Source: Rhizobium ecuadorense
Lineage (GTDB): Bacteria; Pseudomonadota; Alphaproteobacteria; Rhizobiales; Rhizobiaceae
Assembly: GCF_001187535.1 (NCBI RefSeq)
Contig: NZ_LFIO01001790.1
Location: 62,001 to 126,000, forward strand
Reading direction: 5' to 3'
Length of the DNA: 64,000 bases
Of this stretch, positions 1-64,000 are shown one piece after another. The translations under genes were made by a program, and so were the position numbers. The notes under the pieces were generated by a model. That model had not been told where the DNA came from. It searched no databases and saw nothing but the letters and a program-made list of their open reading frames with translations. Every line of letters begins with the position of its first letter. Position 1 is the first letter of the stretch.

Positions 1-1179
1 CGACAGCGCGACGCAATAGGCGCGCATCGGATTGAGTTTGGTGATTTCCTCGCCGACGAGGCGGATGAGGCGCGGGCCGAACAGCAGCAGGCCGACGGAG
101 ATGCCGAAGGCGCCGATCAGCATCACCCAGAGGGGCGGATGCCCGACGCTGCCGTCACCGCCGCCGACGCCGACCGAGTGGACGATCGCCGAAAGCGGCC
201 CGACCGCGTTCGAAACATCGTTTGCGCCATGCGCGAAGGAAAGCAGTGCCGCCGAGCCGATGAGCGGCAGCCGGAACAGCACCCGCAGCGAGCTGTTGCG
301 GTTTTCGAGATCGCGCGCCTGGGCGAGCACGAGCGGCCGGGCGATAAGCCAGCTGACAAGCCCGATGCCGATGCCGATGAGGATGATGGTGAAAGACGGA
401 AATTTGCCGGTGGGCGACAGCTGCAGCACCATATAGGCCATGAAGCTGCCGGTCATCACCGCGACCAGCACCGGCACCCAGCGCCGAGCCGCCGCGATCT
501 TGTCGTCGCGATAGATGATCAGCGTCTTGACGAGGTAGAGCAGCCCGGCCGCGATCAGCCCGCCGATCAGCGGCGAGGTGATCCAGCTCGAGGTGATTTC
601 CACCATCACCCGCCAATTCACCGGTTCCGGCCCGACGGCTGCGATGCCGGCGCCGATCACCGCGCCGACGATCGCATGGGTGGTGGACACCGGGGCGTTC
701 ATCCAGGTCGCGAGATGGATCCAGAGGGCGGCCGCCATCAGCGCCGCCATCATGATCCAGCCGAGTGCCGCCTGCGGCACCTGGACGGCGTCGACGATGT
801 TGGAGGAAATCGTCCTGACGACCTCGCCGCCGGCGATCGTCGCGCCGAGAACCTCAAAAATCGCGGCGATAACAAGCGCCTGGCCCATCGTCATGGCGCG
901 CGCGCCGACGGCCGCGCCGACATTGTTGGTCACGTCATTGGCGCCGATGTTCATCGCCATGTAGCCGGCAAGGGCTGCCGCCGCCACGATGAGCACCGCT
1001 CCCGGCCGGTCGAACACATAGACGCCGGCAAAAAGCATGGCGAGACCGACGAAGATCAGCCCGAGACCGGGCGCCACCAGCCGCCGCAGGACATGCTTCG
1101 CCGCGTCCTCGGCATGGGTGATCTTGGCGAGGTCCTTATCGAGCGTGCGTTTCGTGAGGACTGTGGGACGTGGCGGCAT
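1..1179 (-). CDS. pit: Inorganic phosphate transporter, PiT family (3' end outside window)
   Basis: Low-affinity inorganic phosphate permease of the inner membrane, usually symporting metal-phosphate or phosphate with protons. From ATG at 1179 the minus strand gives 393 codons without a stop, running off the left edge. Two copies of the PiT signature are visible: GANDVTNNVGAAVG near residue 78 and HGANDVSNAVGPLSAI near residue 325, as expected for the duplicated architecture. Several long hydrophobic helices flank them and a charged linker (LIIYRDDKIAAARR) lies mid-protein. The family is usually about 330-530 aa, so most of it is here. In Sinorhizobium pit is preceded by a PhoU-like gene; here the upstream neighbour on the same strand is a Nudix hydrolase instead. 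Identity is firm; start choice is good. Confidence 0.93.
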   Translation of the reverse strand, partial: MPPRPTVLTKRTLDKDLAKITHAEDAAKHVLRRLVAPGLGLIFVGLAMLFAGVYVFDRPGAVLIVAAAALAGYMAMNIGANDVTNNVGAAVGARAMTMGQALVIAAIFEVLGATIAGGEVVRTISSNIVDAVQVPQAALGWIMMAALMAAALWIHLATWMNAPVSTTHAIVGAVIGAGIAAVGPEPVNWRVMVEITSSWITSPLIGGLIAAGLLYLVKTLIIYRDDKIAAARRWVPVLVAVMTGSFMAYMVLQLSPTGKFPSFTIILIGIGIGLVSWLIARPLVLAQARDLENRNSSLRVLFRLPLIGSAALLSFAHGANDVSNAVGPLSAIVHSVGVGGGDGSVGHPPLWVMLIGAFGISVGLLLFGPRLIRLVGEEITKLNPMRAYCVALS

Positions 1180-1242
1180 TCTTTTCCCGGGCTATGAAAT
1201 CTGCTTCTACGCCACTTTTCTAGCAGCGCAAGATGGCAGGAT

Positions 1243-1785
1243 TCATTCCGCCGGAATTTGCTTTCCTGCCAGTCCCTGCTTTATCGCTTTGGCCGAAAGC
1301 CTCTCGGTCATCTTTCGCTTGAAGGCCAGCAAAAGGCCGCGCAGCTCCGGCTCGCGCACGCGCCCGGCCGCCTCGTCGAAGGAGACCCATTCGATGCGGC
1401 GTTCGCCCTTTTCCTTGAAATTCTTCGCGATGTCGGTGACTTCGAGCGCATAGACCTGCACCTTGCAGGCCACCTGCACGCCGTCGCGCAGGACTTTCGA
1501 ATAGCTGTAAGCGCCGAGCGTTTCCGTCTCGACCGCGCCGCGGACGCCGGCTTCCTCGAAGGCTTCCTGTGCGGCGACCTCATGGGCGCATTTGCCCGTC
1601 ATCGGCCAGCCCTTGGGAATGACCCAGCGGCCGGTATCGCGGCTGGTCATCAACAGCACCTCGACCTCACCGCTCTTCTTCTTCACCCGATAGCAGATCG
1701 CACCATATTGCTGTCGCGGCGGACGCCGGAACATCAGCTGCACATCGGATGCCAATCGGGCGAGAAGAGTCAATGGTCGGGTCAC
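1243..1785 (-). CDS. Nudix hydrolase, DIPP-like
   Basis: A 180-aa Nudix-fold protein predicted to hydrolyse a nucleoside diphosphate linked to another moiety; the layout recalls bacterial relatives of diphosphoinositol polyphosphate phosphohydrolases. The Nudix box spans residues 59-81: G59, then K65 where the consensus has Glu, Q73 where it has Arg, then E74, E77, E78, G80 and V81, so the metal-binding EExG core is intact. The motif WVIPKGWPM just before it is typical of this alphaproteobacterial subgroup. The start used is GTG at 1785 with no good ribosome site; ATG at 1734 (residue 18) is a plausible alternative. It lies 63 bp upstream of pit on the same strand, so the two may be cotranscribed. 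Substrate unknown. Confidence 0.85.
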   Translation of the reverse strand: MTRPLTLLARLASDVQLMFRRPPRQQYGAICYRVKKKSGEVEVLLMTSRDTGRWVIPKGWPMTGKCAHEVAAQEAFEEAGVRGAVETETLGAYSYSKVLRDGVQVACKVQVYALEVTDIAKNFKEKGERRIEWVSFDEAAGRVREPELRGLLLAFKRKMTERLSAKAIKQGLAGKQIPAE

Positions 1786-2037
1786 CTTCGCAGTGGTTGT
1801 TAGGAATCACTCATATACGTGTATCACGAAAAGCTTACACAATCCAAAAGCCGCGGACGCTCCGAAACGCGACTGGATCGCCGTTCCTTAAGGGAAATCG
1901 AGCTGGGGCAGGCTCAGAAATCCGTCATGTCCTGTCTCGAATGCGTCACATTGCACAGCTGTACAATATGGCGTGGTCTTGCCTTTCCTTCAATGGCAAG
2001 ATCAAGTGATCCACTATCATTTGTGATCGTGGTCATC

Positions 2038-2949
2038 ATGCGTCTTCCGCCGCTCAATGCCGTCCGCGCCTTCGAGGCGGTCTGCCGTCATGGCAGCATT
2101 CTGAAGGCTGCGGAAGAGCTGAACGTCGTGCGCGGCGCCGTGCGCCAGCAGATCGCCACGCTGGAAGGCCACTTCGGCCGCAAGCTCTTTCTGCGCGACG
2201 GACGCAGGCTGGTCCCGACCGCAGAGGCGAGCGCTTTCGCCGAGGCTTGCGGTGCGGCTTTCGACATTCTGCAGCGCGCCGCTTGTGAGCTCGAAGGCGT
2301 CGTGCCGGGCCGCATCCGGCTCGGCGTGCCCTCGGCTTTTGCGGTCTGGTGGCTGATGCCGCGCGTTGCCGCCATGCAGGCGAACCTCGGCGATATGGCG
2401 ATCGATATCGTGCCGATGAGCGTGGTCGAACCGCTGCAGATGCACCCGGAACTGGACGCGGTGATCATGGGCGGCGAATATCGGCCGGCCGCCGGCGTGA
2501 CCGCGGTGCGCTTCATGGAAGACGAGTTCGGCCCGGTCGCCACACCGGCGCTTGCCGCAATGCTGTCGGAAGAGCCGGCGGCGATGGGCCGGCTGACCAT
2601 GCTCGCCAGCCGCAGCGTTCCCAAGCTCTGGGACGAATGGTTTGCCGAAAGCGGCACGCCGCCGGTTGCCTTTTCCCGCCGTCAGGAATTCGAGGATCTG
2701 CTGCTGGCCCTCGCTGCCGCCCGCTCCGGGCTCGGCATCGCCGTTGCGCCGCGCGCCTCGATCGAGGACGATCTTCAGCGCGGGCAGCTGGTCGCGCCCT
2801 ATGGCTTCATCGCGCGTCCGTCCGGCTACAGCCTCTGCTGCCGCACGCCGGATGCCAAACGTCCGGGTTTTGCCGCTTTGTCCGGCTGGCTGCACCAATC
2901 CGGGAAGCCGAGCGGAAAGGGCAGATTTTCTGCTCCGTCGTCAGAATAA
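2038..2949 (+). CDS. LysR-family transcriptional regulator (GcvA-like)
   Basis: A 303-aa LysR regulator. The N-terminal winged helix-turn-helix covers roughly residues 1-60 (LPPLNAVRAFEAVCRHGS..., with an AAEELNVVRGAVRQQI recognition helix), followed by a substrate-binding domain of the GcvA type. I start at ATG 2038, where LysR proteins normally begin; the reading frame is open further upstream to about 1819 but that stretch resembles no protein. It is followed after 62 bp by the SAHH-like gene on the same strand, so the regulator and enzyme probably form a unit rather than the classic divergent LysR pair. Target and inducer unknown. Confidence 0.88.
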   Translation: MRLPPLNAVRAFEAVCRHGSILKAAEELNVVRGAVRQQIATLEGHFGRKLFLRDGRRLVPTAEASAFAEACGAAFDILQRAACELEGVVPGRIRLGVPSAFAVWWLMPRVAAMQANLGDMAIDIVPMSVVEPLQMHPELDAVIMGGEYRPAAGVTAVRFMEDEFGPVATPALAAMLSEEPAAMGRLTMLASRSVPKLWDEWFAESGTPPVAFSRRQEFEDLLLALAAARSGLGIAVAPRASIEDDLQRGQLVAPYGFIARPSGYSLCCRTPDAKRPGFAALSGWLHQSGKPSGKGRFSAPSSE

Positions 2950-3011
2950 CCTCCATATTCGCCGCCCTGTGGCTTCGCTAGAAATGTCGAGAAATCGGCA
3001 ACAGGGATGAG

Positions 3012-4172
3012 ATGATGGAAAAAACCGCGACACGCATCGACTGGATCGGCGGCAGCTACCGGCTGCTCAAGGCGACGGCGGCCGAATTCGAGCGGACGCG
3101 GCCCTTCGAAGGCCTGTCGATCGGCACCGGCATCCACCTGGAGCCGAAGACGGTGGCGCTGCTGATGGCGCTTCGCGCCGGCGGCGCGCGTCTCGTCTGC
3201 ACCGGCAATCTCAACAGCACCCAGCCGTCGACGGTCGAGTTCCTGCGTTCGCAGGGCATTACGGTCTTCGCCACGCAGACCACCGATGCCGCCGCCCATC
3301 ATGGCAGCCTCGAAGCGGTGATTGCCGAAAGGCCGGATCTGCTGCTCGACAATGGCGGCGATCTCTTCGCCATCGCGGCGGAAAACCCCTATGCCGATCT
3401 GCGCGGCGGCACCGAGGAAACCACCTCGGGCCGAACACGCCTGCTGCCGCTGCGCCAGCGCCTCGCCATGCCGATCCTCGTCATCAACGACAGCCCGATC
3501 AAGCAGTTCGCCGAAAACAGGCATGCCGTGGGACAGAGCCTGTTCGAAAGCTATTTGCGCTTCACCAACCGCTCGACCAATGGCAAACGCGTGACGGTCT
3601 TCGGCTACGGCGCCTGTGGCAAGGGCACGGCCGCCTGTTTCCGCAACGCTTTTTCCACCGTCAGTGTGGTCGATATCGATGCGGTGGCCACCCTCGAAGC
3701 TCATCTCGATGGTTTCGTCACGCCGCTGCGCGAAGCGGCGATCCGCTCGGCCGATATAATCGTCACCGTCACGGGCTTTGCCGCTATCGTCACAGCAGCC
3801 GACCTGCCGCTCGTCAAGGACGGCGCGATCCAGATGAATGGCGGCCATTTCCCGCATGAGATCGATGTCGAGGCCTTCCGCCGCCATCCCGACGTCATCG
3901 GCATCGATTGCTACGAGGCCGATCATATCGAGACCTTCCATCTCAGGGACGGCCGCTCTTTCCATGTGCTCGGCGGCGGTCACATGGCCAATCTCGCCGG
4001 CCCGCGCCCGCTCGGCAACACGGTCGAATCGATGGATCTCGGCTTCACCCTGCAGGCCCGCTGCCTGGAACGCATCGCCAGGGGCGAGGCCGGCCCCGAA
4101 TCCTGCGTCGTGCCTGTGCCCGGCGATATCGACGCGATGGTGGCCAATGCTTATCTTGCTCTGGCGCGCTGA
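3012..4172 (+). CDS. S-adenosylhomocysteine-hydrolase-like NAD-binding protein
   Basis: A 386-aa relative of adenosylhomocysteinase, shorter than the usual 430-470 aa. Motifs in order: TGIHLEPKT (H42), CTGNLNSTQ (about 63-71), LLDNGGDLF (111-119), EETTSG (135-140), NDSPIKQFAEN with K164 and N169, the NAD-binding GYGACGKG (198-205), GHFPHEID with H279, and GGGHMANLAGP with H324. By hand alignment the catalytic Lys and His residues are kept, but two acidic positions differ from true SAHH: an Asn in the usual DDGGD motif and Glu in the usual KxxFDN motif. The C-terminal dimerisation tail that helps close the NAD site in true SAHH is missing or divergent. It is preceded by a LysR gene. The fold is clear; the substrate need not be adenosylhomocysteine, and a bona fide ahcY is probably elsewhere in the genome. 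Confidence 0.8.
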   Translation: MMEKTATRIDWIGGSYRLLKATAAEFERTRPFEGLSIGTGIHLEPKTVALLMALRAGGARLVCTGNLNSTQPSTVEFLRSQGITVFATQTTDAAAHHGSLEAVIAERPDLLLDNGGDLFAIAAENPYADLRGGTEETTSGRTRLLPLRQRLAMPILVINDSPIKQFAENRHAVGQSLFESYLRFTNRSTNGKRVTVFGYGACGKGTAACFRNAFSTVSVVDIDAVATLEAHLDGFVTPLREAAIRSADIIVTVTGFAAIVTAADLPLVKDGAIQMNGGHFPHEIDVEAFRRHPDVIGIDCYEADHIETFHLRDGRSFHVLGGGHMANLAGPRPLGNTVESMDLGFTLQARCLERIARGEAGPESCVVPVPGDIDAMVANAYLALAR

Positions 4173-4276
4173 GGATGATGCCGAAAAATGTGAGTGTTTT
4201 CGGACGACGCCACGCGCAGTTCTCTGATTTGGCAAAGGATTAGATTTAAGGCCGACCCTGGCCTCAGTCATCCTGT
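4171..4276. repeat. Dispersed Rhizobium intergenic repeat, copy 1
   Basis: Between two convergent genes lies GATGATGCCGAAAAATGTGA followed by TTTTCGGACGAC, then AGGATTAGATTT, GCCGACCCTGGCC and TCATCCTGTTC. The same modules in the same order recur at 16649-16752. The ends GAGGATGA and TCATCCTG are inverted, so the element can fold back. It abuts the stop codon of the SAHH-like gene and may act as a transcript end. Confidence 0.65.
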
Positions 4277-4281
4277 TCCAG

Positions 4282-5295
4282 TCATTCGGTACCCTGAGAT
4301 CGGTCGATCTCGACGACGACTTTCCCGTCCGCCTGCCGGTTTTCGATCAGCCGATGTGCCTCGTCGGTATCGTTAAGTGTGAAGCGGTGCGGGTCGAGCC
4401 TCGGCATCACCTTGCCGGCTTCCACCAGTTTCGTCATTTCCCGCATAATCTCGCCGTGATGGGGGCGTCCTTCGCCGGTCAGAAGCGGCAGCAGCGTGAA
4501 AACCCCGGAATAGGTCGCCGCCTTAAAGGAGAGCGGCGCCAGAGCGTGATTTCCCCAGCCAAGGCAGCTCACGACATGGCCGAACCGGCTGACGGCCTGG
4601 AACGCCGTATCGAGCCCCTGGCCACCGACCGTGTCGTAGACCAGATCGAAACCCTTGCCACCGGTATATCTAGCGACATAGGTTTCCACCGTTTCTGCGG
4701 CACGATCGATCGGCGTTGCACGAAGACCGGCGAGATAGTCCACTTTCGAAGCGCCATCGACGACATAGACCTCCGCCCCGACGGCCTTGGCGATCTGCGC
4801 GACGATATGGCCGACACCGCCGCCGCCCAGCACGAGCACCTTGTGATCGGCACTCACCGCAGCGCGGTCGACGAGCCCTTCCCAGGCAGTAATGGCGATC
4901 AGCGGCAATGCTGCCGCCTCGCGCATCGAAAGGTTCTGCGGCTTTGGAGCCAACAGTGCGGCGTCGACGGCTGCGAACTCGGCAAGCGATCCCTGAACGC
5001 CGCCGACGCCGCCGGTCATGCCGTAGACCGCTTCGCCGCGACGGAAACCACCGACGCCAGGTCCGATCTCTTCGACATTGCCGGCCATATCGATGCCAAG
5101 CACGGTCGGAAGGGGGTGGCGTGCATGGGCCGCATTGCCGGCCCTGATCTTCAGGTCGAGCGGATTGACACCGCTCGCCAAGATACGCACCAGGACCTGG
5201 CCTTCACCCGGCACCGGCTTCGCAACATCGGCGATCCGCAATGGCGAATTCGGCGATTCCGCCAGCATCACTTTCATCGTTGATTGTCTCGACAT
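4282..5295 (-). CDS. Quinone oxidoreductase-like MDR dehydrogenase (zinc-free type)
   Basis: A 337-aa medium-chain dehydrogenase/reductase that would reduce quinones or enones with NADPH. An N-terminal GroES-like domain (LASGVNPLDLKIRAG, then LGIDMAGNVEEIG) is followed by a Rossmann fold with VLGGGGVGHIVAQIAKAVGA near residue 155. The catalytic and structural zinc ligands of alcohol dehydrogenases are absent, as in the quinone-reductase subfamily. I choose ATG 5295 because AAGGAGAG lies just upstream; a longer open frame to 5334 lacks this. It is divergent from a LysR gene 138 bp away, the classic arrangement for a LysR-controlled reductase. Substrate not deducible. Confidence 0.85.
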   Translation of the reverse strand: MSRQSTMKVMLAESPNSPLRIADVAKPVPGEGQVLVRILASGVNPLDLKIRAGNAAHARHPLPTVLGIDMAGNVEEIGPGVGGFRRGEAVYGMTGGVGGVQGSLAEFAAVDAALLAPKPQNLSMREAAALPLIAITAWEGLVDRAAVSADHKVLVLGGGGVGHIVAQIAKAVGAEVYVVDGASKVDYLAGLRATPIDRAAETVETYVARYTGGKGFDLVYDTVGGQGLDTAFQAVSRFGHVVSCLGWGNHALAPLSFKAATYSGVFTLLPLLTGEGRPHHGEIMREMTKLVEAGKVMPRLDPHRFTLNDTDEAHRLIENRQADGKVVVEIDRSQGTE

Positions 5296-5433
5296 GCAAC
5301 TCTCCTTCGTTTGCTGTGCGGCGTCTACGGTCACAACGGGCTTTTCTGGGAGAAAAGATCGCTCATTGAAACGCGAATGAAAATAAAAGAGAAAGACTGA
5401 AGCCCATGCATTTTTGTTTGACGGATACGAGCG

Positions 5434-6285
5434 ATGGAATGGAGTGACCTGAAGATTTTTCTGGCGATCGCGCGGTTCGGAACGCTGGGGGCCGCAGCCC
5501 GCAGCCTCGGTCTGACCCAGCCGACGATGGGCCGGCGGTTGCGTGCCCTGGAAGCGTCCGTTGGGCAGACGTTATTTCAGCGCACGACCGAGGGCTTCGT
5601 GCTGACCGAGGAAGGCGCGGCCGTGCTCGCCGGTACCGAACGCATCGAGGAGGAGACGTTTGCTATGCAGCGCATCCTTGCCGGCGGCAGCCGCCAGCTC
5701 GGTGGTTTTCTCAGGCTGTCCTCGTCCGACTGGTTCGGCGCGCATGTGCTTTCGCCGGTGCTGACGGAATTCTCGCAACTCCATCCCAAAGTGGTAGTCG
5801 AATTATTGACCGACAGCCGACTTCTCAGCCTGCCGCGACGAGAAGCCGACCTCGTATTTCGTATTCAGCCTTTTACAGAGGCGGAGATCATATCGCGCAA
5901 GCTTATCCATATCAAATACGGCCTTTACAGCCAGCGCGGCGCGCCGCACCCGAGGGCATTTGACGGAGCGGGCGCCCGCCTCGTCACCATGGACGAGGCT
6001 TTCGGCGACATGCCGGATGTCGGTTGGCTGCAGCGCCTCTTGCCGCGGGCCGAAATCGTCATGCGCAGCAACAGCCGCGATGTGCAGGCGGCGCTCTGTG
6101 CCAATGGAGCGGGGTTCGCCGTCCTGCCGCGGCCTCTCGGCGATTCCCTTGCTGCTATTGAACTGGTCGATCTTGGGGAGGCACCGCCCGGCCGCGACAC
6201 CTGGGTCGGCTATCACCGCGACATGAAGCGCCTGGCGCGGCTGCGCGCCCTGCTGGATCTCGTCATCGAGAGATTGGCGCGCTGA
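5434..6285 (+). CDS. LysR-family transcriptional regulator
   Basis: A 283-aa LysR regulator. The N-terminal helix-turn-helix includes MEWSDLKIFLAIARFGTLG and the recognition helix LTQPTMGRRLRALE; a substrate-binding domain follows. It is divergently placed to the quinone-oxidoreductase gene and likely controls it and itself from the 138-bp gap. The C-terminal half keeps the family pattern (CANGAGFAVLPRPLGD) but the protein is somewhat shorter than the common 300 aa. Inducer unknown. Confidence 0.87.
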   Translation: MEWSDLKIFLAIARFGTLGAAARSLGLTQPTMGRRLRALEASVGQTLFQRTTEGFVLTEEGAAVLAGTERIEEETFAMQRILAGGSRQLGGFLRLSSSDWFGAHVLSPVLTEFSQLHPKVVVELLTDSRLLSLPRREADLVFRIQPFTEAEIISRKLIHIKYGLYSQRGAPHPRAFDGAGARLVTMDEAFGDMPDVGWLQRLLPRAEIVMRSNSRDVQAALCANGAGFAVLPRPLGDSLAAIELVDLGEAPPGRDTWVGYHRDMKRLARLRALLDLVIERLAR

Positions 6286-6296
6286 ACCGACGGGGG

Positions 6297-6350
6297 AGCA
6301 TGATCCGAAACATGTGAGCGGCTTTTTGAGGCGACATCGCGTCATTTGGT
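6297..6350. repeat. Degenerate copy of the dispersed intergenic repeat
   Basis: GAGCATGATCCGAAACATGTG followed by AGCGGCTTTTTGAGGCGACATCG resembles the left module of the elements at 4171 and 16649 (GATGCCGAAAA...GTGAG...TTTTCGG). It lies between two convergent LysR genes. The right module is not recognisable, so this is a partial copy. Confidence 0.5.
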
Positions 6351-6359
6351 TATGTGCCG

Positions 6360-7256
6360 TCAGCGCTCCCAATAGGGCACAGGCCCATAAAGCTCGGCGA
6401 GATAGTCGATGAACAGCCGCACCTTGGCCGGCAGGAATTGCCGGCTGGGATAGACGGCCGACAGTGCGACATTATGCGAGCCCTCATAGGCCGGCAGCAC
6501 CTGCACCAGCCGGCCGGCCTTCAGCTCTTCGCCGATATCCCAGGTGGAGCGCAGCGCGATCCCGAGGCCTGAGATGACCGCCTCGCGGATCACCTCGCTG
6601 GAATTGCTGATCAGCATGCCCTCCGGCCGCAGGCTGAGCATCCCGTCCGGCCCGTTCAGCCGCCAGGTATCGCCATTATGCGCCGGCAGGCAGCGATGAT
6701 GTTTCAGTTCGTCGATGTGCCTCGGCTTGCCGTGGGCTGCGAGATAATCCGGCGAGGCGCAGAGCAGCCGGCGCACCGGCGCCAGCCGGCGGGCGACGAG
6801 GCTCGAATCGGTGAGTTCGGCGATGCGGATCGCCAGATCGAAGCCGCCGCCGACGATGTCGCTGAATTCGTCGGTCAGCACCAGATTGATCGCCAGTTCC
6901 GGATGCGCCTGCATGAACGCCTTCAGATGCGGCGCGATGTGCATGCGCCCGAAGGAGGTCGGCGCAGAGATCTTCAGCGTGCCGTGCATCTGCGCCGAGC
7001 GGCCGGAAATATAGAATTCTGCCTCTTCCAGCCCGGCGAGAATGCCGAGAACGCGGTCGTAGAAGCCCTGTCCGGCTTCCGTCAGCGAGATCTGCCGTGT
7101 CGTGCGCTGCAACAGCCGGGTGCCGAGCCGGTCCTCCAGCCGCTTGATCCGCTTGGAGACGACGGCTGGGGAGAAGCCGAGCGCCCGCCCGGCAAGCGAC
7201 ATGCTGCCCGTCGAAACGACCTTGGCAAAGATTTCGAGATCGCCCAGATTGGTCAT
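6360..7256 (-). CDS. LysR-family regulator, probable regulator of glcDEF
   Basis: A 298-aa LysR regulator with N-terminal helix-turn-helix (MTNLGDLEIFAKVVSTGSMS, AVVSKRIKRLEDRLG) and an effector domain of the CrgA/DsdC-like branch (GTLKISAPTSFGRMHIAPHL). ATG 7256 gives the standard LysR N-terminus; the frame is open to another ATG at 7286. It is divergent from glcD, and paired heptamer repeats lie in the gap, so control of glycolate oxidation is the simplest reading, by position only. Confidence 0.85.
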   Translation of the reverse strand: MTNLGDLEIFAKVVSTGSMSLAGRALGFSPAVVSKRIKRLEDRLGTRLLQRTTRQISLTEAGQGFYDRVLGILAGLEEAEFYISGRSAQMHGTLKISAPTSFGRMHIAPHLKAFMQAHPELAINLVLTDEFSDIVGGGFDLAIRIAELTDSSLVARRLAPVRRLLCASPDYLAAHGKPRHIDELKHHRCLPAHNGDTWRLNGPDGMLSLRPEGMLISNSSEVIREAVISGLGIALRSTWDIGEELKAGRLVQVLPAYEGSHNVALSAVYPSRQFLPAKVRLFIDYLAELYGPVPYWER

Positions 7257-7286
7257 GCGGTTTTCGATTATTTCCCCTTTTGGCAT

Positions 7287-7327
7287 AAGTGCTTAGCATT
7301 TGCGCCCCTTTCGGGAAAGTGCTAAGC
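7287..7327. promoter_or_regulatory. Candidate LysR operator between the regulator and glcD
   Basis: AAGTGCTTAGC (7287-7297) and AAGTGCTAAGC (7317-7327) lie 30 bp apart, about three helical turns. AAGTGCT is a direct repeat, while GCTTAGC and GCTAAGC are exact reverse complements, giving an inverted repeat as well. They sit in the gap shared by the two divergent genes. LysR tetramers bind paired sites of this kind; that this one does is inference. Confidence 0.5.
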
Positions 7328-7398
7328 CGATTTATCGGCGGCAGGAGGTTTGCGGCCGTCATTTCCCGTCGTCACGATGTCAGAGGCCTGAGAGCGCC

Positions 7399-8838
7399 AT
7401 GTCCGACGCCATTCCGTTTCTCAAACCCCGCGCCGACGTCCTGGCCCGCCGCGACCAGATCGTCGCCGATCTCACAGATCTTCTGCCGCCGGAATGCCTG
7501 GTGCACGAGCCGCGTGAGCTGGTTCCCTTCGAGACCGATGCTTTCGTGTCCTACCGCCGCCTGCCGCTCGCCGTTGCCCTGCCGCGTACGACGGCCGAGG
7601 TCTCGGCCATCATGCGTTATTGCCACCGCTACGGCATTCCTGTCGTGCCGCGCGGCGCCGGCACCTCGCTTTCCGGCGGCGCCATTCCGCAGGAGGATGC
7701 CGTCGTGCTCGGCCTGTCGAAGATGAACCGCATCCTCGAAATCGATCTGCCCAATCGCGCTGCCGTCGTTCAGGCCGGCGTCACCAATCTCAATATCTCC
7801 GAGTCCGTTTCGGCGGATGGATTTTTCTACGCACCGGATCCGAGCTCGCAGCTCGCCTGCACCATCGGCGGCAATATCGGCATGAATTCCGGCGGCGCCC
7901 ATTGCCTGAAATATGGCGTCACCACCAACAATCTGCTCGGCATCAGGATGGTGCTGGTCGACGGCACGGTGATCGAACTCGGCGGCAAGGCGCTGGATGC
8001 GGCTGGTTATGACCTGCTCGGCCTCGTCTGCGGCCATGAAGGCCAGCTCGGCATCGTCACCGAGGCGACCGTGCGGCTGATTGCCAAGCCGGAAGGAGCG
8101 CGCCCGGTGCTCTTCGGCTTCGAAGCTTCGGAAGAAGCCGGCGCCTGTGTCGCCGATGTCATCGCCGCCGGCATCATTCCCGTCGCGATCGAATTCATGG
8201 ACAAGCCGGCGATCGAGATCTGCGAAGCCTTTGCCCATGCCGGTTATCCCCTCGATGTCGGCGCGCTGTTGATCGTCGAGGTCGAAGGCTCGGAAGCGGA
8301 AATGGACGCGACCTTGAAGGACATCGTCGAGATCGCCCGCCGGCACGGCGTCAAGACGGTGCGCGAATGCCAGTCGGCGACCGAAGCGGCGCTGATCTGG
8401 AAGGGCCGCAAATCCGCCTTCGGCGCCACCGGCCGCATCGCCGACTATATCTGCATGGACGGCACCGTGCCGCTCAGCCAGCTGTCCCATGTGCTGAAGA
8501 AGACCGCGGAGATCATCGATCATTACGGCCTGCGGGTCGCCAATGTCTTCCATGCCGGCGACGGCAACATGCACCCGCTGATCCTGTTCAACGCCAACGA
8601 TCCTGAGGATGCCGCCCGCGCCGAGGCGGCCGGCAACGATATCCTCAAACTCTGCGTCGACGCCGGCGGCTGCCTCACCGGCGAACATGGCGTCGGCATC
8701 GAGAAGCGCGACCTGATGCGGCATCAATATTCCGAGGCCGACCTTGCCCAGCAGATGGCGGCGCGCGCCGCCTTCGATCCCGACTGGCTTCTCAATCCGT
8801 CGAAGGTCTTCCCGCTCGAAGGGCGCCCCGCGGCATGA
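7399..8838 (+). CDS. glcD: Glycolate oxidase FAD-binding subunit GlcD
   Basis: A 479-aa FAD-linked oxidase, catalytic subunit of glycolate oxidase, converting glycolate to glyoxylate. The FAD-binding motif PRGAGTSLSGGAI is at residues 84-96, the family FAD-linked oxidase core follows (GGNIGMNSGGAHCLKYGVT), and the C-terminal GEHGVGIEKRDLM signature is present. I start at ATG 7399 (MSDAIPFLKP). The frame is open another 33 codons upstream, but ATG 7399 matches the family length. The stop overlaps the glcE start (ATGA), so the two subunits are translationally coupled in a glcDEF operon. Confidence 0.95.
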   Translation: MSDAIPFLKPRADVLARRDQIVADLTDLLPPECLVHEPRELVPFETDAFVSYRRLPLAVALPRTTAEVSAIMRYCHRYGIPVVPRGAGTSLSGGAIPQEDAVVLGLSKMNRILEIDLPNRAAVVQAGVTNLNISESVSADGFFYAPDPSSQLACTIGGNIGMNSGGAHCLKYGVTTNNLLGIRMVLVDGTVIELGGKALDAAGYDLLGLVCGHEGQLGIVTEATVRLIAKPEGARPVLFGFEASEEAGACVADVIAAGIIPVAIEFMDKPAIEICEAFAHAGYPLDVGALLIVEVEGSEAEMDATLKDIVEIARRHGVKTVRECQSATEAALIWKGRKSAFGATGRIADYICMDGTVPLSQLSHVLKKTAEIIDHYGLRVANVFHAGDGNMHPLILFNANDPEDAARAEAAGNDILKLCVDAGGCLTGEHGVGIEKRDLMRHQYSEADLAQQMAARAAFDPDWLLNPSKVFPLEGRPAA

Positions 8839-10037
8839 TCGATCTGATGCCGACAAGCGAGGAACAGGCGGCGGCGATCGTCCGCGCCCATGCGGAGATG
8901 AACCGGCCACTCGCGATCTGCGGCGGCGATACGCGCTCGGGTTTCGGCAATGCCGTTGCATCAGAAGACCGGCTGCGATCAACCAGGCTTTCCGGCATCG
9001 TCGCCTACAATCCCGGCGAAATGGTCATGACAGCCCGTTCGGGTACGCCGCTTGCCGAGGTCGAGGCGGCGCTGACCGAAAATGGCCAGATGCTTGCCTT
9101 CGAGCCGATGGATCATCGCCCCATTATGGCCAGGTCGGGCGAGCCGACGATTGGCGGCGTCTTTGCCGCCAATGTCTCTGGCCCGCGTCGCATCATTGCG
9201 GGCGCTGCCCGCGACAGCCTGCTCGGTGTTCGCTTCGTCAACGGCAAAGGCGAGATCATCAGGGCCGGCGGCCGGGTGATGAAGAATGTCACCGGCCTCG
9301 ACCTGGTCAAGCTGATCGCCGGCTCGTACGGAACACTCGGTTTTCTGACGGAAGTCACTTTCCGCGTGCCGCCCCGTCCGAAAACTGAACGAACGCTGCT
9401 TCTGTCAGGCCTCAACGACGCAGAGGCAGCCAGCGCCATGGCAGCGGCGATGGCGCTGCCGGTCGAAGTCTCGGGTGCCGCGCATCTACCGCTGACGGTG
9501 ACCTGGAAATTCCTTGCCGGCAAGCTGCCGGAAGGCGAGGCGACGGTTCTGCGCATCGAAGGCCTCGCCGGTTCGGTCGATGTGCGCATCGAAAAGCTTG
9601 CGGCTGTAATGTCGGCCTTCGCAGCGGTGACACGGCTGGATGAACCGGAAAGCCGCAGGCTCTGGCGGGAAATCCGCGAGGTGCTGCCCTATGCCGACGG
9701 CACGGCGAGGCCGGTCTGGCGCGTCTCGGTCGCCCCCGGCACCGGCCATCAGCTGGTCGCCGCGCTCCGCCTCGAAGCCGGCGTCGACGCCTTCTATGAT
9801 TGGCAGGGCGGTCTTGTCTGGATGCGCATGGAGGCCGGCCCCGAGGGCGAGCTGGTCCGCCGCTACATCAAGGCGCTCGGTGGCGGCCATGCGACGCTGA
9901 TCCGCGCGTCGGGCGAGGCGAGGGCGGCAACTGCGGCGTTTCATCCAGAGCCCGAGGCAGTGGCGATGCTATCGCGGCGGGTGAAGGAGAAGTTCGATCC
10001 GGCCGGGATTTTCAATCCGGGGAAGATGGGGTGGTGA
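8835..10037 (+). CDS. glcE: Glycolate oxidase subunit GlcE
   Basis: A 400-aa second FAD-binding subunit of glycolate oxidase. It shows a PCMH-type FAD domain (GGDTRSGFGNAV near residue 34, GGVFAANVSGPRRI near 112) and a C-terminal end typical of GlcE (VKEKFDPAGIFNPGKMGW). Its ATG overlaps the glcD stop by four bases. The next subunit gene, glcF, is separated by 158 bp that hold a palindromic repeat, unusual in an operon where junctions are otherwise tight. Confidence 0.94.
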   Translation: MIDLMPTSEEQAAAIVRAHAEMNRPLAICGGDTRSGFGNAVASEDRLRSTRLSGIVAYNPGEMVMTARSGTPLAEVEAALTENGQMLAFEPMDHRPIMARSGEPTIGGVFAANVSGPRRIIAGAARDSLLGVRFVNGKGEIIRAGGRVMKNVTGLDLVKLIAGSYGTLGFLTEVTFRVPPRPKTERTLLLSGLNDAEAASAMAAAMALPVEVSGAAHLPLTVTWKFLAGKLPEGEATVLRIEGLAGSVDVRIEKLAAVMSAFAAVTRLDEPESRRLWREIREVLPYADGTARPVWRVSVAPGTGHQLVAALRLEAGVDAFYDWQGGLVWMRMEAGPEGELVRRYIKALGGGHATLIRASGEARAATAAFHPEPEAVAMLSRRVKEKFDPAGIFNPGKMGW

Positions 10038-10090
10038 AGATGCTTGTTGCCGACTGCCCACGCTCGATGGATTGCACGAGGGTGCCTCTT

Positions 10091-10180
10091 GCTTCCCCTT
10101 CGCCCCGGCGGGGGTCCGAAGGACGGGTCGAGACCAGTGGCTCGAACCGGGTGCGGCCCCCCGCTGGGGCGAAGGGGGCA
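10091..10180. repeat. RIME-like palindromic element inside the glc operon
   Basis: The arm CTTCCCCTTCGCCCCGGCGG (from 10092) pairs with CCGCTGGGGCGAAGGGGGCA (10161-10180). A second inner near-palindrome GGGTCGAGACCAGTGGCTCG lies between them. The size (about 90 bp) and nested-palindrome layout resemble Rhizobium intergenic mosaic elements. It fills most of the glcE-glcF gap. Confidence 0.7.
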
Positions 10181-10195
10181 CGGGAGGCCGCGTAA

Positions 10196-11506
10196 ATGCA
10201 AACCAACTTCACCCCCACCCAGCTCCTCGACCCCGACGTCGCCGAATCGGAACAGATTCTGCGCAAGTGCGTCCATTGCGGTTTCTGCACCGCCACCTGT
10301 CCCACCTATGTGACGCTCGGCAACGAGCTCGACAGTCCGCGCGGCCGCATCTACCTGATCAAGGACATGCTGGAAAACGGCCGGCCGGCCGATGCCGAGG
10401 TCGTCACCCATATCGACCGTTGTCTCTCCTGCCTGGCCTGCGTCACCACCTGTCCCTCCGGCGTCGATTACATGCATCTGGTCGATCACGCCCGCGCCCA
10501 TATTGAAAAGACCTACAAGCGCCCGTTGATGAACCGGCTGACGCGTGCCATTCTTGCTGCGGTGCTGCCCTATCCCGGCCGCTTCCGCCTGGCGCTCAAT
10601 CTCGCCCGCCTCGGCCGACCCTTTGCCGGCCTGATGCGAGGGAGCGCGCTGAAACCCTTTGCCGCCATGCTGGCGCTTGCGCCGCGCCGCGTGCCCGCAG
10701 CGTCGGCCTTCGCAAAACCCGGCAGCTACAAACCCGAGACGGAACGACGCGGCCGGGTGGCGATCCTTTCCGGCTGCGCTCAGCCGGTGCTCGACCCCGG
10801 CATCAACGCGGCGGCGATCCGGCTGCTGACGCGGCTCGGCGTCGAGGTCGTGCTGCCGGAGGGCGAGGTCTGCTGCGGGTCGCTCGTCCATCACATGGGC
10901 CGCGCCGAACAGGCGCTCGCCAGTGCGCGGGCGAATGTCGATCTGTGGACGCGCGAGATCGACGGGCAGGGGCTCGACGCGATCATCATCACCGCCTCGG
11001 GCTGCGGCACCACGATCAAGGATTACGGCCATATGCTGCGCCTCGATCCCGCCTATGCGGCCAAGGCGGCGAGGGTCTCAGCGCTCGCGAAAGACATCAC
11101 CGAATATCTCGCAACCCTCGACCTGCCGGCGCACATGCCGAAGAGCATCACGGTCGCCTATCACTCCGCCTGTTCCATGCAGCACGGCCAGCGCATCACG
11201 CTGACGCCGAAGCAATTGCTGAAAGCGGCGGGCTTTACCGTGCGCGATCCCGCCGAAGGCCATCTCTGCTGCGGCTCGGCCGGCACTTATAACATCATGC
11301 AGCCGGAGATTTCGGCGGCGCTGAAGGCACGCAAGGTCAAAAACATCGAAGCCACCAAGGCCGATATCATTGCCACCGGCAATATCGGCTGCATCACCCA
11401 GATCGCCACCGGCACCGGCATGCCGATCCTGCATACGGTCGAGCTGCTCGATTGGGCTTATGGCGGCGCTGTGCCGGAAAAATTAAGAGATTTGCCGTTA
11501 GGCTGA
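10196..11506 (+). CDS. glcF: Glycolate oxidase iron-sulfur subunit GlcF
   Basis: A 436-aa iron-sulfur subunit passing electrons from the flavin subunits to the membrane quinone pool. Two 4Fe-4S clusters are visible: C25, C28, C31, C35 and C76, C79, C82, C86. Two later CCG domains follow (EVCCGSLVHHMG near residue 222, HLCCGSAGTYNI near 358). The ATG at 10196 is preceded by GGGAGG at 10182-10187, immediately next to the right edge of the palindromic repeat, so the repeat boundary touches the ribosome-binding site. Third and last gene of glcDEF. Confidence 0.95.
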   Translation: MQTNFTPTQLLDPDVAESEQILRKCVHCGFCTATCPTYVTLGNELDSPRGRIYLIKDMLENGRPADAEVVTHIDRCLSCLACVTTCPSGVDYMHLVDHARAHIEKTYKRPLMNRLTRAILAAVLPYPGRFRLALNLARLGRPFAGLMRGSALKPFAAMLALAPRRVPAASAFAKPGSYKPETERRGRVAILSGCAQPVLDPGINAAAIRLLTRLGVEVVLPEGEVCCGSLVHHMGRAEQALASARANVDLWTREIDGQGLDAIIITASGCGTTIKDYGHMLRLDPAYAAKAARVSALAKDITEYLATLDLPAHMPKSITVAYHSACSMQHGQRITLTPKQLLKAAGFTVRDPAEGHLCCGSAGTYNIMQPEISAALKARKVKNIEATKADIIATGNIGCITQIATGTGMPILHTVELLDWAYGGAVPEKLRDLPLG

Positions 11507-11545
11507 CGTGAAAGGCCTGTCGGGCCGGTCTCGGGAGTTTAGACG

Positions 11546-11986
11546 ATGTGGCGGGGAATGATCGTATTTGCGGGACTGCTCGGTGCGGCGGGCGCCGCCC
11601 ATGCCGACAGCCGTTTCTTCTGTTCTGCCGATGACAAGGAAGCGCGCTTCACGCTCGAGAGCGGCTTCGAAAGCGATGCCGGCCACAAGCTCAACCATTT
11701 CCGCGGCGCGCTTGTTATCAAGGATCCGGCCCAGGCGACCGTGTTCGGCAAGCGTGTTTTCGAATCGCAGCATCTGACCAACCATTGGTCGCGCGATGGT
11801 GATCTGCTGCTGGAGGTCTTTGATGGCGGCGAAGACGACACCGGCGGAGCAACGCTGGATCTGGTCGTGGTTGCCGGCGAACGCGGCAAGCCGGCGGCAA
11901 ATTTCAGCGGCACCTATTCCCTGACGATCGCAGGCGGTGAAAAACCCTTTGCCGTCGAGGGCAAGGTCAGCTGCGGCACCAAATAG
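11546..11986 (+). CDS. Small secreted protein of unknown function
   Basis: A 146-aa protein with a clear signal peptide (hydrophobic residues 4-17, cleavage probably after AAHA near residue 20). The mature part is mostly beta-like and contains two Cys residues (FFCS near residue 26 and SCGTK at the end) that could form a disulfide. No family recognised. It follows glcF by 39 bp on the same strand and may be read from the glc transcript, though function is unlinked by anything I can see. Confidence 0.7.
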   Translation: MWRGMIVFAGLLGAAGAAHADSRFFCSADDKEARFTLESGFESDAGHKLNHFRGALVIKDPAQATVFGKRVFESQHLTNHWSRDGDLLLEVFDGGEDDTGGATLDLVVVAGERGKPAANFSGTYSLTIAGGEKPFAVEGKVSCGTK

Positions 11987-11988
11987 AG

Positions 11989-12104
11989 CAATTTCAGGAA
12001 AAGTGCGAAGCGGTTTTCCGTCCGGAATTGCGTCACAGAAAAATAAACAATTTCAGGAAAAGTGCGAAGCGGCGTTCCCTCAGGAACTGCGCCACGGCAA
12101 AATA
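11989..12104. repeat. Tandem pair of 59-bp repeats
   Basis: CAATTTCAGGAAAAGTGCGA occurs at 11989 and again at 12048, each followed by AGCGG, a TTCC(G/C)T-type stretch, GGAA(T/C)TGCG and a CAC. The period is 59 bp. The core GAAAAGTGCGAAGCGGTTTTCCG resembles the left module of the dispersed repeats seen elsewhere in the window. It lies just after a stop codon. Confidence 0.75.
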
Positions 12105-12132
12105 GAGCGGTCCTGAAAACTGGACCGCTCTA
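12103..12132. terminator. Bidirectional hairpin between convergent genes
   Basis: TAGAGCGGTCC (12103-12113) pairs perfectly with GGACCGCTCTA (12122-12132) around an 8-nt loop. It lies between the secreted-protein gene and the convergent LpxQ-like gene. There is no strong T-run on either side. Confidence 0.6.
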
Positions 12133-12141
12133 ACGATTCAA

Positions 12142-12816
12142 TTACCAGTGGAACGACACGCCGACATTGACGGCGTTGGTGAAGATGTTGGTCTTCAGGT
12201 CCACGCCGCTGTCGATCGGAACGTCGACGCGCGAATAGGTGCCCTTGTATTCGACGAAGGTCGACCAGCGGTCGGTCACCTTGAAGTCGACGCCGGCCTG
12301 GGCCTGCAGCGTCACGCCGCCGAATTCATAAGCCCAGGTCTTGCCTTCGGGGCGAATCACTTCGACATGCGGAATGTTCACGCCGACACCGGCGCCGAGA
12401 TACGGCGTCCAGCGGCGGCTCGGATCCTGGAAGCGATAGAGGCCGTTCACCGTCAGCAGGTTCAGGCCGTCGGTGAATTCGAAATGCGACCAGCCGGTCT
12501 TGGCGAGTGTATCGTCGTCCGCATAAACCTTGTCATGGGTATAATCGAGCGAGATACCCCAGTTCGGCTTGTTGAAATTCTCCAGCCACCAGGTGACGCG
12601 GCCGCCGTAGTAAGGCGGGGCGCCGAAGGATTTGCCTTCCCAGCCGGCGGTGAAATGCGTGCCGTCGGAGAGATCGACGCCGCTGTGCGGTGCCGTCTGA
12701 TAGCCGCCGTAGATGGAGAATTGCAGGTCTTCCGCCGAGGCGGAGGCTGCCGAACAGATGGTGAAAAACGCGATGCCCGCAAGCAGGGAGGCGGAGGAAC
12801 GCAGCGCATATGTCAT
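12142..12816 (-). CDS. lpxQ: LpxQ-type outer-membrane beta-barrel (probable lipid A oxidase)
   Basis: A 224-aa outer-membrane protein. A signal peptide (residues 1 to about 27, ending SASA) is followed by alternating beta strands and a C-terminal aromatic (VGVSFHW), the outer-membrane barrel signature. Length and the N-terminal SIYGGYQTAPHSGVDLSDG region match what I recall of rhizobial LpxQ, which oxidises the proximal glucosamine of lipid A to 2-aminogluconate in an oxygen-dependent reaction. The identification rests on memory of family features, not a search; a generic OmpW/PagP-like porin is the alternative. Start ATG 12816. Its neighbours are two periplasmic L,D-transpeptidases on the same strand. 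Confidence 0.62.
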   Translation of the reverse strand: MTYALRSSASLLAGIAFFTICSAASASAEDLQFSIYGGYQTAPHSGVDLSDGTHFTAGWEGKSFGAPPYYGGRVTWWLENFNKPNWGISLDYTHDKVYADDDTLAKTGWSHFEFTDGLNLLTVNGLYRFQDPSRRWTPYLGAGVGVNIPHVEVIRPEGKTWAYEFGGVTLQAQAGVDFKVTDRWSTFVEYKGTYSRVDVPIDSGVDLKTNIFTNAVNVGVSFHW

Positions 12817-12894
12817 TGAATAGCCCCGAATATTGCAAATATGTCGACTCCTAGGCACATCTGCCAGCTTTCCGCCGCAAAGTCCAAGGGAAAT

Positions 12895-12919
12895 AAAGGC
12901 GCCGTCGAGAGGCGCCTTT
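12895..12919. terminator. Rho-independent terminator after the first YkuD gene
   Basis: AAAGGCGCC (12895-12903), loop of 7, GGCGCCTTT (12911-12919). On the minus strand it follows the L,D-transpeptidase stop at 12940 and is trailed by TTTATTT; on the plus strand it is trailed by CGTTTTTT, so it can work both ways. Confidence 0.85.
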
Positions 12920-12939
12920 CGTTTTTTAGCAAGTGTTGC

Positions 12940-13626
12940 TCAGCCGCCGAACATCGTCCGTAGCACGTCGATGCCCCTGTCCTCGAACGCCACCTTGCCC
13001 TGCCTGTTGCCGGGGCCGATGACGATTACCTTGGTGCCGACGGGGGCGCGATCGTAAAGATGCGTCACGTCCTGGTTCATCATCCGGATACAGCCGGAAG
13101 ACATGTTGAGGCCGATCGTCCAGGGCTGGTTGGTGCCGTGGATGCGGAAGATGGTGTCGCGGCCGCCCTGGTAGAGATACATGGCCCGCGCACCGAGCGG
13201 ATTGTCCTCGCCGCCTTCCTGGAAAGCGGGAATGATGTGGCCCTTGGCGGCTTCGCGGCGGCGCATCTCGGCCGGCGGCGTCCAGCTCGGCCATTCGGCC
13301 TTGCGGCCGATCTTGACGATACCCGACCAGCCGAAGCCGTCTCGGCCGACGCCGATGCCATAGCGGGTGGCCCGGTTGCTGCCTTCGACGAGGTAGAGAT
13401 ATTTGTTGTTGGTATCGATGATCACGGTGCCGGCCGCTTCCGTCGTCACCAGCCGCACTTTCTTGCGCTTGAACTGCGGCTTCACATATTTCGGCATCTG
13501 CGCCACACGCACGACTTGCGCCGGGCGCTGCGTATTGTCGGAGCCGGCAGGCGCGGCAAAGGCGGATGTAGACATCAAGGACAGGACAAGTCCGGCCGCG
13601 GCCAGACCTGGCATCAATTTGATCAT
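12940..13626 (-). CDS. L,D-transpeptidase, YkuD family (first of a pair)
   Basis: A 228-aa periplasmic enzyme that forms 3-3 peptidoglycan cross-links or attaches proteins to peptidoglycan. A signal peptide ends near SAFA (residue 24). The YkuD domain runs about residues 66-207 with H163 in RIHGTN and the catalytic C179 in SSGCIRM. A basic linker (KPQFKRKKVRL) precedes the domain. The adjacent gene on the same strand encodes a clear paralogue, with about 135 bp and a terminator between them, so the genes are probably separate transcripts. Confidence 0.93.
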   Translation of the reverse strand: MIKLMPGLAAAGLVLSLMSTSAFAAPAGSDNTQRPAQVVRVAQMPKYVKPQFKRKKVRLVTTEAAGTVIIDTNNKYLYLVEGSNRATRYGIGVGRDGFGWSGIVKIGRKAEWPSWTPPAEMRRREAAKGHIIPAFQEGGEDNPLGARAMYLYQGGRDTIFRIHGTNQPWTIGLNMSSGCIRMMNQDVTHLYDRAPVGTKVIVIGPGNRQGKVAFEDRGIDVLRTMFGG

Positions 13627-13717
13627 GATCGATTCCCCTCAAGCAAATCCGCCTGAAGCTACATGAACTTCTGCCCGATTCAAGATCGGCCCGGCCGGAT
13701 AAAGCATTTTCGGGAAA

Positions 13718-13743
13718 GGAAGCCGCCTGTTCTTGCGGCTTCC
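13718..13743. terminator. Terminator after the second YkuD gene
   Basis: GGAAGCCGC (13718-13726), 8-nt loop, GCGGCTTCC (13735-13743). On the minus strand it lies just past the stop of the 13762-14511 gene and is followed by TTTCC. Confidence 0.75.
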
Positions 13744-13761
13744 AAGATATCGTATGTGCCG

Positions 13762-14511
13762 TTACATGACGACGACGCGGGTTCCGACGCTGACGCGGTC
13801 ATAGAGATCGACGACATCCTCGTTGCGCAACCGGATGCAACCGGAGGAGACGGCGCTGCCGATCGACCAGGGCGCGTTGGTGCCGTGGATGCGGTAAAGC
13901 GTCGAGCCGAGATACATGGCGCGGGCGCCGAGCGGGTTTTCCGCGCCGCCATCCATCCGCGCCGGCAGGTAGTGGCCCTTGGCGGCTTCACGGCTGATCA
14001 TTTCGGAAGGCGGCGTCCAGTCCGGCCATTCCTGCTTGCGGGTGATCTTGTGGGCGCCGGCCCATTCGAAGCCGGGCTTGCCGACGCCGACGCCGTAACG
14101 GCGCGCCTTGCCGCCGTCCATCACCAGATAGAGGAAGCGGTTGTTGGTATCGATGACGATCGTGCCGGGTTTTTCCTGGGTGTCGTAATCGACCATCTGC
14201 GGCAGGAATTGCGGCTCGATCGGATGACGGATCGACGGTATGCCCGGATTGATCGCCGAGACGGTCTGCGGTGCGACTTGCGGCGCCTGGCGCAGCACGC
14301 GGCGCTGGAAAAGCCCACGCTGCGGCTGCCGGACGACCGGCCGCTGATAGACGACGGGACGAACCGCGCCGCCGCCGAGCTGGTTGATCCAGGGCGCGGT
14401 CAGATCGGGGCTGAGCACGACGGGCGGGCGCGTGGCGTAGCGGTCGTCTGCAAGGGCGGCCGTGGAGAAAATGCCGAAGACGGCTGCGGCAAGAACAAGC
14501 TGTTTCATCAT
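13762..14511 (-). CDS. L,D-transpeptidase, YkuD family (second of a pair)
   Basis: A 249-aa periplasmic YkuD enzyme. The signal peptide ends near ALA (residue 21). A Pro/Arg/Gln-rich linker (residues about 45-110) then leads to the catalytic domain with H209 (RIHGTN) and C225 (SSGCIRL). It shares with its neighbour blocks such as GTIVIDTNN, SREAAKGH (RREAAKGH next door) and NPLGARAMYL, so the two arose by duplication; the linkers differ. Two ATG codons are possible, 14511 and 14508. Proximity to the LpxQ-like barrel suggests an envelope-maintenance neighbourhood. Confidence 0.92.
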   Translation of the reverse strand: MMKQLVLAAAVFGIFSTAALADDRYATRPPVVLSPDLTAPWINQLGGGAVRPVVYQRPVVRQPQRGLFQRRVLRQAPQVAPQTVSAINPGIPSIRHPIEPQFLPQMVDYDTQEKPGTIVIDTNNRFLYLVMDGGKARRYGVGVGKPGFEWAGAHKITRKQEWPDWTPPSEMISREAAKGHYLPARMDGGAENPLGARAMYLGSTLYRIHGTNAPWSIGSAVSSGCIRLRNEDVVDLYDRVSVGTRVVVM

Positions 14512-14774
14512 CGGACGGACTCTCTACAAATGGCCGAAAATGCGCTGGCGGAGACGTTCCGCCCGGGCGGAGATGTTCACGCCCGGGAAAGACGCTGCCA
14601 CCCAATCCGCCAGCGAATGGTAAAGATCGATTCATGAAAACTCGACCTGTGGGATAAACTTTTCGTCAGGGTTACCGTTCGGTTTGGAAAGACGGTTTGC
14701 AAATGGTAAAGCCGGAATCATGACCGGAAAACCAGGCGGACCGGCAAACAGACGGACCCGGGAATGAAGCGGAC

Positions 14775-15404
14775 ATGAGCGAGACAGGCATCATCATCGG
14801 CGAGGACGGCAGGAGCCGCTGCCACTGGCACGCCAATCTGCCCGATTATCTTCGCTATCATGACGAGGAATGGGGCCGCCCCGTCACCAACGACATCCGC
14901 CTCTTCGAGAAGATCTGCCTTGAAGGTTTCCAGTCCGGTCTTTCCTGGCTGACCATCCTGCGCAAGCGCGAGAATTTCCGCGCCGCCTTCTCAGGCTTCG
15001 ACTTCGAAAAGGTTGCACTTTTCGGCGACGAGGATGTCACCCGCTGCCTTGCCGATGCCGGTATCATCCGCCATCGCGGCAAGATCGTCTCGACCATCAA
15101 CAATGCCAGGCGCGCCATTGCGCTGAGGGACGAATTCGGCTCGCTCGCCCATTATTTCTGGCGCTACGAACCCGGTCATAACGAGCGGCCTGGAGTGGTC
15201 GACCGCGAGCATATCGTCGCCAATCCGACGACGCCGACCTCGGTCATCATTTCCAAGGATCTGAAGAAACGCGGCTGGACCTTTGTCGGCCCGACCACAG
15301 TTTATGCTTTCATGCAGGCGATGGGTCTCGTCAATGATCATCTGGAGGGCTGTTTCTGCCGGCCCGAGGTCGAGGCGATGCGCGCCGTGCTGGTCCGACC
15401 ATGA
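14775..15404 (+). CDS. tag: DNA-3-methyladenine glycosylase I
   Basis: A 209-aa base-excision repair enzyme that removes 3-methyladenine from DNA. It shows RCHWHANLPDYLRYHDEEWG at the N-terminus with zinc-binding Cys16 and His18, the LEGFQSGLSWLTILRKREN core, and the C-terminal GLVNDHLEGCFC with the remaining zinc ligands. Length matches the family (about 190-210 aa). It overlaps by four bases (ATGA) with the next gene, which implies coupled translation. Cytoplasmic. Confidence 0.95.
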   Translation: MSETGIIIGEDGRSRCHWHANLPDYLRYHDEEWGRPVTNDIRLFEKICLEGFQSGLSWLTILRKRENFRAAFSGFDFEKVALFGDEDVTRCLADAGIIRHRGKIVSTINNARRAIALRDEFGSLAHYFWRYEPGHNERPGVVDREHIVANPTTPTSVIISKDLKKRGWTFVGPTTVYAFMQAMGLVNDHLEGCFCRPEVEAMRAVLVRP

Positions 15405-15910
15405 AAGAAGATGCATCCGTGAGAACATTGATCGCAGCCGCTGCCCTTTTCCTCCTGATGGTCCCCGCTCTGGCGCAGACGCCGCAGCTCGATCCGGGCG
15501 AGAAGCTGGAGAAGCTGCAATTCCCGGCCGTCACCATGCAGCTCAAGGGCTGGACGAAATTCGGCAACGGCCATGTCTACACGCTGCCGGTGCGCGCCGG
15601 CCAGCATGTGAAGATCGACTTTGCCACCAAGAGCAAATTTGCCTTCCTGGCGATCTTCGACCTGTCGAAACCCGATGACGAGGCCTTCTTCGGCACCGAC
15701 GAGGACGGCTTGAGCTTCGAGACGACGGTCAAGGAAAACACCACCTGGCTGCTGCGTCCTTATTATTCCAAGGTCTCGCCCCGCCGCGGCCTCGGCGCTC
15801 CCTTCAGCATCCTGATCGAGCCTTTGACCGCTGCCCCGAAGCAGCCGCAGCCGCCGGCCGAGCCGGAGCGCCCGTCGCTCTTTCCGAAGGCGCCTGCCAA
15901 ACAGCAATAG
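15401..15910 (+). CDS. Exported protein of unknown function
   Basis: A 169-aa protein with an N-terminal signal peptide (hydrophobic AAALFLLMVPAL, cleavage near ALAQ, residue 26) and a Pro/Glu/Lys-rich C-terminal tail (from about residue 145). No domain recognised; the middle looks like a beta-rich periplasmic module (HVYTLPVRAGQHVKIDFATK). Its start overlaps the tag stop; an in-frame GTG at 15419 is another possible start and would shorten the polar N-region. No functional link to DNA repair is evident beyond cotranscription. Confidence 0.72.
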   Translation: MKEDASVRTLIAAAALFLLMVPALAQTPQLDPGEKLEKLQFPAVTMQLKGWTKFGNGHVYTLPVRAGQHVKIDFATKSKFAFLAIFDLSKPDDEAFFGTDEDGLSFETTVKENTTWLLRPYYSKVSPRRGLGAPFSILIEPLTAAPKQPQPPAEPERPSLFPKAPAKQQ

Positions 15911-15923
15911 GGGGAGCGTCCGG

Positions 15924-16628
15924 CTATGCCAGCCGGTCGATCAGGTCGCGCAATTCGCCGAGATGGCCGATCTTGCGGAAACGCGGCGCCTCCGTCGGTT
16001 CGTCCACATGTTCCAGCACCCAGGTGAGTTCGTGCGGCACGAAGACGCCGTAGCTGCCGGCGGCGATCGCCGGCACGATGTCCGATTTCAGCGAATTGCC
16101 GACCATCATCGCCCGTTCCGGCCCGTCGCCGACCTTGGCGAAGATGCGGCGATAGGTGACGGCCGTCTTGTCGGAGACGATCTCGACGGCATCGAAGAAG
16201 TCGCCGAGCCCGGACTGGGCAAGCTTGCGCTCCTGGTCGAAGAGATCGCCCTTGGTGATCATTACAAGCAGATATTTGCCGGAAAGCGCTTCCAGCGTGT
16301 CGCGCACATGCGGCATGGTTTCGACGGGATGGGAAAGAAGATCGCGGCCGGTATCGAGGATCTTGGCGATCACGCCGGCGGGCACCTTGCCTTCGGTGAT
16401 CTCGATCGCCGTTTCGATCATCGACAGCGTAAAGCCCTTGATGCCGAAGCCGTAATGGCGAAGATTGCGCTTTTCGGCCTCCAGCAGCCGCTCGGAAATC
16501 TTCGGCCCTTCGGCAAAATCGGCAAGAAGCCCGGTGAAATGCGCTTCTGTCAGCCGGTAATATTGTTCGTTCTGCCAGAGCGTGTCGTCGGCATCGAAGC
16601 CGATCGTGGTCAGGGGTCGCGTCGTCAT
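15924..16628 (-). CDS. HAD-superfamily phosphohydrolase
   Basis: A 234-aa HAD hydrolase with the nucleophile motif FDADDTLW at residues 11-18 (D12, D14), motif II near MITKGD, and the C-terminal VGNSLKSDIVPA acidic motif. The cap helix between motifs suggests a YjjG/PpaX-like small-molecule phosphatase. ATG 16628 has AAAGGT just upstream; a longer frame to 16646 is possible. It is convergent with the exported-protein gene. Substrate unknown. Confidence 0.85.
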   Translation of the reverse strand: MTTRPLTTIGFDADDTLWQNEQYYRLTEAHFTGLLADFAEGPKISERLLEAEKRNLRHYGFGIKGFTLSMIETAIEITEGKVPAGVIAKILDTGRDLLSHPVETMPHVRDTLEALSGKYLLVMITKGDLFDQERKLAQSGLGDFFDAVEIVSDKTAVTYRRIFAKVGDGPERAMMVGNSLKSDIVPAIAAGSYGVFVPHELTWVLEHVDEPTEAPRFRKIGHLGELRDLIDRLA

Positions 16629-16648
16629 ATGCGTACCTTTGAGCATGA

Positions 16649-16752
16649 TGCCGAACAGTTTGGGCGGTTTTCGGCCATCATGCTCTAACTCTATAATTGA
16701 GAACAGGATTCAGATTTTAGACCGACCCGGCCGAAAATCATCCTGTTCTTGA
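16649..16752. repeat. Dispersed Rhizobium intergenic repeat, copy 2
   Basis: AGCATGATGCCGAACAGTTT then GCGGTTTTCGGCCATCATGCT fold back on themselves (AGCATGATG and CATCATGCT). The right module AACAGGATTCAGATTTTAG ... GACCCGGCC ... ATCATCCTGTTC is the same as in copy 1 at 4171-4276 and carries its own inverted ends (AGAACAGGAT, ATCCTGTTCT). It occupies the head of the 363-bp gap between divergent genes. The rest of that gap (16753-16991) shows no gene I can support. Confidence 0.72.
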
Positions 16753-16991
16753 AATATCGCCGGCAATCTATCGCTCGCCTGTGTCGAGACAAGGGCTGTG
16801 TCGAGACAAGGCCGCTCATCTCCGCCGCGGCAAGGCAGGCGTTGAAAAGCGCCGCCGCCGCACTACATCGATTGTGCCTCACCTTGCAGCCAGCCACGGC
16901 TGTGCCTGTCACACGCAGGCCAATAATCAAGAAATGAAGTTCTTCAGTTCGCAAGCCCCTCTTGCGGCAGACACAAAGGATTTTTTCGACC

Positions 16992-18041
16992 ATGCGTTAC
17001 AATCAACTCGGAAATACGGGACTTTTCGTCTCGGAAATCTGCCTGGGCACGATGACCTTCGGCGAAGCCAAACAGGGCACCATGTGGGGCGCCATCGCCG
17101 ATGTCGACCAGAATGCCGCCGACCGGATCGTCGAGCGCTCGCTCGCCTCAGGCGTCAACTTCATCGATACGGCCGACGTCTACTCCGCCGGCGAGTCCGA
17201 AAGGCTGCTCGGCCAGGCGCTGAAGAACCTCGACGTCCCCCGCAAGGACGTCGTCATCGCCACCAAGGTCTATGGCGTCATGGGGGACAAGCCGAACGAC
17301 CGCGGCGCCTCGCGCGGCCATATCATGGATTCCGTCGAGGCGAGCCTGAAGCGCCTGCAGACCGATCATATCGACCTCTATCAGATCCACGCGACCGATA
17401 CGGTGACGCCGATCGAGGAGACGCTGCGAGCTCTTGACGATTTGGTTTTCCGCGGCCTCGTGCGCTATATCGGCGTCTCCAACTGGCAGGCTTGGCGCAT
17501 TTCCAAGGCGCTCGGCCTCTCCGAACGCCGCAGCTTTGCCCGCTTCGAGACGGTGCAGGCCTATTACTCCATCGCCGGCCGCGATCTCGAACGCGACATC
17601 GTGCCGATGATGCAGGAGGAAAAGCTCGGGCTGATGGTCTGGTCGCCACTCGCCGGCGGTCTCTTGTCGGGCAAATACGGTCCCGGCGCGCCCGGTAACG
17701 GCGAGGGCCGCCGCGCCAGTTTCGACTTTCCGCCGGTCGACAAGGACAAGGCCTGGGCCTGCGTCGCCGTCATGCGCGAGGTTGCCGAAAAGCACGGCGT
17801 CAGCGTTGCCACCGTGGCGCTTGCCTATATCCTCGCCAAGCCTTTCGTCACCACGGTTATCATCGGCGCCAAGCATGTCGACCAGCTCGACCAGAACCTT
17901 GCGGCCGTGAAGTTGAAGCTCGACGGTGACGATATGTCGAGGCTCGACGAGGTGAGCGCCCTTGCCCCCGAATATCCGGGCTGGATGCTGTCGCGACAGG
18001 CAGCCGGCCGCCGGCCGGTCGATTTCGAGCCGAAGGATTGA
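16992..18041 (+). CDS. Aldo/keto reductase
   Basis: A 349-aa NADPH-dependent aldo/keto reductase of the YajO/AKR12-like group. Landmarks: the N-terminal RYNQLGNTGLFVSEICLGTM, GVNFIDTADVYSAGESE with catalytic D and Y (about residues 56-70), KVYGVMG near the catalytic Lys, DLYQIHATD with the catalytic His, and IIGAKHVDQLDQNLAAV in the cofactor loop. ATG 16992 gives the family-standard start; the frame is open ten codons further. It stands alone, with the repeat-rich gap upstream and a hairpin terminator downstream. Physiological substrate unknown. Confidence 0.9.
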   Translation: MRYNQLGNTGLFVSEICLGTMTFGEAKQGTMWGAIADVDQNAADRIVERSLASGVNFIDTADVYSAGESERLLGQALKNLDVPRKDVVIATKVYGVMGDKPNDRGASRGHIMDSVEASLKRLQTDHIDLYQIHATDTVTPIEETLRALDDLVFRGLVRYIGVSNWQAWRISKALGLSERRSFARFETVQAYYSIAGRDLERDIVPMMQEEKLGLMVWSPLAGGLLSGKYGPGAPGNGEGRRASFDFPPVDKDKAWACVAVMREVAEKHGVSVATVALAYILAKPFVTTVIIGAKHVDQLDQNLAAVKLKLDGDDMSRLDEVSALAPEYPGWMLSRQAAGRRPVDFEPKD

Positions 18042-18059
18042 AAGCGCCGTGAACTTGCG

Positions 18060-18082
18060 GAACGCCGGATATTCCGGCGTTC
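18060..18082 (+). terminator. Hairpin terminator after the aldo/keto reductase
   Basis: GAACGCCGGA (18060-18069), 3-nt loop TAT, TCCGGCGTTC (18073-18082): a perfect 10-bp stem, followed by ACATTTCTT. Confidence 0.75.
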
Positions 18083-18114
18083 ACATTTCTTGCAAACCTC
18101 GCTCTTTACTCGGC

Positions 18115-18190
18115 GTCGTCCTCGGCCTTGTGCCGAGGATCTGCTGCACTCGTTGCAGATGCTCGGGACAAGCCCGAGCATGACGAAAGA
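18115..18190. repeat. RIME-like element with nested hairpins
   Basis: CCTCGGC-5-GCCGAGG (18120-18138) and GCTCGGG-5-CCCGAGC (18161-18179) form two hairpins, with a small CTGC/GCAG pair between; the outer TCGTCCTCGG and CCGAGCATGACGA also pair. This layout is typical of repeated rhizobial intergenic palindromes. It lies between the aldo/keto reductase and the convergent DUF305 gene. Confidence 0.7.
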
Positions 18191-18227
18191 GGAGTGGACG
18201 ACTTTATCGGCAATCAAGGACGGCTTG

Positions 18228-18587
18228 TTACTTGCCGTGGGCCTTCAGCCAGGCGTTCATCTCGGCGATCTCGGCCTCCTGCGCCTTGATCACCCCTTCG
18301 GCGAGTTTGCGGATATCGGGATCCTTGCCGTATTGAAGCTCGACTTTCGCCATGTCGATCGCGCCCTGATGGTGCGGGATCATGCCGCGGACGAAATCCG
18401 CGTCGGCATTGCCGCTATATTCGATCATCATATCCTTGTGCATCTTGTCGTTCGCCTTGCTGAAGGCCTGGCTGGATGCATCGTGGCTGCCCATCGGCTT
18501 GCTCATGTCCATGGACATGTCTTCGGCAAAAGACGGGGCGGCGACGATGGCGAGCATGGCGGTAAGCGTGATGATTTTCAAAGACAT
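18228..18587 (-). CDS. DUF305 periplasmic protein, Met-rich
   Basis: A 119-aa exported protein. The signal peptide ends at SFAE (about residue 21) and is followed by a Met/His-rich stretch ([13 protein letters not shown]). The DUF305 core contains [16 protein letters not shown], whose paired His residues are the family hallmark. DUF305 proteins commonly sit beside copper or silver handling genes; a copper-binding role is inference from the Met/His content and context. ATG 18587 has AGGAAGGAA upstream. The upstream gene on the same strand, 76 bp away, encodes another Met/His/Cys-rich exported protein, so the two likely form one unit. Confidence 0.85.
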
Positions 18588-18663
18588 GAGAGTTCCTTCC
18601 TCTGTCTGACAATAGGTTTTCCAGGCAGCCGAGGCCGCCCATTCCGTATGGAGGGATGCGATG

Positions 18664-19032
18664 TCAGGACAATCGGGGAGGGGGCGCCTGCGGGGCCGGG
18701 CGGTTATCATCCAGGGCACGGGCAAGCGCCGGCGCAGGATAGGCGAAAACAGGCTTTGCATTGTCTGCGACCAACATCGCCGGCGGCAGCAGCAGGCAGG
18801 CGGCACAAAGCGGCATATGCGCCGCGTTGCCGGTGGCGCAGGGATCCTTCATGGGAGCGGCCTTGCCGCTCGCATCGGGCATTGCCATGCCGGCCATTTG
18901 ATGGTGCATGCCGCCCGCCTCGGCGGCACTAGGCGCGTTCATCGACGCGCAGGTCGGACAGCCCGCCCAAGCGGACATGGCGCTGTAGACCAGCCAGCTG
19001 AGAACCATCGTGACGAGGGCGAGCGTGCGCAT
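18664..19032 (-). CDS. Small Met/His/Cys-rich exported protein
   Basis: A 122-aa protein with an N-terminal hydrophobic segment ([20 protein letters not shown]) and then clustered metal-type residues: CPTC near 25, [13 protein letters not shown] near 40-52, and a CAAC pair near 73-76 in a second hydrophobic patch ([15 protein letters not shown]). The Pro/Arg-rich C-terminus recalls DUF2946 proteins, as does the gene at 41263-41670. I do not recognise a named family with confidence. It lies upstream of the DUF305 gene on the same strand, which suggests a joint role in periplasmic copper binding. Confidence 0.65.
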
Positions 19033-19112
19033 GGTCCTTCATATAGGGGAATGCCGGCCGGAAGCCAATCCGGCTGGCGGTGAACATTCGGTGACCGCAT
19101 CGTCATTGCCTC

Positions 19113-19868
19113 TCACCAGGCGGCAATCACCTTGTGCTCGATCCGGTAATCCCGGCTCTCCTCGCCGAGCGGCGCCACCGGCCATGTCCAGGCTGCTTTT
19201 GACGGCGGCGGCGGGACGCCGTGCAGCAGGTCGGCCTCCTCGTGCGTGCGGCCGTTGCGGTCGATGACGGCATAGGCGATGTCGCTCACCAGGCAATGGC
19301 GACAGGCAAGCCCCGCAAGCCCGGCCAGATGCGCCGCAATCAGCCTTTCCACCGTGTCTTCAGGCATGCCGCCGGCCTCGGCCTCGTAGCGCCGTTTCAC
19401 GCCGCGGCCGATCTGCGACAGGAGGTTGGCCGAAACCACGAAATCGAGATAGGGCACGGTGCGCAGGAAGCCGAGCGGTTCGGGCGCTCTGCCGGCGGCG
19501 AGATCGTCATAGCCGGAGAGATCGCGCTCGATCAGCCTGACATTGCGATAGCCCTTGGCCGTCAGCCACAGACGCAGCGAGGCGAGATGGACCAGATCGA
19601 CCAGCACGACGGTGTCGAACTCGCGCGCCAGCTCTTCGATCGGCACGTCGCGCAGCAGGCCGGAACCGAGCACGACGGCGGTCCGCTTCTGCCGGAGACC
19701 GGCCGCCGCCGCGCGGATCGCATTCCGGCTCATCTCTTCATGTTCGGCCCAGTCCTTGGAACAGCGCCCGGCCCGCGACCAGAGATTGACGGAATAGCGG
19801 ATGAACTTTCGATAGGGCTTGCCGGTAAATGGCAAAGTCGCCGCATAGAGAAGCGCCTCGGTGATCAT
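19113..19868 (-). CDS. Conserved protein with a methyltransferase-like Rossmann segment
   Basis: A 251-aa protein of unknown function. The segment [20 protein letters not shown] (about residue 62) followed by [18 protein letters not shown] looks like the nucleotide-binding strand-loop-helix and acidic strand 2 of a Rossmann methyltransferase, but no catalytic motif is obvious. Later a Cys-containing [17 protein letters not shown] occurs. ATG 19868 is preferred; the frame extends to a TTG at 19928 without a good ribosome site. It is divergent from hisS with about 135 bp between them. Confidence 0.65.
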
Positions 19869-20003
19869 GAGTATTTCCGCATTTCTGATGGACGCCTCTG
19901 CTTCAATCGATTCTGCCTGCGGCTTCAAGACCCTTCGCCCTTGCCGCTCCCGGCCCGATCGGTTAGGAAACCGCCACTGTCACAGTCAGCGGAATTCCCG
20001 GAA

Positions 20004-21524
20004 ATGAACGACAAGCAGAAGAAACCGCAAAAGCTCAAGGCCCGCCTGCCGCGCGGCTTCGTCGACCGGACGGCCGGCGATATCCGCGCCGTCAACGAGA
20101 TGACGGCAAAGATCCGGGAAGTCTACGAGCATTATGGTTTCGATCCGCACGAAACGCCGCTGTTCGAATATACCGATGCGCTGGGCAAATTCCTGCCCGA
20201 CAGCGACCGGCCGAACGAGGGCGTCTTCTCGCTGCAGGACGACGACGAGCAGTGGATGTCGCTGCGTTACGACCTGACGGCGCCGCTCGCCCGCCATGTC
20301 GCCGAGAATTTCAACGAGATCCAGCTGCCCTACCGCACCTATCGCGCCGGTTACGTCTTCCGCAACGAGAAGCCGGGCCCCGGCCGCTTCCGCCAGTTCA
20401 TGCAGTTCGACGCCGATACGGTCGGCGCGCCGGGTGTCCAGGCCGATGCCGAAATGTGCATGATGATGGCCGATGCACTCGAAGCCCTCGGCATCAAGCG
20501 CGGCGACTACGTCATCCGCGTCAACAACCGCAAGGTCCTCGACGGCGTGCTCGAGGCGATCGGTCTCGGCGGCGACGACAATGCAGGCCAGCGGCTCAGC
20601 GTGCTGCGCGCCATCGACAAGCTCGACAAGTTCGGGCCTGAGGGCGTGGCCCTGCTGCTCGGTGCCGGCCGCAAGGATGAGTCCGGCGACTTCACCAAGG
20701 GCGCCGGCCTCGACCAGGCGCAGATCGACAAGGTGCTATTCTTCGTCGGCATCAAGAACTATGCCGAAAGTGCAGAGCGCCTGGCCGAACTCGTTGCCGG
20801 AACCTCGAAGGGCGCTGAAGGCGTCGAGGAACTGAACTTCATCGGCGCGCTGGTCAAGAGCGCCGGCTATCAGTCCGACCGCATCAAGATCGATCCCTCG
20901 GTCGTGCGCGGCCTCGAATATTATACCGGCCCGGTCTACGAGGCCGAACTCGGCTTCGACGTCACCAACGAAAAGGGTGAAAAGGTCGTCTTCGGTTCGG
21001 TCGGCGGTGGCGGCCGTTATGATGGCCTGGTCTCCCGCTTCATGGGGCAGCCGGTTCCGGCAACCGGCTTTTCCATCGGCGTCTCCAGGCTGATGACGGC
21101 GCTGAAGAACCTCGGCAAGCTCGGCGCCAGCGAAGTGATCGAGCCGGTGCTGGTCACCGTCATGGATGGCGATGTCGAGGCGATGGGCCGCTATCAGAAG
21201 ATGACGCAGCAGTTGCGCGCCGCCGGCATCCGCGCCGAAATGTTCCAGGGCAACTGGAAGAAGTTCGGCAACCAGCTGAAATATGCCGACCGCCGCGGCT
21301 GCCCCGTCGCCATCATCCAGGGCGGCGACGAACGCGCAACCGGCGTCGTGCAGATCAAGGATCTGATCGAGGGCAAGCGGCTTTCCGGCGAGATCGAGGA
21401 CAATGCCAGCTGGCGCGAAGCGCGTGTGGCACAGGAAACGGTGCCGGAAGCCGACCTCGTCGCCAAAGTGAGGGAGATCCTTGCGGCGCAGGCGGAGGAT
21501 CGGAAGAGGGCAGGCGATGCGTGA
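20004..21524 (+). CDS. hisS: Histidine--tRNA ligase
   Basis: A 506-aa class II aminoacyl-tRNA synthetase charging tRNA-His. Motif 2 ([20 protein letters not shown], about residues 114-133), the histidine-specific [14 protein letters not shown] (about 306) and motif 3 ([13 protein letters not shown]) are clear, and an anticodon-binding domain ends the protein. The length matches the longer alphaproteobacterial form. ATG 20004 ([10 protein letters not shown]) is the sensible start; the open frame extends far upstream only as antisense to the 19113-19868 gene. It is followed by hisZ, a paralogue of HisS, after a repeat-filled gap. Confidence 0.95.
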
Positions 21525-21528
21525 TAGA

Positions 21529-21680
21529 CCCCTCCCCAACCCCTCCCCACAAGGGGGAGGGGCTTCAAGCGGCGCCGCTCTGCCCAACTCAACGTTCGCT
21601 TCACCGACGATGTTATTGATGTGTTTCGACGGTCGCAGCGGGTTAGTCCCTCCCCCCTGTGGGGAGGGGTTGGGGAGGGG
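21529..21680. repeat. MITE/RIME-like repeat with 33-bp terminal inverted repeats between hisS and hisZ
   Basis: The left end CCCCTCCCCAACCCCTCCCC (21529 on, arm to 21562) is the reverse complement of the right end (21648-21680, ...GGGGAGGGGTTGGGGAGGGG) with a single internal mismatch. The 85-bp centre codes for nothing. The element fills almost all of the hisS-hisZ gap and stops about ten bases before the hisZ ribosome site (GGAGG, near 21691). Confidence 0.8.
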
Positions 21681-21701
21681 AATTTTCTCAGGAGGGATGC
21701 A

Positions 21702-22823
21702 ATGCCCCTGATCAACCTCCCCGAATTCTCCGCCGACCTGCTGGCCGAATTTGACGCCCGCAACGTCGAGCGCATCGATACGCCTGTCATTCAGCCGGCC
21801 GAGCCGTTCCTCGACATCGCCGGCGAGGATCTGCGCCGGCGCATCTTCATGACCGAGAGCGAAACCGGCGCCAGCCTTTGCCTGCGTCCCGAATTCACCA
21901 TCCCTGTCTGTCTGCGCCACATCGAGACGGCGACCGGCACGCCGAAGCGTTACGCCTATCTCGGCGAGGTTTTCCGCCAGCGCCGCGACGGTGCCAATGA
22001 ATTCTACCAGGCCGGCATCGAAGATCTCGGCGATATCAACATACCGAGCGCCGATGCCCGCGCCATCGGCGACGCCACCGGCATTCTCGCCCGCCTGCTG
22101 CCGGGCCGTCGCCTGTCGGTGACGCTTGGCGACCAAGCGGTGTTCGAAGCCGTCGTCCAGGCGCTCGGCCTGCCGCTCGGCTGGCAGAAGCGCCTGATCC
22201 ACGCCTTCGGCAACATGACGCAGCTGGAAGCGCTGCTGGCCGGCCTCGTCAGCCCGCAATTCGTCACCGGTCTCGACGACGATATCGCCAGGCTCGTCGC
22301 ATCGGGCGACGAGCAGGCGCTCATCGCTCATATCGAGCAGGAAATGCAGACGACGGGTTATTCGACCAATGCCGGCCGCTCGCCGCTGGAGATCGCTCGA
22401 AGACTCAAGGAAAAGCTCATCCTGTCTGAGACGCGCCTCGACGATGCGGCCTTCCATGTGCTGGAAGAGTTCCTGTCGCTCGACGTGCCGCTCGTCAATG
22501 CGTCGGCGGCGCTCGCCGGTTTTGCCGATGCTGCCGGCCTGAAGCTCGGCAATGCACTCTCCCGTTTCAACGGTCGCGTCGGCGCCCTTGCCGATGCCGG
22601 CGTCGATCTGTCTTGCCTGGATTATCGCGCCGCCTTCGGACGACCGCTCGATTATTATACCGGCCTCGTCTTCGAGGTGACGGTTGAGGGTTCGACGGCG
22701 GTTCTGGCCGGCGGCGGCCGCTACGATAAGCTCTTGACCTTCCTCGGCGCGACGGACCGCATTCCGGCCGTCGGCTTCTCCTTCTGGCTCGACCGCATCG
22801 AAACCGAAAGGGCAGCCGCATGA
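21702..22823 (+). CDS. hisZ: ATP phosphoribosyltransferase regulatory subunit
   Basis: A 373-aa HisS paralogue that lacks aminoacylation and instead activates short-form HisG in the first step of histidine biosynthesis. It keeps class II motifs in modified form ([12 protein letters not shown] near 67, [20 protein letters not shown] near 85, [14 protein letters not shown] near 313) but no anticodon-binding domain. ATG 21702 is preceded by GGAGGG. Its stop overlaps the hisG start by four bases (ATGA), so the two subunits are made together, consistent with a hetero-octameric enzyme. Confidence 0.94.
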
Positions 22824-23515
22824 CCATCACCATCGCGCTTCCCTCCAAGGGCCGGATGAAGGACGACGCCTCGGCGATCTTCGAGCGTGCCGGCATGCCG
22901 ATCACGGCCGTCGGCAACGACCGCTCCTATCGCGGCCGCGTCGAAGGCTGGGACGATGTTGAGGTCGCCTTCCTCTCGGCCTCCGAAATTTCCCGCGAGC
23001 TCGGCAACGGCACCGTCGATTTCGGCGTTACCGGTGAGGATCTGATGCGGGAGGGTTTTGCCGAAGTCGACAAGCGCGTCGATTTCTGTGCCCGCCTCGG
23101 CTTCGGCCATGCCGATGTCGTCGTCGCCGTGCCGGAGATCTGGCTGGATGTTGAGACCATGGCCGATCTCGGCGATGTCGCCGCCGATTTCCGCGCCCGT
23201 CATTCCAGGCGCCTGGCCATCGCCACCAAATACTGGCGGCTGACCCAGCAGTTCTTTTCGAGCCAGCACGGCATCCAGCTCTATCGCATCGTCGAGAGCC
23301 TCGGCGCCACCGAGGGCGCGCCTGCCTCCGGCTCGGCCGATATCATCGTCGATATCACCTCCACCGGCTCGACGCTGCGCGCCAACCGCCTGAAGGTGCT
23401 CCAGGACGGTGTCATCCTGCATTCGCAGGCCTGCCTGGTGCGCGCCCGCAAGGAAAGCCATGCCGACGAACCCGTCGTGCAGGCAATTATCGAAGCGGTG
23501 CGCGCGGCTCTCTGA
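22820..23515 (+). CDS. hisG: ATP phosphoribosyltransferase catalytic subunit, short form
   Basis: A 231-aa short-form HisG that joins ATP and PRPP to give N'-phosphoribosyl-ATP. It has the N-terminal [12 protein letters not shown], the [13 protein letters not shown] segment (about residue 67) and the PRPP-binding-like loop [18 protein letters not shown] (about 174). It lacks the C-terminal regulatory domain of long HisG, which is why HisZ is needed. Overlap with hisZ is four bases, and a strong terminator follows 22 bp after the stop. Confidence 0.95.
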
Positions 23516-23537
23516 TTTCGGCCATCAATGCATAAGA

Positions 23538-23569
23538 GAACCCGCCGTCAATTCAATGACGGCGGGTTC
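23538..23569 (+). terminator. Strong hairpin terminator after hisG
   Basis: GAACCCGCCGTCA (23538-23550), 6-nt loop, TGACGGCGGGTTC (23557-23569): a perfect 13-bp stem followed by TGCATG. It separates the his genes from the convergent DoxX gene. Confidence 0.85.
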
Positions 23570-23596
23570 TGCATGTCTGGGAGGATGTCTGCTGGA

Positions 23597-24010
23597 TCAG
23601 GCAGCCGCATAGGCGCCGCGGCGGGCGTCAATCGAATAGGCACCGGCACCGACTGTGGCGAGCAATACATACGCGCCGGCAAGCGTGATGTTCTTCATGA
23701 CCATGATCTGGTTGAGAATATTCACGAGTTCCGTGCCACTTGCGTAGGGCAGATGGAAGGCAACGCCCGTGAAGACACAGAAGGCGGCGAGCAGCCAGCC
23801 GGCGATACGGACCTGGAAGCCGGTGAGAACCGCAAGGCCGGCCAGCAGTTCGAAAAGGCCTGCGACATAGGCCAACAGGGTTGCTGCCGGCAGGCCGGCA
23901 CCGGCGATCATGCCCGCAGTACCGGCAGGATCGGTGAGCTTCATGAAGCCGGAAAGGATGAACATGAAAGACAGAAGAATACGGGCAATCAGGATAATGG
24001 CGTTCGACAT
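23597..24010 (-). CDS. DoxX-family membrane protein
   Basis: A 137-aa inner-membrane protein with four hydrophobic helices (LIARILLSFMFILSGFMKL, LLAYVAGLFELLAGLAVLTG, IAGWLLAAFCVFTGVAFHL, NITLAGAYVLLATVGAGAYS). The first carries the GFMKL and GTAGMI pattern typical of DoxX/SURF4-like proteins. DoxX relatives are tied to quinone or thiol redox chemistry, but the exact role is not deducible. ATG 24010 gives the family-standard start. It faces a GST gene across a 211-bp promoter region. Confidence 0.87.
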   Translation of the reverse strand: MSNAIILIARILLSFMFILSGFMKLTDPAGTAGMIAGAGLPAATLLAYVAGLFELLAGLAVLTGFQVRIAGWLLAAFCVFTGVAFHLPYASGTELVNILNQIMVMKNITLAGAYVLLATVGAGAYSIDARRGAYAAA

Positions 24011-24221
24011 GGATGCTGTCTCCGTTGAATGGCTCTGGAGATCTTGGTGCCCCGGCACCGTGTGGACCTCGGATGCCTCCTATGTCGCTCTTTTCCGGCG
24101 TTATGGAAAGATAAACAGATGCGGACAGTTTGTTCAATAATATGGAACGATGCGCTGCCGACCGCCGCTTGCCTTTGGCGCGTCCGGTCTCTTATGGTCG
24201 GCGCCCAATAAGGAGAATCCG

Positions 24222-24932
24222 ATGGCAGATCTGTCCGCATTTCCGATCACGGCGCGCTGGCCGGCTAGAAATTCCGACATCATCCAGCTCTATTCCCTGC
24301 AGACCCCGAACGGGGTGAAGGTATCGGTCGCGCTTGAGGAACTCGGGCTCGCCTATGAGCCGCATTACATTTCCTTCGCCGTCAACGAGCAGAAGTCGCC
24401 GGCATTCGAATCCCTCAACCCGAACGGCCGCATTCCGGCGATCATCGATCCGAACGGCCCGGGCGGGAAGCCGATCGGCCTGTTCGAATCCGGCGCCATC
24501 CTGCTTTATCTCGCGGAAAAGACCGGCAGGCTCATCCCCGAGGACGCCGCCGGCCGCTACGAATGCATCCAGTGGGTGTTTTTCCAGATGGCCGGCATCG
24601 GCCCGATGTTCGGCCAGTTCGGACATTTCTACAAATTCGCCGCCGACAAGGTCGCCAACAATTCTTATCCGGTGGAACGCTACCGCGACGAGTCCAAACG
24701 GCTGCTCGGCGTGCTCGAAGGCCGGCTGAAGGGCCGGCAGTGGATCATGGGTGATCAATATACGATCGCCGACATCACCACCTTCACCTGGGTTCGCGGC
24801 ACCGACATCTTCTATGGCGGCCGCGAGGTTCTCGACTATGCAAAATTCCCCGCCGTCATGGACTGGCTGCAGCGCTGCATCGCCCGCCCGGCCAGCGAGA
24901 AGGGGCTGAACATTCCGGTCAAGCCGGAGTAA
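24222..24932 (+). CDS. Glutathione S-transferase, YghU/YfcG (nu-like) type
   Basis: A 236-aa GST-fold disulfide oxidoreductase. The thioredoxin-like N-domain has LYSLQTPNGVKVSVALEELG with the TPNG loop that replaces the usual catalytic Tyr/Ser in this group, then NPNGRIPAI with the cis-Pro and ESGAILLYLAEKTG glutathione-contact segment. The helical C-domain follows (QWVFFQMAGIGPMFGQ). AAGGAGAATCC sits just before ATG 24222, so the start is firm. Such enzymes reduce disulfides or organic peroxides with glutathione. Confidence 0.92.
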   Translation: MADLSAFPITARWPARNSDIIQLYSLQTPNGVKVSVALEELGLAYEPHYISFAVNEQKSPAFESLNPNGRIPAIIDPNGPGGKPIGLFESGAILLYLAEKTGRLIPEDAAGRYECIQWVFFQMAGIGPMFGQFGHFYKFAADKVANNSYPVERYRDESKRLLGVLEGRLKGRQWIMGDQYTIADITTFTWVRGTDIFYGGREVLDYAKFPAVMDWLQRCIARPASEKGLNIPVKPE

Positions 24933-24950
24933 CGGACCGCCGGAAAATAC

Positions 24951-24977
24951 AAAGGCCGTCTTCGGGGACGGCCTTTT
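24951..24977 (+). terminator. Rho-independent terminator after GST
   Basis: AAAGGCCGTC (24951-24960), loop TTCGGG, GACGGCCTTT (24967-24976) and a further T. A textbook stem with a T-run. Confidence 0.85.
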
Positions 24978-24994
24978 GCCCTGCAATGCCAGTT

Positions 24995-25441
24995 TTATCG
25001 CGGGCTTGTGATCTGTCTGGAACCTTCAAGCTTGAAGCGCGGAAAGATGAAGACGCCGACCATGCTGCCGCTGTATTTTTCCTCGAGCCCGTTCGACTCG
25101 CCCATGCAGAAGAGCGGCTGGCGCAAGCCGTTCGGCATGATGATCGTCGTCGAAAAACAGAAGGAGGAGGAGAGCGTGGCCGCCTGCTCGAACAGCTCCA
25201 GGACGTGGCTGCGGTCCTTGCTGTCGTAGCAGCGGATCAGGCTCAAGAGCCCGCAGTCCCGTGCGGAAAGGCCGTGCAGCATCGCGCTCCATTCGCCGAG
25301 GCGGAGCATGCCGCTCGACAAATCTCCGGTCCAGGTTTCGGAAATCGAAAACTGAGCCACCATCTCGTCATTTTGATTGTGGTGCTCAAGCGAGCCGGGT
25401 GTCAAAGGTACGGCTGCATTGGCTTTGACGATCTTAAACAA
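24995..25441 (-). CDS. Small PAS-like protein of unknown function
   Basis: A 148-aa soluble protein. The segment WTGDLSSGMLRLGEWSAMLH resembles a PAS-fold entry of the kind found in rhizobial sensor proteins, and the following alternation could be a full single PAS domain, but there is no effector domain. The start is a TTG at 25441 behind a GGGGGA; an internal ATG at 25363 would drop 26 residues. It is convergent with GST. A role as a free-standing small-molecule or redox sensor is only a suggestion. Confidence 0.55.
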   Translation of the reverse strand: MFKIVKANAAVPLTPGSLEHHNQNDEMVAQFSISETWTGDLSSGMLRLGEWSAMLHGLSARDCGLLSLIRCYDSKDRSHVLELFEQAATLSSSFCFSTTIIMPNGLRQPLFCMGESNGLEEKYSGSMVGVFIFPRFKLEGSRQITSPR

Positions 25442-25930
25442 GGCGTTCCCCCGTTCGCATGCAGCTCCTCCGCCGCACGCTCGGTAAACACAAAAACAGG
25501 ATCACGCAGCAGCAGGCATGATGCCCGTGCTTTTACCGGCGATCGTTGCCGCGGCCATCGGGCCGGCGGAACGTCTCTCGCGCCCGTTTGGTGGGCGCGC
25601 TTCAATTGCAGCGCGGATTTATAGGGGCTTTTGAACAAACGGCAACGGCTTTTTAAGGGTTGTTCGGATCGGCATTTTTCCGGGGATGCCGGCGTCCTCA
25701 GCCTATCCAGCGGGGAAGCAGCGCCGAAACATCAAATTTGCGGGCTTTGGATACGGTTCTACGCGATATGAGGTGAAGAATGGTGCGGCAACGCTGCAAT
25801 CTCTCACGCAGACCGATGGCCTGAGAAAGCGCGGCAACGCAAGCTTCGCGAAAGCTTCAGCCGGGAAGCGGGCGATGCGCCATGAAATTGCGCACAACGG
25901 AGCGAATCGCCGGAGACAAGAAATGGGCGC
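25442..25930. other. Long non-coding gap upstream of the small PAS-like gene
   Basis: I see no supportable gene here. A plus-strand open frame from 25686 to 26045 looks like a chance frame (Arg/Ala/Gly-rich, ending in a duplicated piece of antisense groEL). Local structure includes AAGCTTCGCGAAAGCTT near 25850 and a CGGCAT...ATGCCG inverted repeat near 25670. The part near 25442-25650 should contain the promoter of the PAS-like gene. Confidence 0.5.
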
Positions 25931-25961
25931 AAAAGAAAAGGGCGACCCGAGGGCCGCCCTT
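25931..25961 (-). terminator. Probable groESL terminator
   Basis: On the minus strand, AAGGGCG (25961-25955) pairs with CGCCCTT (25944-25938) and is followed by TTCTTTT. It lies about 150 bases past the groEL stop and is the first T-tailed hairpin downstream of the operon. Confidence 0.75.
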
Positions 25962-26003
25962 CCGGATCCGGATGTGCCGGAATGGATGTCAGTGACGGCT
26001 TTC

Positions 26004-27762
<1,759 letters not shown>

Positions 27763-27821
27763 TCAATTCGAGTGTCCGGGTTCTGGGACCCGTCGGCTAC
27801 GTCGGAAAGGCCAGCGGCTGA

Positions 27822-28118
27822 TTAGCCGATGATGCCCATAATGTCGGCTTCCTTCATGATCAGAAGGTCTTCGCCGTCGATCTTGACTTCGGTGCCGGAC
27901 CACTTGCCGAACAGGATGCGGTCGCCAGCCTTGACGTCGAGTGCGACGACCTTGCCGGACTCGTCACGAGCGCCGGAACCGACGGCGACGATTTCGCCTT
28001 CCTGCGGCTTTTCCTTGGCGGTATCGGGAATGATGATGCCACCCTTGGTCTTGGCTTCGGACTCAACGCGGCGAACAACGACGCGGTCGTGAAGGGGGCG
28101 GAAGTTGGTGCTTGCCAT
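27822..28118 (-). CDS. groES: Co-chaperonin GroES
   Basis: A 98-aa co-chaperonin lid. It contains [19 protein letters not shown] with the mobile loop [17 protein letters not shown] (about residues 22-38) that contacts GroEL. Length is standard. First gene of groESL, preceded at 28177-28203 by a CIRCE inverted repeat about 60 bp from the start codon, which fits repression by HrcA with heat induction. Confidence 0.98.
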
Positions 28119-28176
28119 TGTCTAATCCCTCGATCGAATGACATTCGCGGACCGGAGCGGCCCACATGGATAGATG

Positions 28177-28203
28177 TTAGCACTCCCTTGCGGTGAGTGC
28201 TAG
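28177..28203. promoter_or_regulatory. CIRCE element (HrcA operator)
   Basis: TTAGCACTC - 9 nt - GAGTGCTAG, matching the CIRCE consensus (TTAGCACTC-N9-GAGTGCTAA) in all but the final base. It lies in the groES 5' region. HrcA binds CIRCE and represses groESL at normal temperature. Confidence 0.93.
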
Positions 28204-28403
28204 CGACGAGCATTTAGGGATGGCTCCAAGAGGAGTCAATGAGAGCCATCACGAATTTTTGTGCCGGAATTGTGAAGAGGCCGGAGAATTGCGGAGATTG
28301 CCGCCGAAACCCGCTGCCGCGGGCCGGCCGCGAAGAAAATGCCTTGCCATCGCCTTGCGCCTTTGCAATGTCACCGGTGACTGAAGCAAATCGGGAAATC
28401 GGA

Positions 28404-29252
28404 ATGGCCAGGCGGATAGAAAACTTCTCGGAGATAACCGGTCATTATGACGTGGTGCTCTGCGATGTCTGGGGCGTCGTTCACAACGGCGTCGAGCCGT
28501 TTCCGAAGGCCGCTGCTGCCCTTGAAGCGGCCCGCGTAAGCGGCGTCGCCGTCGTCCTCATCACCAATTCGCCGCGCCTTTCCTGGCAGGTGGTCGAGCA
28601 GCTGCGCCAGATCGGCGTTCCCGACAGCGCCTATGACCGGATCGTCACCTCGGGCGACGTCACGCGCCGGCTGATTGCCGAAGGGCCGAAGACGGTCTTT
28701 CTGCTCGGCCCCGAGCGCGACAAGGCGCTTCTCGAAGGCATCGGCGTCGAGCGGGTGCCGGCCGGCGAAGCGCGATCGCTGGTCTGCACCGGCTTTTTCG
28801 ATGATGAGACCGAGAAGCCGGAAGATTACACCGAGATGCTTCTGGATTTCCAGGCGCGCGAGGTGCCGATGATCTGCGCCAATCCCGACCTCGTCGTCGA
28901 GCGCGGCCATCGCATCATCCCCTGCGCCGGCGCCATGGCCGCCTATTACGAGCAGCTTGGCGGCAGCACCCGCATCGCCGGAAAACCGCACCAGCCGATC
29001 TATGAGGCGACGCTCGCCGCTGCCCGCGAGCTTCGCGGCGATTTCCCTGTCGAACGTGTGCTGGCAATCGGCGACGGCATGCCGACCGATGTGCGCGGCG
29101 CCTTGAATTACGGCCTCGACCTTCTCTACATCAGCGGCGGTATCCATGCCAAGGAATACACCTTGAACGGCGAGACCGACGAGGCGATCCTCAACGCCTA
29201 TCTCGATCGCGAAAAAGCCACGCCGAAGTGGTGGATGCCACGCCTCGCATAA
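28404..29252 (+). CDS. HAD class IIA sugar-phosphatase-type hydrolase
   Basis: A 282-aa HAD hydrolase of the NagD-like class IIA group (TIGR01459-type). Nucleophile motif LCDVWGVVHNG (D21, then Val in place of the usual second Asp), motif II VLITNSPR, and the C-terminal AIGDGMPTDVRGALNYG. The DVWG variant of the DxD motif is characteristic of this alphaproteobacterial subgroup. ATG 28404 is favoured; the frame is open 55 codons upstream. It is 14 bp from ribF, so an operon is likely; a role in turnover of a phosphorylated cofactor is conceivable but unproven. Confidence 0.85.
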   Translation: MARRIENFSEITGHYDVVLCDVWGVVHNGVEPFPKAAAALEAARVSGVAVVLITNSPRLSWQVVEQLRQIGVPDSAYDRIVTSGDVTRRLIAEGPKTVFLLGPERDKALLEGIGVERVPAGEARSLVCTGFFDDETEKPEDYTEMLLDFQAREVPMICANPDLVVERGHRIIPCAGAMAAYYEQLGGSTRIAGKPHQPIYEATLAAARELRGDFPVERVLAIGDGMPTDVRGALNYGLDLLYISGGIHAKEYTLNGETDEAILNAYLDREKATPKWWMPRLA

Positions 29253-29266
29253 AGAGAAGCCAGCCG

Positions 29267-30250
29267 ATGACCGTCTTCCATCGCAATGAAACCCGGGAAC
29301 CCTTGCCCGCCCATCTCAAGGGCGGCGTCATCGCCATCGGCAATTTCGACGGCGTGCATCGGGGCCACCAGTCGGTGCTCAGCCGCGCGCTCGAAATCTC
29401 CAAGGCGCGCGGCATCCCCGCGCTGGTGCTGACCTTCGAGCCGCATCCGCGCACGGTCTTCCGGCCTGAGACGCCGGTTTTCCGCCTGACGCCCGCGCCC
29501 CTGAAAGCCCGCATCCTGGAAACGCTCGGTTTCAGCGCCGTCATCGAATATCCGTTCGACTACGAGTTTTCGCAGCGCTCGGCCGATGATTTCATCCATT
29601 CGATCCTCAAGGACTGGCTCGGCGCCTCCGAGGTCGTCACTGGCTTCGATTTCCATTTCGGCCGCGGCCGCGAGGGCGGTCCGGCCTTCCTGATGAATGC
29701 CGGCCAGACCTACGGCTTCGGCGTCACCCTGATCGATGCCTTCCGCGACGAAAACGCCGATGTCGTCTCTTCGAGCCATATCCGCGCGCTTTTGAAGGAA
29801 GGCAGCGTCAGCGAAGTCGCCGGCATGCTCGGCTACCGCTATACTGTCGAAGCCGAGGTGATCGACGGCGAGAAGCTCGGCCGGCAGCTCGGTTTTCCCA
29901 CCGCCAACATGCGCCTGCCGCCGGAGGTGGAACTCGCCGCCGGCATCTACGCCGTCCGCTTCCGCCGCCAGGACGGCACGCTGCACGACGCCGTCGCGAG
30001 CTACGGCCGCCGTCCGACGGTGACGGAAAACGGCGCGCCGCTGCTCGAAACCTATCTTTTCGATTTCAGCGGCGATCTCTACGGCCAGCGCTGCGCCGTC
30101 TCCTTCTTCGGCTATATCAGACCCGAGCTGAAATTCGACGGCCTCGATCCGCTCGTCGCCCAGATCAAGCGCGACGAGGAGGAGGCTAGGGCGCTGCTAT
30201 CGGGTGTGACGCCGCTCGGCGAACTCGACCGGAAGCTTTGTTTTTCCTGA
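29267..30250 (+). CDS. ribF: Bifunctional riboflavin kinase / FAD synthetase
   Basis: A 327-aa enzyme that phosphorylates riboflavin to FMN and adenylylates FMN to FAD. The N-terminal nucleotidyltransferase half has IGNFDGVHRGHQSVL (residues about 23-37), then TFEPHPRTVF and DFHFGRGREGG. The C-terminal riboflavin-kinase half carries LGRQLGFPTANM (about 204) and ETYLFDFSGDLYGQ. Length is standard. ATG 29267. It follows a HAD gene at 14 bp and is convergent with a toxin-antitoxin pair. Confidence 0.96.
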   Translation: MTVFHRNETREPLPAHLKGGVIAIGNFDGVHRGHQSVLSRALEISKARGIPALVLTFEPHPRTVFRPETPVFRLTPAPLKARILETLGFSAVIEYPFDYEFSQRSADDFIHSILKDWLGASEVVTGFDFHFGRGREGGPAFLMNAGQTYGFGVTLIDAFRDENADVVSSSHIRALLKEGSVSEVAGMLGYRYTVEAEVIDGEKLGRQLGFPTANMRLPPEVELAAGIYAVRFRRQDGTLHDAVASYGRRPTVTENGAPLLETYLFDFSGDLYGQRCAVSFFGYIRPELKFDGLDPLVAQIKRDEEEARALLSGVTPLGELDRKLCFS

Positions 30251-30277
30251 GGTCGCCGTCAGCGTGGCTGTGATCGG

Positions 30278-30736
30278 CTATCTCCGGCTCAAGGGAAATT
30301 GAGCGGAATCGTTCGTCCACGGATCGAAGACATCAGCGCCGGAGAAGCGCGTATCCCTGACGTTTCGCGTCACCAGATAGAGATTGTGCTCGATGGCGGT
30401 GGCAGCGAGCATCGTGTCGACCACCGACGGCGCATGTCCGGTCCTCAGTTTCACGCGTCCCGAAATGACGCCCCAGCGCCAAATGGCTGCATCGTTCAAC
30501 GAGAGAATGCGCGTAGAGAATCTCGCCTCCAAAGTATCGCGCGCAGCCGCATAACGATAGCGGTTCTGGTCATCCTCTGGCAGGTTCTCGATGCCCTTGT
30601 CATATTCCGCCAGAGTGAGGATGCTGATGAACATCCGCTCCTCGTCTTGAGCCGCAGCCCAGGATTTGACGGAGGGTGCACCGTTCGGATTGATCAGCGC
30701 CGATATGACATTCGTATCCAGCAGCCAGCCGATCAC
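30278..30736 (-). CDS. PIN-domain toxin (VapC/FitB-like)
   Basis: A 152-aa PIN-fold ribonuclease, toxin of a type II system. Conserved acidic residues for metal binding are all present: D7 in LLDTNV, E44 in LAEYD, D107 in VVDTML and D128 in RNVRD. The start is GTG at 30736, overlapping the antitoxin stop by four bases (GTGA). It would cleave specific RNAs when freed from its antitoxin. Confidence 0.88.
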   Translation of the reverse strand: MIGWLLDTNVISALINPNGAPSVKSWAAAQDEERMFISILTLAEYDKGIENLPEDDQNRYRYAAARDTLEARFSTRILSLNDAAIWRWGVISGRVKLRTGHAPSVVDTMLAATAIEHNLYLVTRNVRDTRFSGADVFDPWTNDSAQFPLSRR

Positions 30737-30996
30737 AGCTCGGCATCCCGTCCGTAATCGGCCTCCCGCTCGAGATCGAGATCCTTGAGATCGAGGCTCT
30801 CCATGAAAGTGACGAAAGGCATTTTCGGTTCGGCCTTGGTCAGCCGGTCGAGCTCTTCGACGCTGATGACGACGACGCTGTCGTGGCCGCGCACCGTCAC
30901 CCGCTGCGGTCCTTCGCTGTGGGCCCGGCGAACCACCTCGCTGAAACGCGCTTTCGCCTCTTCGAGCTTCCAGCTTTGTTTCGTGATTTTTTTCAT
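30733..30996 (-). CDS. Phd/YefM-family antitoxin
   Basis: An 87-aa antitoxin. The Phd-like N-domain (WKLEEAKARFSEVVRRAHSE, PQRVTVRGHDSVVVISVEEL) binds DNA and represses the operon, while the acidic C-terminus (DLKDLDLEREADYGRDAEL) would bind the PIN toxin. The gene precedes the toxin and overlaps it by four bases, the classic order. The combination is a Phd-type antitoxin with a PIN-type toxin. Confidence 0.88.
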   Translation of the reverse strand: MKKITKQSWKLEEAKARFSEVVRRAHSEGPQRVTVRGHDSVVVISVEELDRLTKAEPKMPFVTFMESLDLKDLDLEREADYGRDAEL

Positions 30997-31339
30997 GCGC
31001 CTCCGCCTGCTGGTCAGATAGTCAGATCATACTACAGGCGACAAGGGTTTTCCAGCCTCTCCACTTTCTTGAGAGGTGGATCGGCGGTAATTCCAGCCAT
31101 CGGTGCCGATTGCGGCCCCACGAATTCTGCTCTTCCTTTTCCGGGCAAAAACGCCTATGAACCGGCGCTATGACGAAATTTCGGCTGGCGATGACGATGC
31201 GAATTATCGGCCCGGCCTTCCGCGCGCGCTAAGCGGCCGGGAGGTCCGGGTTTTTGGCGCTTGGATACAAGCGCTTCCGTCACCAGCTTTTTCACGCCGT
31301 TGCGCCCCTTCCTGGGCCGCCAGAAACGATTGTCCCGAT
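30997..31339. other. Gap between the antitoxin and ileS
   Basis: No gene is supportable. It must hold the divergent promoters of the toxin-antitoxin pair and ileS. A small hairpin GCGCTTG-GATA-CAAGCGC lies at 31257-31274, preceded by CCGGGTTTTT. The ileS frame stays open back to 31103 but the extra 79 codons look random (short mixed Arg/Ala/Pro runs), so I treat them as non-coding. Confidence 0.5.
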
Positions 31340-34267
31340 ATGACCGACACCGCCGAAAAGATCGACTATTCGAAAACCCTCTATTTGCCCGAAACCGATT
31401 TCCCTATGCGCGCCGGCCTGCCGCAGAAGGAGCCGGAGCTGGTCAAGCGCTGGCAGGAGATGGGCCTCTACAGGAAATTGCGCGCCTCGGCCGCCGGCCG
31501 CGAAAAGTTCGTGCTGCACGACGGCCCGCCCTATGCCAACGGCAACATCCATATCGGCCACGCGCTGAACAAGATCCTCAAGGACGTCATCAACCGCTCG
31601 TTCCAGATGCGCGGCTACGACGCCAATTACGTGCCCGGCTGGGATTGCCACGGCCTGCCGATCGAATGGAAGATCGAAGAGGAGAACTATCGCGCCAAGG
31701 GCAAGGCCAAGCCGGATCTCAAGGAGCCGGCGGCGATGATCGGATTCCGCCGCGAGTGCCGCGCCTATGCCGAAAAATGGATCAAGGTCCAGGGCGACGA
31801 GTTCCAGCGCCTCGGCATCGTCGGCGATTTCGACAACCCGTATCTGACGATGAATTTTCACGCGGAGAGCCGCATCGCCGGCGAGTTGTTGAAGATCGCC
31901 GCCAGCGGCCAGCTCTATCGCGGCTCCAAGCCGATCATGTGGTCGGTGGTCGAGCGCACCGCGCTGGCGGAAGCCGAAGTCGAATATCACGATTACGAAA
32001 GCGATACGATCTGGGTGAAGTTCCCGGTGAAATTCGTCGTGCGTGACGGCGCGGAAGCAAAGTTCCATCTGCTGGATGCCTCAGTCGTCATCTGGACGAC
32101 GACGCCCTGGACGATCCCCGGCAACCGGGCGATCGCCTATTCCTCGCGGGTTGCCTACGGCCTCTATGAAGTCACGGCTGCCGAGAATGATTTTGGCCCG
32201 CGCCCGGGTGAGAAGCTGATCTTTGCCGATCAACTGGCCGAAGAATCCTTCGCCAAAGCGAAGCTGCAGTACAAGCGCCTTGCCGACGTTACTGCTGCCG
32301 ATCTTGCCGGGATCACCTGCGCGCATCCGCTCAAGGGGCTCGGCGGCGGCTATGAATTTGCCGTGCCGCTGCTCGAGGGCGACCATGTCACCGACGATGC
32401 CGGTACGGGTTTCGTGCATACGGCGCCCAGCCACGGCCGCGAAGACTTTGACGTCTGGATGGCGCATGCCCGCGAGATCGACGCGCGCGGCATCGAGACC
32501 AAGATCCCGTTCCCGGTCGACGACGGCGGCTTCTACACGGCAGACGCCCCCGGCCTCGAAGGCGCCCGCGTCATCGACGACAACGGCAAGAAGGGCGACG
32601 CCAACGACCGCGTCATCAAGGCGCTGATCGAAGGCGGCGCGCTTTTTGCCCGCGGCCGCCTGAAGCACCAGTATCCGCATTCCTGGCGCTCCAAGAAGCC
32701 GGTCATCTTCCGCAACACGCCGCAGTGGTTCGTCTATATGGACAAGACGCTGGCGGATGGAACGACGCTGCGCACCCGTGCGCTCACCGCAATCGACGAC
32801 ACCCGCTTCGTGCCGGCTGCCGGCCAGAACCGCCTGCGCGCCATGATCGAGCAGCGCCCGGACTGGGTGCTTTCTCGTCAACGCGCCTGGGGCGTGCCGA
32901 TCTGCGTCTTCGTCGACGAACATGGCGCCGTGCTGCAGGACGAGGCCGTCAACCGCCGCATCCTCGATGCCTTCGACGTCGAGGGCGCTGATGCCTGGTT
33001 CGCCGAAGGCGCCAAGGAGCGGTTCCTCGGCAACGAGCATGACCCGGCCAAGTGGTCGCAGGTCATGGATATCCTCGACGTCTGGTTCGATTCAGGTTCG
33101 ACTCACACCTTCACGCTCGAAGACCGCCCGGACCTGAAGTGGCCGGCCGATCTTTATCTCGAGGGCTCCGACCAGCATCGCGGCTGGTTCCATTCGTCGC
33201 TCCTGGAATCTGCCGCCACTCGCGGCCGCGCGCCTTACAACGCCGTCCTCACCCATGGCTTCACCATGGACGAGAAGGGCGAGAAGATGTCGAAGTCGAA
33301 GGGCAACGTCACGGCACCTCAGGAAGTGATGAAGGATGCAGGCGCCGACATCCTGCGCCTCTGGGTGATGACCTCGGATTATGCCGACGACCTGCGTGTC
33401 GGCAAGACGATCATCCAGACCAATGTCGACGCCTATCGCAAGCTGCGCAACACCATTCGCTGGATGCTCGGCACGCTTGCCCACGACAAGGGCGAGGAGA
33501 TCGCCTTTGCCGATCTGCCGGAGCTGGAGCAGCTGATGCTGCACCGGCTTGCCGAACTCGACGAGCTGGTGCGCGAGAATTACGACGCCTTCGACTTCAA
33601 GAAGATCGCCCGCGCGCTGATCGACTTCGCCAATGTCGAGCTTTCGGCCTTCTATTTCGATGTCCGCAAGGATGCGCTCTATTGCGACGCGCCGTCGAGC
33701 CTGCGCCGGCGCGCCAGCCTGCACGTCATCCGCCGGATCTTCGATTGCATGGTGACCTGGCTTGCTCCGATGCTGCCCTTCACCACCGAGGAAGCTTGGC
33801 TGTCGCGCAACCCTGCCGCCGTTTCCGTGCATCTGGAGCAGTTTGCCCCGGTTGCCAAGGAATGGCGCAACGATGCCCTGGCCGAGAAGTGGAAGAAGAT
33901 CCGCGCCGTCCGCTCGGTTGTCACCGGCGCTCTGGAAATCGAGCGCAAGGACAAGCGCATCGGCTCCTCGCTGGAAGCAGCACCGGTTGTCCACATCGCC
34001 GATCCGGAGCTCATCAAGGCGCTCGAGGGCCAGGACTTCACCGAAGTCTGCATCACCTCGGGCATCACCATCAAGGCGGACGCCGGTCCGGCGGAAGCCT
34101 TCCGCTTGGCCGAAGTGCCCGAAGTCGCGGTCGTGCCGACGCTGGCCGAAGGTGTCAAATGCGCCCGCTCCTGGCGCATTACCAGGGATGTTGGTTCCGA
34201 TCCCGAATATCCCGATGTCTCGGCCCGTGACGCTGCCGCCCTTCGCGAGCTTGCGCTGCACAAGTGA
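31340..34267 (+). CDS. ileS: Isoleucine--tRNA ligase
   Basis: A 975-aa class I synthetase that charges tRNA-Ile and edits misactivated valine. HIGH is at residues 71-74 ([10 protein letters not shown]), KMSKS near 649 (EKMSKSKGN), and the editing-domain region ([14 protein letters not shown], about 252) is intact. The C-terminal zinc-binding module of E. coli IleS is degenerate: only VKCARSW keeps a Cys, and the second CxxC is replaced (DVSARD). The start lacks a good ribosome site, so ATG 31340 rests on length and homology. Confidence 0.95.
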
Positions 34268-34398
34268 AGAATATTGCCGGGTGAATTGCGCTTTCGCGGT
34301 TCATCCGGTAAAAGCTGCCTGAAAATGGCCGGATTTTTGCGTCAGGGGGACGGTTGTCCGGTTGGGCAACGATTGCACCGGTGGCTGGAAGGGTTTTC

Positions 34399-35028
34399 AT
34401 GTTCGCAACGCATTGGTTCCGTATGGGCGCCTGCCTGTCTGTTGTCATGGCGGGATGCTCCCTGGTATCCAGCTGCGCCAGCAGCCCGACCTACGGCACC
34501 GACAAAACAGCCATGGAGCAGCTGACCGACGACCTCGGCCAGTCCGTCTCGCTGACCGGGCCCGACCCGAAGAACAAGGGCGTCAAGTACACGCCGCGCC
34601 CGACGCTGGTGCTGCCGGCCGAGGCGCAGAGGGAGACCCTCGTTGCGCCGCAGCCGACGGTCGCCAACAAGGACAATCCGCAATGGATTGAATCGCCTGA
34701 GGAAACCCGCGCCCGCCTGGTTTCCGAGGCCGACGCCAATTCCGACAATCCGAACTACCGCTCGCCGCTGGCAAGCTCCGCCATCGAAGGCGGCCGGCGC
34801 ACGACGGAAGCCCAGACCAAGGCCTATCGTGAAGCCCGCGCCCTGCAGAAGGGCTCCTATATCGATCAGCGCCGCTATATTTCCGATCCGCCCCCCGGCT
34901 ACCGCACTGTCGACGATCCGGCAAAGCTTGATGATGTCGGCGAGCCCGAGCTCAAGAAGCAGAAGAAGCGCAAGAAGGATGCGGCGATCGCCAACAGCGG
35001 CAAGCAGTGGTGGAACTTCCTGCAATAG
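34399..35028 (+). CDS. Putative lipoprotein of unknown function
   Basis: A 209-aa exported protein. The N-terminal hydrophobic segment ends in two possible lipoboxes: VMAGC (C20) and LVSSC (C26), so it is probably lipidated. The mature part is hydrophilic, with a Lys/Arg-rich stretch (KKQKKRKKDAA) near the end and a terminal WWNFLQ. No domain recognised. ATG 34399 has GGAAGG upstream. It follows ileS by 131 bp on the same strand. Confidence 0.75.
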   Translation: MFATHWFRMGACLSVVMAGCSLVSSCASSPTYGTDKTAMEQLTDDLGQSVSLTGPDPKNKGVKYTPRPTLVLPAEAQRETLVAPQPTVANKDNPQWIESPEETRARLVSEADANSDNPNYRSPLASSAIEGGRRTTEAQTKAYREARALQKGSYIDQRRYISDPPPGYRTVDDPAKLDDVGEPELKKQKKRKKDAAIANSGKQWWNFLQ

Positions 35029-35072
35029 CGGCTTTCAGCGCTTAGACGCAGCCTCAGGGATCGGGGAGGGTA

Positions 35073-35215
35073 GCCCCTCATCCGCCTGCCGGCACCTTCT
35101 CCCCGCCTGCGGGGCGAAGGGACATGTTGCAACCTCTCCGTTCCCCACCAGCTTCCTGCAGGGCACGTCCCCTCTCCCCGCGAGCGGGGAGAGGGTTAGG
35201 GTGAGGGTGAGGGGC
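35073..35215. repeat. RIME-like palindromic repeat
   Basis: The ends CCCCTCATCCGCC and GTGAGGGTGAGGGGC are imperfect inverted repeats. Inner hairpins include CCCCGCctgcGGGG near 35103 and CTCCCCGCgagCGGGGAG near 35174. This is the pattern of the best-known rhizobial intergenic repeat. It separates the lipoprotein gene from the convergent tadA. Confidence 0.75.
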
Positions 35216-35256
35216 AGCCATTGGCGCGACAGTCGAAGATGGCGACGCGCCTCAGG

Positions 35257-35730
35257 CTACGGCGCCTCTCTCTTTTGCGAAAAGAACGTCCGCAGGATCT
35301 CGGCCGATTGCACCTCGTTGAATCCGGAATAGACCTCCGGGACGTGATGGCAGGTCGGCTGCGCGTAAAATCGCACGCCATTGTCGACGCCGCCGCCCTT
35401 CGGGTCTTCGGCGCCGTAATAGAGCCTGCGGATACGCGCAAACGAGATGGCTGCCGCGCACATGGTGCAAGGCTCAAGCGTCACATAGAGATCGGCGCCA
35501 ACAAGACGCTCCTGTCCGAGCGCTTCGCAGGCCAGCCGGATCGCGGCGATTTCGGCATGTGCGGTCACGTCATTGCGCTCGCGCGTGCGGTTTCCCGAGC
35601 GTGAAACGGCGATATCGTCGATGACGACGACGGCGCCGATCGGCACCTCGCCCCGTTCTCCGGCGGCACGCGCCTCTTCGAGCGCCATTTCCATGAAACG
35701 ATTTGTCTTCACGATCGCACGAATTTCCAC
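35257..35730 (-). CDS. tadA: tRNA-specific adenosine deaminase
   Basis: A 157-aa deaminase converting A34 to inosine in tRNA-Arg(ACG). The zinc and catalytic motifs are clear: HAEIAAI (H58, E60) and PCTMC (C88, C91), with SFARIRRLYYGAEDPKGGG downstream. Start is uncertain: GTG 35730 gives 157 aa, GTG 35712 gives 151 and ATG 35694 gives 145; none has a strong ribosome site, and I keep the longest. It is convergent with the lipoprotein gene and divergent from the pseudouridine synthase gene. Confidence 0.93.
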   Translation of the reverse strand: MEIRAIVKTNRFMEMALEEARAAGERGEVPIGAVVVIDDIAVSRSGNRTRERNDVTAHAEIAAIRLACEALGQERLVGADLYVTLEPCTMCAAAISFARIRRLYYGAEDPKGGGVDNGVRFYAQPTCHHVPEVYSGFNEVQSAEILRTFFSQKREAP

Positions 35731-35784
35731 TTAACCGCAGATGCGTGACCTGATAGACAGGCCCAAAAGGCAGGCAAACAACAA

Positions 35785-37893
35785 ATGACACCCAAAGACA
35801 AGCCAAAACGCCCGGGCGCAAAGCCCTTTTCACGCGACACCGGGCCGAAGGCCGGCGCGAAGTCGGGCGGCGTAAAGCCGGCAAAGGCTGCGACCGCGGC
35901 CGAGACCGAAGGCGAGGCCAAGGCCGAACGCATTTCCAAGGTGATGGCGCGCGCCGGCGTCGCCTCCCGCCGCGACATCGAACGCATGATCATGGAAGGC
36001 CGGGTGACGCTGAACGGCAGGGTTCTCGAAACCCCCGTCGTCAACGTCACGCTCGCCGACCGCATCGAGGTCGACGGCGTGCCGATCCGCGGCATCGAGC
36101 GCACCAGGCTGTGGCTCTATCACAAGCCGGCCGGGCTGGTGACCACCAATGCCGATCCGGAAGGCCGCGCGACCGTCTTCGACAACCTGCCGGAAGAACT
36201 GCCGCGCGTCATGTCGATCGGCCGTCTCGATATCAACACCGAAGGCCTGCTGCTGCTGACCAATGACGGCGGTCTTGCCCGCGCGCTCGAGCTGCCGGCG
36301 ACCGGCTGGCTGCGCCGCTACCGTGTCCGCGCCCATGGCGAGATCGATCAGGACGCGCTCGATAAGCTGAAGGACGGCATCGCCGTCGACGGGGTGCTCT
36401 ACGGCTCGATCGAGGCGACGCTCGACCGCACGCAAGGCTCGAACGTCTGGATCACCATGGGCCTTCGCGAAGGCAAGAACCGCGAAATCAAGAACGTGAT
36501 GGGCGCGCTCGGCCTTGACGTCAACCGCCTGATCCGCATTTCCTACGGCCCGTTCCAGCTCGGCGACCTGCCGGAAGGCCATGTCATCGAGGTGCGCGGC
36601 CGCACATTGCGCGACCAGCTCGGCCCGCGCCTGATCGAGGAAGCCAAGGCGAATTTCGACGCGCCGATCTATAATGCGCCGGCCGTTGCCGCCGAGGAAG
36701 AGGCTGAAGCCGCGGCCCCGGAAAAGCGCGAGCAGCGTCCGCGCCGCGACGAGGACAAGCGCGAACGGGCGCTGAGCCGCCTCGACACCAAGCGCGACGA
36801 TCGCCGCGGTGGCGGGCGCAAGGATGACGACCGCCGCGATGGCGGCCGCTTCGACGACGATAAGCCGAAACGGCCGCAGCCGCTCGGCCAGCGCCGCAGC
36901 GCCAATGTCTGGATGGCGCCGGGCGCCCGGCCGCTCGGCGAAAAGGCGGCCGCGAAAGCCGCCAAGAACGAGCAGACCGCGCGTCGGCGCGGCGAGCAGG
37001 CGCCGGCAAAGGGCGCCGGTTTCCACCATATCGAGGATCGCCCGCGCACGCAGATCAACCGCGTGCGCGAGGAGGACGGCGAATGGATCCGCTCGAGCGA
37101 GGAGCCCCACCGCAAGGATGAGGGCGAGGGCCGCGGCCGCAAGCGCTCGTTCGGGGATCGTCCGGCCCGCGAAGACCGCGGTTATGGCGACCGCCCGGCG
37201 CGCGGTGACCGGCCTTTCGGTGATCGTCCCTCGCGCGGCGATCGGCCGTTCGGCGACAAGCCGCGTGGTGATCGCAAACCCCGTGCAGACGGTGACGAGC
37301 GTCCTCGTGCCGCCAGATCTTCCGCGGGTGAGGCCCGTTCGGAGCGTCCGCGCGGCGACCGGCCTTTCGGGGATCGTCCCTCGCGTGGCGATCGGCCGTT
37401 CGGCGACAAGCCGCGTGGTGATCGCAAGCCGCGGGATGGTGACGAGCGGCCGCGTGCCGCCAGAGCCTCCACAGGCGAGGCCCGTTCGGAGCGTCCGCGC
37501 AGCGACCGGCCTTTCGGCGATCGTCCCTCGCGTGGCGACCGCCCCTTCGGCGACAAGCCGCGTGGTGATCGCAGACCGCGCGAGGACGGCGACGAGCGCC
37601 CGCGCGCAGCCAGAAGTTTTGCCGGCGAAGGCCGCTCCGAGCGTCCGCGTGGCGAAAAATCCTTCGGCGACAAATCTGCGGGTGGCCGGCCTTCGGGCGA
37701 TAAGCCGCGCGGCAAGGGCTTTGGCGCCAAGCCGGGCGGGCCGAAGAGTTTTTCCGGTAAGCCGAAGGGCGCCAAGCCAGGCAGTGACAGGTCGGGCAAT
37801 GACAGGCCGGGCGGCGACAGGCCTGCGGGCGGCCCGTCCAGAGGTGGTGCAAAAGGAAAGGGAATGACGCGCGGTGCGGATCGTCGGCGGTGA
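35785..37893 (+). CDS. RsuA/RluB-family pseudouridine synthase with long repetitive disordered tail
   Basis: A 702-aa protein in which only about the first 290 residues are the enzyme. A short basic N-extension leads to an S4 RNA-binding domain (about 47-95, RISKVMARAGVASRRDIE) and a pseudouridine synthase domain with GRLDINTEGLLLLTNDGG (catalytic D149) and the RMGLREGKNREIKN-like ITMGLREGKNREIKNVM. From about residue 300 it is extremely rich in Arg, Gly, Asp, Pro and Lys, ending in three near-identical 49-50-residue repeats (GDRPFGDRPSRGDRPFGDKP...). Family members are normally 230-300 aa, or longer in rhizobia with such tails. The stop overlaps rsmD by 20 bp. Confidence 0.93.
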   Translation: MTPKDKPKRPGAKPFSRDTGPKAGAKSGGVKPAKAATAAETEGEAKAERISKVMARAGVASRRDIERMIMEGRVTLNGRVLETPVVNVTLADRIEVDGVPIRGIERTRLWLYHKPAGLVTTNADPEGRATVFDNLPEELPRVMSIGRLDINTEGLLLLTNDGGLARALELPATGWLRRYRVRAHGEIDQDALDKLKDGIAVDGVLYGSIEATLDRTQGSNVWITMGLREGKNREIKNVMGALGLDVNRLIRISYGPFQLGDLPEGHVIEVRGRTLRDQLGPRLIEEAKANFDAPIYNAPAVAAEEEAEAAAPEKREQRPRRDEDKRERALSRLDTKRDDRRGGGRKDDDRRDGGRFDDDKPKRPQPLGQRRSANVWMAPGARPLGEKAAAKAAKNEQTARRRGEQAPAKGAGFHHIEDRPRTQINRVREEDGEWIRSSEEPHRKDEGEGRGRKRSFGDRPAREDRGYGDRPARGDRPFGDRPSRGDRPFGDKPRGDRKPRADGDERPRAARSSAGEARSERPRGDRPFGDRPSRGDRPFGDKPRGDRKPRDGDERPRAARASTGEARSERPRSDRPFGDRPSRGDRPFGDKPRGDRRPREDGDERPRAARSFAGEGRSERPRGEKSFGDKSAGGRPSGDKPRGKGFGAKPGGPKSFSGKPKGAKPGSDRSGNDRPGGDRPAGGPSRGGAKGKGMTRGADRRR
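37201..37647 (+). repeat. Three 150-bp coding tandem repeats in the pseudouridine synthase tail
   Basis: Units begin at about 37201, 37351 and 37498 with CG(C/T)xGxGACCGGCCTTTCGG; their spacings of 150 and 147 bp preserve the reading frame. Each encodes GDRPFGDRPSRGDRPFGDKP followed by RGDR(K/R)PR, DGDERPRAAR and GEARSERP. The smaller motif GDRPFGD occurs twice per unit. Confidence 0.85.
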
Positions 37894-38434
37894 GTTTCGC
37901 GGACGGCCTCTCGCCGTGCCAAAATCCAACGAGATCCGGCCGACTGCCGACCGGACGCGCGAGAGCCTGTTCAACATATTGAGCCATGCCTATCCGGAAT
38001 GCGTCGACGGCACCCGGATACTCGACCTTTTTGCCGGAACCGGCGCCGTTGGCCTCGAAGCCGTGTCACGCGGCTGTCGCCATGCGCTCTTCGTTGAAAA
38101 CAGCGTCGAAGGCAGGGCGCTGCTCTGGGAAAACATCGATGCGCTCGGCCTGCACGGCCGCACGCGTATCCTGCGCCGCGATGCGACCGATCTCGGCAGC
38201 GTCGGCAATCTCGAAGCCTTCGACGTGCTGTTTGCCGACCCGCCCTATGGTAAAGGCCTCGGCGAAAAGGCGATGGCGGCCGCGGCCGCAGGCGGCTGGC
38301 TCAGGCCCGGTGCGATCGCGGTGCTCGAAGAACGCGCCGATATTGTCGTTTCCGTGCATCCTTCCTATGTTTTCCTCGAAGACCGCATCTTTGGCGATAC
38401 GAGGGTGCATTTCTTCCGGTATCAGCCGCAATAA
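37874..38434 (+). CDS. rsmD: 16S rRNA (guanine(966)-N2)-methyltransferase
   Basis: A 186-aa methyltransferase for G966 of 16S rRNA. The SAM-binding DLFAGTGAVGLEA (residues 51-63) and the catalytic ADPPYG (121-126) are clear, and the N-terminal MRIVGGEFRGRPL is the RsmD signature. It starts with GTG at 37874, 20 bp inside the 3' end of the pseudouridine synthase gene, so two ribosome or RNA modification enzymes are coupled. Length is standard. Confidence 0.95.
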   Translation: MRIVGGEFRGRPLAVPKSNEIRPTADRTRESLFNILSHAYPECVDGTRILDLFAGTGAVGLEAVSRGCRHALFVENSVEGRALLWENIDALGLHGRTRILRRDATDLGSVGNLEAFDVLFADPPYGKGLGEKAMAAAAAGGWLRPGAIAVLEERADIVVSVHPSYVFLEDRIFGDTRVHFFRYQPQ

Positions 38435-38446
38435 GCGGGGGCGGGC

Positions 38447-39328
38447 GTGCAGCAGGCAGAGATCATCAGCCCGAAACTGCCTGCGATCAGCGACCTTCCG
38501 ACGGTCGCCGTCGCTTTCGGCGGCGGCGGCGCGCGCGGACTTGCCCACATCCATATCATCGAGACGTTCGACGAACTCGGCATCCGCCCGGTGGCGATAT
38601 CGGGTTCGTCGATGGGCGCGATCATGGGGGCCGGCATGGCCGCCGGCATGTCCGGGGCCGAAATCCGCGAACATGCGCTGACGACGGTCGGCAACAAGAC
38701 GGCGGTCGTCGCCCGCATCTGGGGCCTGCGGCCGGCGACGGTGCGCGATGCGGTGGCCAAGGGTATCCGCATCGGCCAGTTCAATCTGGAGCGGATCCTG
38801 AAAGCCTTTCTGCCGGCCGAGCTGCCGGCCCGCTTCGAGGATCTGCTGGTGCCGATGAAGGTCATCACCACGGATTATTACGGGCAGAACGAAGTCATCA
38901 TCGAAGAGGGCGAGCTGTTTCCGGCGCTTGCCGCCTCTTCCGCCATTCCCGCCGTCTTCATGCCGGTGCGCCTGCGCGGCCGGGTGATGATCGACGGCGG
39001 CATCAGCAATCCGGTACCCTATGAACCGCTGATGGATCTTGCCGACATCGTCGTCGGCATCGATGTCGTCGGCGCGCCGGAAGGCGACGGCACGCATATT
39101 CCGAACCGCATGGAGAGCATCTTCGGCTCCGGCCAATTGATGATGCAGACGGCGATCACGCTGAAGCTGAAGCTCTGCCAGCCGCACATCTTCCTGCGCC
39201 CGGCCGTCGGCCGCACCGGCGTCATGGATTTCCTCAAGGCCCGCGAAGTCCTGGCCATGTCCGCCGGCGTCAAGGACGAACTGAAATTCGCCCTCGACCG
39301 GGAAATCGAAGCGCGGCTGAAGCGCTGA
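38447..39328 (+). CDS. Patatin-like phospholipase (RssA/NTE type)
   Basis: A 293-aa patatin-like lipid acyl hydrolase. Motifs: the oxyanion-hole GGGGARG (residues 25-31), nucleophile GSSMG (53-57) and catalytic DGG with D183 (RVMIDGGISN). This catalytic Ser-Asp dyad would cleave phospholipids or lysophospholipids. Start is GTG 38447. It follows rsmD by 12 bp, so it is probably the last gene of the synthase-rsmD transcript. No signal peptide is obvious. Confidence 0.9.
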   Translation: MQQAEIISPKLPAISDLPTVAVAFGGGGARGLAHIHIIETFDELGIRPVAISGSSMGAIMGAGMAAGMSGAEIREHALTTVGNKTAVVARIWGLRPATVRDAVAKGIRIGQFNLERILKAFLPAELPARFEDLLVPMKVITTDYYGQNEVIIEEGELFPALAASSAIPAVFMPVRLRGRVMIDGGISNPVPYEPLMDLADIVVGIDVVGAPEGDGTHIPNRMESIFGSGQLMMQTAITLKLKLCQPHIFLRPAVGRTGVMDFLKAREVLAMSAGVKDELKFALDREIEARLKR

Positions 39329-39332
39329 AGCG

Positions 39333-39788
39333 CTATTGGGCGTGGCCCTCATGGCCGCCGCCCGCGCCATTCGATGCCTCGTTCATCATCATGACCGTGC
39401 CCTCGAAGCTCGAGAGCAGTGCAAGCGTGGAGGAATCGATGTTTGCCTCGGCATCCCGCAGTTTCGCAGCCAGCGCGGTCGCGTCATTCGCCGAAAGCCC
39501 GATCTTCTCCAGCGTACCGGCATCCTTCAGACTGTCGCCGCTGCAGAGATAGATGCTCCAGCCATGATGCGCCTTTTTCATCAGAGCGCGTCCGCCGCGT
39601 CCGTCCTGCCGCCAGCCGACGATCGCCCAATCGGCCTGAACGGCGACGACCGGCGTGAGGTCCAGGGGCTTGTCCACCGTTTCGAACATCAGCTTCAGCC
39701 TGGCCGGGATCGCCTGCTGCGGATCGTCGTCTGCGGAGGCCATGGATGCGAGCAGCACGCAGGCAAGAAGAGCAACGATCGTCTTCAT
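39333..39788 (-). CDS. Exported copper-uptake-associated-type protein
   Basis: A 151-aa exported protein: signal peptide ends at MASA (about 19). The middle contains VVAVQADWAIVGWRQDGRGG and GWSIYLCSGD, features I associate with a small rhizobial family found next to PepSY transporters and annotated as copper-uptake-associated. The C-terminus is Met/His-rich (TVMMMNEASN, GGGHEGHAQ). Its start is 12 bp past the PepSY gene stop on the same strand, so it is cotranscribed with it. Metal binding is inference. Confidence 0.68.
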   Translation of the reverse strand: MKTIVALLACVLLASMASADDDPQQAIPARLKLMFETVDKPLDLTPVVAVQADWAIVGWRQDGRGGRALMKKAHHGWSIYLCSGDSLKDAGTLEKIGLSANDATALAAKLRDAEANIDSSTLALLSSFEGTVMMMNEASNGAGGGHEGHAQ

Positions 39789-39800
39789 CTTTTGGTCTCC

Positions 39801-41174
39801 TCAGGCGAGAACGCGTTTCAACACGGGGATTAACCGCACGACGATCTGGTCGAAGGCGATCATGGCTACGATGGCGAGGCCGCTCATCGGGAAGGCGAGG
39901 GCAAAGATCCCGGTAATCAGCCACAGGCCGTAATAGACCGAGCGCTTCGGCGGCATGGTCGGCACGCCGAGCCGGCCGGCCGGGCGCCGTTTCCACCACA
40001 TGATGACACCGGTCACGCAGCTCAGAATTATTGCGAGGCAGGTCGCGAGCATCAGCAGCTGGTTGAAACGCCCCCATTCCTGTCCCTGGTGGACATTGAT
40101 GCCCCACTCGATCGCCTTGCCGAGGAACGGATACTGATTGAAGCCGATATCGATCAACGGTTTGCCCGAATACTGGTCGATATGGATCGTGCGTTCGTCG
40201 GCGAGATCGTCGGGATAGAGCGAGGCGGTATAGACGCCGGTCTCGTCGGAGGGGATCGCCATGTCGAAGCCCGGCGCCATGCCCAGCCGCTTGGCAATCG
40301 CCACTGCTTTGTCGAGGCCGATCGGCTCGGCCGATTGCGCAGCGGCGATATCCGAAAGCGGAACCGGCGCCTTCGCGACGATCCAGCCGCTCTTCGGCAG
40401 GATGTCCTCGGTGACCTTCTGCGACTTCGGCACGTCGTCCCAGAGCTGAACGGGATAGCCGAGGCCGTGTTCGGTCAGCCAGGCATTGGCGTTCGCCCCC
40501 CAATAGCCCGACCACGGCATGCCTGATATCGCCAGGAAGAAGATCAGGACGCCGGCGAAGGCACCTGTGACCGCATGCAGGTCACGCCAGAAAACCCGGC
40601 GGCCGGGCGTTCCCCGCACGCTGACGACACCGCCCGTCTGGCGGCGCGGCCACCACAGATAGATGCCGGTGACGACGAGCACCATGGCAAAGCCGCCGGT
40701 GACCTCGATCAGCCGGTTCGGTATGCCGCCGAAATAGGCCAGGCTGTGGATGCGCTTGACGACATGATTGAACTCGTCGGTCGATCCGACCACATCGAGC
40801 ACCTTGCCGTCATAGGGGTTGACGAAGACCAGCGTCGCGCCGGCATCGCCGGCGACGGTGACGATGGCCGATCGCTCGGGCAGGGCCGGTTCCTTGTAGG
40901 AGCTTGCGGACGAGCCCGGCACCGCGGCAGCGGCGATCGCTGCGATCCGCTCGGCCGGCAGCGCCTGGCCGGAGGGCTGGACGATGTAGCGGTAGCCGAA
41001 GATGGTTGCGTTGATCTCGTCCTTGAAGAGATAGAGCGACCCGGTCACGGCCAGATTGAGCATGAAGGGTATGACGAGAAGCCCGGCAAAGAAATGCCAG
41101 CGCCAGATGGCGCGGTAGAGCGAAACGCCGCTGGCGGCGTGCTGCGCCGGTTCGGCGGCAGTGATAGTCGACAT
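39801..41174 (-). CDS. PepSY-associated transmembrane protein
   Basis: A 457-aa inner-membrane protein of the PepSY_TM family. The first helix is IWRWHFFAGLLVIPFMLNLA; a periplasmic PepSY-like stretch is flanked by helices such as GGFAMVLVVTGIYLWWPRR with the family ending WWPRR, and LATCLAIILSCVTGVIMWWKRR. His residues in HSLAYFGGI and the DLHAVTGAFAG segment resemble heme or metal ligands of this family. These proteins are linked to iron-siderophore or copper uptake and reduction. ATG 41174. It lies between a DUF2946 gene and the copper-associated exported gene. Confidence 0.85.
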   Translation of the reverse strand: MSTITAAEPAQHAASGVSLYRAIWRWHFFAGLLVIPFMLNLAVTGSLYLFKDEINATIFGYRYIVQPSGQALPAERIAAIAAAAVPGSSASSYKEPALPERSAIVTVAGDAGATLVFVNPYDGKVLDVVGSTDEFNHVVKRIHSLAYFGGIPNRLIEVTGGFAMVLVVTGIYLWWPRRQTGGVVSVRGTPGRRVFWRDLHAVTGAFAGVLIFFLAISGMPWSGYWGANANAWLTEHGLGYPVQLWDDVPKSQKVTEDILPKSGWIVAKAPVPLSDIAAAQSAEPIGLDKAVAIAKRLGMAPGFDMAIPSDETGVYTASLYPDDLADERTIHIDQYSGKPLIDIGFNQYPFLGKAIEWGINVHQGQEWGRFNQLLMLATCLAIILSCVTGVIMWWKRRPAGRLGVPTMPPKRSVYYGLWLITGIFALAFPMSGLAIVAMIAFDQIVVRLIPVLKRVLA

Positions 41175-41262
41175 GAAGATGGATCCGTATCGGCGACAGG
41201 CTGCGGGAGCGCAGTTCAGCCGGCGTTGAAGGCGCGTCACGGCGCCTGCCGCAACACGAGGT

Positions 41263-41670
41263 TCAGGTCAGGAACGGATCGGAAGGGGGAGCGCGGGGAC
41301 CTGAGTTGGGCGGGAAAAGCTGGCGATGAAAGACCTCGGCCCGGATCGGCAGTTCGACCGCGACCGCAAAGCCTACGGGAGCGCCTGCCACATCCATCGG
41401 CGCCGGCAGCAGCGTCGAGGCGCCGATCCGGCAGGCCTCGCAACCATGCGAATGGGTTTTGTCGTGCTGGCCTTGATCGGACTTGTCGCTGACGGTGACG
41501 CAAAGCGTCGGCAGCGTTCCATCGGGCAGCACATATTGGGCGAGTTCAGCCGGACCGGACCGGCCGGCGGCGGCGTTGGGAGCCTGATGGGCGAATGCGA
41601 TAAAAACGAGCGCGGCCGCGCACAGGATGCGCAGTGCCCATTGCTCGATCTGTCTCGCCCGTTTGATCAA
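41263..41670 (-). CDS. DUF2946-type small exported protein
   Basis: A 135-aa protein with an N-terminal hydrophobic helix (ILCAAALVFIAFAHQA) and a His/Cys motif HSHGCEACRIG (about residues 72-82), ending in the Pro/Arg pattern PNSGPRAPPS typical of DUF2946. It begins with a TTG at 41670 preceded by GAGAGGGA. It is the first gene of a three-gene minus-strand cluster with the PepSY protein and the exported copper-type protein, which suggests metal sensing or delivery. Confidence 0.72.
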   Translation of the reverse strand: MIKRARQIEQWALRILCAAALVFIAFAHQAPNAAAGRSGPAELAQYVLPDGTLPTLCVTVSDKSDQGQHDKTHSHGCEACRIGASTLLPAPMDVAGAPVGFAVAVELPIRAEVFHRQLFPPNSGPRAPPSDPFLT

Positions 41671-41752
41671 CTGTCCCTCTCCGATCGCCCGCTGATAAAC
41701 GCCGCCGGGTTCATATTCAATGCGTCAAATTAACAAGCCGGCCCAGCGGCGA

Positions 41753-43567
41753 TCAGGCCTCCGCCGTCGCATCCACGGTGCCCGCCAGCGGATCGTCTTC
41801 GAAGGGATCGGCGGCGCGTTTCGGCTTGACCAGCGGTTCGGGGCGGACGGGATGGGAAAACAGCATGTCGCGGCCGGCTTGCAGCCCTTCGGACACTTGC
41901 AGCACCAGACGCGCTTCGTCGCGCTTGCGGATATCCTCGCCGATCTCATAGGCGTCGACTTCGGAAACGCCGAGCGCCTCCAGCGTCCGCCGCCCGAAGA
42001 GCAGCCCGGATTCCAGCGTTTCGCGCAGTTCGTAATCGACGCCCTTGTTGCGCAGCTCGATCGAGTGGATGCGGTCGTAGGAGCGAACGTAGAGCCGTGT
42101 GTGCGGATAGTCCGCCTGCACCAGTTCGACCACCTTGTCGGTGATCTCCTTCTTCTGCGTGCAGACGAGCACGATCTTTGCCCGGTCGATGCCGGCCGAG
42201 CGCAGCACGTCCTTGCGGGCGCCATCGCCGAAATAGATGCGGAAGCCGAAGGCGGAGGCCTGGCGGATGCGGTCCGCCGAAAAATCGATGACGGTGACGC
42301 TGCGCCCGCCGGCAAGCAGGATCTGGGCGGCGATCTGGCCGAAACGCGAGAAGCCGACCATCAGCACGTCGGCGCCGGCGCCTTCGAAGTCCTCGTCCAA
42401 CTCCTCATGTTCGTCGCCACGCAACAGCCGCTTCGAAAGTGCCGCGCCGATCGGCGTCAGCGCCATGGACAGCGTGACGATCGCCACCAGCAGCGATGCC
42501 GTGCTCGCCGCCATCAGCCCGACGGTTGCCGCCGCGGTAAACAGCACGAAGCCGAATTCGCCGCCCTGCGGCAGCAGGAAGGCAATGCGGATCGCATCAT
42601 CGTGCGGAGACCCCGAGATCCGGCAGAGCCCGTAGATGACGATCGCCTTGACCGCCATGATGATCGGCACCGCGACGATGACGAAGAGCGCGTTGTCGGC
42701 AAGCACGTCGAGCTGCAGCGACAGGCCGACGGCGATGAAGAAGATGGCGAGCAGCACGCCGCGGAAGGGCTCGATATCGGCCTCCAGCTCGTGCCGGTAG
42801 GAGGATTCGGCGAGCATCACGCCGGAGAGGAAGGCGCCCATCGCCATCGAAAGCCCGGCAAGCTGCATCAGGCTCGCCGATCCCATGACGACGAAGAGGG
42901 CAGCGGCGATCATCGCCTCGCGCGCGCCGGTCCTAGCGATCACCTGGAAGAGCGGCGTCAGCAGGTAACGCCCCATGACGACCATCGCCGCGACCGCGCC
43001 GACGGCGACCGCGAAATCGGCAAGCGGCGCGTGGCTGCTCTTGCCGCCGCCGTCGAGCACGGTGATCAGCGCCAAGAGCGGCACGATCGCCAGATCCTGG
43101 AACAAAAGCATCGAGAAGGAGCGCTGTCCGTATCTGGTGTTGACGTCGCCGTCGCCCTCGAGGATCTGCATGGCGAAGGCCGTCGAAGACAGCGCCAGGC
43201 CAAAGCCGGCGACGATGCTGCCGCGCCAGTCGAGCACTTCAGAAAACCAGGCGAGTGCGGTCAGCGCCAGCCCGGTCACCACCACCTGCGCCGTGCCGAG
43301 GCCGAAAATGTCACGGCGCATCTGCCACAGGCGGCTGGGTTTCAGCTCCAACCCGATGATGAAGAGCAGGAAGACGACGCCGAGTTCGGCGACGGCAAGG
43401 ATCTGTTCGCCGTCGGTGATGCCGTGGAAGACGGGACCGATGACGATGCCGGCTGCGAGATAGCCGAGCACCGTGCCGAGCCCGAGCTTCTTGAAGATCG
43501 GCGCGGCGACCACTGCTCCGCCGAGCAGCAGGATCGTTTCGGAAAAAAAGGCATTGGGCGCGGACAT
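41753..43567 (-). CDS. Kef-type potassium/proton antiporter with RCK domain
   Basis: A 604-aa CPA2-family antiporter. The first two-thirds are a multi-helix Na+/H+-exchanger domain (starting SETILLLGGAVVAAPIFKKL; with LSSTAFAMQIL and LLFQDLAIVPLLAL marking the family). The last third is a TrkA-N/RCK domain with VLMVGFSRFGQIAAQILLAG binding a dinucleotide (about residues 412-431). KefB/KefC relatives are gated by glutathione adducts. ATG 43567 starts just before the first helix; the frame extends 30 codons further. A very long plus-strand open frame opposite is a compositional shadow. Confidence 0.92.
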   Translation of the reverse strand: MSAPNAFFSETILLLGGAVVAAPIFKKLGLGTVLGYLAAGIVIGPVFHGITDGEQILAVAELGVVFLLFIIGLELKPSRLWQMRRDIFGLGTAQVVVTGLALTALAWFSEVLDWRGSIVAGFGLALSSTAFAMQILEGDGDVNTRYGQRSFSMLLFQDLAIVPLLALITVLDGGGKSSHAPLADFAVAVGAVAAMVVMGRYLLTPLFQVIARTGAREAMIAAALFVVMGSASLMQLAGLSMAMGAFLSGVMLAESSYRHELEADIEPFRGVLLAIFFIAVGLSLQLDVLADNALFVIVAVPIIMAVKAIVIYGLCRISGSPHDDAIRIAFLLPQGGEFGFVLFTAAATVGLMAASTASLLVAIVTLSMALTPIGAALSKRLLRGDEHEELDEDFEGAGADVLMVGFSRFGQIAAQILLAGGRSVTVIDFSADRIRQASAFGFRIYFGDGARKDVLRSAGIDRAKIVLVCTQKKEITDKVVELVQADYPHTRLYVRSYDRIHSIELRNKGVDYELRETLESGLLFGRRTLEALGVSEVDAYEIGEDIRKRDEARLVLQVSEGLQAGRDMLFSHPVRPEPLVKPKRAADPFEDDPLAGTVDATAEA

Positions 43568-43686
43568 CAGGGCGAATTCTTTCGACGGCGGGGAACAGGC
43601 CGGCAGCCCCGACAAAGAATCGGCGGCGGCGGCCTTGATGCTTGGGAGAGTGCACAATAAATGGAAGCCGAAGGAAAGGCCAAATC

Positions 43687-45033
43687 ATGTCCTCAGAAAT
43701 CGATTCCTCGACACTTCTTTCCCGCGCAAGTCAATTGATCGATCTGGCCAGGAAGGCGGGGGCCGATGCCGCCGATGCCGTCGTCGTCCGGTCGCGCTCG
43801 CAATCGGTCAGCGTTCGCCTCGGCAAGGTCGAGGGCACGGAATCCTCCGAAAGCGACGATTTTTCGCTGCGCGTCTTCATCGGCAAGCGCGTCGCCAGCG
43901 TTTCGGCCAATCCGGGCTTCGATCTGCAGGCGCTTGCCGAACGTGCGGTCGCCATGGCCAAAGTCTCGCCGGAAGACCCCTTCGCCTGCCTCGCGGATGA
44001 GGCAAGCCTTTCGAAGTCCTATCCCGACCTGCAATTGCTCGATGCCACCGCGGTCTCCTCCGAGATGCTGCGCGAGGCGGGGCTTGCCGCCGAGACCGCG
44101 GCCCTTGCGGTCAAGGGTGTCACCAATTCCTCTGGTGCCGGCGCCTCGGCCGGCATGGGCGGCCTGGTTCTCGCCACCTCGCACGGTTTCGAAGGCAGCT
44201 ACATGGCCTCGCGTTTCGGCCATTCCGTCAGCGTCATCGCTGGCGAAGGCACCGGCATGGAGCGCGATTATGACTACGACAGCCGGCTCTATTATGCCGA
44301 ACTCGACAATCCTGCCGAGATCGGCCGCCGCGCCGGCGAACGGGTGGTCAAGCGCATCAATCCGCGCCAGGTGCCGACCGGCAAGGACGTCACCGTCATC
44401 TTCGACCCGCGCGTCGCCCGCGGCTTCGTCGGCCATATCGCCGGCGCGATCAATGGCGCCGCCGTCGCCCGCAAGTCGAGTTTCCTGCGCGACAGGATGG
44501 GTCAGCAGGTGCTGAAATCGGGCCTGTCGATCACCGACGATCCGCTGGTCGTGCGCGGCCCCTCCTCGCGCCCCTTCGACGGCGAGGGCGTATCGGGCGA
44601 GCGGCTGGTGATGATCGAGGACGGTGTCCTCAAGCACTGGTTCCTGTCGACCTCGACCGGGCGCGAACTCGGTCTTCAGACCAACGGCCGCGGCGTGCGC
44701 GGCGGCACCGCCGTCTCGCCGTCCTCCACCAATCTTGCGCTCGAACCCGGCGACATCACGCCCGAGGAACTGATCCGTAGCGTCGGCAACGGCTTTTACG
44801 TCACCGAACTGATCGGCCACGGCGTCAACATGATCACCGGCGAATACAGCCGTGGCGCCACCGGCTTTTGGGTCGAGAACGGCGAACTGACCTTCCCGGT
44901 CTCCGAGGTGACGATCGCCTCGAACCTCAAGGAGATGTTCATGCGCCTGACGCCGGCCAACGACATCGACCGCAAGTTCGGCGTCGCGGCCCCGACCTTC
45001 GCCATCGAAGGCATGACGCTGGCAGGCCAGTAA
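43687..45033 (+). CDS. pmbA: Metalloprotease TldD/PmbA family, PmbA-type
   Basis: A 448-aa TldE/PmbA-type subunit, partner of TldD in proteolysis and antitoxin or peptide processing. The PmbA fold is visible through VTVIFDPRVARGFVGHIAGA, RDRMGQQVLKSGLSITDDPL, and the C-terminal SRGATGFWVENGELTFPVSEV. TldD's zinc HExxxH is absent, as expected for the non-catalytic partner. ATG 43687. It is followed after 59 bp by an IMPase-family phosphatase on the same strand, and the gap contains a short 14-bp repeat. Confidence 0.92.
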   Translation: MSSEIDSSTLLSRASQLIDLARKAGADAADAVVVRSRSQSVSVRLGKVEGTESSESDDFSLRVFIGKRVASVSANPGFDLQALAERAVAMAKVSPEDPFACLADEASLSKSYPDLQLLDATAVSSEMLREAGLAAETAALAVKGVTNSSGAGASAGMGGLVLATSHGFEGSYMASRFGHSVSVIAGEGTGMERDYDYDSRLYYAELDNPAEIGRRAGERVVKRINPRQVPTGKDVTVIFDPRVARGFVGHIAGAINGAAVARKSSFLRDRMGQQVLKSGLSITDDPLVVRGPSSRPFDGEGVSGERLVMIEDGVLKHWFLSTSTGRELGLQTNGRGVRGGTAVSPSSTNLALEPGDITPEELIRSVGNGFYVTELIGHGVNMITGEYSRGATGFWVENGELTFPVSEVTIASNLKEMFMRLTPANDIDRKFGVAAPTFAIEGMTLAGQ

Positions 45034-45082
45034 GAAACGGCCAGTACGAAACGGTCAGTGAGAAACGGACGGCAGGAAACGG
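45034..45082. repeat. Four GAAACGG units at 14-bp spacing
   Basis: GAAACGG occurs at 45034, 45048, 45062 and 45076, exactly 14 bp apart, with spacers of the type (C/T)CAGT(A/G) in the first two and ACGGCAG in the third. The run lies between the pmbA stop and the start of the next gene. Confidence 0.8.
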
Positions 45083-45092
45083 ATTTGACGGA

Positions 45093-45902
45093 ATGAGCGA
45101 TAGGGAAAAGGCCCTTTGGCCGAGCGATCTCACGCTGATCGCCGATGCTGCGAAAGAGGCTGGGGCGGTCGCGTTCGGCTTCTTCAACCAGTCTCCCGAG
45201 GTCTGGTGGAAAAACGGCGACCGCTCCCCCGTCAGCGCCGCCGATTTCGCCGCCAACAAGACGCTCGAGACCATTCTGCGCAAGGCCCGGCCGGATTATG
45301 GCTGGCTGTCTGAAGAAACCGACGATGATGCCGGCCGCCTCTCGCATGAGACGCTGTTCATCGTCGACCCGATTGACGGCACGCGCGCCTTTCTCGGCGG
45401 GCAGAAGGTCTGGTGCGTCAGCGTCGCGGTCGTTCATCGCGGTCGGCCGGTCGCCGGCGTGCTCTATGCGCCGGCGCTCGAGGAACTCTATGAGGCGGTC
45501 GACGGTGGCTTGGCGACGAAGAATGGCGTGCCCTTCACCGTCTCCGCTGCCGGACCGGAGGAGACGAGCCGCCTGGCGATCGGCGAGGACCTGTTGAAGA
45601 CCTTTCCACCGGAATTTCGCGACCGGGTCAGCCGCCAGAAACACATTCCCTCGCTTGCCTATCGCATCGCCATGGTGGCGGACGGTCGCCTTGAAGGCAC
45701 CTTCGTCAAGAGCAATTCGCATGATTGGGATCTGGCCGCCGCCGATCTGATCCTTAGCCGCGCCGGCGGTAGCCTCGTCGATCTCGAAGGCAGCCCGATC
45801 GCCTACAACAGTGCCGACGTGACCCACAACGTCCTCTGCGCAGCCCCCGCGCCCCGCATCAGCGAGTTTCTCGCGGCCTTTGCGGGACGACGAGACAGTT
45901 GA
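45093..45902 (+). CDS. Inositol-monophosphatase-family phosphatase (CysQ-like)
   Basis: A 269-aa Mg-dependent phosphatase of the IMPase/FBPase superfamily. Metal ligands are in place: SEETDDD (E74/E75), DPIDGT (D92, D95) and HDWDLAAADLILSRAGG (second Asp, about residue 213). The overall shape fits 3'(2'),5'-bisphosphate nucleotidase CysQ or a generic inositol monophosphatase. ATG 45093. It lies upstream of DUF4170 and waaA, a conserved alphaproteobacterial arrangement, so a role linked to envelope lipids is possible. Confidence 0.88.
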   Translation: MSDREKALWPSDLTLIADAAKEAGAVAFGFFNQSPEVWWKNGDRSPVSAADFAANKTLETILRKARPDYGWLSEETDDDAGRLSHETLFIVDPIDGTRAFLGGQKVWCVSVAVVHRGRPVAGVLYAPALEELYEAVDGGLATKNGVPFTVSAAGPEETSRLAIGEDLLKTFPPEFRDRVSRQKHIPSLAYRIAMVADGRLEGTFVKSNSHDWDLAAADLILSRAGGSLVDLEGSPIAYNSADVTHNVLCAAPAPRISEFLAAFAGRRDS

Positions 45903-45963
45903 CGTTTCCGTCAAAATCCCGCAGATGGGGTGGCGGAGGAGAATAGCAGAAAGAGAACAAAAA

Positions 45964-46206
45964 ATGACTGACTCCGGTGACAAGAAGCAGCTTTTGCATC
46001 TCGTTTTTGGCGGCGAACTGGAAAGCCTCGATGAGGTCCAGTTCCGCGATCTGAAGGGTCTCGATATCGTCGGCATTTTCCCGGATTATGCCACGGCGCT
46101 GTCGGCCTGGAAGTCGAAGGCGCAGCAGACGGTCGACAATGCGCATATGCGCTACTTCATCGTCCACATGCATCGTTTGCTCGATCCGCAGGCCAAGGGC
46201 AACTGA
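45964..46206 (+). CDS. DUF4170 small protein
   Basis: An 80-aa cytoplasmic protein of the DUF4170 family, with KQLLHLVFGGELESLDEV and GIFPDYATALSAWKSKAQQT; no catalytic motif is seen. It lies between the IMPase gene and waaA, its usual place in Rhizobiales. Function unknown; conserved linkage suggests a helper in Kdo/lipid A assembly. Confidence 0.85.
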   Translation: MTDSGDKKQLLHLVFGGELESLDEVQFRDLKGLDIVGIFPDYATALSAWKSKAQQTVDNAHMRYFIVHMHRLLDPQAKGN

Positions 46207-46377
46207 CCCTGGCAGGTGCCGTCGGCCGATCGACCGCTCGGCGGGCGGCCTTTCGTGCATCGGGCGCCGGTCGATCCGGATCGTTTGACGCATTCTGAAC
46301 AAATTGATCGGTCATTGCGGCCGCAACGATAATGGGGGAATGGGTTTGATATCGATCTTGGATCGGAGACTGGCGCG

Positions 46378-47697
46378 ATGAGCTCCCGGATGGCGCGCTT
46401 CGGTCTGAGCGCATACCGTCTGGCGGGAACCGTGGCCTCTCCTGTCGTCGGCCTCTATATCACCTACCGCACGGCCAAGGGCAAGGAAGACCGGGCGCGC
46501 CGCCTGGAACGCTTCGGCTATCCGAGCGCCAACCGGCCGCAGGGCCCGCTCGTCTGGTTCCATGCCGCAAGCGTCGGTGAAACCAATGCCGTCATCCCGC
46601 TGATCCGCGAAATCCGCCGCCGCGACATCCATGTCATTTTGACCACAGGCACCATCACCTCCGCCAAGCTCGCCGCCGAGCGGCTCGGTCAGGACGCGAT
46701 CCACCAATATGTGCCGCTCGACCTGAAGCCCTCGGTCAGCCGCTTCCTCGATTACTGGCAGCCCGATTGCGCCATCATCGCCGAATCCGAAATCTGGCCG
46801 GCAACGGTACTGGAGCTTGGCCGCCGCCGCATTCCGCAGATCCTGATCAATGCCCGCATGTCGGACCGTTCCTTTGCCCGCTGGCGCCGCCGCCCGGCCA
46901 TCGCCGAAGCCTTGTTCGAGAATCTCGCCCTCGTCATCGCCCAGTCGGATATCGATGCCGAACGTTTCCGCGATCTCGGCGCCGTTCCCGTCATCACCTC
47001 GGGAAATCTGAAGGTCGATACCGACGCGCCGCCCTATGACAGCGCTGTCCTTGCCCGCTACAAGAAGCAGATCGGCGACCGCAAGACTTGGGCGGCGATC
47101 TCGACCTTCGACGGCGAGGAGAATGCCGCTGCCATCGTCCATCGGGCGCTGAGGGAGCGCGATCGTCAGCTGACGATCATCGTGCCGCGTCACCCGGAGC
47201 GCTGCGACGAGATTGAGGCGGCGCTGGTCAAGCTGGGGCTGAAGGTCGCCCGCCGCACCCGCGACGATGTCTTGTCGGCCGATGTCGATATTTTCCTCGG
47301 CGATACGATCGGCGAAATGGGCCTCTATTTGAGACTGACGGAAATCGCCTTCGTCGGCCGCTCGCTCTTTGCCGAAGGCGGCCAGAACCCGCTGGAGCCC
47401 GCCATGCTCGGCTGCGCCGTTCTCTCCGGCGGCCATGTGCAGAATTTCCGCGACGCCTATCAGAAGCTTGCCCGCAGCGGCAGCGCCCGCATGGTGCGAG
47501 ATACCGAAATGCTGGCCAAGGGCGTGCATTACCTTTTGATCAACGACGAAGCCCGCCGCAACATGATCGAGGCCGGTATCACCGCCGTGCACGAGATGCG
47601 CGGCGCGCTGACCGCGACCGTCAAGGGGCTGGAACCCTATATTAATCCGCTGACGGTGAAGGCGCGGCTGCTGCCCAAGGCCGTGGCCCAGGTCTGA
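46378..47697 (+). CDS. waaA: 3-deoxy-D-manno-octulosonic acid transferase
   Basis: A 439-aa GT-B glycosyltransferase that adds Kdo to the lipid A precursor at the inner membrane. The N-terminal half holds PLVWFHAASVGETNAVIPL with the catalytic Glu (about residue 67), a hydrophobic N-terminal anchor (VASPVVGLYITY) and SEIWPATVLELGRR. The C-terminal donor domain has GDTIGEMGLYL and FVGRSLFAEGGQNPLEPAML, the waaA signature. Rhizobial lipid A differs, but the Kdo step is conserved. It leads the lipid A core cluster with lpxK. Confidence 0.95.
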   Translation: MSSRMARFGLSAYRLAGTVASPVVGLYITYRTAKGKEDRARRLERFGYPSANRPQGPLVWFHAASVGETNAVIPLIREIRRRDIHVILTTGTITSAKLAAERLGQDAIHQYVPLDLKPSVSRFLDYWQPDCAIIAESEIWPATVLELGRRRIPQILINARMSDRSFARWRRRPAIAEALFENLALVIAQSDIDAERFRDLGAVPVITSGNLKVDTDAPPYDSAVLARYKKQIGDRKTWAAISTFDGEENAAAIVHRALRERDRQLTIIVPRHPERCDEIEAALVKLGLKVARRTRDDVLSADVDIFLGDTIGEMGLYLRLTEIAFVGRSLFAEGGQNPLEPAMLGCAVLSGGHVQNFRDAYQKLARSGSARMVRDTEMLAKGVHYLLINDEARRNMIEAGITAVHEMRGALTATVKGLEPYINPLTVKARLLPKAVAQV

Positions 47698-47706
47698 GGA
47701 TAGAGC

Positions 47707-48429
47707 ATGGCGGCAGCATCCCATATCAAAGGCATTCTCTTCGACAAGGACGGCACGCTGCTCGACTATGACGAGAGCTGGCTACCGGTAAACCGTGAGC
47801 TTGCCCGCATTGCCGCTGAAGGGGACCCGCTTCTCGCCGACCGGCTGCTGTCTGCCTGCGGCATGGATCCTTTGACCGGCCATATCGTTCCCGACAGCCT
47901 GCTGGCCGCCGGCAATACCCGACAGATTGCCGAGGGTCTGGTTGCCGCGGGCTCGATGGTCGATGTCGGCGAACTGACGGTACGCCTCGACGAGCTGTTT
48001 TCCAACGCTGCCGAATTTTCCGTGCCGGTGACCGACCTCGCCGGCTTCTTCGCCAGGCTGCATCAGCGCGGCTTCAAGCTCGGTGTCGCCTCCAGCGACA
48101 ATGAACGGTCGATCCGCCAGACGGCGGAACGTTTCGGCTTCGCGGGCTATGTCGATTATATCGCCGGTTACGACAGCGGTTTCGGCGTCAAGCCGGAGCC
48201 GGGCATGGTGCTCGGCTTCTGCGCCGCGACCGGTCTTTCGCCTGCGGAAGTCGCGATGGTCGGCGACAACAATCACGATCTGCACATGGGGCTGAATGCC
48301 GGCACCGGACTGAGGATTGCGGTGCTGACCGGCACCGGTTCGCGCGATTCGCTTGCCGCGGCCGCCGATCATGTGCTCGAAGATATCACCGCCATCGAGA
48401 CGCTGCTGCCGGATCTGCAGCCCGCCTGA
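47707..48429 (+). CDS. HAD phosphatase (phosphoglycolate-phosphatase-like)
   Basis: A 240-aa HAD hydrolase with LFDKDGTLLDYDESW (nucleophile D13 and D15), motif II LGVASSDNERS, motif III VKPEPGMV and motif IV VGDNNHDLHMGLNAG. It lies 10 bp after waaA and about 100 bp before lpxK. Gph-like by motifs, though substrate is not predictable. Its place between two lipid A genes suggests a link to Kdo-8-phosphate, lipid or sugar phosphate turnover, which is inference. Confidence 0.85.
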   Translation: MAAASHIKGILFDKDGTLLDYDESWLPVNRELARIAAEGDPLLADRLLSACGMDPLTGHIVPDSLLAAGNTRQIAEGLVAAGSMVDVGELTVRLDELFSNAAEFSVPVTDLAGFFARLHQRGFKLGVASSDNERSIRQTAERFGFAGYVDYIAGYDSGFGVKPEPGMVLGFCAATGLSPAEVAMVGDNNHDLHMGLNAGTGLRIAVLTGTGSRDSLAAAADHVLEDITAIETLLPDLQPA

Positions 48430-48532
48430 GGGGTAAGGGCTTGCATTTTCATTGATTTTGGCTTCTCAATCCGGCCGGTCGAAAAGCAAGGGGCTGGCTG
48501 CCGCAAGGCGGGCAGGGGAGCGGAACGGCAAG

Positions 48533-49606
48533 ATGATATCCGAAGCGCCGCCGTTCTGGTGGAGGAAAGCCGATTGGCGGGCCTGGCTGCTGGCGCCGGT
48601 TTCCTTTCTCTACGGTCGTATCGCCGGCTACCGCATGGCCCATGCGCGCCGCGCCTCCGTTGCCATTCCGGTCATCTGCATCGGCAACTTCACCGTCGGC
48701 GGCGCCGGCAAGACGCCGACGGCGCTGACGATCGCCCGCGCCGCCAAGGCGAAAGGGCTGAAACCGGGCTTTCTCAGCCGGGGTTACGGCGGCTCGCTCG
48801 ATGTGACGACGGTGGTCGACCGCGATCATCACCGGGCGGTCGCCGTCGGCGATGAGCCGCTGCTGCTTGCCCAGGAGGCGCTGACGGTGATTTCCCGCCG
48901 GCGCGTCGACGGGGCGCAGCGTCTCGTGGCGGAGGGCGCCGATCTCATCATCATGGACGACGGTTTCCAGAGCGCCCGGCTGGCGATCGACTATGCCTTG
49001 CTGGTCATCGACGCGACCCGCGGCCTCGGCAACGGCCATATCGTGCCGGGCGGCCCGATCCGCGCGCCGATCCGCCAGCAGCTGCGTTCGGCGACGGCGC
49101 TGTTGAAGGTCGGCGGCGGCAATGCCGCCGACAGGATCGTCCGCATGGCGGCGCGCGCCGCAAAGCCCTATTTCACCGCATCGCTGAAAGTGCGCGGCGA
49201 CAACACGCTTGCCGGCATGAAGGTGCTCGCCTTCGCCGGCATCGCCGATCCCGCCAAATTCTTCCGCACGGTCGAATCGCGCGGCGCCGAGATCGCCGTC
49301 GCCAAGACTTTCGGTGATCATGAGCACCTGACCGAGGAGGAGATCGACGACATCCTGACGACCGCCGAGCGTCAGGGCCTGCTGATCGTCACGACATCCA
49401 AGGATTTCGTCCGCCTCTCCGGCCATCCCGGCAAGGCGGCACAGCTCGCCGAAAAGTGCCGGGTGATCGAGGTCGACATGGTCTTCGAGGATCACCTGGC
49501 CCCGAGCCTGATCATCGACCGGGCGATCGTCGCCTGCCGCGAGCGGCGTTTGCGGGAGATGAAGACCGGCGATAAAGCCATTCCACGCAAGGCTGAACCG
49601 CTGTAA
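48533..49606 (+). CDS. lpxK: Tetraacyldisaccharide 4'-kinase
   Basis: A 357-aa kinase that phosphorylates the 4' position of the lipid A disaccharide, on the inner membrane. The P-loop GGAGKTPTA is at residues 56-64, preceded by [12 protein letters not shown], and the family [10 protein letters not shown] motif is present near 141. The N-terminal hydrophobic patch ([11 protein letters not shown]) would anchor it. ATG 48533. In many rhizobia lpxK is followed by DUF2093 and mutL; here a GntR-ABC cassette lies between. Confidence 0.95.
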
Positions 49607-49630
49607 CGAGTGCTGCGAAACGCGGTGACG

Positions 49631-50515
49631 TCACGCGATCGAGCGGAGTAACGTTTCGCGGGCGGAGGTGAGATGCGCGCGGCAAGCCTGATCGATCGAG
49701 GCGATATTGCGGCTTTCCAGGGCGTCGATCAGGGCGAGATGCTCCCTGATGGCGACCTCATTGCGCGTCCGCTCATCGCGCTTGTTCCACTGATAGTGAT
49801 AGTGGAAGATGATGGCTATCACGTCCTGGAAGCTTTCGATAAAGCGGTTTGGCGCGACCACGGCAATGAGCCGATGGAATCGGCTGTCGAGCTCCGAGAA
49901 ATCCTGAAAACGGGCGTCGATATCCGCGAGCAGCTCCAAATGTGCCGCCCGCATGGCACGGACCTGCTTCCAGATGGGCGAGCCGTCGGGCAGGCTCGCG
50001 AACAATCGCGCGGAGCGCATTTCGAACATTTCCCTGATCTCGAACAGTTCGAGCGCGAAATTCGCGGTGAAACCTTTGAAAACCCAGCCTGCATTCTGGC
50101 GTTTCTCGATCAGCCCATATTTCTGAAATCGATTGAGAAACTCACGCACGATCGTTGTGGCGACCCCGAATTTCCTTGCGAGTTCCGCCTCATTGATCTC
50201 AGTGCCGGGACAGGCATTGTCGCGCAGCATCCACTCCATGAAGCTCGTCTCAACCTGTTCCGAAATGGCTAAGGTCTCTTCCTTCGGATAGCGCTCTATC
50301 TGCTGCGGGTGCTCACGGATGATCCGCCTGTGCACTTCAGATACGATGACCCCACGGGCGGACATGCTCGCCAGCACCTTCCGCACCGTCGTTCTGCTCA
50401 CGCCAAGCTGGGCGCGCAGTGCGTTTTCGGAGGGCAGTTCCGCTCCAAGATCGAGCGTCCGAAGAAGATCGATCATATCGTTGAAGGCTCGCTTGAAGGT
50501 CGTATCCGTTCTCAT
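49631..50515 (-). CDS. GntR-family regulator with two winged helix-turn-helix domains
   Basis: A 294-aa GntR regulator of the FCD type with an unusual N-terminal duplication. The first wHTH is at about residues 12-68 (LPSENALRAQLGVSRTTVRKVLASM), the second at about 92-145 (INEAELARKFGVATTIVREFLNRF), and a helical FCD effector domain follows (FEIREMFEMRSARLF, then RFHRLIAVVA). FCD GntR proteins often sense acidic sugars. It is divergent from the ABC permease and should regulate it. ATG 50515 has AGAGGTT before it. Confidence 0.88.
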   Translation of the reverse strand: MRTDTTFKRAFNDMIDLLRTLDLGAELPSENALRAQLGVSRTTVRKVLASMSARGVIVSEVHRRIIREHPQQIERYPKEETLAISEQVETSFMEWMLRDNACPGTEINEAELARKFGVATTIVREFLNRFQKYGLIEKRQNAGWVFKGFTANFALELFEIREMFEMRSARLFASLPDGSPIWKQVRAMRAAHLELLADIDARFQDFSELDSRFHRLIAVVAPNRFIESFQDVIAIIFHYHYQWNKRDERTRNEVAIREHLALIDALESRNIASIDQACRAHLTSARETLLRSIA

Positions 50516-50614
50516 GAAGCAACCTCTGGTATGATCATCTATCTATAAAAAACAAGTTGACGTACGTGTATCATATGTTTCTTATGTATAAAAAACTGGG
50601 GAGGCTAGGGGAAT
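50516..50614. promoter_or_regulatory. Divergent promoter/operator of the GntR-ABC cassette
   Basis: Two perfect 8-bp palindromes, ATGATCAT (50531-50538) and ACGTACGT (50560-50567), flank an AT-rich tract. TTGACG at 50557-50562 could be a -35 element, but the matching -10 (CTTATG at 18-bp spacing) is weak. TATGAT and its complement ATCATA are also present as a wide inverted pair. Likely GntR sites, by position. Confidence 0.45.
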
Positions 50615-51673
50615 TTGGAAGATTCGGGGATTCTGCCTCAAAATTCGTCCCGGCCTGGTGGTCCGCAAGATGCAACCTTCCATCCGAGACAATCTGGCAT
50701 CTCATTGGGGCTGAAGCTATTGAGCCTGGGCCCACTCTTGATCCTCGTTCTGCTCATCGCCGTCGTCAGTTTGATCACGCCGGCCTTTCTAAAGCCCGTC
50801 AACCTGGGGAACATCCTGGCGCAGACTGCAGGGATTGCTGTTGTGGCGATGGGGCAGCAGCTCGTCATCCTGACGCGCGGGATCGATCTGTCTGTCGGCT
50901 CGAACCTGGCGCTGGCGACGGTCATCGGCGGACTCGTCTACCATCAAATTGATTCCTCGATCGTCGTCATCGTGGCCATGCTGCTTGCAGGTGCTGTTGT
51001 CGGGGCGGTAAACGGCGTGGTCTTTGTCTATGGCCGGCTGCCGCACCCCTTCATTATCACAGTTGCGACCTTGAGCATCTGCCGCGGCCTGGCACTTTCA
51101 TTGGCGCCCGGCCACACCACCATGCGCGGGATGCCCGATGCGGTTGCCGTGATCGGCGGCGGTACGACGCTTGGTGTGCCCAACTCCTTCTTTGTCGTCG
51201 CCATATTCACGCTTCTTTTTCTGATCCTGACGAAGTCGATGGTCTTTGGCCGATGGATCTATGCTGTCGGCGGCTCGCCGAATGCCGCCAGAAGCATGGG
51301 TATCCCGGTTAATGGCGTTCTGCTCGCGACCTACATCATCTGCGGCTTTTGTGCAGGTGTCGGCGCGGTGCTGCTTGCAGGACGGACTGCCGCTGCCTCG
51401 CCAATCTACGGCAATCTCCTCGAGCTCGACACCATTGCTGCGGTGATTATCGGTGGCGCCAGCTTCCTTGGCGGACGGGGCCATCTCGGCCATGCACTGA
51501 TCGGCGCCGTTCTGATCGGTGTTATCCGCAACGCCCTAAACCTGCTCGGCGTCGACGTGTTCTTTCAAATGATCGCGATTGGGCTCGTCATCGTCATTGC
51601 CGTAGAGGCCGATGTGCTTCGCAACCATCTCGAGGCGCGCGCGCGCGTGCTTCAAACGGCGAGAATGCAATGA
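50615..51673 (+). CDS. Sugar ABC transporter permease (RbsC family)
   Basis: A 352-aa multi-helix permease of the ribose/fructose type, moving a monosaccharide through the inner membrane. It has the family GIDLSVGSNLALATVIGG (about residue 90), AVNGVVFVYGRLPHPFIITV, and SMGIPVNGVLLATYIICG. Start is a TTG at 50615 behind GGGGAGG (a closer AGGGGA is also there); the first 28 residues are polar. It overlaps the ATPase gene by four bases (ATGA). Substrate unknown. Confidence 0.9.
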   Translation: MEDSGILPQNSSRPGGPQDATFHPRQSGISLGLKLLSLGPLLILVLLIAVVSLITPAFLKPVNLGNILAQTAGIAVVAMGQQLVILTRGIDLSVGSNLALATVIGGLVYHQIDSSIVVIVAMLLAGAVVGAVNGVVFVYGRLPHPFIITVATLSICRGLALSLAPGHTTMRGMPDAVAVIGGGTTLGVPNSFFVVAIFTLLFLILTKSMVFGRWIYAVGGSPNAARSMGIPVNGVLLATYIICGFCAGVGAVLLAGRTAAASPIYGNLLELDTIAAVIIGGASFLGGRGHLGHALIGAVLIGVIRNALNLLGVDVFFQMIAIGLVIVIAVEADVLRNHLEARARVLQTARMQ

Positions 51674-52434
51674 GCGCTGGATCCACGACACCGGCACTTT
51701 CGGTACGCAACGCGCAGAAGCGCTTCGGGGCGATTCATGCCTTGAAAAATGTAAGCTTCGATGCCTATGCAGGTGAAGTAACCGCTCTTTTGGGTGACAA
51801 CGGCGCCGGCAAATCGACGCTCGTCAAATGCATCAGTGGGCTTCACAGTCTCGACGAAGGAGAAATTCTCGTCGACGGTGCTCCTGTTTGGCTCAATTCA
51901 ACCACGGCGGCCCGCCGCGCCGGTATTGAAACGGTCTATCAGGACTTGGCGCTTTTCGACAACCTGACTCCCGTCCAGAATTTCTATTGCGGCCGAGAGA
52001 TCTCCTTTCCGTCCTGGCTGCCGCGTCCGCTCCGCTTCCTCAACACGGGCATGATGAGGCGCGACGCAGCAAGCGTCATCGATCGCCTGAAGGTCAAGCT
52101 GCCGAGATTCGACGCGCCGGTTGCACTGATGTCCGGGGGGCAGCGCCAGGCGATCGCGGTCGCGCGCGCCATCGTCTTTGCGCGCAAGCTCGTGCTCCTT
52201 GACGAACCAACGGCGGCCCTCGGCCTTCGCGAGGCCCGCCAGGTTCTTGATCTGATCAATCAGCTCAAGGCCGCCGGCAATGCGGTGATCTTGATCACGC
52301 ACAATATGGAACATGTCGTCGAGATCGCCGATCGGGCGGTTGTGCTGCGCCAAGGTCGCAAGGTCGGTGAATTGAAGCCAACGGAAGCGAACAAGCAGGA
52401 CCTTGTCGCGATGATTGTCGGCGCCGGGGCTTGA
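51670..52434 (+). CDS. Sugar ABC transporter ATPase, single-domain
   Basis: A 254-aa ATPase. Walker A GDNGAGKST (about residues 36-44), signature MSGGQRQAIAVARAI, Walker B LVLLDEPTAALG, and the switch His in LITHNMEHV. Most CUT2 sugar ATPases have two fused domains of about 500 aa; this is a single domain, like FrcA, so it would act as a homodimer. ATG 51670 overlaps the permease stop. Confidence 0.92.
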   Translation: MSAGSTTPALSVRNAQKRFGAIHALKNVSFDAYAGEVTALLGDNGAGKSTLVKCISGLHSLDEGEILVDGAPVWLNSTTAARRAGIETVYQDLALFDNLTPVQNFYCGREISFPSWLPRPLRFLNTGMMRRDAASVIDRLKVKLPRFDAPVALMSGGQRQAIAVARAIVFARKLVLLDEPTAALGLREARQVLDLINQLKAAGNAVILITHNMEHVVEIADRAVVLRQGRKVGELKPTEANKQDLVAMIVGAGA

Positions 52435-52512
52435 GGGAGATCGCTGCTTCGTTGGGGCAGCGAACAACGAGATCGCTCTAGAGGAGAGCGGTCAAAACAT
52501 GGGAGGTGTATC

Positions 52513-53430
52513 ATGAAACGGCATTTCCTGCTGGGAGCTCTTGGGATCCTGGCCGTCGCTGTAGTACCGTCCTTGGCGCAGGAGCCGGTCAAGCTCGGCT
52601 TCATAACCAAATTCCCTGTACCGTTCTTCGCAACCATGGAGAACGCCGCGAAAGATTATGCGAAGAGAAATCCCGGCGTCGAGATCATTTACGGGCAGGG
52701 TACCTCCGCGACCGACATCGAGGGCCAGATTGCGCAGATCGAGTCCATGGTGACGCGAGGCGTGCAGGGCATCGCCCTTACCCCCGTCGATCCCACCGTA
52801 TCCACTGCCCTGGACAAGGCGGTTGCCGCCGGCATCAAGGTCGTGTTGATGGATAACAATATCCCGGACTGGAACGGCAGGACGGCGCTTGCCACGACCA
52901 ACAATTTCGCCGCGGGCAAAATCGCGGGCGAATATCTCAAAACGGTTCTCAAAGCCGGCGACACGCTCGGGATTCTCGAGGGCGTGCCCGGCGTGCCGGC
53001 GCTTGATGACCGTGTGAAGGGGATGATGGAAGGGCTGAACGGCCTTGACGTCAAGATCGTCGGAAAAGGCGCGACAAATTGCACCGAGGAACTCGGCATT
53101 AATGTCGCCGAGGATCTGCTCACCAAGAACCCAGACCTTAAGGCCATCTATGCCGCCTGCGGCCCGCCCGCTGCCGGCGCAGCGCGCGCAATCAAGAATG
53201 CCGGCATTGCCAATGACAACATTGTGCTGGTCGGTTTCGACTTCTGCTGTGGCGAAGAGGAAGCGCTGAAGAGTGGAGTCGAGGACGCATCGGTAGCACA
53301 GTTCCCAACCAAAATGGCTGAGCTCGGTGTGGATGCCCTGGTGAAATCGATTCGCGGAGAAAAGGTCGAGTCGTTGATCGACTCCGGCGCGGCGCTCGTA
53401 ACGCCCGACAATATGGCAACCTTCAAGTGA
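52513..53430 (+). CDS. Periplasmic sugar-binding protein
   Basis: A 305-aa solute-binding protein of the ribose-binding fold (Peripla_BP_4). A signal peptide (residues 1 to about 22, ending LAQ) precedes VKLGFITKFPVPFFATMENA; the sugar-contact pattern VDPTVSTALDKAVAAGIKVV and a D-N pair (LMDNNIPDW) are typical. Three or more Cys residues (NCTEEL, AACGPP, FCCGEE) are unusual for this family. GGGAGG lies before ATG 52513. Last gene of the cassette, with a 78-bp gap to the ATPase. Confidence 0.9.
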   Translation: MKRHFLLGALGILAVAVVPSLAQEPVKLGFITKFPVPFFATMENAAKDYAKRNPGVEIIYGQGTSATDIEGQIAQIESMVTRGVQGIALTPVDPTVSTALDKAVAAGIKVVLMDNNIPDWNGRTALATTNNFAAGKIAGEYLKTVLKAGDTLGILEGVPGVPALDDRVKGMMEGLNGLDVKIVGKGATNCTEELGINVAEDLLTKNPDLKAIYAACGPPAAGAARAIKNAGIANDNIVLVGFDFCCGEEEALKSGVEDASVAQFPTKMAELGVDALVKSIRGEKVESLIDSGAALVTPDNMATFK

Positions 53431-53762
53431 ACCGTCGCCCCTGTGGAGCGTCAAAGGCGCGAAGCAGTCTCACCTCGTTATCGGATTGATATCGTGGAAC
53501 TCTGCGGCCCGGAGCTCTATTGGCCAGTCGATACGGAAGGCGCGGCGGATGAGCCGATGCCTTCCGGTCGTCGGGCGACCGGAGTGGATATTCTCGCTGC
53601 AACAAGCTGGCGCCGCAGACCGGAGAACCATCCTGCTTGGCCCCCGGACTCTCCTTGCACTCGCCTCCGCCGCAGCGTTTGCGATGTCTGTTCCGTCCTC
53701 AAAACTGCACGGTTTGAAGGTGATAGAGCGTCTTGAGCGCGCCGGTAAAGGGCGGCTCCCTT
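53431..53762. other. Gap between the ABC cassette and DUF2093
   Basis: About 330 bases with no supportable gene. Two short plus-strand frames exist (from 53443 and 53486); the second contains a hydrophobic stretch (ILLGPRTLLALASAAAFAM) and could be a decayed gene fragment, but I recognise nothing. This is the boundary where the cassette meets the conserved DUF2093-mutL block. Confidence 0.45.
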
Positions 53763-53993
53763 CTAACGCCGCTGGTTCGGCAGCACGCCGGCGCGTTTAT
53801 CGGCTTCGATGGCCGAGATCACGTCGGCATAGGGTTCCTGGCGCGCGACGCTCCAGTAGCGCAGCTCGTCGAGCGGGATCTGTTTTCCCGTCATCGCGCA
53901 GACGACATAGGAGCCGGGCGAGAGAATCTGGAAATCGCCATCGAGATACCGGATCTTCGCCTCGCGGTTTCCGTGCCCTTCGAACAAATTCAT
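53763..53993 (-). CDS. DUF2093 small protein
   Basis: A 76-aa protein of the DUF2093 family. It is recognised by EAKIRYLDGDFQILSPGSYVVCAMTG split as AKIRYLDGDFQILSPGSYV and CAMTGKQIPLDELRYWSV, with the AIEADKRAG end. Widespread in Rhizobiales, usually beside lpxK or mutL. Function unknown. It lies 67 bp after mutL on the same strand. Confidence 0.85.
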   Translation of the reverse strand: MNLFEGHGNREAKIRYLDGDFQILSPGSYVVCAMTGKQIPLDELRYWSVARQEPYADVISAIEADKRAGVLPNQRR

Positions 53994-54060
53994 GCGCTCC
54001 GTTCCCTGCAGCCTCTCATCCGTTTGCCATACTCCGGCAAAGGCGGCTTTTCCAGCTTTT

Positions 54061-55878
54061 TTAGCTTCTGCCGAAAAGCCGCTCGATATCGCTGAGCTTC
54101 AATTCGATATAGGTCGGCCGGCCGTGATTGCACTGGCCGGAGCCGGGCGTCACTTCCATTTCCCTGAGCAGCGCGTTCATTTCCTCCGGCCGCAGCCGCC
54201 GGCCGGAGCGCACCGATCCGTGGCAGGCCATGGTCGCCGCCACATATTCGAGCTTGGCCGACAGGCCGGACGCCGTGTCCCATTCGGCGATCTCGTCGGC
54301 AAGCTGGCGGATCAGGCCATGTGCATCGACCTCGCCGAGCATGGCCGGTGTCTCACGCACGGCGATCGCCCCGGGGCCGAAACGTTCGATCGCCAGGCCA
54401 AGCTCGGAAAGCTCGCCCGCATGCTGCATCAGTCGGTCGCAATCCTCTTCCGGAATGTCGACGATCTCCGGGATGAGCAGCACCTGCGAGGCCAGCCGCT
54501 TCGAATGCAGCGCCTTGCGCATCGCCTCGAAGACCAGCCGCTCATGCGCGGCATGCTGGTCGACGATGACGAGCCCGTCCTCGGTCTGGGCGACGATATA
54601 GTTTGCGTGAATCTGCGCCCGCGCCGCGCCGAGCGGATAGCGCCCGGTTGTTTCGGGAGAGGTGGTGTCGGCTGCTGCCGGCTGCGGCGAAAACTGCGGC
54701 TCGGCGCGCGCCGTCGGCATCGACAGCCCGTCGAAAGAGGCCTGCGGCCGTTCACCGAGACCGCTTGCCGGCTGGTAGGGCCGGGAGGGCGAGGTCTCGG
54801 CCGACCATGCCGTCTGCGGCCGCTGCGCGTACGGCTGAAAACCGGGACGGAAGGCGCGCAGCATGTCGCTCGCCCCGGTCGTTGCCGCCCGGCTGCCGTC
54901 GCGCGACAAGGCCTCGCGGACGGCGCCGACGATCAGGCCGCGCACCAGGCCGGGGTCGCGGAACCGAACGTCCGATTTGGCCGGATGCACGTTGACGTCG
55001 ACGAGTGCCGGATCGAGGCTGATCGACAGCACCGCCACCGGATAGCGCCCGGAGGGAATCGTCTCGGCATAGGCGCCGCGGATGGCCGACAGGATCAGCT
55101 TGTCCTGCACCGGCCGGCCATTGACGAAGGCATATTGGTGGGCGGAGTTGCCGCGGTTGAAGGTCGGCACGCCGGCAAAGCCGGTGAGCGAAATCTCCTC
55201 GCGCACGGCGTCGAGCGCGATGGCGTTGTCGCGGAAGTCCTTGCCGAGCACCTGCGCCATACGCGCCAGATGATCGTCGCCGGTCGCCGGAAATTCCAGC
55301 GTCGTGCGGTCCGAGCCCGACAGCACGAAGCGCACGGCGGGAAAGGCGATCGCCATGCGTTTGACGATCTCGGTAATGGCGCCTGCCTCGGCTTTCTCGG
55401 TCTTCAAAAATTTCAGCCGGGCGGGTGTGGCGAAGAACAGGTCGCGCACTTCGACGATCGTGCCGGGATTGGCGGCGGCCGGGCGCAAATGCGCGATCTT
55501 GCCGGCGTTGACGGCGATCTCGTGGCCGCCGGCGCTGTCGCGCCTGCGGCTGGCGATACTGAGCCTGGCGACCGAGCCGATCGAGGGCAGCGCCTCGCCG
55601 CGGAAGCCGAGCGTGCGGATATTATCGAGCGTGTCCGATAGTTTCGAGGTGCAGTGACGCCGGACCGCCAGCTCCAGATCGGCCGCGTCCATGCCCGAGC
55701 CGTTGTCGCTGACCCGCAGCAGCACCTTGCCGCCGCCCGATGTGGCGATCTCGATGCGCGTGGCACCCGCATCGAGCGCGTTTTCGATCAGTTCCTTGGC
55801 AGCGCTCGCCGGCCGTTCGATGACTTCGCCGGCGGCGATCTGGTTGATGAGCGTTTCGGAAAGCTGTCTGATGGCCAT
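54061..55878 (-). CDS. mutL: DNA mismatch repair protein MutL
   Basis: A 605-aa mismatch-repair ATPase that couples MutS recognition to strand cutting. The N-terminal GHKL ATPase has [10 protein letters not shown] (29-38), DNGSGM (58-63) and GFRGEAL (91-97). A Pro/Thr-rich linker follows, then the C-terminal domain with the endonuclease motif [12 protein letters not shown] (about 438-449, matching DQHA-x2-E-x4-E) and CNHGRP near the end. So this MutL should be a nicking endonuclease, as usual where MutH is absent. Confidence 0.97.
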
Positions 55879-56061
55879 GGGCTATTTTCGAGGATTCGTG
55901 GGGCGGAGGGAAGGGCTTTCGATGTACTTTCCCAAAGCGTAGTTCCGGCTCCGCCAAATTCGGGGACAGGTAATGTTAAGCCGGTTTTAACATAAAAATG
56001 GCATTTCTATTCATATACCTCCGGAAGTTTTCGAAATCGAACAGATGTGGGACGCAATTGC

Positions 56062-57786
56062 ATGAGTGCCGGCTTCGAAAAGGCGGACCCATCATCGGAA
56101 GCCGACGGGATTTCCGCCGGGGCCGATCTGCAGGCGGCGCTTTTCGATGTGGTGTGCGACAGCCTTGCGGCGGCTTTCATCATCTATGACAAGAACGATC
56201 ACCTGATCTTCGCCAGCCGCCAGACGCTGGAATTCTTCCCGCTGCCCCTGGAGATGCTGAAACCCGGCACGCGGCTTCGCGATTTCCTCGGCGCGGTCTA
56301 CGACACTGGCATTCGCCAGCAATATGACGTGAAGCAGCGCGGCTCGCTGAGCCGCGAGGACTGGCTGTCGCAGAAAATCGCCTCGCATTGGCGCGAGCGC
56401 TTCGAAGCCGTCGAGCGTCACGGCGCCGACAGCTGGGTCCGTTTCGTTAAACGCAGGCTGCCCGGCGGTTACGGCGTCACCATCATTTCCGATATTTCCG
56501 AGGACAAGAAGCGCGAAGAGCAATGGCGCTCGGATCTGGAGCGGGTGCAGCTCACCGAGGACATTCTCGACAATCTGCCGTTCCCGCTTTTCGTCAAGGA
56601 CCGCAACCTCACTTATGTCGCGGTCAATCTCGCCTTCTGCGAGAAATATCAGACGACTGCCGACGAGGTGCTCGGGCGCAAGAGCAGCGACCTTTTTTCC
56701 GAAGAGATCGCCAAGCGCTTCGAAGAGAGCGACCGTCACGTGCTGGAGACCGGCGAGATGTCCGTCTCCCGCCAGCGGCAGATCTCCCGCGACGGCATCG
56801 AGCGCGACATCGTCAGCCGCAAGCACCGCATCGGCAAGCCGGGCCGCTATTTCCTGGTGTCGACCATGCAGGACCTGCCGCGTGACGGCGCCGATCTCGA
56901 CGAGTTCGGCCGGGCATCTGCGATCACCACCTCAAGCAATCAAAGCTATCGCCGCGCCTATGTGCCGGTGCCGAGCGCCGTCGAGCGCCGCGAGCCGGCG
57001 GCGATGGAAGCGATCGTTCCGGAGAATTTCTCCGGCCGCAAGGTCCTGGTCGTCACCGCCGACCTCGCCGCCGAGACCGCCGCGCTGCGGACGCTGTCGA
57101 AATACGGTTTCGAATCCTGCTCGGTCCGCGGTGAGGACGAGGAGGAGCGGTTCCTGGAAATTGCCACTTCCTCCGGCATCTCGCTCGATCTCTTGATCAT
57201 CGACAACCAGATGGGCATGCGCTGCCTCGAACTGTCAGAGCAATACGGCATCCCGGCGCTGGTGATGGACGGTTTCCAGATTGCCAACGAGCTCACCTTC
57301 CAGATCGCCCGCCACTTCAACCGCAACAGCCGCAACAGCGGCGCCGGTGCGGATACGGATTGGGAAATCAGCATTTCCGACGACGTCGTCGGCCTGCAGG
57401 TTCTCGTTGCCGAAGACAATGACATCAACCAGATCGTTTTTTCGCAGATCCTCGAGGGTCTCGGTTATCGCCATATGATCGCGGCGACCGGCGACGAGGC
57501 CGTGCGCCTCTGGGCCGAGCACCGGCCGCAGATCGTGCTGATGGATATTTCGCTGCCGGGCTTCAACGGCTTCGAGGCCGCCCGCCTCATCCGGCAGATG
57601 GAGGAAACCGGCGGCGGAAGCCGCACCCCGATTATCGGCGTGCTCACCCAGGCCTTCGAACGAGACCACGCCGAATGCGTCAAAGCAGGCATGGACGATG
57701 TCATCATGAAACCCGTCAGCCCGGATATGCTCGAGGCCGTCTTTCAGAGGCATCTGATCGAAGAGGTGATGCGGGCGCGCGGCTGA
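56062..57786 (+). CDS. PAS-PAS-REC-REC signalling protein without kinase or output domain
   Basis: A 574-aa cytoplasmic protein. PAS 1 (about 27-145) and PAS 2 (about 165-275) are followed by a degenerate receiver (about 325-420, VLVVTADL ... LLIIDNQMG with a possible phospho-acceptor D381 but no acidic pair) and a canonical receiver (about 444-565) with E451-D452, D495 in LMDISLPG, T529 and K550. No HisKA, HATPase or DNA-binding domain is present, so it must receive phosphate from other proteins and pass it on or sense signals via PAS. ATG 56062. It lies upstream of a GGDEF/EAL gene. Confidence 0.88.
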   Translation: MSAGFEKADPSSEADGISAGADLQAALFDVVCDSLAAAFIIYDKNDHLIFASRQTLEFFPLPLEMLKPGTRLRDFLGAVYDTGIRQQYDVKQRGSLSREDWLSQKIASHWRERFEAVERHGADSWVRFVKRRLPGGYGVTIISDISEDKKREEQWRSDLERVQLTEDILDNLPFPLFVKDRNLTYVAVNLAFCEKYQTTADEVLGRKSSDLFSEEIAKRFEESDRHVLETGEMSVSRQRQISRDGIERDIVSRKHRIGKPGRYFLVSTMQDLPRDGADLDEFGRASAITTSSNQSYRRAYVPVPSAVERREPAAMEAIVPENFSGRKVLVVTADLAAETAALRTLSKYGFESCSVRGEDEEERFLEIATSSGISLDLLIIDNQMGMRCLELSEQYGIPALVMDGFQIANELTFQIARHFNRNSRNSGAGADTDWEISISDDVVGLQVLVAEDNDINQIVFSQILEGLGYRHMIAATGDEAVRLWAEHRPQIVLMDISLPGFNGFEAARLIRQMEETGGGSRTPIIGVLTQAFERDHAECVKAGMDDVIMKPVSPDMLEAVFQRHLIEEVMRARG

Positions 57787-57970
57787 TGCATGCATCAGGA
57801 GGTGTGCAGCGGTTCCGGGTGAACGACATGCCTGAAAACCAAAGACCTTAGCCGGACCAGCCGTCAACTCCTCGATTCTGGGGTGGTTCAGCGTCAATGC
57901 CTACTGATTTACTATCAAATTGTTAAGACATGCCGGTCATTCTTTGCATGGCGCGGGAAAGCTCGGGTGG

Positions 57971-59335
57971 ATGATGAAATCGGCGGATATGGCTTTCTCG
58001 ACCGTCGGTCAGAATGAGCTTCAGGCAATGGCCTATACCGATCCGCTGACCGGATTGGGTAACCGCAATCGCATGCGGGAGAAAGTCCTGCAGATCTCTT
58101 CCGAGCGCGCCAGCGATCCGGCCCCTTTCACCATCGGCATCGCCAATCTCGACAGTTTCAAGCCGATCAACGATCTCTTCGGCTCGGCCGCCGGCGACGA
58201 AATTCTTTGCCAGGTCGCTCATCGCCTCAGAGCCTGCATTCCCGATGGCGCAATGGTCACCCGCCATGACGGCGATGAATTCGCCTTCGTGCTGCCGTTG
58301 ATTTTCGAGCGGGCGAGTGCCGAGAAATTCGGCCAGATGATCCGCGAAGTGCTGTCGGCCCCCTATGATCTCGGCGACCGTAATGTACGTCTCTCTGCCT
58401 CCCTCGGTTTTGCCATCTACCCCTTCGCCGGAGAAGATTGCGAGGAACTGCTGAAGAGCGCCGAAACCGCGCTCTACCGTTCCAAGCGCCGCGGCCGCGG
58501 CCAGATTACCGTCTATTCGCGCGAGATCGCCCAGGAAATGAAGCGCGCGACGCAGCTGGAGCAGGCGCTCAGAAACGCCATCATATCGGACGCGATCGAC
58601 GTGCATTTCCAGCCGATCGTCTCGCTCTCCAACAATCAGGTCGTCGGCTTCGAGGCGCTTGCCCGCTGGAACGATCCCGATCTGGGCTTCGTCTCACCCG
58701 GCGTCTTCGTGCCGCTCGCCGAAGAGCGCGGCTTCATCGATGCGCTGTCGGAAGCGCTGCTGCGCAAGGCGGCGGAAGCAGCGCTCTCCTGGCCGCGCGA
58801 ACTCTTTCTGTCCTTCAATCTCTCCTCGGCCCAGCTGATGGACCCGGGCACGAGCGGCAGCGTGCTGTCTATCCTCGGCCGCGTCGGCTTCGATCCGCAT
58901 CGCCTGGAGCTTGAAATTACCGAGACGGCGGTGATGAGTTCGGCCGATACCGCCCACCGCATCATCGCCGACCTCCGCGCCGCCGGCGTGCGCATTTCAC
59001 TCGATGATTTCGGCACTGGCCAGTCGAGCCTCGGGCGCCTGCGCGACTTCATCTTCGACAAGATCAAGATCGACCGCGCCTTCGTCTCCCGCATCAATTC
59101 CGACCGCGCCTCCGAACACATCATCAAGGCGATCCTGACCATGTGCGACGGCCTTGAGCTGGAAGTCGTGGCCGAGGGCATCGAGGATTATGCCGAAGCG
59201 GTGAAACTGCGCACGCTCGGCTGCGGCATGGGCCAGGGCTATCACTTCGGCCGCCCGGCCGACGGCATCGCCACGCTGCGTTTCCTGCACGAGAATTACT
59301 ACGATCCGGGCTTGGTGGAGCGTGTCAGCGCCTAA
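57971..59335 (+). CDS. GGDEF-EAL cyclic-di-GMP protein with altered GGDEF
   Basis: A 454-aa protein with a GGDEF domain (about 15-175) and an EAL domain (about 195-440). The GGDEF active site is DGDEF (100-104), first Gly replaced by Asp, so cyclase activity is doubtful. The EAL domain is intact: E228 (FEALARW), N283, E315, D345-D346 (SLDDFGTG), K366 and E402, with GYHFGRP. So it is probably a phosphodiesterase whose degenerate GGDEF may bind GTP as a regulator. ATG 57971 is chosen; a TTG upstream at 57920 is in frame. No membrane segment. Confidence 0.9.
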   Translation: MMKSADMAFSTVGQNELQAMAYTDPLTGLGNRNRMREKVLQISSERASDPAPFTIGIANLDSFKPINDLFGSAAGDEILCQVAHRLRACIPDGAMVTRHDGDEFAFVLPLIFERASAEKFGQMIREVLSAPYDLGDRNVRLSASLGFAIYPFAGEDCEELLKSAETALYRSKRRGRGQITVYSREIAQEMKRATQLEQALRNAIISDAIDVHFQPIVSLSNNQVVGFEALARWNDPDLGFVSPGVFVPLAEERGFIDALSEALLRKAAEAALSWPRELFLSFNLSSAQLMDPGTSGSVLSILGRVGFDPHRLELEITETAVMSSADTAHRIIADLRAAGVRISLDDFGTGQSSLGRLRDFIFDKIKIDRAFVSRINSDRASEHIIKAILTMCDGLELEVVAEGIEDYAEAVKLRTLGCGMGQGYHFGRPADGIATLRFLHENYYDPGLVERVSA

Positions 59336-59356
59336 ACTTTGGCGCGGCATAAAGCG

Positions 59357-59378
59357 ATGGCGCCCCTAGGAGCGCCAT
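59357..59378. terminator. Hairpin after the GGDEF/EAL gene
   Basis: ATGGCGC (59357-59363) and GCGCCAT (59372-59378) flank CCCTAGGA, itself self-complementary, making a near-perfect 22-bp palindrome. It lies between two convergent genes. Confidence 0.6.
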
Positions 59379-59437
59379 TGCCTACGCTATACTACCGCGC
59401 GCGCGGTTTGCTTGGCCCCAGCCTGGTTGGCGCCAAT

Positions 59438-60046
59438 CTACTTAGGCGTTGTTGAGCCGGTTGCCGTGGTATCGGTGCCGGTCGCAGCCGGTGCCTTTTC
59501 GGCGGACTGCATGGCCAGCGTCTTGAACTCAGGTGCGGCCTTCAGCGATTCAGCCGTTTCGCTGGTCGTCAGCTTGACGCTGCCGTCCTGGGTATTCTGG
59601 GCGACGGTGATCTTCTCCATCGGCACGGCGACGTTCTTTTCGCCGATGCCGAGGAAGCCGCCGACGCCGACGATCGCAGCAACCAGGCCGCCATCCTTCT
59701 TCATGATCAGGTCGTTGACGCTGCCGATGCTTTCATTGTTGCCGTTATAGACCGATTGGCCGATATAGGTGTTGGCGCTGATCTGGTCCGGAGCCTGCTC
59801 GGTGATATAGCCGGCCTGTGCCGTGTCTGCCGTCGGTGCCGGAGCCGGAGCCTGTGCGGCATCGCCTGCGGGTTTGGTGACGTCAGGGGTGACCGGCGGC
59901 TTCGGGGCTGCCGGATCGGCAGGAGCTGCCTGTGTCGGCGCGGCTGGATCCGCCGGCTGCGGCGCCGTCTGCGAGAATGCCGCCGGTGCGAAAGCCGTGG
60001 CAAACAGCGCGCCAGCGGCAACGGTCGTCAAGAGTTTGCGTGTCAT
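59438..60046 (-). CDS. Secreted PRC-barrel-domain protein
   Basis: A 202-aa exported protein. The signal peptide ends at AFSQ (about 25). A long Ala/Pro-rich linker (about 26-80) leads to a PRC-barrel (about 92-160: YIGQSVYNGNNESIGSVNDL, IVGVGGFLGIGEKNVAVPME). The C-terminus is Ala/Thr-rich and disordered. PRC barrels bind RNA or redox and photosynthetic partners in other proteins, but the exported version's role is unknown. ATG 60046. Confidence 0.85.
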   Translation of the reverse strand: MTRKLLTTVAAGALFATAFAPAAFSQTAPQPADPAAPTQAAPADPAAPKPPVTPDVTKPAGDAAQAPAPAPTADTAQAGYITEQAPDQISANTYIGQSVYNGNNESIGSVNDLIMKKDGGLVAAIVGVGGFLGIGEKNVAVPMEKITVAQNTQDGSVKLTTSETAESLKAAPEFKTLAMQSAEKAPAATGTDTTATGSTTPK

Positions 60047-60218
60047 TTCGAACCTACCTTCATGTCCTAGAGTGGTCGCTGACCCGGCAATGTTCCTGTT
60101 ATTGCCGCGCCGGTTCGAAAGGACAATGACTGGTGCGGCGATTGGTTCCGGTTGAAAACACGGAAAATTTCTCGATTTTCACGGAACTTTTATCGCCAAA
60201 CCCCACCAGAACGAGAAA

Positions 60219-60241
60219 AGGCGCCCCGGTCGGGAGCGCCT
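60219..60241 (-). terminator. Terminator of the galactose-type operon
   Basis: On the minus strand, AGGCGC (60241-60236) and GCGCCT (60224-60219) close a stem that also pairs CCCG with CGGG, followed by TTTTC. It lies about 50 bp after the lactonase stop. Confidence 0.75.
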
Positions 60242-60290
60242 CTAATGGCCGCTGGCAGGCAAGGTAAGATCACCCGGCCAAATCACCCGG

Positions 60291-61178
60291 TCAGATTACA
60301 TAGACCGGATCGAACACGCCTTTGACGTCGATGCCGAGTTCCAGCAGCGCGCCGGCGCTGGGCTGCGCAGAACGGGCATCCTCATCGAGGCCCTCCCAGG
60401 CTGTTGTCACCGCCAGCCGGTCGGCATTGACGCCGATGAAGGCGGGGCAGGAGGGCTGGACGGCGGGAACCTTGTAGCGCGAGATGCGCAGCCCGTCCGG
60501 GTTGTAACGGTCGACGACGCCGGCGCCCCAGCGCGAATTCCAGATATAACCGTCGGCATCGACCACCGAGCCGTCGATGTCGCCGGGCTCGTTGGCGCTG
60601 TCGACCAGCACGATCGGCTCGCCTGTGGGCAGGCCGGTCTGCGGATCGACCATGACGCGCATCAGCCGGTTGAGGCGGGAGTCGGTATAATAGCCGATCG
60701 TACCGTCAGGCGAGAAGCAGATCGAATTCGGGATGCTGATGCCGTTGAAGATCTTCGTCACCTTGCCGCTGGCGACATGATAGATGGCGCCGGCCTGGTT
60801 TTCCGCCCGCTTGCTCATCGTCCCGATCCACAGCGCACCGGAAGGATGTGTGCGGCCGTCATTGGAGCGGTTTTCCGGCTTGTCGTTTTCGAGCGCGGCG
60901 TAGAAGGTGAGGTTGCCGCTCGCCACATCGCGAACGAAAAGCCCTTCCTCCGTTGCGATCAGCTGCCGTCCGGCGTCGATACGGGCAAGCACGCTCGCCA
61001 TGGCAGGCAGCGGATGCACCTTTTTCGCGCCCGTCGAAAGATTGAGCTCGTGCAACTCCTTGCCGAGGATGTTGAACCACCAGACGGTGTTGCTGTCCGG
61101 ATCATAGGTCGGGCCTTCGCCGAGAACGGAATTGGTGTTGCAAAGGGTCTTGCCCTCGAACTCGTAGATATCGGTCAT
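60291..61178 (-). CDS. SMP-30/gluconolaconase-type sugar lactonase
   Basis: A 295-aa six-bladed beta-propeller lactonase (SMP-30/Gluconolactonase/LRE). Metal ligands are evident: the N-terminal VLGEGPTYDP (Glu), IPNSICFSPDG (Asn), and DIDGSVVDADGYIW (Asp). It would hydrolyse the aldonolactone made by the SDR to the acid. ATG 61178 lies 4 bp past the dgoA stop; GGGAGCG just before it serves as ribosome site. Last gene of the operon. Confidence 0.9.
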   Translation of the reverse strand: MTDIYEFEGKTLCNTNSVLGEGPTYDPDSNTVWWFNILGKELHELNLSTGAKKVHPLPAMASVLARIDAGRQLIATEEGLFVRDVASGNLTFYAALENDKPENRSNDGRTHPSGALWIGTMSKRAENQAGAIYHVASGKVTKIFNGISIPNSICFSPDGTIGYYTDSRLNRLMRVMVDPQTGLPTGEPIVLVDSANEPGDIDGSVVDADGYIWNSRWGAGVVDRYNPDGLRISRYKVPAVQPSCPAFIGVNADRLAVTTAWEGLDEDARSAQPSAGALLELGIDVKGVFDPVYVI

Positions 61179-61182
61179 ACGC

Positions 61183-61815
61183 TCACGCTCCCATGGCTGC
61201 ATCATAGGCGTAAATGGTCGCCTTGGCGCGCTCGGCAACCTCTGCCGCGGTCATTCCCGGTTTGTAGAGGCTGGTGCCGAGGCCGAAGGCGAAGATGCCG
61301 GCCTTGGTATAATCGCCGAAATTCTTGTCCGACACGCCGCCGACGGCGGCAATCGTCAGTTCCGGCGGCAGGATCGCCCGGATCGCCGTGATACCGGAGG
61401 GCCCGAGCACGCTCGCCGGAAAGAATTTGAGACCGGTGGCGCCGGCGCGCGCGGCCGCCAGCGCCTCGGTCGGGGTGAAGACGCCGGGCATTGTCACCAT
61501 GCCGTATTGGCGCGCCCGGATGATTACCTCGGGTTCGACATTCGGCGTGACGAGCAGTGTGCCGCCGGCCGCATGCAGGCTATCGACCGCCTCGACTGTC
61601 AGCACCGTGCCGGCGCCGATCAGCACCTCGGCCGGCGCCATCTTTGCGGCGATCTCGATCGATTTGAACGGTTTCGGCGAATTCAGCGGGATCTCGATCG
61701 CCGTCAGGCCGTTGTCGATCAGGGCGCCGACAACGCTCTCGGTCTCGTCGGGCCGGATGCCGCGAAGGATGGCGATCAGCGGGCGTTTCATGTCGGGGAA
61801 GGGGATACGGTTCAT
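61183..61815 (-). CDS. dgoA: 2-dehydro-3-deoxy-6-phosphogalactonate aldolase
   Basis: A 210-aa class I aldolase that splits KDPGal to pyruvate and glyceraldehyde-3-phosphate. It has the KDPG-aldolase IAILRGIRPDE, AIEIPLNSP with the catalytic Glu, LIGAGTVLT, and GLKFFPASVLG with the Schiff-base Lys. ATG 61815; the frame is open 25 codons longer. It is 13 bp after dgoK and 4 bp before the lactonase gene. The phospho-gluconate isomer aldolase Eda is similar, but the neighbouring dgoK favours galactonate. Confidence 0.93.
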   Translation of the reverse strand: MNRIPFPDMKRPLIAILRGIRPDETESVVGALIDNGLTAIEIPLNSPKPFKSIEIAAKMAPAEVLIGAGTVLTVEAVDSLHAAGGTLLVTPNVEPEVIIRARQYGMVTMPGVFTPTEALAAARAGATGLKFFPASVLGPSGITAIRAILPPELTIAAVGGVSDKNFGDYTKAGIFAFGLGTSLYKPGMTAAEVAERAKATIYAYDAAMGA

Positions 61816-61828
61816 CGTGTCGGCTTTC

Positions 61829-62743
61829 TCAATTCGGCCAGATGGCTTCGGCGGCGGCCGAAAGCCCGCGGCGCACGGCGGCGTCCGCATCGATGGCGGT
61901 GAAGGTCAGGGAGAGGGTTTTGAAGGCCTGTTCGTAGAGCGCCTGCAGGCGCCCTGAGGCGACCAGGGTGATGCCTGAGTTGGCGGCATCCTGCAGCGCG
62001 CCGGCGATTTCGAGGCCGATCAGCGTGCCGGAAAGCCGGGCTTGCGCTGATGCGGCCGAGATCCCGTGCAGGAGCTGGCCCGAGCGGGCGGTAAACAGCA
62101 GATTGGAGGCAAGGGCCGGGCGCTGGAAAGCGGCCGATACCGCCGCCTCGAAGGCGGCTGCATCAGCAGGCTGCTCCTCGGCGCCGGCAACGGCATGCGA
62201 CAGGATCGTGTGTTTGCTGATGACGTCGAAGAGTTCGCCGGTCATGAAGGTCGAAAAGCCGGTGACCTTGCCGTCGCCCACATGCACCCACTTCGAATGG
62301 GTGCCGGGCATGCAGACCGCCTGGGCGCCCGAGCTTGCGGTGCCGAGCGCGCCGAGAAGCTGGGTTTCCTCGCCGCGCATGACGTCGGGTGTCGCCTTAT
62401 CCCGCTGGGCAAGGCCCGGCAGGATGCGGATGTCGCGGGTTTCTCCCGGCACGGAGACCGCCGCCGTCAGCACCGAGGTGAGCGGCGCCGGCACGTCGAT
62501 ATAACCGGCCTCGACCCAGCCCTGCCGGGCGCCGGCCATGCCGCAGACGATCACCGGCAGGTTCTCCGGCGCCGCGACGGCGGCGAGATGGCCTGACAGC
62601 ACTTGGGAAAAGCCGGTTTTTGCGGCACTCGTCATGCCTTCGCCGCTGCGGCGTTCGGCAAGAATGCCGCCGTCCCTGCCGATCAGCCAGAGCCGGAAGC
62701 TGCTGGTGCCCCAGTCCACCGCGACATAAGCGGGATTAGCCAT
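61829..62743 (-). CDS. dgoK: 2-dehydro-3-deoxygalactonokinase
   Basis: A 304-aa sugar-acid kinase making KDPGal from 2-dehydro-3-deoxygalactonate. The N-terminal AVDWGTSSFRLWLI phosphate-binding strand and the family CGMAGARQGWVEAGYIDVPAP and PGTHSKWV motifs identify DgoK. ATG 62743 shares a base with the SDR stop (TAATG), so the genes are coupled. Length is standard. Confidence 0.94.
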   Translation of the reverse strand: MANPAYVAVDWGTSSFRLWLIGRDGGILAERRSGEGMTSAAKTGFSQVLSGHLAAVAAPENLPVIVCGMAGARQGWVEAGYIDVPAPLTSVLTAAVSVPGETRDIRILPGLAQRDKATPDVMRGEETQLLGALGTASSGAQAVCMPGTHSKWVHVGDGKVTGFSTFMTGELFDVISKHTILSHAVAGAEEQPADAAAFEAAVSAAFQRPALASNLLFTARSGQLLHGISAASAQARLSGTLIGLEIAGALQDAANSGITLVASGRLQALYEQAFKTLSLTFTAIDADAAVRRGLSAAAEAIWPN

Positions 62744-63504
62744 TACAAAATGCCTCCATCGACAATCAGGGACTGGGCGGTCATTCCTGCCGCGCAGTCG
62801 GATGCAAGAAACAGGCAGGGACCGACGATCGCGTCGGGCTTGAGGGCGACCTTCAGGCATTGCTGCTCCACCGAGCGCACGATGCTCTCTTCGGTCAGCC
62901 ACAGCTGCATTTGCCGTTCGGTGAGCACCATGCCGGGCAGGATGCAGTTGACCCGGATATTCTCCGGCCCGAGCCGGCCGGCCAGGCTCTTGGTCAGCCC
63001 GACGACTCCAGCCTTCGCCGCCGCATAGGCAGGAAAACCGCCCATATTCAGCTTGAAAGCGATCGACGACATATTGATGATCGCCCCGCCGCCGGCCGCC
63101 CGCATCGATGGCGCCACTGCCTGCGAGGTGAAGAAGACGTGCCGCAGGTTGACCGCCTGGTTGTTGTCCCAGTAGGCCTCGGTCACCGCGTCGAATTCAT
63201 GGCGGTCGTCCCAGGCGGCATTGTTGACGAGCACGCGGATCGGCCCGGAGTTGGCAACGACGGTATCGACCGTGCGCCGGATCGCCTCGATGTCGCGCAG
63301 GTCGGCATGGTGGAAGGAGACCGGATGCGCCGTCTCCGGCGACAGCCTCTCGGCAAGCGCGCGGCCGGCCGCCTCGGCGATGTCGATGAACGAGACCTTG
63401 GCGCCCTGGCGCGCGAAGCCTTCGACGATCGCAGCGCCGATGCCCGATCCGCCGCCGGTTACCAGTACGGTTCGGTCTCTGAACTCCGGAAATTGTGCCG
63501 ACAT
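62743..63504 (-). CDS. SDR-family sugar dehydrogenase (probable galactose 1-dehydrogenase)
   Basis: A 253-aa short-chain dehydrogenase. The cofactor-binding TGGGSGIG is at about residues 16-23 and the catalytic YAAAK (with MSSIA upstream) at about 155-159. In the De Ley-Doudoroff route the first step oxidises galactose to galactonolactone, and this is the only dehydrogenase in the operon. It could instead oxidise a related sugar such as fucose or arabinose. ATG 63504; the frame extends to 63537. First gene of the operon, divergent from IclR. Confidence 0.85.
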   Translation of the reverse strand: MSAQFPEFRDRTVLVTGGGSGIGAAIVEGFARQGAKVSFIDIAEAAGRALAERLSPETAHPVSFHHADLRDIEAIRRTVDTVVANSGPIRVLVNNAAWDDRHEFDAVTEAYWDNNQAVNLRHVFFTSQAVAPSMRAAGGGAIINMSSIAFKLNMGGFPAYAAAKAGVVGLTKSLAGRLGPENIRVNCILPGMVLTERQMQLWLTEESIVRSVEQQCLKVALKPDAIVGPCLFLASDCAAGMTAQSLIVDGGIL

Positions 63505-63530
63505 CGCAGTCGCCCTTTGATATTCAATTT

Positions 63531-63566
63531 GTTCCATTATATGGAACTTAATTTGACTATATGGAA
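63531..63566. promoter_or_regulatory. Candidate IclR operator with two repeats 20 bp apart
   Basis: GTTCCATTATATGGAAC (63531-63547) is a perfect inverted repeat with 7-bp arms. Its right part TATATGGAA (63538-63546) recurs at 63558-63566, exactly 20 bp on, or two helical turns. It is in the 102-bp gap between the IclR gene and the catabolic operon. The minus-strand sequence TATAAT lies within it and could be a -10 of the operon. Confidence 0.6.
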
Positions 63567-63581
63567 TTATCGAATTATGCT
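63553..63581 (+). promoter_or_regulatory. Sigma-70-type promoter of the iclR gene
   Basis: TTGACT (63553-63558), 17-bp spacer, TATGCT (63576-63581). The second TATATGGAA copy lies within the spacer, which would let the regulator block its own promoter. About 25 bp separates the -10 and the start codon. Confidence 0.55.
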
Positions 63582-63606
63582 GACCTTGCTGTCAAGGGCG
63601 GACGAG

Positions 63607-64000
63607 ATGATGACTTCAAATAGCGAAAGCATGGCGCAGACGCGCGAGACCGGCACGCTCGGCAAACTGATGGTTCTGCTCGATCTCGTCACCCATGCGG
63701 AGGCACCGCTGCGTTTCACCGATATCCTGGCTCGTGCCGGCCAGCCGCGCGGGACATTGCATCGCCAGTTGAGCCATCTGGTGGAGGAAGGGCTGCTTGA
63801 GCTTGATGGCGACGGCCGTTATGCGCCGGGCCTGCGCCTGCTCGATTTTGCTGCGCGCAGCTGGGCGCGCAACGAATTCCGCCTGATTGCCGAGCCGCAC
63901 CTCGCCGAGCTGCAGCAGGCGACCGGCGAGACGGTGCATCTCGGTGTTTTGAGGGGCCAGTCGATCATCTATCTCGACAAGGTCGACGGCCGTCAGCCGG
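63607..64000 (+). CDS. IclR-family regulator of the galactonate operon (3' end outside window)
   Basis: 131 codons of an IclR regulator before the right edge cuts it. The N-terminal wHTH (LGKLMVLLDLVTHAEAPLRF, GQPRGTLHRQLSHLVEEGLL) and the start of the effector domain (ATGETVHLGVLRGQSIIYLDK) are clear. IclR proteins of this kind (KdgR-like) control sugar-acid catabolism. It is divergent from the SDR-dgoK-dgoA-lactonase operon, its probable target. ATG 63607; a second ATG follows at 63610. Confidence 0.92.
   Translation, partial: MMTSNSESMAQTRETGTLGKLMVLLDLVTHAEAPLRFTDILARAGQPRGTLHRQLSHLVEEGLLELDGDGRYAPGLRLLDFAARSWARNEFRLIAEPHLAELQQATGETVHLGVLRGQSIIYLDKVDGRQP

Follow-up and report, generated by a model that had tools for sequence, protein, structure and literature searches.

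The locus described here suggests, on its sequence, a cell-cycle-timed switch for c-di-GMP: a protein that is best read as a hybrid histidine kinase which has lost its kinase core (P1) is encoded behind a conserved candidate CtrA site and directly 5' of a probable c-di-GMP-degrading enzyme (P2). The locus lies within a 7.38 Mb genome and was analysed as part of a window, by which we mean the whole 64,000-nucleotide stretch of DNA. The CtrA-type box and the hybrid-kinase kinship of P1 are additions beyond the original prediction, which had recognised two neighbouring genes on one strand, the first encoding two sensors and two receivers (one without its acidic pair) with neither kinase nor output domain, the second an intact EAL domain beside a GGDEF signature altered to DGDEF. 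That inventory is borne out by the frames, by Pfam at E<=10 and by the residues given below:

54061..55878, - strand: mutL, open frame of 605 aa, the divergent neighbour and conserved upstream marker of the P1 locus
55976..55990, + strand: CtrA-type box TTAA-N7-TTAA, 86 bp before the P1 ATG, palindromic with its flanking G and C
56062..57786, + strand: P1, PAS-PAS-pseudoREC-REC, 574 aa, from open frame and domain scan; alternative start GTG 56047
56158..56520, + strand: first PAS domain (PAS_7), P1 residues 33-153, Pfam
56557..56874, + strand: second PAS domain (PAS_4 / S-box), P1 residues ~166-271, PAS_4 match 169-257
57028..57336, + strand: pseudo-receiver (pREC), P1 residues ~323-425, four strands, acidic pair lost, D381 kept
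57391..57759, + strand: REC2, P1 residues 444-566, with E451, D452, D495 and K550 intact, Response_reg match 447-559
57971..59335, + strand: P2, GGDEF-EAL, 454 aa from ATG 57971; alternative start TTG 57920
58262..58282, + strand: altered GGDEF signature RHDGDEF, P2 residues 98-104
58562..59257, + strand: EAL domain of P2, complete catalytic signature

The interval between the two genes is 184 bp when P2 is taken from ATG 57971 and 133 bp when it is taken from TTG 57920. A promoter scan found no sigma-70-like promoter, neither of two terminator-like sites falls within the P1-P2 gap (and their count is below that in shuffles), and an Rfam scan gave no match.

Matches to PAS_7, PAS_4 and Response_reg occur in all 31 aligned relatives of P1, and kinase families are absent among the 13 Pfam families listed for these relatives; P1 itself has no HisKA, HATPase or output-domain match even at E<=10. 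(Alignment A2 took 29 of the 31 rows, omitting L195 and L196.) The first receiver has no Pfam match. It is modelled with a receiver fold (pLDDT 90.4), and the best structural matches of that model are nearly all receivers, with Z of 10.7-12.4 over 91-106 residues, although the model has four strands and is thus one short of the fold. By our reading of the alignments the missing piece would be beta4-alpha4, with the lysine replaced by D403. The acidic pair positions are held by T332 and A333, with an acidic residue in one of 31 rows at each, whilst 29 of 31 rows retain D381, the equivalent of the phosphoacceptor. As modelled, the domain is a pseudo-receiver: the receiver fold is there and the key phosphotransfer residues (the acidic pair) are gone in nearly all rows. 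It is also the least conserved of the four P1 domains, with a median identity of 33% in other genera. In REC2, E451, D452, D495 and K550 are kept in 31/31 rows, and the domain should be phosphorylatable by residue content throughout the alignment; the original prediction called P1 a scaffold, a label that understates these residues. A classical conformational output via REC2 is doubtful, because the Thr/Ser switch position 529 is A in 15 rows, T in 8 and S in 3 (V in 4 and P in 1 make up the 31). The linker between the receivers has a partly conserved W434 (22/31 rows); DWxI, considered as a P1-specific linker motif, is found by pattern in 17/31 rows only.

P1 has the C-terminal receiver tail of a hybrid histidine kinase and not its kinase core, and it is best read as a core-less hybrid kinase because its two receivers line up in order with REC1 and REC2 of intact ones. 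These tandem-receiver kinases (a 1138-aa open frame of the own genome, comprising PAS, HisKA, HATPase_c and two receivers, together with L183, L194 and L198-L204) have a REC2 46-56% identical to that of P1 and, in most cases, an upstream PAS domain. They differ in carrying HisKA and HATPase_c (5/5 scanned), where P1 has neither, and in that most keep the REC1 acidic pair which the P1 pseudo-receiver has lost. REC2 of P1 is 49-52% identical to REC2 of the own-genome hybrid kinase, its best relative within the genome being the last receiver of the 1138-aa frame at 49%. The collinearity of the tails was seen in a profile comparison by hhalign with nine REC1 and ten REC2 kinase pieces (REC1 of L203 was missing). 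The pseudo-receiver profile matched hybrid-kinase REC1 with a probability of 98.5 (E 2e-15), as against 9.4 for kinase REC2 and 30 for its own REC2; P1 REC2 matched kinase REC2 with a probability of 100 (E 7e-68). In a REC2 tree, 36 of 37 P1 rows formed one clade (96/88) among hybrid-kinase receivers. A single clade of all 37 was not recovered, as L196 fell outside in the best tree, but the constrained tree was not rejected (p-AU 0.114). The nearest kinase branch to the P1 clade is L198, which has HisKA and HATPase_c and a REC1 that is itself degenerate.

A remnant of the kinase core was sought between the second PAS domain and the pseudo-receiver and set aside: there is no Pfam match at E<=10, and the stretch 275-320 has a pLDDT under 50 and a median identity of 9% in other genera. 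In L183 and L194, two of the 18 loci with P2 and without P1, the gene directly 5' of P2 on the same strand encodes a complete hybrid kinase from this receiver family; P2 has therefore been paired with this kinase family a second time. The kinases of these two loci group apart from P1 in the REC2 tree. The simplest history, as far as the sequences indicate, would be loss of the core in a kinase of this receiver family, not necessarily at the P1 locus.

The box upstream of P1 is the second addition; for the CtrA consensus we follow the statement given in PMC7003649. A P1 match was obtained in 167 loci, 140 of which show mutL as well; many of these 140 are close relatives, and 135 have an exact TTAA-N7-TTAA between mutL and P1. 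The remaining five have TTAA-N7-TTAG in the same place and are mutually alike, with a P1 78-80% identical to that of the window. A stronger test comes from beyond the genus, where the box stands 5' of P1 in 28/28 loci (L041-L066, L195 and L196, from 28 of the 57 other-genus genomes with P1), as against 0.05 expected, and the spacer bases vary between loci. Spacing is sharply defined in these 28: half-sites 7 apart occur in 28/28, 6 apart in 1/28, and at the rest of the spacings from 2 to 12 in 0/28. Permuted half-sites at N7 were found in 9 (TAAT), 6 (TTTA) and 2 (AATT) of the loci, and other A/T ones in 0. In 112 loci of the genus, half-sites 7 apart occur in 107, but 2 apart also in 24 and 5 apart in 8. 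Genome-wide, TTAA-N7-TTAAC has 43 matches on both strands of the own genome, as against 24 for the reversed pattern; single matches therefore mean little and it is conservation that carries the argument. The box is absent from the P1-P2 gap (0/25) and from the body of P1 (0/25).

Ownership of the box by mutL or P2 was considered and rejected, as it is absent from 18 of 18 P2-only loci, three of them with mutL in view. Three rearranged genomes of one genus (G438, G510 and G568), in which P1 and P2 lie 5-6 kb apart on opposite strands, likewise speak against a P2 element: the box is kept at P1 and none is in view at P2. These observations suggest that the box before P1 is a conserved candidate CtrA site. 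A box of this kind also lies close to where the open frame of the paralogous intact kinase begins, in 30/30 genus loci (the best 30 of 60 genomes); in L244 it falls 49 bp inside the open frame, the start codon of which is not fixed. In other hybrid-kinase loci outside the genus no box was seen in the available stretch (0/9), some having little upstream sequence.

P2 is composed of GGDEF and EAL domains, and a domain scan found no sensor domain in it. The EAL, NLS, EITE, DDFGTG, KID and AEGIE elements are all complete, and P2 is probably a c-di-GMP-degrading enzyme by this signature. Its other domain does not carry the GG(D/E)EF signature of diguanylate cyclases. Among 154 distinct P2-like sequences, which include overlapping loci and near relatives, so that counts are of sequences and not of events, AEGIE is found in 154, EITE in 153 and DDFGTG in 152, and the GGDEF site reads RHDGDEF in 103, RHGGDEF in 16 and RHEGDEF in 8. 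Given the 103 of 154, the alteration is a family feature and not a local change. Caulobacter PdeA (CC3396) is comparable, in the available description, as an EAL phosphodiesterase in the cell-cycle network. PdeA has a GGDEF-EAL build with GEDEF and activation by GTP; it also has an N-terminal PAS domain, which P2 lacks.

P1 was found in 148/148 genomes of the genus, in one of them, the fragmented assembly G307, through a 151-residue piece alone. At E<=1e-35 it was matched in 65 of 247 sampled family genomes, from which four (G394, G432, G503 and G545) were dropped, their matches being receivers in other long open frames, leaving 61. In a 297-genome sample of the order (profile, E<=1e-60), P1 is confined to its own family; seven genomes match, four with P1 and three only with the pseudoREC-REC end, in frames of 784-791 aa. 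P2 (E<=1e-120) is present in 164 of the 247 family genomes and in all 61 of those that bear P1. Conserved adjacency had been set beforehand as a test of the pairing, and in 58 of the 61 P2 indeed follows P1 immediately, in the same orientation (six measured from partial P1 matches), the exceptions being the three rearranged genomes described above. Such conservation across the family is well beyond chance. The P1-P2 gap spans 85-774 bp with a median of 128 (164 loci, not all independent), which excludes translational coupling; co-transcription is assumed. In the other-genus loci L041-L066, identity to the window protein is 41-50% for P1 and 73-82% for P2 (visible in 23 of 26), on which basis P2 appears to be under much tighter constraint; the MutL frame matches at 72-83% in the same loci. 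The proposal that the two proteins form one circuit is made plausible by the adjacency in 58/61 genomes. It is weakened by the 103 of 164 genomes with P2 and without P1, which mean that P1 is not an obligate subunit, and by the separated and inverted pair in three genomes.

Taken together, we tentatively propose, with slightly less than even confidence in the mechanism as a whole, that P1 and P2 constitute a cell-cycle-timed c-di-GMP module in which, we infer, P1 controls P2. CtrA would time the transcription of P1 and, through read-through, that of P2. A separate kinase would phosphorylate REC2, the most likely donor being the paralogous hybrid kinase that is intact and has its own CtrA-type box, and the PAS domains and phospho-REC2 would raise or lower the phosphodiesterase activity of P2, itself devoid of a sensor domain, by direct contact. 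The DGDEF domain may be GTP-binding or structural, and not a cyclase. A more specific version, which we consider unlikely, is that of a split hybrid kinase: the core-less P1, under CtrA, would be a separate PAS-sensing phosphate acceptor with the intact co-regulated paralog as donor, passing the decision to the adjacent phosphodiesterase and so tying c-di-GMP destruction to the cell cycle, the pseudo-receiver being a retained docking or ligand domain. Coupling between CtrA and c-di-GMP is less clear in rhizobia and their relatives than in Caulobacter, and the pair, conserved throughout the genus, is a candidate link leading from CtrA to c-di-GMP that offers a sharply defined promoter box, an acceptor residue (D495) and a candidate kinase donor.

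The target of P1 may lie elsewhere. Draining phosphate from, or binding and inhibiting, the intact, co-regulated paralog (or a different kinase of the cell cycle), P1 could, as a kinase-less copy of a hybrid kinase, be a CtrA feedback element that acts on kinases, with P2 merely sharing its transcript or regulon. The 49-52% identity of its REC2 to REC2 of the own-genome hybrid kinase fits such a role, as do the conserved boxes at both genes and the frequent loss of the Thr/Ser switch, a loss more easily reconciled with an acceptor than with an output receiver. There is also precedent in Osp of Rhodobacter sphaeroides, a CtrA-activated response-regulator-like protein that inhibits CckA (PMC9430884). 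As described there, Osp resembles P1 in being CtrA-activated (for P1 predicted, from the box) and a receiver protein without a kinase, and differs in being single-domain and acting on CckA, with no phosphodiesterase neighbour mentioned in the abstract, where P1 is multidomain and beside P2. That every one of the 61 genomes with P1 also has P2, next to P1 in 58, argues against a kinase target, as does the intact kinase of the same family adjoining P2 in two other genera; we regard this reading as somewhat improbable. Slightly less probable still is that the two are simply CtrA-regulated genes with independent biochemical roles, held together by operon structure and synteny with mutL. The continued adjacency of mutL indicates that synteny is generally conserved here, and P2 is widespread without P1; yet P1 implies P2 (61/61) even though 83/247 genomes lack P2 at the threshold, with a Fisher p of 2e-13 for co-occurrence that overstates the association since the sample is phylogenetically structured.

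Closest among the precedents for a pseudo-receiver with a working role are Caulobacter ShkA (PMC7010744) and those reviewed in PMC12632262. ShkA, in the part of that paper describing it, has the order DHp-CA-pREC-REC and binds c-di-GMP through its pREC (PMC7010744); the likeness to P1 is a pseudo-receiver that has lost phosphotransfer function followed by a receiver, and the difference is the kinase core before the pREC, absent from P1. That the P1 pseudo-receiver is likewise a c-di-GMP sensor, reading the pool drained by P2, is very unlikely: ShkA (6qrj) is matched by the P1 profile, via REC2, and aligns with the P1 model over 401 columns, but the P1 domain is cut to four strands and poorly conserved (median 33%), no positions in it could be assigned to ShkA Y338 and the DDR linker motif, and the Foldseek superposition has an rmsd of 24.6, so that the domains match only singly. 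P1 represents a whole conserved family keeping the sensors and receivers of a hybrid kinase without the kinase, which bears on the role of pseudo-receivers.

In Sinorhizobium meliloti, the likely ortholog of the pair is SMc00888-SMc00887, of which the second, we presume, encodes a GGDEF-EAL protein. The relevant passages of PMC11500502 and PMC4414408 describe an operon of unknown function, comprising a receiver-domain protein (SMc00888) and SMc00887, which is regulated by both CbrA and CtrA, has an upstream CtrA motif, is lowered by EcpR1 and by podJ mutation, and is likened to divK-pleD and tied by the authors to c-di-GMP. Within PMC11500502, one passage has expression down in the cbrA mutant and a figure legend has it up. 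The assignment fits by description, and by description only was the comparison made: a receiver-protein gene, its operon partner and a CtrA motif. If it is correct, the present work offers a mechanism-level hypothesis for an operon known, in those passages, from transcript data. No Sinorhizobium locus was among the best 80 in the contig search, and SMc00074 was rejected as the P2 ortholog, being the membrane protein RgsP. In the literature the likely ortholog was named only in these two papers, and the pair was not found in the main texts of Brilli 2010 and Pini 2015. One paper, where it treats the operon, calls SMc00888 a DivK homolog, whereas P1 is a four-domain protein with two PAS and two receiver-fold domains, not of the single-domain DivK type, and its REC2 resembles the receivers of hybrid kinases more than it does the DivK of its own genome.

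In three genomes of a single genus (G438, G510 and G568; loci L058, L045 and L048, respectively), the genes for P1, the PAS-PAS-pseudoreceiver-receiver protein, and P2, the GGDEF-EAL protein, lie 5-6 kb apart and inverted, with the CtrA-type box (TTAA-N7-TTAA) remaining beside P1: a naturally occurring rearrangement against which a requirement of P2 for this box can be tested. Whereas P2 is sensor-less, its 567-aa relative at locus L192 (3627-5327, plus strand) carries a long, hydrophobic-looking N-terminal extension, and the P2 match in genome G353 (G353:C35:366051-367346) contains one in-frame TAA, possibly marking a pseudogene or a sequencing error.

Within P1, the linker between pseudoreceiver and terminal receiver (REC2) is weakly conserved around W434 (window 57361-57363), although this residue is itself Trp in 22 of the 31 aligned relatives and may be a docking point. 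In genome G289, full-length P1 is immediately followed by a 188-aa frame holding a second, partial P1 match (G289:C11:793202-793729; residues 397-573, 76%), an apparent duplication of REC2. In the REC2 tree, the closest kinase branch to P1 is the following:

L198 861-3443, minus strand: intact PAS-HisKA-HATPase hybrid kinase with a degenerate first receiver

The window also holds two other gene groups, one of them a cluster resembling a sugar-acid pathway, all named by eye, those of the cluster from translations:

Window 60291-63537, minus strand: sugar-acid-pathway-like cluster, within which lie SMP-30/gluconolactonase-like, KDPG-aldolase-like, sugar-acid kinase-like and SDR dehydrogenase frames
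Window 49631-53430: RbsC/RbsA/RbsB-like sugar ABC transporter set with a divergent GntR-like regulator
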